From NCBI GenBank assembly GCA_001803565.1, contig MHDQ01000079.1, positions 1 to 7,444 on the forward strand: DNA of 7,444 bases. Reading direction: 5' to 3'. Shown here in pieces: positions 1 to 7,444 of the stretch. This DNA comes from Nitrospinae bacterium RIFCSPLOWO2_12_FULL_45_22 (GTDB taxonomy: Bacteria; 2-12-FULL-45-22). How positions within the stretch are numbered: position 1 is the first letter of the stretch; every line of letters starts with the position of its first letter. The translations under genes and the position numbers were made by a program. The notes beneath the pieces were generated by a model, which saw only the letters and a program-made list of their open reading frames with translations, was not told the origin of the DNA and made no database searches.

Positions 1-1
1 G

Positions 2-196
2 GGGAATATTTTCTGGGAATCCCTAGGAGTTACCTTTGCACCGCCTTCTAAGAGAATGAGTGTTACTGCTAGGGCTGTTTATAATGGACTGGGGGCTTCT
101 AATGCGGCTGGTGGCCTTGCAATTGAGACTAGTACAACATTTATGGGGAAAAACTACCTGAGAAGCAGACTATCTGATAAAAGATGGTGCCCTTGA
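2..196 (+). CDS. C-terminal end of an unrecognised protein (5' truncated)
   Basis: A reading frame is open from the window edge to a TGA at 194-196 and gives 64 residues. It has no in-frame stop and a protein-like composition, with a Gly/Ala-rich middle (NGLGASNAAGG, about residues 29-39) and a basic C-terminus ending KRWCP. The segment APPSKRMSVTARAVYNGLG looks like a conserved family core, but I cannot name the family. It does not resemble the C-terminus of a molybdenum hydroxylase large subunit, its FeS or FAD subunits, or an AOR. The frame and direction match the downstream genes and the gap to the next start is 73 bases, so it may belong to the same transcription unit. It could still be a chance open frame, because only the tail is visible. 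Confidence 0.5.
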   Translation, partial: GNIFWESLGVTFAPPSKRMSVTARAVYNGLGASNAAGGLAIETSTTFMGKNYLRSRLSDKRWCP

Positions 197-269
197 TACA
201 GAACTGAAGGATAGGGGTCTTATTTCTCTGCTACAGGCCGTAATAGGGGGATAAGAAAGGGGGAAAAAG

Positions 270-2543
270 ATGAAAAAATATTCCGTAGTCGGCCAACGTG
301 TACCGCGAATCGATGGGGTAGCTAAGGCGACAGGAGAGGCCAAGTTTACTGGAGACCTGGTACTGCCCCGGATGTTATATGCGAGGGCTTTAAGGAGCCC
401 CCTCCCGCATGCCAAAATCCTTCATATATATACTACCAAGGCTGAAAGACTTATTGGGGTGAAAGCTGTTATTACAGGCAAGGATACAGCCGACATTCAA
501 ATGAGTCGGTTATTTTGTCCTATCAAAGATGAACCCCTTTTAGCAGTGGATAGAGTCCGTTATATTGGGGATGAGGTAGCGGCTGTAGCTGCTGTGGACG
601 AGGATATTGCCAGGGAAGCATTGGACCTAATCGAGGTGGAATATGAGCCATTACCTGCTATTTTTGATCTGGAAGAGGCCATGGCCCAAGATGCTCCGAT
701 CATTCACGAGCATGCTAAGAATAATATTGCCTACCAAATATCTATGAATTTCGGTGATATAGAGCAAGGGTTTAAAGAATCCGATTATATTCACGAGGAT
801 CAATATACTACTGCATGCTATACCAATTGTTGGATAGAGACTGACACATGCCTGGCCCATTTTGATTCTTCCGAGAAACTAACCTTATGGACCCCTACCC
901 AGTCTCCTTATATCCTCAGGAGTGAAGTAGCCAGCACCCTGGGCCTGGGAGAAGGTAGAGTAAGGGTCATTGCACCTTATACAGGGGGAGGTTTTGGTGG
1001 TCGAGTAGGAATTCAACCTCATCATTGCCTGGCTGCCCTTCTATCGCGCAGGACAGGACAACCGGTAATGCTAAAGTTGGGTCAGGAAGAAATCTTCAAC
1101 ATGGGTAATTCTATGATCATCCAAATGAAAACCGGCGTAAAAAGAGATGGAACTTTAGTTGCCAGAACCCTTAAAGTTATAGCTGACTCTGGCGGATATT
1201 TAGGTATTGGAGGGGTTGACCTGCTTATTTCGGGACTATTTAATACGGTGCCTTATAAACTTTCAGCCTTTCGGTTTGAAGGCCTCATGGTCTATACCAA
1301 TAACCCTGTAAGGGGATTTGTCTCTGGCGAAGGGATTCTGGCCACAAATTATGCCACCAGCACCCAATTAGATATAATAGCAGAGAATTTAGGGATCGAT
1401 CCAGTAGACATCTGCTTGAAGAATGCTGTCCAACCAGGTTATACCACAGTCAATAAGTTCAAGATTGGTAGCTGCGGTCTTACCGAATGTATACAAAAAG
1501 TAACAGAAAATGCCCATTGGAATGGCAAACGGGGAAATCTCAGAAAAGTGCATAGCGGCTTTGGAATAGGTTGCGGCTCAGTCTGTTCAGGAGCGAAAGG
1601 AATTCTAGCCCATGATATCTCGGCAGCAATAGTTAAAGTGCAGGAGGATGGCTCGGTTATCATATTGACAGGGCTGCCGGATATAGGCCAGGGGTCCCTA
1701 ACCATGTTGGCCCAGATCGCCGCTGAGGAGCTGGGTGTACCAATGGAAAAGGTCATAGTCCATTCAGCCGATACCGAAACAACTCCTATAGATGTTGGTG
1801 CCCTTGGCCAGCGGGGTACGTTCATTACCGGAAATGCTGTAAGAACGGCCATTAGAGAGGTTAAGGGACAGCTTTTAGAAGTAGCTGCGTCCTGCATGAA
1901 TGTTAATATTGAAGGGTTAGAGATACAAGGAGGTAGGATATTTTCTAGGGAGAATCCTGAGAAAGGCATGTCGGTAGCAGAGGGTGTACAGGTAAGCCAA
2001 AGATCCAGCAAAGGGCAGCCTATTATGGCTAAAGGGGTCTATAATCCGGCTAGTGAGCCTACGGATCCTACAACTTTTGAGGGTAATCTGGCCATGGCTT
2101 ATTCCTTTGGCGCACAAGTGGCGGAAGTAGCCATTGACCCGGAAACTGGAAAGGCAAAACTAAAGAAGATGACGGCTGCCCATGATGTAGGTTTTGCTAT
2201 AAATCCTAATGCCGTTGAAGGGGAAATCCATGGCCAGATATGGAGCGGAAGAGATATGACATTGTTCCAAGAAAGGATCTTGGAGCAAGGGCAAACCTTA
2301 AATCCCTCTTTTTTGGATTATAAATTCTCTACCGCTATGGATACTCCGGAGGTCGAGACCATTATCGTGGAAACTAACGACCCCCATGGCCCTTTTGGTG
2401 CTAAGGAGGTAGGGAGAGGGCCCTTTATGTCGGTCGCCCAGGCTATAGGTAATGCCATTTATGACGCTACAGGGGTGAGGATCAAAAGCTTCCCCATTAC
2501 TCCTGAGAAGATCCTCCAGGCCTTAGAAGAAAAGACTCCTTGA
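270..2543 (+). CDS. Molybdopterin-binding large subunit, xanthine dehydrogenase / 4-hydroxybenzoyl-CoA reductase alpha family (copy A)
   Basis: The 757-residue cytoplasmic protein has the length and layout of HcrA/CoxL-type large subunits. An N-terminal a/b-hammerhead domain spans about 15-130 (TGEAKFTGDL, LRSPLPHAKI, YIGDEVAAVAA). The molybdopterin domains span about 135-750 and include GGGFGGR at 239-245, VRGF at 347-350 (R348 matches the substrate-site Arg of xanthine dehydrogenase), SCGLTEC at 401-407, GLPDIGQG at 468-475 and HDVGFAINP at 638-646. No signal peptide is visible. Two cofactor-pocket changes stand out: the catalytic-Glu motif GAKxxGE reads GAKEVGR (710-716, R716), and the usual EGQ is EGE (E652). 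Family members normally hydroxylate, or in HcrA reductively dehydroxylate, a substrate using separate [2Fe-2S] and FAD subunits, none of which is visible here. The ATG is supported by the MKxYSVVG start shared with copy B; the ribosome site (GGGGG, 259-263) is weak. The substrate is unknown, and calling it xanthine dehydrogenase would be unjustified. Confidence 0.93.
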   Translation: MKKYSVVGQRVPRIDGVAKATGEAKFTGDLVLPRMLYARALRSPLPHAKILHIYTTKAERLIGVKAVITGKDTADIQMSRLFCPIKDEPLLAVDRVRYIGDEVAAVAAVDEDIAREALDLIEVEYEPLPAIFDLEEAMAQDAPIIHEHAKNNIAYQISMNFGDIEQGFKESDYIHEDQYTTACYTNCWIETDTCLAHFDSSEKLTLWTPTQSPYILRSEVASTLGLGEGRVRVIAPYTGGGFGGRVGIQPHHCLAALLSRRTGQPVMLKLGQEEIFNMGNSMIIQMKTGVKRDGTLVARTLKVIADSGGYLGIGGVDLLISGLFNTVPYKLSAFRFEGLMVYTNNPVRGFVSGEGILATNYATSTQLDIIAENLGIDPVDICLKNAVQPGYTTVNKFKIGSCGLTECIQKVTENAHWNGKRGNLRKVHSGFGIGCGSVCSGAKGILAHDISAAIVKVQEDGSVIILTGLPDIGQGSLTMLAQIAAEELGVPMEKVIVHSADTETTPIDVGALGQRGTFITGNAVRTAIREVKGQLLEVAASCMNVNIEGLEIQGGRIFSRENPEKGMSVAEGVQVSQRSSKGQPIMAKGVYNPASEPTDPTTFEGNLAMAYSFGAQVAEVAIDPETGKAKLKKMTAAHDVGFAINPNAVEGEIHGQIWSGRDMTLFQERILEQGQTLNPSFLDYKFSTAMDTPEVETIIVETNDPHGPFGAKEVGRGPFMSVAQAIGNAIYDATGVRIKSFPITPEKILQALEEKTP

Positions 2544-2597
2544 TTTTAACCTGAATCCAAGGCGAATCGATCTTTACGTGGAAAGTTAGGCGGAATG

Positions 2598-2613
2598 ACA
2601 CCACTAGTGGTGT
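2598..2613. promoter_or_regulatory. Perfect 16-base palindrome, candidate operator
   Basis: ACACCACTAGTGGTGT is its own reverse complement. Weaker symmetry continues outward, with GGA at 2593-2595 opposite TCC at 2616-2618. A symmetric site of this size suits a dimeric regulator. As RNA it would form a 6-pair stem with a CUAG loop, but no U-run follows, so it is not a standard intrinsic terminator. It lies about 100 bases upstream of the AOR start and just upstream of a -10-like TATGAT at 2631-2636. Confidence 0.5.
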
Positions 2614-2628
2614 GACTCCAAGCTACAT

Positions 2629-2639
2629 CTTATGATAAG
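2629..2639 (+). promoter_or_regulatory. Small palindrome overlapping a -10-like hexamer
   Basis: CTTATGATAAG is a perfect 5+1+5 dyad, and its core TATGAT (2631-2636) matches the -10 consensus at 5 of 6 positions. No good -35 hexamer sits 16-18 bases upstream; that space is occupied by the 16-base palindrome at 2598-2613. This would suit an activator-dependent or repressible promoter giving a leader of about 65 bases, but the evidence is sequence resemblance only. Confidence 0.25.
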
Positions 2640-2710
2640 TAAATCTTTATCTGGAATTATTCATTAACATTTGCTCTGGATTTAGGTTTAAATAAATAAG
2701 GAGGTAAGAT

Positions 2711-4624
2711 ATGGAAGCTAGATATTATGCTGGGAAGCTTCTTTGGGTAGACTTATCTTCAGGTAAGATAAGGGAAACACCAACTAGCGACTACGGTGAC
2801 TTTGTAGGCGGGATCGGCATTGCCGCTAAAATATATTGGGATGAAGTCCCCACCGAAGTTAAGGCTTTATACCCTGAGAATAAGTTAATATTCATTACCG
2901 GCCCCCTGAGCGGGTTTTCTGGATTTGCCAGCTCCCGCTGGAAGATAGCGGCCAAATCCCCTATAGCTAATCCCGAGCATTTCTCTTATGCTAACCTGGG
3001 TGGAAGCTGGGGGGTTGCCCTTAAGCTGGCCGGTTACGATGGTTTAGTGGTGGAAGGAAAGGCAGAGAAGCCCGTTTATCTGCTGGTAGAGGAGGACAGG
3101 ACCAGGATAATGGATGCTACTCATCTCTGGGGCAGGGGGGCAATAGAAGTCCGAGATATCCTTAAGGCCGAATGGGAGGATTCAGTCAATGTATTAGCCA
3201 TCGGTCCGGCGGGCGAAAACATGGCGGTGATGGCAACTGTCCTGGCTAACCAGGATGCCAGTGGCCGTGCTGGTTTTGGAGCGGTGATGGGTTCTAAGAA
3301 ACTTAAGGCCATTGTTGTGCGAAGAGGGAGTCAGAAATTTTCTCCGGCATACCCAGAAAGGCTTAAAGAGCTATTGTGGCATTTCCGCTGGCTAGTGGGA
3401 GAAGGCAAGCTTGCTTTCTACCATCAGATGGTAAAAACAACAAAGGAACGACCGACTCGTAAAGACTACTGCTGGGGTTGTGCCGGCCCCTGCATACGAG
3501 AATCCTACAAGGCTCAGGACGGCAAAGAAGGTAAGTTCATGTGTTCATCGGCCCTTTTCTATCGCAGATGGGCCTGGCCCTATTATAATAACGATGATGA
3601 AGAGATCCCCTTCAAGGTAACCAAGCTCTGTGACGATCTGGGATTGGATACCATGCATTTTGAGGTCATCATAAAATGGCTTGATCGCTGCTACCAGGCA
3701 GGGCTCTTGACGGAGGAAGAAACCGGCATCCCCTTTTCTAGAATAGGTAGCTGGGAATTCGCTGACGCTTTACTCAGAGAAATAGCTTATGGAGAGGGCA
3801 TCGGTAAATTCCTGCGCTTGGGGGTGGAAAAGGCAGCCGAGCTTATCGGTAAGGGGACAGGAGAAATAATTTCTGATCTACTTCATAAATCGGGATTCGA
3901 TATATATAGTCCCCGGATACATATTGCGAATGGGATTATATATGCTATGGAGGCCACACAACGGCTGGACCAATTACATGAAATATCTATACTTATTGAG
4001 CAATGGCGGCAATGGGTCCATGGCAGTGAAGGGGCTTTCGTCTCCAGTGATGTAGTTCGGTCCGTTGCCAAAAGGTTCTGGGGCAGTGAAGCAGCGGCCG
4101 ATTTTACGTCCTATGAAGGGAAAGCCCTGGCAGCAAAGATGATCCAGGAGCGCGAATATGCTAAGAATTGCTTGATCCTCTGTGATTGGGTATGGCCGTT
4201 GATGACATCGCCTAACACGGCTGATCATGTAGGAGACCCAACCCTGGAGAGCAAGATCTTCTCTGCCATTACTGGACAGGAAATGGATGAGGATGGGTTT
4301 TCCCGGCTGGGAGAAAAGATCTTCCATCTCCAGCGGGCTATTATGATAAGGGAGGGACACAGGGGGAGACAGGATGACTGCCTGCCAGAGTTTTGCTACA
4401 CTACTCCCTTGTCGGAACAGGTTGTTAACCCTGAAATGATAGTGCCAGGGAAGGATGGGGAGCCAGTCTGTCGGAAGGGTTCTGTAGTGGACAGAAAATC
4501 CTTTGAAAAAATGAAGGATGAATACTACCAGCTTCGGGGATGGGATATTAAGACAGGATTACCTACTATTCAACGGCCCAAAGAGTTGGGGCTGGACTTC
4601 ACGAGGAATATTTTCACAGCATAG
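2711..4624 (+). CDS. AOR-family tungsten oxidoreductase, BamB-like
   Basis: The 637-residue protein has the full AOR architecture. The N-terminal pterin domain (about 5-210) carries VGGIGIAAK (32-40), SR (75-76), NLGGSWG (95-101), IGPAGEN (164-170) and GRAGFGAVMGSKKLKAI (185-201). The [4Fe-4S] ligands are CWGCAGPC (C254, C257, C261) plus C491 in NCLILCDW. LGLDT (310-314) is a second pterin motif, and RGWDIKTGLPT (609-619) is the family's C-terminal signature. In Pyrococcus AOR an active-site Glu (E313) lies 25 residues after the first cluster Cys; here the residue 24 positions on is C278 (KFMCSS), as in BamB of class II benzoyl-CoA reductase, where a Cys at this spot ligates tungsten. H423 may match the AOR active-site His. 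Such enzymes carry tungsten-bis-pterin and exchange electrons with ferredoxin; the substrate here is unknown. The start is clear: AAGGAGGT at 2698-2705, five bases before ATG. The downstream large subunit starts 13 bases after the stop. Confidence 0.93.
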   Translation: MEARYYAGKLLWVDLSSGKIRETPTSDYGDFVGGIGIAAKIYWDEVPTEVKALYPENKLIFITGPLSGFSGFASSRWKIAAKSPIANPEHFSYANLGGSWGVALKLAGYDGLVVEGKAEKPVYLLVEEDRTRIMDATHLWGRGAIEVRDILKAEWEDSVNVLAIGPAGENMAVMATVLANQDASGRAGFGAVMGSKKLKAIVVRRGSQKFSPAYPERLKELLWHFRWLVGEGKLAFYHQMVKTTKERPTRKDYCWGCAGPCIRESYKAQDGKEGKFMCSSALFYRRWAWPYYNNDDEEIPFKVTKLCDDLGLDTMHFEVIIKWLDRCYQAGLLTEEETGIPFSRIGSWEFADALLREIAYGEGIGKFLRLGVEKAAELIGKGTGEIISDLLHKSGFDIYSPRIHIANGIIYAMEATQRLDQLHEISILIEQWRQWVHGSEGAFVSSDVVRSVAKRFWGSEAAADFTSYEGKALAAKMIQEREYAKNCLILCDWVWPLMTSPNTADHVGDPTLESKIFSAITGQEMDEDGFSRLGEKIFHLQRAIMIREGHRGRQDDCLPEFCYTTPLSEQVVNPEMIVPGKDGEPVCRKGSVVDRKSFEKMKDEYYQLRGWDIKTGLPTIQRPKELGLDFTRNIFTA

Positions 4625-4630
4625 GAGGGT
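4623..4630 (+). promoter_or_regulatory. Ribosome binding site fixing the GTG start of copy B
   Basis: AGGAGGGT overlaps the TAG stop of the AOR gene (4622-4624) and lies 7-8 bases before GTG at 4638. It decides between this start and the in-frame ATG at 4518, which is buried in the AOR reading frame. The overlap suggests translational coupling between the two genes. Confidence 0.85.
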
Positions 4631-4637
4631 AAAGAGG

Positions 4638-6875
4638 GTGAAGGGATATTCAGTGGTGGGGAAACCTACTCCCCGGATTGATGGGGTGGCTAAGGTTACC
4701 GGCGAGGCCAGGTTTACAGGAGACCTGGTATTACCCCGGGTATTATATGCAAAAATCTTAAGAAGTCCTTATCCGCATGCCAATATCCTTAATATAGACA
4801 CCACCAGGGCAGAGAGACTTAAGGGGGTAAAAGCCATTATTACCGGGAAGGATGTAATAGGCATTCAGTTGAATCGGTTGTACTCTCCCATTAAGGATGA
4901 ACCCATTTTGGCAGGGGATAAAGTGCGCTACATTGGAGATGAGGTAGCAGTGGTTGCGGCGGAGGATGAAGATGTGGCCAGGGAAGCTTTGGAGCTAATC
5001 AGTGTAGAGTATGAACTATTGCCTGCTATCCTTAATGTTGAGGAAGCTATGGTTGCGGGCGCTCCTATCATCCACGGACATGCTAATAACAATATTGCTT
5101 ACCAAATCTCGGCAAATTTTGGTGATCTGGAGCAGGGTTTTAAAGAGTCTGAGTATATCCGCGAGGATACTTATACCACCGCATATTATACCAATTGTAG
5201 CATAGAAACCGATGTGTGTCTGGCCCAATTTGATTCTTCTGGGAAACTCACCTTATGGACTCCTACCCAGTCCACTTATATAATCCAGAAAGACATAGCT
5301 AACACTCTGGGACTGGCAGAAGGTAAAGTAAGGGTCATTGCACCCCATATAGGAGGAAGTTTTGGTAGTCGATTGTCAGGCGAGCCCCATCATTGTCTGG
5401 CCGCTCTCCTGGCACAAAAGACCGGACGGCCAGTAATGCTAAAGTTGGACCTGGAAGAAATCCTTAACCGGGGTAATTCTATGATTATACAATTAAAAAC
5501 CGGGGTAAAAAAGGATGGGACCTTATTATCCCGAAAACTCAAAGTTATAGCTGATGCTGGTGGGTATTTAGGTCTTACAGGTTTAGACGTTCAGATCGCC
5601 GGGCTACGTAATATGTTGCCTTACAAACTCGCAGCCTTTCAGTTTGAAGGTCTAGCGGTCTATACCAATAATCCTGTGAGGGGATTTTTATCCGGGGAAG
5701 GGATTCGAGTGGCAAATTTCGCCTCCAGCATCCAATTGGACCAAATAGCAGAAGATTTAGGGATTGATCCATTGGATATATGCTTAAAAAATGCCATCCA
5801 ACCAGGTTATATTATGGCTAATAAGATAAAGATCGGTAGCTGTGGCCTTACAGAATGTATCCAAAAAGTAGTCGAAAAGGCCGGTTGGGATGGAAAGCGG
5901 GGTAGACTCAGAAGGGAGCATCGTGGTTTTGGCATAGGCTGTGGCTCAGCCTCTTCTGGTGGCAAAGGAGTTTTGACCCACAGTATCTCTGCCGCTACAG
6001 TTAAGCTTCAGGAGGATGGGTCGGTGGTATTATTGACCGGGCTGCCTGATATGGGTCAGGGTGCCCATACTATACTGGCCCAGATTGCCGCTGAAGTCCT
6101 GGGCCTACCATTAGAGAAGATATTAATATATTCAGCGGATACCGAGCTATCTCCTGTAGATTTAGGTGCCCTGGGCCAGAGGGGTACCTACATAACAGGA
6201 AATGCGGTAAAGTCCGCCGCAGAAGAGGCCAGAAGACAGCTCTTGGAAGTTGCGGCAGAAAGCATGGATGCCAATATTGAGGATTTAGAGATTCAAGGGG
6301 GCAGAATCTTCATTAAAAATAACCCGGAAAAGGAGATGCCAGTCTCAGGAGTCGTTCAGACCAGCCAGAGGTCTGAGAGAGGGCAGCCTATTATGGGTAA
6401 AGGCTTTTATAATCCGAATAGCGAGCCGCCAGATCATATAACTTTTTCTTTTGACGCCCAAGTGGCAGAAATAGAACTAGACCCGGAAACAGGAAAGATA
6501 AAGCTAAAAAAGGTCAATGTCGCCCATGATGTAGGCTTTGCTATAAATCCCCTGGCGGTTGAAGGACAGATCCACAGCCAGGTGTGGAGTGGGGGAGATA
6601 TGACACTGTTCCAGGAAAGGATATTAAAAGAAGGCCAGAATCTAAATCCCTCTTTCCTGGATTACAAATTCTCTACCGCTATGGACGCGCCAGAGATAGA
6701 GACTACTATAGTAGAGACTATCGAGCCTTATGGTCCCTTTGGGGCTAAAGAGGTAGGGAGGGGGCCAATAATGTCAATCGGCCAGGCCATAGTTAATGCC
6801 GTTTATGATGCTACAGGAGTTAGGATCAAAAGCTTCCCTATTACCCCAGAAAAGATCCACTCAACTTTCACATAG
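4638..6875 (+). CDS. Molybdopterin-binding large subunit, xanthine dehydrogenase / 4-hydroxybenzoyl-CoA reductase alpha family (copy B)
   Basis: From the GTG at 4638 this is a 745-residue paralogue of copy A. It aligns from the first residue (M-K-G-YSVVG) with 542 of 740 positions identical. It lacks eight residues found in copy A (A residues 604-611) and four at the C-terminus, with no other net gap. Family motifs are GGSFGSR (239-245), VRGF (347-350), SCGLTEC (401-407), GLPDMGQGAHT (468-478) and AINPLAVEGQ (635-644). It shares R708 in GAKEVGRGP, where relatives have the catalytic Glu, but keeps the usual Gln (Q644) that copy A has as Glu, and its FGG loop is FGS. An ATG at 4518 is in frame and would add 40 residues, but these match no family sequence and lie wholly in the AOR gene. 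It is probably co-transcribed with the AOR gene, and no signal peptide is visible. The substrate is unknown. Confidence 0.93.
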   Translation: MKGYSVVGKPTPRIDGVAKVTGEARFTGDLVLPRVLYAKILRSPYPHANILNIDTTRAERLKGVKAIITGKDVIGIQLNRLYSPIKDEPILAGDKVRYIGDEVAVVAAEDEDVAREALELISVEYELLPAILNVEEAMVAGAPIIHGHANNNIAYQISANFGDLEQGFKESEYIREDTYTTAYYTNCSIETDVCLAQFDSSGKLTLWTPTQSTYIIQKDIANTLGLAEGKVRVIAPHIGGSFGSRLSGEPHHCLAALLAQKTGRPVMLKLDLEEILNRGNSMIIQLKTGVKKDGTLLSRKLKVIADAGGYLGLTGLDVQIAGLRNMLPYKLAAFQFEGLAVYTNNPVRGFLSGEGIRVANFASSIQLDQIAEDLGIDPLDICLKNAIQPGYIMANKIKIGSCGLTECIQKVVEKAGWDGKRGRLRREHRGFGIGCGSASSGGKGVLTHSISAATVKLQEDGSVVLLTGLPDMGQGAHTILAQIAAEVLGLPLEKILIYSADTELSPVDLGALGQRGTYITGNAVKSAAEEARRQLLEVAAESMDANIEDLEIQGGRIFIKNNPEKEMPVSGVVQTSQRSERGQPIMGKGFYNPNSEPPDHITFSFDAQVAEIELDPETGKIKLKKVNVAHDVGFAINPLAVEGQIHSQVWSGGDMTLFQERILKEGQNLNPSFLDYKFSTAMDAPEIETTIVETIEPYGPFGAKEVGRGPIMSIGQAIVNAVYDATGVRIKSFPITPEKIHSTFT

Positions 6876-6942
6876 TGGCTTAAATTGAATGATGGAAGAT
6901 TAATAAGGATATATTTGTGATGAAAGAGCTAAAAAGGAAATG

Positions 6943-6948
6943 TATAAT
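6943..6948 (+). promoter_or_regulatory. Perfect -10 hexamer TATAAT ahead of copy C
   Basis: TATAAT lies in the 139-base spacer between copy B and copy C, preceded directly by TG. No TTGACA-like hexamer sits at the right distance; TTGTGA at 6915-6920 is 22 bases away, which is too far. If used, transcription would start near 6955 and give a leader of about 60 bases. The spacer is AT-rich, so a chance match is quite possible. Nothing else in the spacer is clearly functional except the ribosome site of copy C. Confidence 0.3.
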
Positions 6949-7014
6949 TACCCCCTGTTATCAATTTAATAATCTGGTTTCATCTATGTCCAATTAAATT
7001 AAGGAGGTAGACAG

Positions 7015-7444
7015 ATGAGGGAATATGCTGTTATCGGCAAGAGATTACCTAGAGTGGATGCCGTCCCTATGGCTACTGGGACGGCACAGTACACGGGTGA
7101 TGTAGCTCTAGCGGGGATGCTCCACGGCAAGCTCTTGAGGAGCCCTTACCCGCACGCTAAGATTCTCAATATAGATACCTCACGGGCTGAGCGATTGCCC
7201 GGGGTGAAAGGAATAATCACCGGGCGAGACCCCAATAATAAGAAATGGGGTTTTATAGACGATCCCACTCAACTCGATGAATATCCCCTGGCCTTTGATA
7301 AGGTTCTCTACGTTGGAGATGAAATAGCAGCCGTAGCGGCTACAGATGAGGATATCGCCTTAGAGGCCATAGACCTTATCCGGGTGGAGTATGAAGAGCT
7401 ACCCGCTATCTTCGATATAGAAGAGGCGATGAAGCCTGATACTC
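7015..7444 (+). CDS. Molybdopterin-binding large subunit, N-terminal part (copy C, cut by window edge)
   Basis: The ATG at 7015 follows AAGGAGGT (7001-7008) by six bases and opens 143 codons that run off the window. The translation begins MREYAVIGKRLPRVDA and follows the a/b-hammerhead domain of copies A and B throughout: ATGTAQYTGD (20-29), LLRSPYPHAKILNIDTSRAE (40-59), YVGDEIAAVAA (99-109) and LPAIFDIEEAM (129-139). It is clearly more distant from A and B than they are from each other. It has a one-residue insertion around residues 72-95, where GFIDDPTQLDEYPLAFDKV replaces the A/B sequence. The molybdopterin domain, and so the catalytic-Glu position, lies outside the window. It may be the large subunit of a complete three-subunit hydroxylase if small subunits follow downstream. 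Confidence 0.9.
   Translation, partial: MREYAVIGKRLPRVDAVPMATGTAQYTGDVALAGMLHGKLLRSPYPHAKILNIDTSRAERLPGVKGIITGRDPNNKKWGFIDDPTQLDEYPLAFDKVLYVGDEIAAVAATDEDIALEAIDLIRVEYEELPAIFDIEEAMKPDT

Follow-up and report, generated by a model that had tools for sequence, protein, structure and literature searches.

The locus and its protein

The window, by which we mean the whole 7,444-nucleotide stretch analysed, contains a gene for a 637-amino-acid protein of the AOR/WOR family, accompanied by genes for large subunits of the xanthine oxidase family resembling the alpha subunit of 4-hydroxybenzoyl-CoA reductase (HBCR) (Table 1). The scores of the protein exceeded the curated Pfam cut-offs for both AOR-family domains (PF02730, 215 bits with a cut-off of 29.8; PF01314, 182 bits with a cut-off of 27), and the match to PF01314 starts at position 62 of the 385 positions of the profile. 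The alignment placed C254, C257, C261 and C491 as the four cysteines for a single [4Fe-4S] cluster. On the basis of these domains and of a complete AOR fold, described below, the protein is a member of the AOR/WOR superfamily.

Table 1. Features of the window around the Cys-type AOR/WOR-family gene
Feature	Position	Strand	Remark
Upstream xanthine-oxidase-family large subunit, HBCR alpha-like	270..2543	+	Arg716 replaces catalytic Glu
Ribosome-binding site of the Cys-type AOR CDS, AAGGAGGT	2698..2705	+	Sequence reading
Cys-type AOR/WOR-family CDS	2711..4624	+	637 aa; ATG start; TAG at 4622-4624
AFOR_N, pterin-binding, residues 8-204	2732..3322	+	Pfam PF02730, E 1.1e-63
Shortened domain-2 linker, residues 205-253	3323..3469	+	Lacks the stretch of AOR Thr243 and of the BamB Zn/proton-relay residues
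AFOR_C, domains 2 and 3, residues 246-628	3446..4594	+	Pfam PF01314, E 2.6e-53
C254-x2-C257-x3-C261, three [4Fe-4S] ligands	3470..3493	+	C254 (3470-3472) and C257 invariant; C261 nearly so
C278, putative W/Mo protein ligand	3542..3544	+	Equivalent of BamB Cys322 and YdhV Cys336; PMC12096430
Y284, alignment column of PfAOR Glu313	3560..3562	+	Tyr: 53/54 family members and BamB; Glu: 47/52 AORs
Y399, PfAOR Tyr427 equivalent	3905..3907	+	Tyr in 51/54 family members
H423, PfAOR His448 equivalent	3977..3979	+	His in 52/54; next residue Glu (E424) in 48/54
C491, fourth [4Fe-4S] ligand	4181..4183	+	Invariant in the family and AORs
Downstream paralogue, same xanthine-oxidase kind	4638..6875	+	Also Arg for Glu
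Third xanthine-oxidase-family copy	7015..7443	+	Cut by the contig end

The mechanically defined ORF of the downstream paralogue begins at position 4518, but the probable start codon is the GTG at position 4638, only 13 nt after the stop codon of the AOR gene, which suggests that these two genes are on one transcript; an AGGAGGG sequence lies at 4623-4629. Both complete neighbours have an Arg (KEVGRGP; 2415-2417 and 6759-6761) where HBCR has Glu726 (KEASEG), a residue that we take to be the catalytic base of the xanthine oxidase family. The Glu is retained in four other copies of the large subunit in the genome. Whatever activity the Arg-bearing neighbours may have, it should be unlike that of the normal members of their family.

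Phylogenetic placement of the family

A profile constructed from four members identified about 50 relatives in genome contigs, mostly displaying 37-53% identity over their full length, after which identity dropped to about 31%. The hosts are mostly Dehalococcoidia or other Chloroflexota and Deltaproteobacteria-type bacteria, together with two Actinomycetota and two Spirochaetota. No relatives were found in viral contigs, and the literature searched yielded nothing on the family in Dehalococcoidia. The spacing of the Fe-S motif is variable in some members, with a CxxCxxC motif or a longer loop (L062, L072, L094 11444-13411, L045, L054 and L068).

Phylogenetic trees were inferred without the region extending from just after the CxxCxxxC motif to beyond the Cys at position 278. 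In the tree based on 47 rows, the family formed one clade (100/99), which was joined by archaeal Cys-type proteins (95/80) and then by YdhV and a Peptococcaceae protein (100/99), and the AORs lay on one side of a branch (99/94). A 115-row tree was concordant, both for the family clade and for its grouping with YdhV. The sequence-only reading had pointed away from aldehyde oxidation, and placement of the family among the aldehyde-oxidising AORs was rejected (AU p 6.6e-6), as was a group uniting the family with BamB (AU p 0.009). The protein thus belongs to a lineage of its own, separate and widespread, with YdhV as its nearest characterised relative; this lineage may already figure among the 92 WOR clades in the literature. 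The suggestion that the N-terminal domain is more like that of BamB than that of AORs was not borne out, as the highest phmmer score was obtained with FOR (155.9 bits), followed by two AORs (144.2), BamB (143.8) and PfAOR (140.6).

C278 and the Glu313 column

The numbering of the reference proteins was checked on alignments derived from the PDB for BamB (residues 12-653) and PfAOR (residues 6-603), and on the E. coli K-12 genome for YdhV, and the positions checked were C299 and C322 in BamB, C288 and E313 in PfAOR, and C336 in YdhV. In the translated ORF, C278 lies exactly 24 residues beyond C254 of the CxxCxxxC motif (3470-3544), as first read from the sequence, and the spacings then given for BamB (C299-C322, 23 residues) and PfAOR (C288-E313, 25 residues) are those of the PDB-derived sequences. 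C278, BamB C322 and YdhV C336 occupied a single column of the MAFFT alignment, and C278 was also aligned with BamB C322 in the phmmer pairwise alignment with 4z3w. This Cys was invariant in the 45 aligned relatives and in all 54 of the longer family rows, and none of the 52 AOR-type proteins of the comparison set had a Cys in this column. The relatives were retrieved with peptide patterns located elsewhere in the protein, away from C278, and the conservation of this residue is therefore not a selection effect.

According to a 2025 review (PMC12096430), the Cys of BamB and YdhV is a metal ligand, conserved in these two enzymes and absent from all other members of the superfamily. We strongly infer that C278 ligates W or Mo, because the two enzymes of the broader Cys group that have been studied are both reported to have this ligand (PMC12096430). 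The cysteine had initially been described as a BamB-type residue in place of the active-site glutamate, a description that is correct in part. C278 does correspond to Cys322 of BamB, but the Glu313 column is occupied by Tyr284, with the Cys six residues upstream, in the same loop. In the alignment, it is therefore Tyr284 rather than the Cys that replaces Glu313, although the side chains could still share a similar space. Likewise, the term "BamB-type" is appropriate for the ligand but not for descent, given the rejection of a common group with BamB and the status of YdhV as the nearest characterised Cys-type protein.

The rest of the active site and the predicted fold

The segment that separates the pterin domain from the Fe-S cysteines (counted from residue 200) comprises 46-68 residues in the family, 86-129 in AORs, 99 in BamB and 108 in YdhV. 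The missing stretch contains Thr243 in AOR, and the Zn/proton-relay residues Glu251, His255, Glu257 and His260 in BamB (roles according to PMC12096430). Three of the corresponding four BamB columns were empty in all 54 family members, and the fourth contained unrelated residues. The columns of PfAOR Tyr427 and His448, filled by Y399 and H423 in this protein, contain Lys and Glu in BamB, and Trp and His in YdhV. Two of the four residues of the proposed AOR mechanism, the equivalents of T243 and E313, have thus been lost, and the family combines half of the AOR second shell with a Cys of the metal-ligand type. No characterised enzyme is described in the review (PMC12096430) as having the Cys and the Tyr427/His448 equivalents without the Thr243 stretch.

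An AlphaFold2 model generated with 40 family sequences had a mean pLDDT of 90.5 and a pTM of 0.93, with local pLDDT values of about 80 around C278 and as low as 55-59 in the shortened linker. The match to solved structures of the AOR family extended over the entire model, with VIA Z scores of 33.6-39.1 for seven members, the best matches being 9mqx (Z 39.1, rmsd 2.5, 561 residues) and 1aor (Z 39.0, rmsd 2.4, 557 residues); the match to BamB (4z3w) had a Z score of 36.1 (rmsd 2.9, 571 residues). Fold similarity, as judged from this model, does not discriminate between AOR and BamB. Parts of the model also matched ubiquitin-like and other folds with Z scores below 4, and these matches were treated as noise.

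These data bear on the possibility that the protein is an aldehyde oxidoreductase in which the Cys is incidental or structural, with His423 and Tyr399 performing the acid/base work. PfAOR (1aor, aldehyde:ferredoxin oxidoreductase) resembles the family in its whole fold, which is matched as well as that of BamB, its Fe-S ligands, and the conserved Tyr427 and His448 positions. However, it differs in having Thr243 and Glu313, both lost from the family, in lacking the Cys that the family has gained, and in belonging to a separate clade. Given the invariance of this Cys and the rejection of a grouping with AORs, we consider such an enzyme improbable, and the protein probably does not oxidise aldehydes.

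Gene neighbourhood and host genome

No partner gene was conserved across about 50 loci of the family, with neither a ferredoxin-type nor a membrane subunit recurring beside the family gene. Xanthine-oxidase-type genes were not found beside other family members, their cluster being confined to the window. A short-chain dehydrogenase gene adjoined the family gene at seven loci, lying no more than 100 bp away on the same strand at four of them. Of the 51 family genes with both flanks available, 20 lacked any neighbour on their strand within 150 bp. As this dehydrogenase is the only recurrent neighbour and so many of the genes have no close one on the same strand, gene context provides no pathway. 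Three flanking genes, tentatively located at L094 10031-10603, L094 13424-13975 and L076 2173-3141, matched ferredoxin-dependent bilin reductase (PF05996). On a Deltaproteobacteria contig (L063 7995-14048), a family member is directly followed by two BamB-like genes, one scoring 893.9 bits against 4z3w; the Zn/proton-relay motif of BamB is present in a BamB-like gene of this locus. WorS and other Wor subunits were absent from the window, which lies on a short contig.

The host genome contains four other AOR-family genes, one of which, on contig 52, belongs to a further Cys-type lineage. It also has a TupABC-like locus, recognised by a TTTS motif and likely to be involved in tungstate uptake. 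No tungstate-specific WtpA was found in the genome.

The absence of conserved partners is relevant to the hypothesis of a YdhV-like respiratory-type molybdoenzyme with other or missing partner subunits. YdhV (E. coli; WOR clade 41, class V), from the closest characterised clade, has the same AOR-family domains and the Cys at the metal-ligand position (Cys336), and it resembles the 637-amino-acid protein in the residues that follow the fourth Fe-S Cys (LCDWVWPLMTSP and LCNWVWPMTVSP). Nevertheless, the protein scored only 296.7 bits against the YdhV equivalog of NCBIfam (NF007354), the cut-off for which is 868, the linker of the family is about half as long as the 108-residue linker of YdhV, and YdhV has a Trp in the Tyr427 column. 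Moreover, YdhV is accompanied by YdhY and membrane subunits (PMC13328260), whereas no such neighbours are conserved beside the family. This hypothesis seems to us no more probable than that of an aldehyde oxidoreductase.

The least probable of the functions considered is that of a variant of BamB (4z3w, class II benzoyl-CoA reductase) dearomatising benzoyl-CoA or a near analogue: the same Cys, the Tyr in the Glu313 column, the AOR fold, the BamB-like genes at locus L063 and the HBCR-like genes on both sides in the window are in its favour, but BamB has the Zn/proton-relay stretch that is missing here, lacks the His and Tyr of the family and belongs to another clade, no bamC-I genes adjoin the AOR gene in the window (the contig of which ends at position 7444), and the search of the genome (85% complete) for BamA, the hydrolase that cleaves the ring, gave only relatives of the enoyl-CoA hydratase type scoring under the cut-off.

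Proposed function

The explanation that we favour, with a probability of roughly 0.6, is that the gene encodes the catalytic subunit of a bis-pyranopterin enzyme with Cys-ligated W or Mo, from a lineage of its own, carrying out the low-potential outer-sphere reduction of a non-aldehyde substrate. It is preferred because of the invariance and alignment of C278, the AOR fold, the placement outside AORs and in a clade with YdhV and the archaeal and Peptococcaceae Cys-type proteins, the missing counterparts of T243 and E313, the TupABC-like locus and the lack of aldehyde oxidation by CsWOR41, a relative of YdhV that oxidised none of 46 aldehydes (PMC13328260). Several points count against it. H423 and Y399 are retained, unlike in BamB, so that acid/base chemistry of the AOR type may persist in part; no conserved neighbours pointing to a reductive pathway were found at the family loci; and the model has a pLDDT of only about 80 around C278. 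Both metals are possible: the TupABC-like locus is probably for tungstate uptake, yet YdhV prefers Mo and CsWOR41 takes mainly W (PMC13328260).

In such an enzyme, C278 would be the fifth sulfur ligand of the W or Mo atom and, as in BamB, this ligation would block the inner-sphere route that AORs may use for the oxidation of aldehydes. The likeliest source of electrons would be a soluble ferredoxin, as no dedicated electron-transfer subunit is conserved beside the gene, and their point of entry the lone [4Fe-4S] cluster. The metal would then presumably pass them, by low-potential outer-sphere transfer, to a substrate sitting over it, acting as a donor of electrons and protons in the way proposed for BamB; H423 and Y399 are the candidates for the proton donors. 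Our guess for the substrate is an unsaturated compound in activated form, for instance a CoA thioester; it would not be benzoyl-CoA handled in the manner of BamB, given that the stretch with the Zn/proton-relay residues is missing.

We tentatively suggest, as a possibility that we would rate somewhat below even odds, that these proteins constitute a third functional class of Cys-ligated W enzymes: single-subunit, ferredoxin-driven reductases combining the metal site of BamB and YdhV with the His and Tyr of AORs, occurring in uncultured Dehalococcoidia, Deltaproteobacteria-type bacteria and others, and sometimes present as several paralogues per genome. Compared with the 1-MDa Bam complex, a soluble member with one subunit would offer a simpler system for testing the chemistry of Cys-ligated W or Mo. 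The name given to such proteins by general domain models, aldehyde ferredoxin oxidoreductase, is probably misleading for the metabolic reconstruction of uncultured sediment bacteria.

Together with three further lineages (archaeal, Peptococcaceae and a "KCSPY" group), the family indicates that Cys-type enzymes are more widespread than stated in the review (PMC12096430), and that the gain of the Cys and the loss of the AOR second shell are separable events. The archaeal (Nitrososphaerota) and Peptococcaceae AOR-family proteins (L096 8001-9965, L097 8001-9965 and L100 3125-5212) have a Cys at the place of C278, in the sequences GQAQCVQLQMY and AVSCTQWFY, and group with YdhV and the C278 family. 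The third lineage is characterised by a KCSPYxDLTWDL motif (L044 8365-9645, on contig 52 of the window's own genome; L112 2-1840; L114 1780-3783), and its hosts are the bacterium from which the window originates, Nitrospinota and Dehalococcoidaceae.
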